Positions 1 to 6,191 of a stretch of 6,191 nt of DNA are shown piece after piece; the stretch's first letter is position 1; every line of letters begins with the position of its first letter. The notes under the pieces were generated by a model. The model ran no database searches. It was not told the DNA's origin and saw nothing but the letters and a program-made list of their open reading frames with translations. The DNA is from Streptosporangiaceae bacterium (GTDB lineage Bacteria > Actinomycetota > Actinomycetes > Streptosporangiales > Streptosporangiaceae): contig JASHQP010000134.1 of assembly GCA_030039095.1 (NCBI GenBank), positions 1-6,191 of the forward strand, read 5' to 3'. Made by a program: the position numbers and the translations under genes.

Positions 1-885
1 GCCGCTGCCGGCGGCTCCTCGGCCCCGCGGTCCCTTGCCGCGCCCGCGGGTGACAGGCCGGCCGGCTTCTGGTACGGGTCCGACAGCCGCCAGGTCACGA
101 TCACCGGGTCCGCGCCGTATTCGGAACCGGTGACCGGCGGCGCCTACGGCGGCTACATCGGGATGACCGGCAACTGGGCGAACCTCACCAACTGCCACAA
201 GATCATCGTCTGGTCCGCAGCCAACAGCGCGCAGGCCAACGCCAACCACGCCAGAGGGCTGGGCGTCGGCACCGGCGTGTACTACTTCATGGGCGGCCCC
301 GGGGTCGACCCGCACTACAACGGCACCGCCACCGAGGCCTCGGCCTGGGGTGCGGAGCAGGCCGGCCGGGCGCTCGCGGACGCCGCGAAGCTGCACGTAA
401 CGTACCCGGTGATCTGGATGGACATCGAGTTGCCCGGCGGGCCGTCCGACTACACCCCGGCGCCGGACAACGGCTGGAACTCGGTGTACACCGCTCCGTG
501 CAGCAGCGTGGTGAAGTCCGGCTTCGTCGCCACGGCCCTCGACCGCGCCGACCTGAACGGGTTCGCGAACTACGTGTCGAACCACTCCGCGTACAAGGTC
601 GGTGTGTACTCGGCCCCGAGCATCTGGTCCTCGATCTTCGGCACCGGGTCCGACGCGTCGATCCCCAACACGTACGAGTGGACCTACGAGTCCTTCACCA
701 GCAGCCTGGCCAATCCGCCCCACAGCTGGTGCCTGACCGGCAGCGCGTCGTCGACCTGCGCGCGCTTCTTCGGCGGCGTCACCAGCGGCAGCAAGTACGC
801 GCTGATGTGGCAGTGGTCGGGCGGCGGCGGCAGCGACAACGGCGTCGGCGACTTCGACCAGATCGACGGCAGCCGCACGCCTTAA
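1..885 (+). CDS. Secreted GH25/DUF1906-like glycoside hydrolase-like protein, 5'-partial
   Basis: The frame is open from the first base to a TAA at 883-885, so the true start and most of any signal peptide lie upstream. The first visible residues are Ala/Gly/Pro/Ser-rich, like the end of a signal peptide or a linker. The domain begins near the GFWYGSD stretch (about 64-84). It then shows features of a lysozyme-type TIM barrel: a strand ending GVYYF (274-288), an Ala-rich helix, a YPVIWMDIE strand with a D-x-E pair (D at 421-423, E at 427-429), GVYSAPSIW (601-627), and a final WQWSGG...DFDQID stretch (about 811-867). In GH25 lysozymes the D-x-E acidic pair is catalytic, so peptidoglycan or another extracellular polysaccharide is a plausible substrate. 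That is inference. Four cysteines suggest an exported, disulfide-bonded protein. DUF1906 (Rv2525c-like) is the main alternative family. Fold-class confidence is fair; substrate is unknown. Confidence 0.72.
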   Translation, partial: AAAGGSSAPRSLAAPAGDRPAGFWYGSDSRQVTITGSAPYSEPVTGGAYGGYIGMTGNWANLTNCHKIIVWSAANSAQANANHARGLGVGTGVYYFMGGPGVDPHYNGTATEASAWGAEQAGRALADAAKLHVTYPVIWMDIELPGGPSDYTPAPDNGWNSVYTAPCSSVVKSGFVATALDRADLNGFANYVSNHSAYKVGVYSAPSIWSSIFGTGSDASIPNTYEWTYESFTSSLANPPHSWCLTGSASSTCARFFGGVTSGSKYALMWQWSGGGGSDNGVGDFDQIDGSRTP

Positions 886-941
886 CAGGGCCGATGGCTG
901 GCAGAAATTCACAGGCGTTTCCTACCAGTTCTCAATTGCTA

Positions 942-950
942 TGGTATAAC
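942..950 (+). promoter_or_regulatory. Extended -10 promoter for the secreted-protein gene
   Basis: The sequence TGGTATAAC reads as an extended -10 element (TGn followed by TATAAC), close to the TATAAT consensus, in an unusually A/T-rich patch for this genome. No convincing -35 hexamer sits 16-18 bases upstream, as is common for extended -10 promoters. The predicted start of transcription is near 956-958, which would place the RNA 5' end just before the folded leader at 966-1041. Predicted by eye only. Confidence 0.5.
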
Positions 951-955
951 GGCGT

Positions 956-967
956 GGTTACGTGACC
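956..967. promoter_or_regulatory. Operator-like palindrome at the predicted transcription start
   Basis: GGTTACGTGACC is a 12-bp inverted repeat (GGTnACGTnACC) with one mismatched pair of positions. It begins about 6 bases after the -10 element, where a bound repressor would block initiation. The regulator is unknown and no regulator gene is present in the window. The last two bases also join the stem of the leader RNA, so the site could be chance or dual-purpose. Confidence 0.35.
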
Positions 968-1041
968 CTGGATAGGGGTATCTGTAACCTCCGGAAATAC
1001 CAGCACGCTCGCACGGGGAATGGCGTGCTACCTATCCGGGG
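966..1041 (+). promoter_or_regulatory. Candidate structured leader RNA: three-way junction sequestering the RBS
   Basis: Three helices nest almost without gaps. P1 pairs 966-976 (CCCTGGATAGG) with 1031-1041 (CCTATCCGGGG): 11 bp, one G-U. P2 pairs 977-981 (GGTAT) with 997-1001 (ATACC). P3 pairs 1002-1008 (AGCACGC) with 1023-1029 (GCGTGCT), extendable by a U-G pair. Only A1030 is left unpaired at the junction. The 3' strand of P1 contains most of the GGGGG Shine-Dalgarno, so the folded form should hinder translation of the gene starting at 1050. Loop 2 carries CCTCC (988-992), which could pair with GGGG in loop 3 (1015-1018) or, alternatively, with the Shine-Dalgarno. The placement between a predicted start site and the RBS fits a riboswitch or another translational control element. 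I do not recognise it as a known class. Confidence 0.5.
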
Positions 1042-1042
1042 G
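1038..1042 (+). promoter_or_regulatory. Shine-Dalgarno deciding the start at 1050
   Basis: GGGGG lies 7 bases before the ATG at 1050, a normal spacing. An in-frame ATG at 1020 has GGGG only one base away and lies inside the leader structure, so 1050 is preferred. A basic N-terminus and signal peptide also begin at 1050. Confidence 0.6.
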
Positions 1043-1049
1043 CATTCAG

Positions 1050-2513
1050 ATGCGATTCTCACGCTCGCGGCGCGCCACGAGATGCGCCGCCGTGGCGGCA
1101 ACGGCTGCGCTGGCAGTTTCGCTGGCGTACCCGGCCGCTGCGGCCGCAGGTGCTGGTCTGGGCGATATCATGACCGCGGCGACGAGTTCCGCGGCCATCG
1201 CGTCGCCGGGCTGCGCCTGGCCGGTCGAGAGTACCGCCTCCACCGCCAATGTCGCAGCGCCGGACCCGTTCGCCGCCTACTGGCTCACCCCGTTTTCCAC
1301 GAACAGTAGCGAATCTATAACGGTCAGCGGCCCGTTTCCGACGAGCAGGTTCATGTCCTTCGCCGTGTACAACGACTCTTTTCAGCTGTTCACCAATACC
1401 GTCAATGGGAAAAAGGTTTCTTCGCACCTCTCTGGCTATCAGATAGTGCCGAATCAGGGCACAGGTAACCCGTGGCGCTCCGGCCATGTGCGTAAGGGAC
1501 AGCAGTTCACCGTGCGCCTGAAGCCGACCGTCACGGCCGCGCAGCAGCGCTCCGAGAACGCGATCCCGACGATCGACCAGCAGGCCCCGGCCGGCACGTC
1601 CGGGCCGTCGGGAGTCGGCTACCTGGTCTTCCGGGCCTACGTTCCGGCCGGGGGCGCCGCCGCCGTGCAGCTTCCGTCGGTCACGGTGACCGAGGGCGGG
1701 CGGAGCACGACCCTGGCGCGCTGCAGCGCCGGGAACGGAACCACGTCAGAGGCCGTGTCCGACCAGCACATCACGTCCGCGAACACGCTTGCGGTGCTGA
1801 GAAGCCTGCGCGACGACGGCGTGGCAATGTCGTGCTCTTCCAGCTGCACCGACCCAGAGCTTCAGTACTTCGGCCCGTCGGCCGACTCAGAGGCCGGGCT
1901 CTTTCCGGACCCGGCCGACGGGTACATCGAGATGCGGTTCACGCCCAGGCCCGGGTACGTGGTCGTTACCCACGGCATGGCCCCGACGAGCCCGGTGTCG
2001 GCGGGCCACGGGTCACCCGGAGACACGATCGGCGCCCACCCCGTCGCGTGGGTGAAGCCGAAGTACCAGGTCCTGTCCTGGTCGATCGCCAACTACGTCG
2101 CCACAAAGCCTTATCCGGTCACCGAAGCCAGCCAGGGCACGAGCGTGGAGTTCGGCGGGACCCCGGACTATCTGACGACGCTGCAGAACGGCTACTACAC
2201 GGTGGTGTCCTCGCCTGCCACGGACAAGCCGTCGGCAAAGTCACTGAAGGCCAACGGCGCGACCTGGATTCCGACGTCAGCGGTCTACTCCACCACGCCC
2301 GAGTTCCAGCTGCTGCGGAACGTGCTGCCGCAGCAGTCGACGTACGCGGAGGGATTCGGCTTCATCAAGCCGCCGGCCAACCCGTCCGACATCATCTCGT
2401 CCGCCAAGGTCGAGAAGCAGATGGGCGCGTACTATCCGCAGACCGCACAGTGCCCGATCGCCACGTTCGAGGCCGGTGGCTGGACGGCCTGCCTGGCGGC
2501 CAGCAAGGCTTAG
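1050..2513 (+). CDS. Conserved secreted protein of unknown function
   Basis: This is a 487-residue protein. Residues 1-35 are a clear signal peptide: arginine-rich start (MRFSRSRR), an Ala/Val/Leu core, then an Ala-rich cleavage region ending near residue 32-36. The mature part has six cysteines (C55, C225, C262, C266, C468, C481), allowing up to three disulfides. Recognisable blocks are DPFAAYWLTPF (72-82), SRFMSFAVYND (99-109), a DYQI/NPW-like block (130-142), YLVFRAYVPA (191-200), a PGYVVVTHGMAPTSP block (301-315), LSWSIANYV (342-350), and a C-terminal LLRNVLPQ...MGAYYP segment (421-463). This order resembles an uncharacterised family of exported actinobacterial and proteobacterial proteins I recall only as hypothetical, so no function is proposed. 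Translation is probably controlled by the folded leader just upstream. The first third uses several A/T-rich codons, including two ATA, unlike the rest. It converges on xylA. Confidence 0.85.
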   Translation: MRFSRSRRATRCAAVAATAALAVSLAYPAAAAAGAGLGDIMTAATSSAAIASPGCAWPVESTASTANVAAPDPFAAYWLTPFSTNSSESITVSGPFPTSRFMSFAVYNDSFQLFTNTVNGKKVSSHLSGYQIVPNQGTGNPWRSGHVRKGQQFTVRLKPTVTAAQQRSENAIPTIDQQAPAGTSGPSGVGYLVFRAYVPAGGAAAVQLPSVTVTEGGRSTTLARCSAGNGTTSEAVSDQHITSANTLAVLRSLRDDGVAMSCSSSCTDPELQYFGPSADSEAGLFPDPADGYIEMRFTPRPGYVVVTHGMAPTSPVSAGHGSPGDTIGAHPVAWVKPKYQVLSWSIANYVATKPYPVTEASQGTSVEFGGTPDYLTTLQNGYYTVVSSPATDKPSAKSLKANGATWIPTSAVYSTTPEFQLLRNVLPQQSTYAEGFGFIKPPANPSDIISSAKVEKQMGAYYPQTAQCPIATFEAGGWTACLAASKA

Positions 2514-2589
2514 CGGAGCCGGCCGTCCACCCAGCGCCCAGCCACGCTCACCGGAGCCGGCCATCCACCCAACGGCCACCCGCGCTCAG
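2514..2589. repeat. Imperfect 38-bp tandem duplication between converging genes
   Basis: Two adjacent 38-bp units, 2514-2551 and 2552-2589, match at 32 of 38 positions by hand alignment. Both begin CGGAGCCGGCC and end CGCTCA plus one base. The pair fills the gap from just after the secreted-protein stop to the xylA stop codon (2586-2588), so the xylA end lies inside the second copy. No hairpin followed by a T-run is visible, so a standard intrinsic terminator is not supported on either strand. Confidence 0.75.
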
Positions 2590-3749
2590 CGGACGCCGTA
2601 GAGATACTCGAGGGCGAGCTGGTCCAGGCGCTCGAAGTTCATGCCGCGATCCGCGAGCGACTCGATGTCCGGGGTGAAGCCGCGGATGTCGCGCCAGGTC
2701 TCTCCGCCGCCGAGCGTGGGCAGTGACAGGTCGGGCACTCGGGCGGCCGCCAGGGCATCCGTTACCTCCGGGTCGGAACGGAACGCCCGCACCTTCTCGC
2801 GCAGGATGAGGTAATTGCGCATGCAGGCGGCGGCCGACGCCCAGACCCCGTCGTCGTCCTCGGTCCGCGGCGGCTTGTAGTCGAAGTGCACCGGCCCGTC
2901 GTACCCGCCGGCCTCGAGCGCATCGACCACCCAGAACGCTCCGCGGGCGTTGCCGGCCCCGAACCGCAGGTCCTGGTCATAGCGGGGCCCGTGCTGGCCG
3001 TTCAGGTCGATGTGGAACAGCTTGCCGTGCCACAGGGCCTGGGTGATCGCGTGGGCGTAGTTGAGCCCGGACATCTCCTCGTGCCCGACCTCCGGGTTGA
3101 GACCGACCAGTTCGGGGTGCTCGAGCTCGTTGATGAACGCCAGCGCGTGCCCGGCCGTGGGCAGCAGGATATCGCCCCGCGGCTCGTTGGGCTTCGGCTC
3201 GATCGCGAACCGGAGGTGGTACCCCTGATCGATCACGTAGGCGCTCAGGGTGTCGAACGCCTCCTTGAGCCGGTCCAGTGCCGCCCGGACGTCCTTGGAG
3301 GCGCCGGACTCCGCGCCGTCGCGGCCGCCCCAGCAGACGTAGACCCTGGCGCCGAGCTGCTCCGCGAGGTCGAGGTTGCGCATCACCTTGGCCAGCGCGA
3401 ACCGGCGCACGTCCCGGTCGTTGGCGGTGAACCCGCCCTCCTTGAAGATCGGGTGCCCGAACAGGTTCGTGGTCGCGGTGGTCACCACCAGGCCGGTCTC
3501 GTCGAGCGCCTTGCTGAACGCGGCGATCCGCTCCGCCCGCTCCTCGTCGGTGTCGTCGAACCCGAACACGTCGTTGTCGTGGAAGTTCACCCCGTACGCG
3601 CCGATCTCGGCGAGCTTGCGCACGGCACGCTCGGCGGGCATCGGCGGCCGGACCGCTGAACCGAAGACGTCCACGCCCTGCCAGCCAACGGTCCAGATCC
3701 CGAACGAGAAGTGGTCGGTGGGTGTTGGTGCGTACTTGTCTGTGCTCAC
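2586..3749 (-). CDS. xylA: Xylose isomerase
   Basis: Cytoplasmic TIM-barrel enzyme converting D-xylose to D-xylulose (and glucose to fructose in vitro), the first step of the isomerase route of xylose use. The 387-residue length equals that of Streptomyces enzymes, and similarity is visible end to end. Active-site residues known from the Streptomyces enzyme are present, shifted by three: W19, H57 and D60 (FHDND), F97 (TTNLF), W140, E184 and K186 (IEPKPNEP), E220 and H223 (NPEVGHE), D248 (HIDLNGQ), D258 and D260 (YDQDLRFG), D290 and K292. These cover substrate binding, ring opening and both divalent-metal sites, so the enzyme should be active. The start is GTG at 3749, overlapping the xylB stop by four bases (GTGA), with AAAGGA seven bases upstream inside xylB. 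It is therefore the second gene of an xylB-xylA transcript and probably translationally coupled. Confidence 0.97.
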
Positions 3750-5209
3750 GAGCCGGTCCTTTCGTCCCAGGTGACGGTGTCATCGCGGAGCGCGGCGTGA
3801 CGCTCGCGGATCTGCGGCTGCTCCGCGCCGGTGTAGGTTTTCTCCGGCCGCGGCGGCCACGGTGGCGGCTCCGGGGTCCCGGCCAGCGCCCACGCGGCCT
3901 GGCGGGCCGCGCCGAGGGCGACGTACTCCGCGGCCTCGGGCACGATGACCGGCGAGAAAAAGATCCCCGGTGCGGCCTCGCGGACGGCGGGTGATTTCGC
4001 GCCCCCGCCGCTCAGCAGCACCTGCCCCGAAGCCCGCTCGGTCCCGCAGGCCGTAGCGATCAGGTCGGCCGCGTCGGCCAGCGAGGCGAGCAGCGCCTCG
4101 ACCGCGGCCCGCGCCAGGTTTTCCCTGGTCGCGTTCTGGGTGGTCAGCCCGCGCAGCACCCCGTTGGCGTTCGGCCGGTCCGGGGTCCGCTCGCCGTCGA
4201 GGTAGGGCAGCAGCGTGATCCCGCCCGCGCCGGGCTCGGCGGCCAGCGCCAGGGCGTCGAGCCCGGCGAGGTCGGTGCCGAGCAGCGACGCGGTAGCGGA
4301 CAGCACCAGGCCCGCGTTGATCGTGCACACCAGCGGCAGGAACCGCCCCGTGGCGTCGGCGAACCCGGCCACCGCGCCGGACGGGTCGTCCGCCGGCACC
4401 TCGCTGACCGCGAACGCCGTGCCCGACGTGCCGATGGACACGGCGACGTCCCCGGCCCGCAGGCCCAGCCCGAGCGCAGCCCCCATGTTGTCCCCGGTTC
4501 CGGCGGACACCGCGGCACCCCAGCCGGTCTGCCCGACGGCCTCGCCGGGCGCCGCCACCCGGGGCAGCGTGACCGCGTGCCCGGCGGCCGCAGCAGCCAG
4601 GTCCGGCAGCCAGGCCCCCGACGCGGGCGAGAAATAGCCGGTGCCCGATGCGTCGCCGCGGTCGGTCACCGGCTCTGCTCCTGCCCCCAGCCGCCCCGCG
4701 CCACCGCCCAGCAGCCGCCAGGTCAGCCAGTCGTGCGGCAGCAGCACTGCCGAGACGCGCTTCGCGTTGGCCGACTCGTGCTCGGCCAGCCAGCGCAGCT
4801 TGGTCACCGTGAACGAGGCCGTCGGGACGCTGCCGGTATTCGACGCCCACCACCCCGGCCCGCCGAACTCGCCAACGAGGTCGGCGGCCGCGCCTGCCGA
4901 CCGCAGGTCGTTCCACAGCAGCGCGGGCCGGATCACCGCGCCGTCCTGGTCCAGGGCAACCATCCCATGCTGCTGCCCGGCCACGCCCACGGCTGCTGCC
5001 CGTTCCAGGAGGCCATCACCGGCCTGCTGCAACGCAGACCACCACGCCTCGGGGTCGGCCTCGGTCCCGGACGGGTGCGGCGCGGTACCCTGCCCGACCA
5101 CGGTGCCGTCGTCCGCGTCACAGAGCACGACCTTGCAGGACTGGGTCGACGAGTCTATGCCAGCGACTAGGCGAGATCCGTGCGTTCGGCTCATGACCTC
5201 GACTTTCAT
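3746..5209 (-). CDS. xylB: Xylulokinase
   Basis: FGGY-family sugar kinase that phosphorylates D-xylulose with ATP to D-xylulose 5-phosphate, feeding the pentose phosphate pathway. With the start at 5209 it has 487 residues, normal for the family. Visible motifs: an N-terminal phosphate-binding strand [15 protein letters not shown] (79-83) and WND (99-101) for sugar binding, [11 protein letters not shown] with the expected catalytic Asp at 240, GTSGT (260-264), DGERTP (338-343), and the C-terminal ATP-site SGGGAKSP (about 400-407). The ATG at 5209 is chosen because GGGAGAG lies 10 bases upstream. Alternatives are ATG at 5194 (GAGG only two bases away, but closer to usual family N-termini) and GTG at 5245. 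It is the first gene of the operon, and its last codons form the xylA RBS. Confidence 0.95.
3757..3762 (-). promoter_or_regulatory. xylA ribosome binding site inside xylB
   Basis: On the minus strand AAAGGA precedes the xylA GTG start by seven bases. It supports the unusual GTG start and the 4-base overlap with the xylB TGA stop, an arrangement expected to couple translation of the two enzymes. Confidence 0.7.
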
Positions 5210-5219
5210 GGCGATCAGG

Positions 5220-5226
5220 CTCTCCC
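5220..5226 (-). promoter_or_regulatory. Probable xylB ribosome binding site
   Basis: On the minus strand GGGAGAG lies 10 bases before the ATG at 5209. Spacing is slightly long but better than that of the other two candidate starts, so it decides the annotated xylB start. Confidence 0.5.
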
Positions 5227-5290
5227 GTGAGCCGGACGAGTCCACCTCACCAGAGCGTCAGCAGGTACAAACCGAGGCTACTGCGACGTT

Positions 5291-5319
5291 CATGATTGGG
5301 ACATTGCCCAGTGGTCATG
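5291..5319. promoter_or_regulatory. Nested inverted repeat upstream of xylB, possible operator
   Basis: An inner dyad TGGGACATTGCCCA (5297-5310, TGGG-N6-CCCA) sits inside an outer dyad CATGA (5291-5295) and TCATG (5315-5319). It lies about 82-110 bases before the xylB start, a plausible operator position in the 195-base gap between hicA and xylB. The inner dyad has the TGGG...CCCA edges of actinobacterial LacI-type sites such as the CebR box, though the centre differs. Which regulator binds is unknown. A hairpin in the RNA is an alternative, but there is no T-run to make it a terminator. Confidence 0.35.
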
Positions 5320-5349
5320 GACGCGGGTGTCTCCGGGGCAATCGACGGG

Positions 5350-5363
5350 CACGACCTGTCGTG
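5350..5363. promoter_or_regulatory. Second inverted repeat in the hicA-xylB gap
   Basis: CACGAC-CT-GTCGTG is a perfect 6-bp dyad, 41 bases beyond the hicA stop and about 140 bases upstream of xylB. It could be a regulator site for xylBA or a hairpin ending the hicBA transcript; no T-run follows. No strong -10/-35 pair for xylB could be picked in this gap by eye. The rest of 5210-5404 holds no gene I can support. Confidence 0.3.
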
Positions 5364-5404
5364 GAATGGTTTTGCCCTCGCACGGCAGGGCCCGCCACGC
5401 CGAC

Positions 5405-5632
5405 TCAGAGCAGACCCCTCAGCTGATCGGCGGTCATGCCAGCCTGGCGCAGGATGGACGCCAGTGTTCCTGGGCGCACCTCGTCATGGAGTGGCACGAT
5501 CACGATGCGCGGCGGCGATACCTGACGTAATTTGCAGTGGCTGCCACGCGTGCTCACGATCTCGAAACCGGCTTTCTCCAATGCGCGGACAACCCGCTTG
5601 CCCGGTACAACAGGAAGCTGACGAGGACTCAT
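5405..5632 (-). CDS. hicA: HicA-family mRNA interferase toxin
   Basis: A 75-residue basic protein of the HicA (YcfA-like) dsRBD-fold family, toxins of type II toxin-antitoxin modules that cleave RNA when free of HicB. The family pattern is clear: a start PVVPGKRVVRALEKAGFE (7-24), the catalytic-histidine motif RGSH with H32, the strand IVIVPLHDE (43-51), then RPGTLASILRQAGM (53-66). Length is typical for HicA and the key histidine is kept, so it looks intact. Its ATG overlaps the hicB stop by four bases (ATGA). No good Shine-Dalgarno precedes it, so translation probably depends on coupling to hicB. The order is antitoxin first, toxin second. Confidence 0.9.
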   Translation of the reverse strand: MSPRQLPVVPGKRVVRALEKAGFEIVSTRGSHCKLRQVSPPRIVIVPLHDEVRPGTLASILRQAGMTADQLRGLL

Positions 5633-5847
5633 GCCGAGAGGCGGACCTCGATCGGCGCAACGATGGGCTCTGGAAGTGCCTCGGGAGCGGGCTCGTCCTC
5701 GAAGTAGAGCTCGAGCGCTTCCCGGAGGTTGGACAGCGCCTCCTCGATGGTCCGCCCTTGGCTTGCCACCTCAACCTCGACGCAGCGAGCCACGAACCAC
5801 TCACCGTCAGGTACGACGGTCGCAGTCAGCCTGAGAACCTGGCTCAT
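5629..5847 (-). CDS. hicB: HicB-family antitoxin (short form)
   Basis: A 72-residue acidic protein with the HicB N-terminal domain: a strand LRLTATVVPDGEWFVARC (5-22), VEVEVASQG (23-31), and TIEEALSNLREALELYFED (33-51), the standard turn-helix of the family. It should bind and neutralise HicA. There is no room for the C-terminal DNA-binding (HTH or ribbon-helix-helix) domain of longer HicB proteins, so autoregulation through this protein alone is doubtful. The ATG at 5847 lacks a purine-rich Shine-Dalgarno. A TAGCCT 6 bases before the ATG could act as a -10 giving a leaderless transcript, but no matching -35 is seen. It is followed directly by hicA. Confidence 0.88.
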   Translation of the reverse strand: MSQVLRLTATVVPDGEWFVARCVEVEVASQGRTIEEALSNLREALELYFEDEPAPEALPEPIVAPIEVRLSA

Positions 5848-5874
5848 GATCTAAGGCTACTCGGGTGGCAGAGA

Positions 5875-5902
5875 GGCGGCGGCACGTTAATTGCACGCCG
5901 CC
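5875..5902. promoter_or_regulatory. Stem-loop at the GNAT-hicB boundary
   Basis: GGCGGCG (5875-5881) and CGCCGCC (5896-5902) form a 7-bp GC stem around a 14-base A/T-richer loop that contains the GNAT stop codon. It lies about 28 bases upstream of hicB. It could end GNAT transcription, although no T-run follows, or mark a recombination boundary. The loop region also carries GCACG twice in direct orientation around TTAATT. Confidence 0.35.
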
Positions 5903-6191
5903 GTTACGAAGATCGGTTCGCTCGCCTTGGCAGGCGGCCGGACCGGGGCGATGAGCCGGGTAAAGCCGAGCCTGCGCACGTTTTCGCGAAGAGCGGCAAG
6001 CGTGGCGACAGACAGGCCCTGGCGCTGGTGGTCTGGATGAACCGCGATCTCCAGCGCGCACACCGTATCGGGGATGACTTCATCCATGGCGTCCTCGGCA
6101 GCCCAGACCGCGATCTGATCCCAGCCCGCGGCCGGGTAGCTGTCGCGGCTGTCCCTGGCGGAGGAGAACGGGACGCTCACTCCCCGCGACA
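5887..6191 (-). CDS. GNAT acetyltransferase, 5'-partial and C-terminally truncated, possible pseudogene
   Basis: The frame is open to the right edge. A GTG at 6180 is the only start seen, but relatives carry about a hundred residues before this point, so the start is probably outside the window. From 6180, residues 36-80 form the GNAT core: ALEIAVHPD (42-50), then the acetyl-CoA pyrophosphate-binding loop QRQGLS (52-57), an Ala-rich helix, and a RLGFTRLIAPVRP strand (70-82). The preceding SVPFS and GWDQIAVWAAED blocks also fit a recognisable actinobacterial GNAT subfamily. In the relatives I recall, APVRPxxKxxEP continues for about a hundred more residues. Here it is replaced after 5914 by an eight-residue tail and TAA. 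The missing C-terminal part suggests a remnant rather than an active enzyme. The acceptor substrate is unknown. Confidence 0.65.
   Translation of the reverse strand, partial: SRGVSVPFSSARDSRDSYPAAGWDQIAVWAAEDAMDEVIPDTVCALEIAVHPDHQRQGLSVATLAALRENVRRLGFTRLIAPVRPPAKASEPIFVTAACN

Follow-up and report, generated by a model that had tools for sequence, protein, structure and literature searches.

A folded leader RNA that may hide the Shine-Dalgarno sequence of a secreted-protein gene in a lineage of uncultured Streptosporangiaceae

The DNA in front of a gene for a putative secreted protein in a Streptosporangiaceae bacterium raises the question of whether the messenger RNA begins with a regulatory structure and, if so, of what kind. 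An earlier note, made from the letters alone, described at positions 966-1041 a three-way-junction RNA that buries the Shine-Dalgarno (SD) sequence of the gene, i.e., a possible riboswitch or temperature-responsive element. Here, this proposal is examined in the window, i.e., the whole stretch of 6,191 nucleotides that was analysed, together with its relatives, and the pairing that fits these relatives is probably a different one.

The gene and the three-helix fold of its leader

The window is G+C-rich DNA, and its closest relatives in homologue searches are actinobacterial. The gene in question (1050-2513, forward strand) encodes a protein of 487 amino acids with an N-terminus that, as judged by eye, resembles a signal peptide. 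It is preceded by a partial open reading frame (1-885), which has no match in Pfam or NCBIfam, and followed, on the opposite strand, by genes for xylose isomerase (xylA, 2586-3749) and xylulokinase (xylB, 3746-5245), which overlap by four bases and converge on the secreted-protein gene. Further along the minus strand are a HicA toxin gene (Pfam HicA_toxin, E 6e-19), which shares the interval 5405-5847 with a small open reading frame, and a partial open reading frame for a GNAT acetyltransferase (5887-6189; Acetyltransf_1, E 1e-4). The small open reading frame beside the HicA gene matches DUF7387 at the cut-off (E 2e-6) and HicB-like families weakly, and the two probably constitute a toxin-antitoxin pair.

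A scan of the 487-residue protein against Pfam and NCBIfam gave no match, none of the 33 and 19 homologues scanned for families scored above the cut-off, and a profile search with distant members of the protein family brought no new names; one distant homologue resembles DUF1254 weakly (E 0.012, below the cut-off). A first structure model built from 33 sequences (pLDDT 37) was set aside. The AlphaFold2 model obtained with 84 sequences (pLDDT 69) matches PDB entry 6ans (E 1e-12) as well as VPA0735/VPA0106 from Vibrio parahaemolyticus (E 3e-7 to 1e-5); the TM-scores, normalised by query length, are modest (0.33-0.44). These entries we take to be DUF1254/DUF1214-type proteins, and the fold predicted for the secreted protein is related to that of such solved structures.

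Within the leader, three helices can form on the forward strand, referred to as P1 (966-976 with CCTATCCGGGG at 1031-1041), P2 (977-981 with 997-1001) and P3 (AGCACGC at 1002-1008 with GCGTGCT at 1023-1029). They are complementary as the earlier note had it, and A1030 is the only unpaired base at the junction, as read from the sequence. The loop closed by P2 (loop 2) carries the motif GTAACCTCC (984-992), of which CCTCC (988-992) is the anti-SD strand, while that of P3 (loop 3, 1009-1022) contains GGGGAATG and shares 8 of its 14 letters with L001. The 3' strand of P1 runs into the SD sequence GGGGG (1038-1042), located seven nucleotides before the start codon (eight in the relative L001, described below).

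Calculated with nearest-neighbour models, i.e., with energies that exclude tertiary contacts, the minimum-energy fold of 966-1041 is the three-helix arrangement with minor differences within loops 2 and 3. Its energy is -35.3 kcal/mol (z -3.7), and none of 200 shuffled sequences was equally stable. The region was also compared with 76-nucleotide segments of both strands (step 8, 60 shuffles each, n = 1530), where 966-1041 was taken at its exact coordinates and the other segments on the grid. Here, its z-score of -4.2 was the best and was reached by 0 of 1530 segments, the runner-up having -4.13; in raw energy, 233 of the 1530 were equal to or below it. The top z-score is thus a narrow one, and the exact three-helix design is lost in both of the relatives examined.

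Comparison with related leaders

A protein search returned 114 homologues, mostly from metagenome sources, for which the names shown were "hypothetical protein"; two of the entries are labelled Streptosporangiaceae or Streptosporangiales. Among genomes of the family, 9 of 341 harbor a homologue at E 1e-30 (two close and seven distant), and at the level of the class the number is 10 of 394, i.e., genome G001 and nine distant ones. Viral contigs and plasmids searched for relatives of the secreted protein yielded none. Close relatives among assembled genomes are found at two loci only. The first, L001, originates from a Streptosporangiaceae metagenome-assembled genome (MAG); its protein is 64% identical, its leader is recognisable, and the partial open reading frame of the window (1-885) is identical in it at 722 of 840 bases. 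The gene neighbourhood of L001 is collinear with that of the window. At the second locus, L002, the protein is 60% identical and the leader is different and shorter, with a weak fold (z -0.32). This leader has a hairpin of its own (2437-2484 of L002), AGCATGC/GCGTGCT, the arms of which are nearly those of P3, followed by a CCTTT/GAGGG hairpin over its SD sequence.

The comparison accordingly consists of two complete leaders as DNA, those of the window and L001, which were aligned without use of structure, and part of a third, back-translated from the homologue P0050, in which many letters are ambiguous and the 5' part is assumed to align ungapped. The N-terminal 60 residues of P0050, used as a query for further read-through leaders, retrieved only P0050 itself. 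Because the contigs of the other metagenome homologues lay outside the comparison, its power is low. The leaders of the window and L001 are identical at 60 of 84 positions, the third codon positions at 292 of 427 and the signal-peptide region at 114 of 161; the stability of the L001 leader is ordinary (z -0.13).

In L001, P3 is kept at 8 of 8 pairs (1009-1022 included), with one double and one single-sided change and six pairs unchanged, and none of its seven pairs is a forced mismatch in P0050 (three forced pairs, four undecided). P2 has undergone three double changes in L001, all of them compensatory, while one pair is unchanged and one has become C-A; this mismatch is also the one forced in P2 of P0050. 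Among the 47 uninterrupted helices of at least four pairs that are possible in the window leader, P2 displays the most compensatory changes. Compensatory changes in homologous leaders, named in the earlier note as a test of its fold, are thus seen in P2 and P3 together (4 of 4 double changes; pairing is preserved at 12 of 13 positions) and are absent from P1 (0 of 4). When sequences were redrawn with the changed columns kept, chance produced the P2 and P3 result in 2.2% of cases; the rate was 6.1% for the double changes considered by themselves, 13% when only those of P2 were counted, and 0.02% under a looser null; for the whole structure, 36 of 500 column shuffles were as good as the observed alignment. 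In view of these rates, the support for P2 and P3 is moderate. The loop 2 motif GTARCCT is kept in L001 though the flanking arms of P2 change, and the codons of P0050 are compatible with it. Furthermore, the anti-SD core, i.e., the pairing between loop 2 and the SD sequence, has 0 of 5 forced mismatches in P0050. Judged by their sequences, the relatives appear to support best the hairpin P3 and the anti-SD helix, with P2 as a probable further element.

The outcome for P1 is the opposite. Of its 11 pairs, seven are unchanged in L001 and the other four are broken without compensation; one of these four lies at the junction and three in the outer, SD-burying half. The outer part of the 5' strand (966-970) pairs at two of five positions there. 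The inner five pairs with the flanking C (GATAG at 971-975 and CCTATC in the 3' strand) are identical in their letters, which is neutral with respect to pairing. In P0050, 4 to 6 of 10 pairs of P1 are forced mismatches for any placement of a one-base deletion, and by hand back-translation the residues of P0038, P0044, P0046, P0049, P0050 and P0054 imply other letters over 1031-1041. The three-way junction as a conserved architecture was therefore rejected, P1 being uncompensated in L001 and mismatched in P0050.

A constraint on the 3' part of the leader is seen in the way in which homologues have been annotated. In 15 of 120 listed homologues, gene callers placed the start at an ATG inside the P3 hairpin (1020), and in 13 of these (all among P0001-P0027) the true start is preceded by MACYLSGGIQ, a stretch that spans the 3' strand of P3 and continues into M in 13 of 13. 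The same 13, which are a selected set in that they are annotated with an N-terminal extension and in which the residues leave third codon letters free, have a mean ungapped identity of 69% in residues 11-40 and 79% over 150 mature residues. The remaining two, P0046 and P0054, read MACSEFGGIQ; these two and six others differ in the 3' part of the leader. From the residues of P0029, P0038, P0044, P0049 and P0050, the distance between the GTG at 1025 and the start codon would be one base shorter, i.e., these homologues would have a leader shortened by one base. The frame relative to the start ATG would then not be kept, so that what is conserved would be the nucleic acid rather than a protein.

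Directly 5' of the fold is a block, CGGCGTGGTTACGTGA (950-965), which is identical in L001 at 15 of 16 bases; few parts of the leader region are better conserved. The block could be a DNA operator or the 5' end of the leader RNA. The segment 950-966 includes a near-palindromic GTTACGTGAC inside CGGCGTGGTTACGTGAC. Further upstream (886-949), BLAST gave no alignment to L001. Between its two genes, L001 harbors a perfect inverted repeat (2830-2869 of L001; arms of 18 bases, loop of 4), and no repeat of this kind was seen by eye in the window. The earlier note had the fold begin just after a predicted transcription start, which could not be confirmed; there is no sigma-70 consensus promoter in 860-1120, and an extended -10-like TGGTATAAC at 942-950, recognised by eye only, is absent from the aligned place in L001.

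Pairing of the Shine-Dalgarno sequence

That CCTCC of loop 2 can pair with the SD sequence was anticipated correctly. The helix has eight base pairs, CCTCCGGA (988-995) with TCCGGGGG (1035-1042), and together with P3 and a small 5' hairpin it makes up a competing fold, referred to as B. The calculated energy of fold B in the window is -37.4 kcal/mol, compared to -38.4 kcal/mol for the three-way fold, and with 60 nucleotides of coding context fold B accounts for about 71% of the predicted ensemble. The counterpart of fold B in L001 has the lowest energy there (-44.2 kcal/mol), and the three-way core is 14.5 kcal/mol worse. By eye, G-C at 993-1037 in the window is replaced by C-G in L001; this exchange disrupts P1 and preserves the anti-SD helix, provided that a one-base bulge is allowed. 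Of 2000 shuffled loop-2 sequences, 0.6% paired with the ribosome-binding site as well as loop 2 of the window does; for L001, 14% of shuffles reached the observed pairing. The duplex of the SD sequence with the 16S tail, the letters of which we assumed from general knowledge, was estimated at -9.5 kcal/mol for both window and L001.

The prediction that the SD sequence is buried holds in the window, where the unpaired probability is 0.002, to be compared with a mean of 0.215 in 300 leaders with a shuffled upstream part, 2.3% of which were as low. In L001, the anti-SD helix is part of the minimum-energy structure, yet the SD sequence is unpaired with a probability of 0.361, and 73% of shuffles were as low. 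This partial and ordinary pairing in L001 is the strongest argument against a conserved brake.

The earlier note had seen in these pairings an obvious two-state switch. In the window, the CCTCC:SD alternative is indeed isoenergetic with the three-way fold, but both folds hide the SD sequence, which means that an exchange between them would not on its own turn translation on, and no obvious on and off states emerge. A response to temperature fared no better; the predicted unpaired probability of the window SD sequence is 0.001 at 20 °C, 0.003 at 42 °C and 0.027 at 65 °C, and an RNA thermometer was rejected because the SD sequence is not predicted to be freed in the physiological temperature range. 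In L001, the predicted value is 0.493 at 20 °C and drops to 0.112 at 65 °C. A kissing interaction between loops 2 and 3, also proposed earlier, was calculated at -8.3 kcal/mol in the window and -9.7 kcal/mol in L001. Shuffled loop-2 sequences match these values often (21% and 26%, respectively), and the interaction was therefore rejected as a special feature.

Known RNA families and possible roles of the leader

The Rfam scan recommended in the earlier note (4227 families of Rfam 15) gave no match in the window to E 5. With the leader alone, to E 10, two hits were obtained at 15.7 and 12.8 bits, to be compared with cut-offs of 96 and 41, and preQ1-II was not among them; neither of two hits in the L001 locus falls in its leader. 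A leader pattern that fits both the window and L001 was found in none of the viral contigs and, among 345 genomes of the order, in G001 alone, where the single copy is located before the secreted-protein gene. The search with model R1 applied strict filters and scored 12 candidates per listed genome (29 genomes); at a threshold of E 0.05, 9 of the 345 genomes gave matches, of which only that in G001 (112.8 bits) stands. For the other eight (23.3-28.9 bits), the number does not exceed that expected by chance at E 0.05 over 345 genomes, and they were rejected; the loop GGGGAAATG is found in none of them, and three resemble one another. On 19 loci of other homologues, R1 gave nothing above 12.2 bits. 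In the titles and opening parts of abstracts listed in searches of open-access literature, the leader is not described, and these searches gave nothing on a riboswitch or structured RNA in Streptosporangiaceae.

Several known systems share traits with the leader. Purine-type riboswitches are built on a three-way junction with three helices and a possible contact between loops 2 and 3, as is the window leader, but the latter has one unpaired base at the junction, a closing stem that is lost in relatives and no Rfam match. PMC1262725 presents the LEU element, with its alternative folds, and the ileS T-box as actinobacterial translational leaders, in which a base helix pairs directly with the SD sequence and the same strands fold alternatively, as in the window. 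Unlike these leaders, that of the window precedes a different gene and is without an Rfam match. The preQ1-II riboswitch class, limited to Bacillota according to PMC11625349, resembles the leader in that an anti-SD strand in a hairpin loop reaches the SD sequence past an embedded hairpin, provided that P2, P3 and the anti-SD helix coexist. In the leader, by contrast, the best nested folds are favoured over the knotted form by roughly 10 kcal/mol (window) and 15 kcal/mol (L001). The rough estimates, which include a pseudoknot penalty of 9.6, are -26.9 versus -38.4/-37.4 kcal/mol in the window and -29.2 versus -44.2 kcal/mol in L001.

The best explanation of these data, to which we assign a probability slightly below one half (about 0.46), is a lineage-specific leader in which P3 and the CCUCC:SD helix hide the SD sequence. 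The segment 966-1049 would be the folded 5' leader of the secreted-protein gene in a lineage of uncultured Streptosporangiaceae. The stable core would consist of P3 and of the helix that CCUCC (loop 2) forms with the GGGGG of the SD sequence, and in the window the leader could fold as a three-way junction too. Pairing of the SD sequence would lower translation initiation, and a protein or small molecule might relieve it, or else the order in which folding proceeds co-transcriptionally. The leader is most likely a simple translational brake rather than a three-way-junction riboswitch; as modelled, the CCUCC:SD helix probably limits translation, and the folded leader is probably functional, as one of the SD-pairing leader RNAs outside Rfam.

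The alternative that survives best, although we consider it rather unlikely, is a folded but unregulated leader, the hairpins of which set only mRNA stability or a constant rate of initiation. It accords with the observations that no ligand and no conserved switch were seen, that the SD sequence is hidden in both window folds, that the L001 leader is unremarkable in stability and SD burial, and that the only genome with the element has a single copy, before this gene. The constraint on the 3' half and the preserved loop 2 motif, however, seem to go beyond what simple stability would need.

A riboswitch-like three-way junction, where P1 closes the junction, buries the SD sequence and toggles with the CCUCC:SD helix upon binding of a putative ligand, is improbable. 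In the window, this fold has the lowest energy, the inner P1 is identical in L001 at 11 of 11 letters, 13 of 13 close homologues called from the ATG in the hairpin share YLS over the 3' strand of P1, and riboswitch base stems that overlap start sites are noted for Actinobacteria in PMC1262725. These points are outweighed by the uncompensated loss of P1 pairs in L001 and the forced mismatches in P0050, by the energy of the three-way core in L001 and by the Rfam result.

We regard it as slightly less probable still that the fold is a product of chance in G+C-rich DNA and that letters are conserved only as promoter or ribosome-binding context. The identity of window and L001, two sequences only, is close to that at third codon positions, and the column shuffles (36 of 500) and the narrow margin of the top z-score point the same way; opposed to these are the double changes, 4 of 4 compensatory, and P3, which is kept in both leaders and uncontradicted in the third. 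An outside chance of about the same order is given to a lineage-restricted translational riboswitch with the P2 loop GTARCCTC, in which CCUC would pair with the SD sequence across the embedded P3 under control of a ligand or protein, with a DUF1254/DUF1214-like target. Such a pseudoknot would fit because P3 and the anti-SD core are kept or uncontradicted in both relatives, P2 nearly so, and P1 is contradicted. Finally, a coding 3' half, with the protein starting at ATG 1020 (MACYLSGGIQM...) as called in 15 of 120 homologues, 13 of them with the same eleven residues, is very improbable and was rejected because the frame is not kept across homologues (one base shorter from GTG to ATG in five), and also in view of the preceding G-run, only one base away (two in L001), and of the signal-peptide-like N-terminus, which by eye begins naturally at 1050.

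More generally, the case calls for caution in that the prettiest minimum-energy fold can be a peculiarity of one sequence, while another pairing fits the relatives. If the lineage-specific leader controls translation, it would be a cis-regulatory RNA outside Rfam from an uncultured actinobacterial lineage and would offer a handle on when a secreted protein without an assigned function is made.
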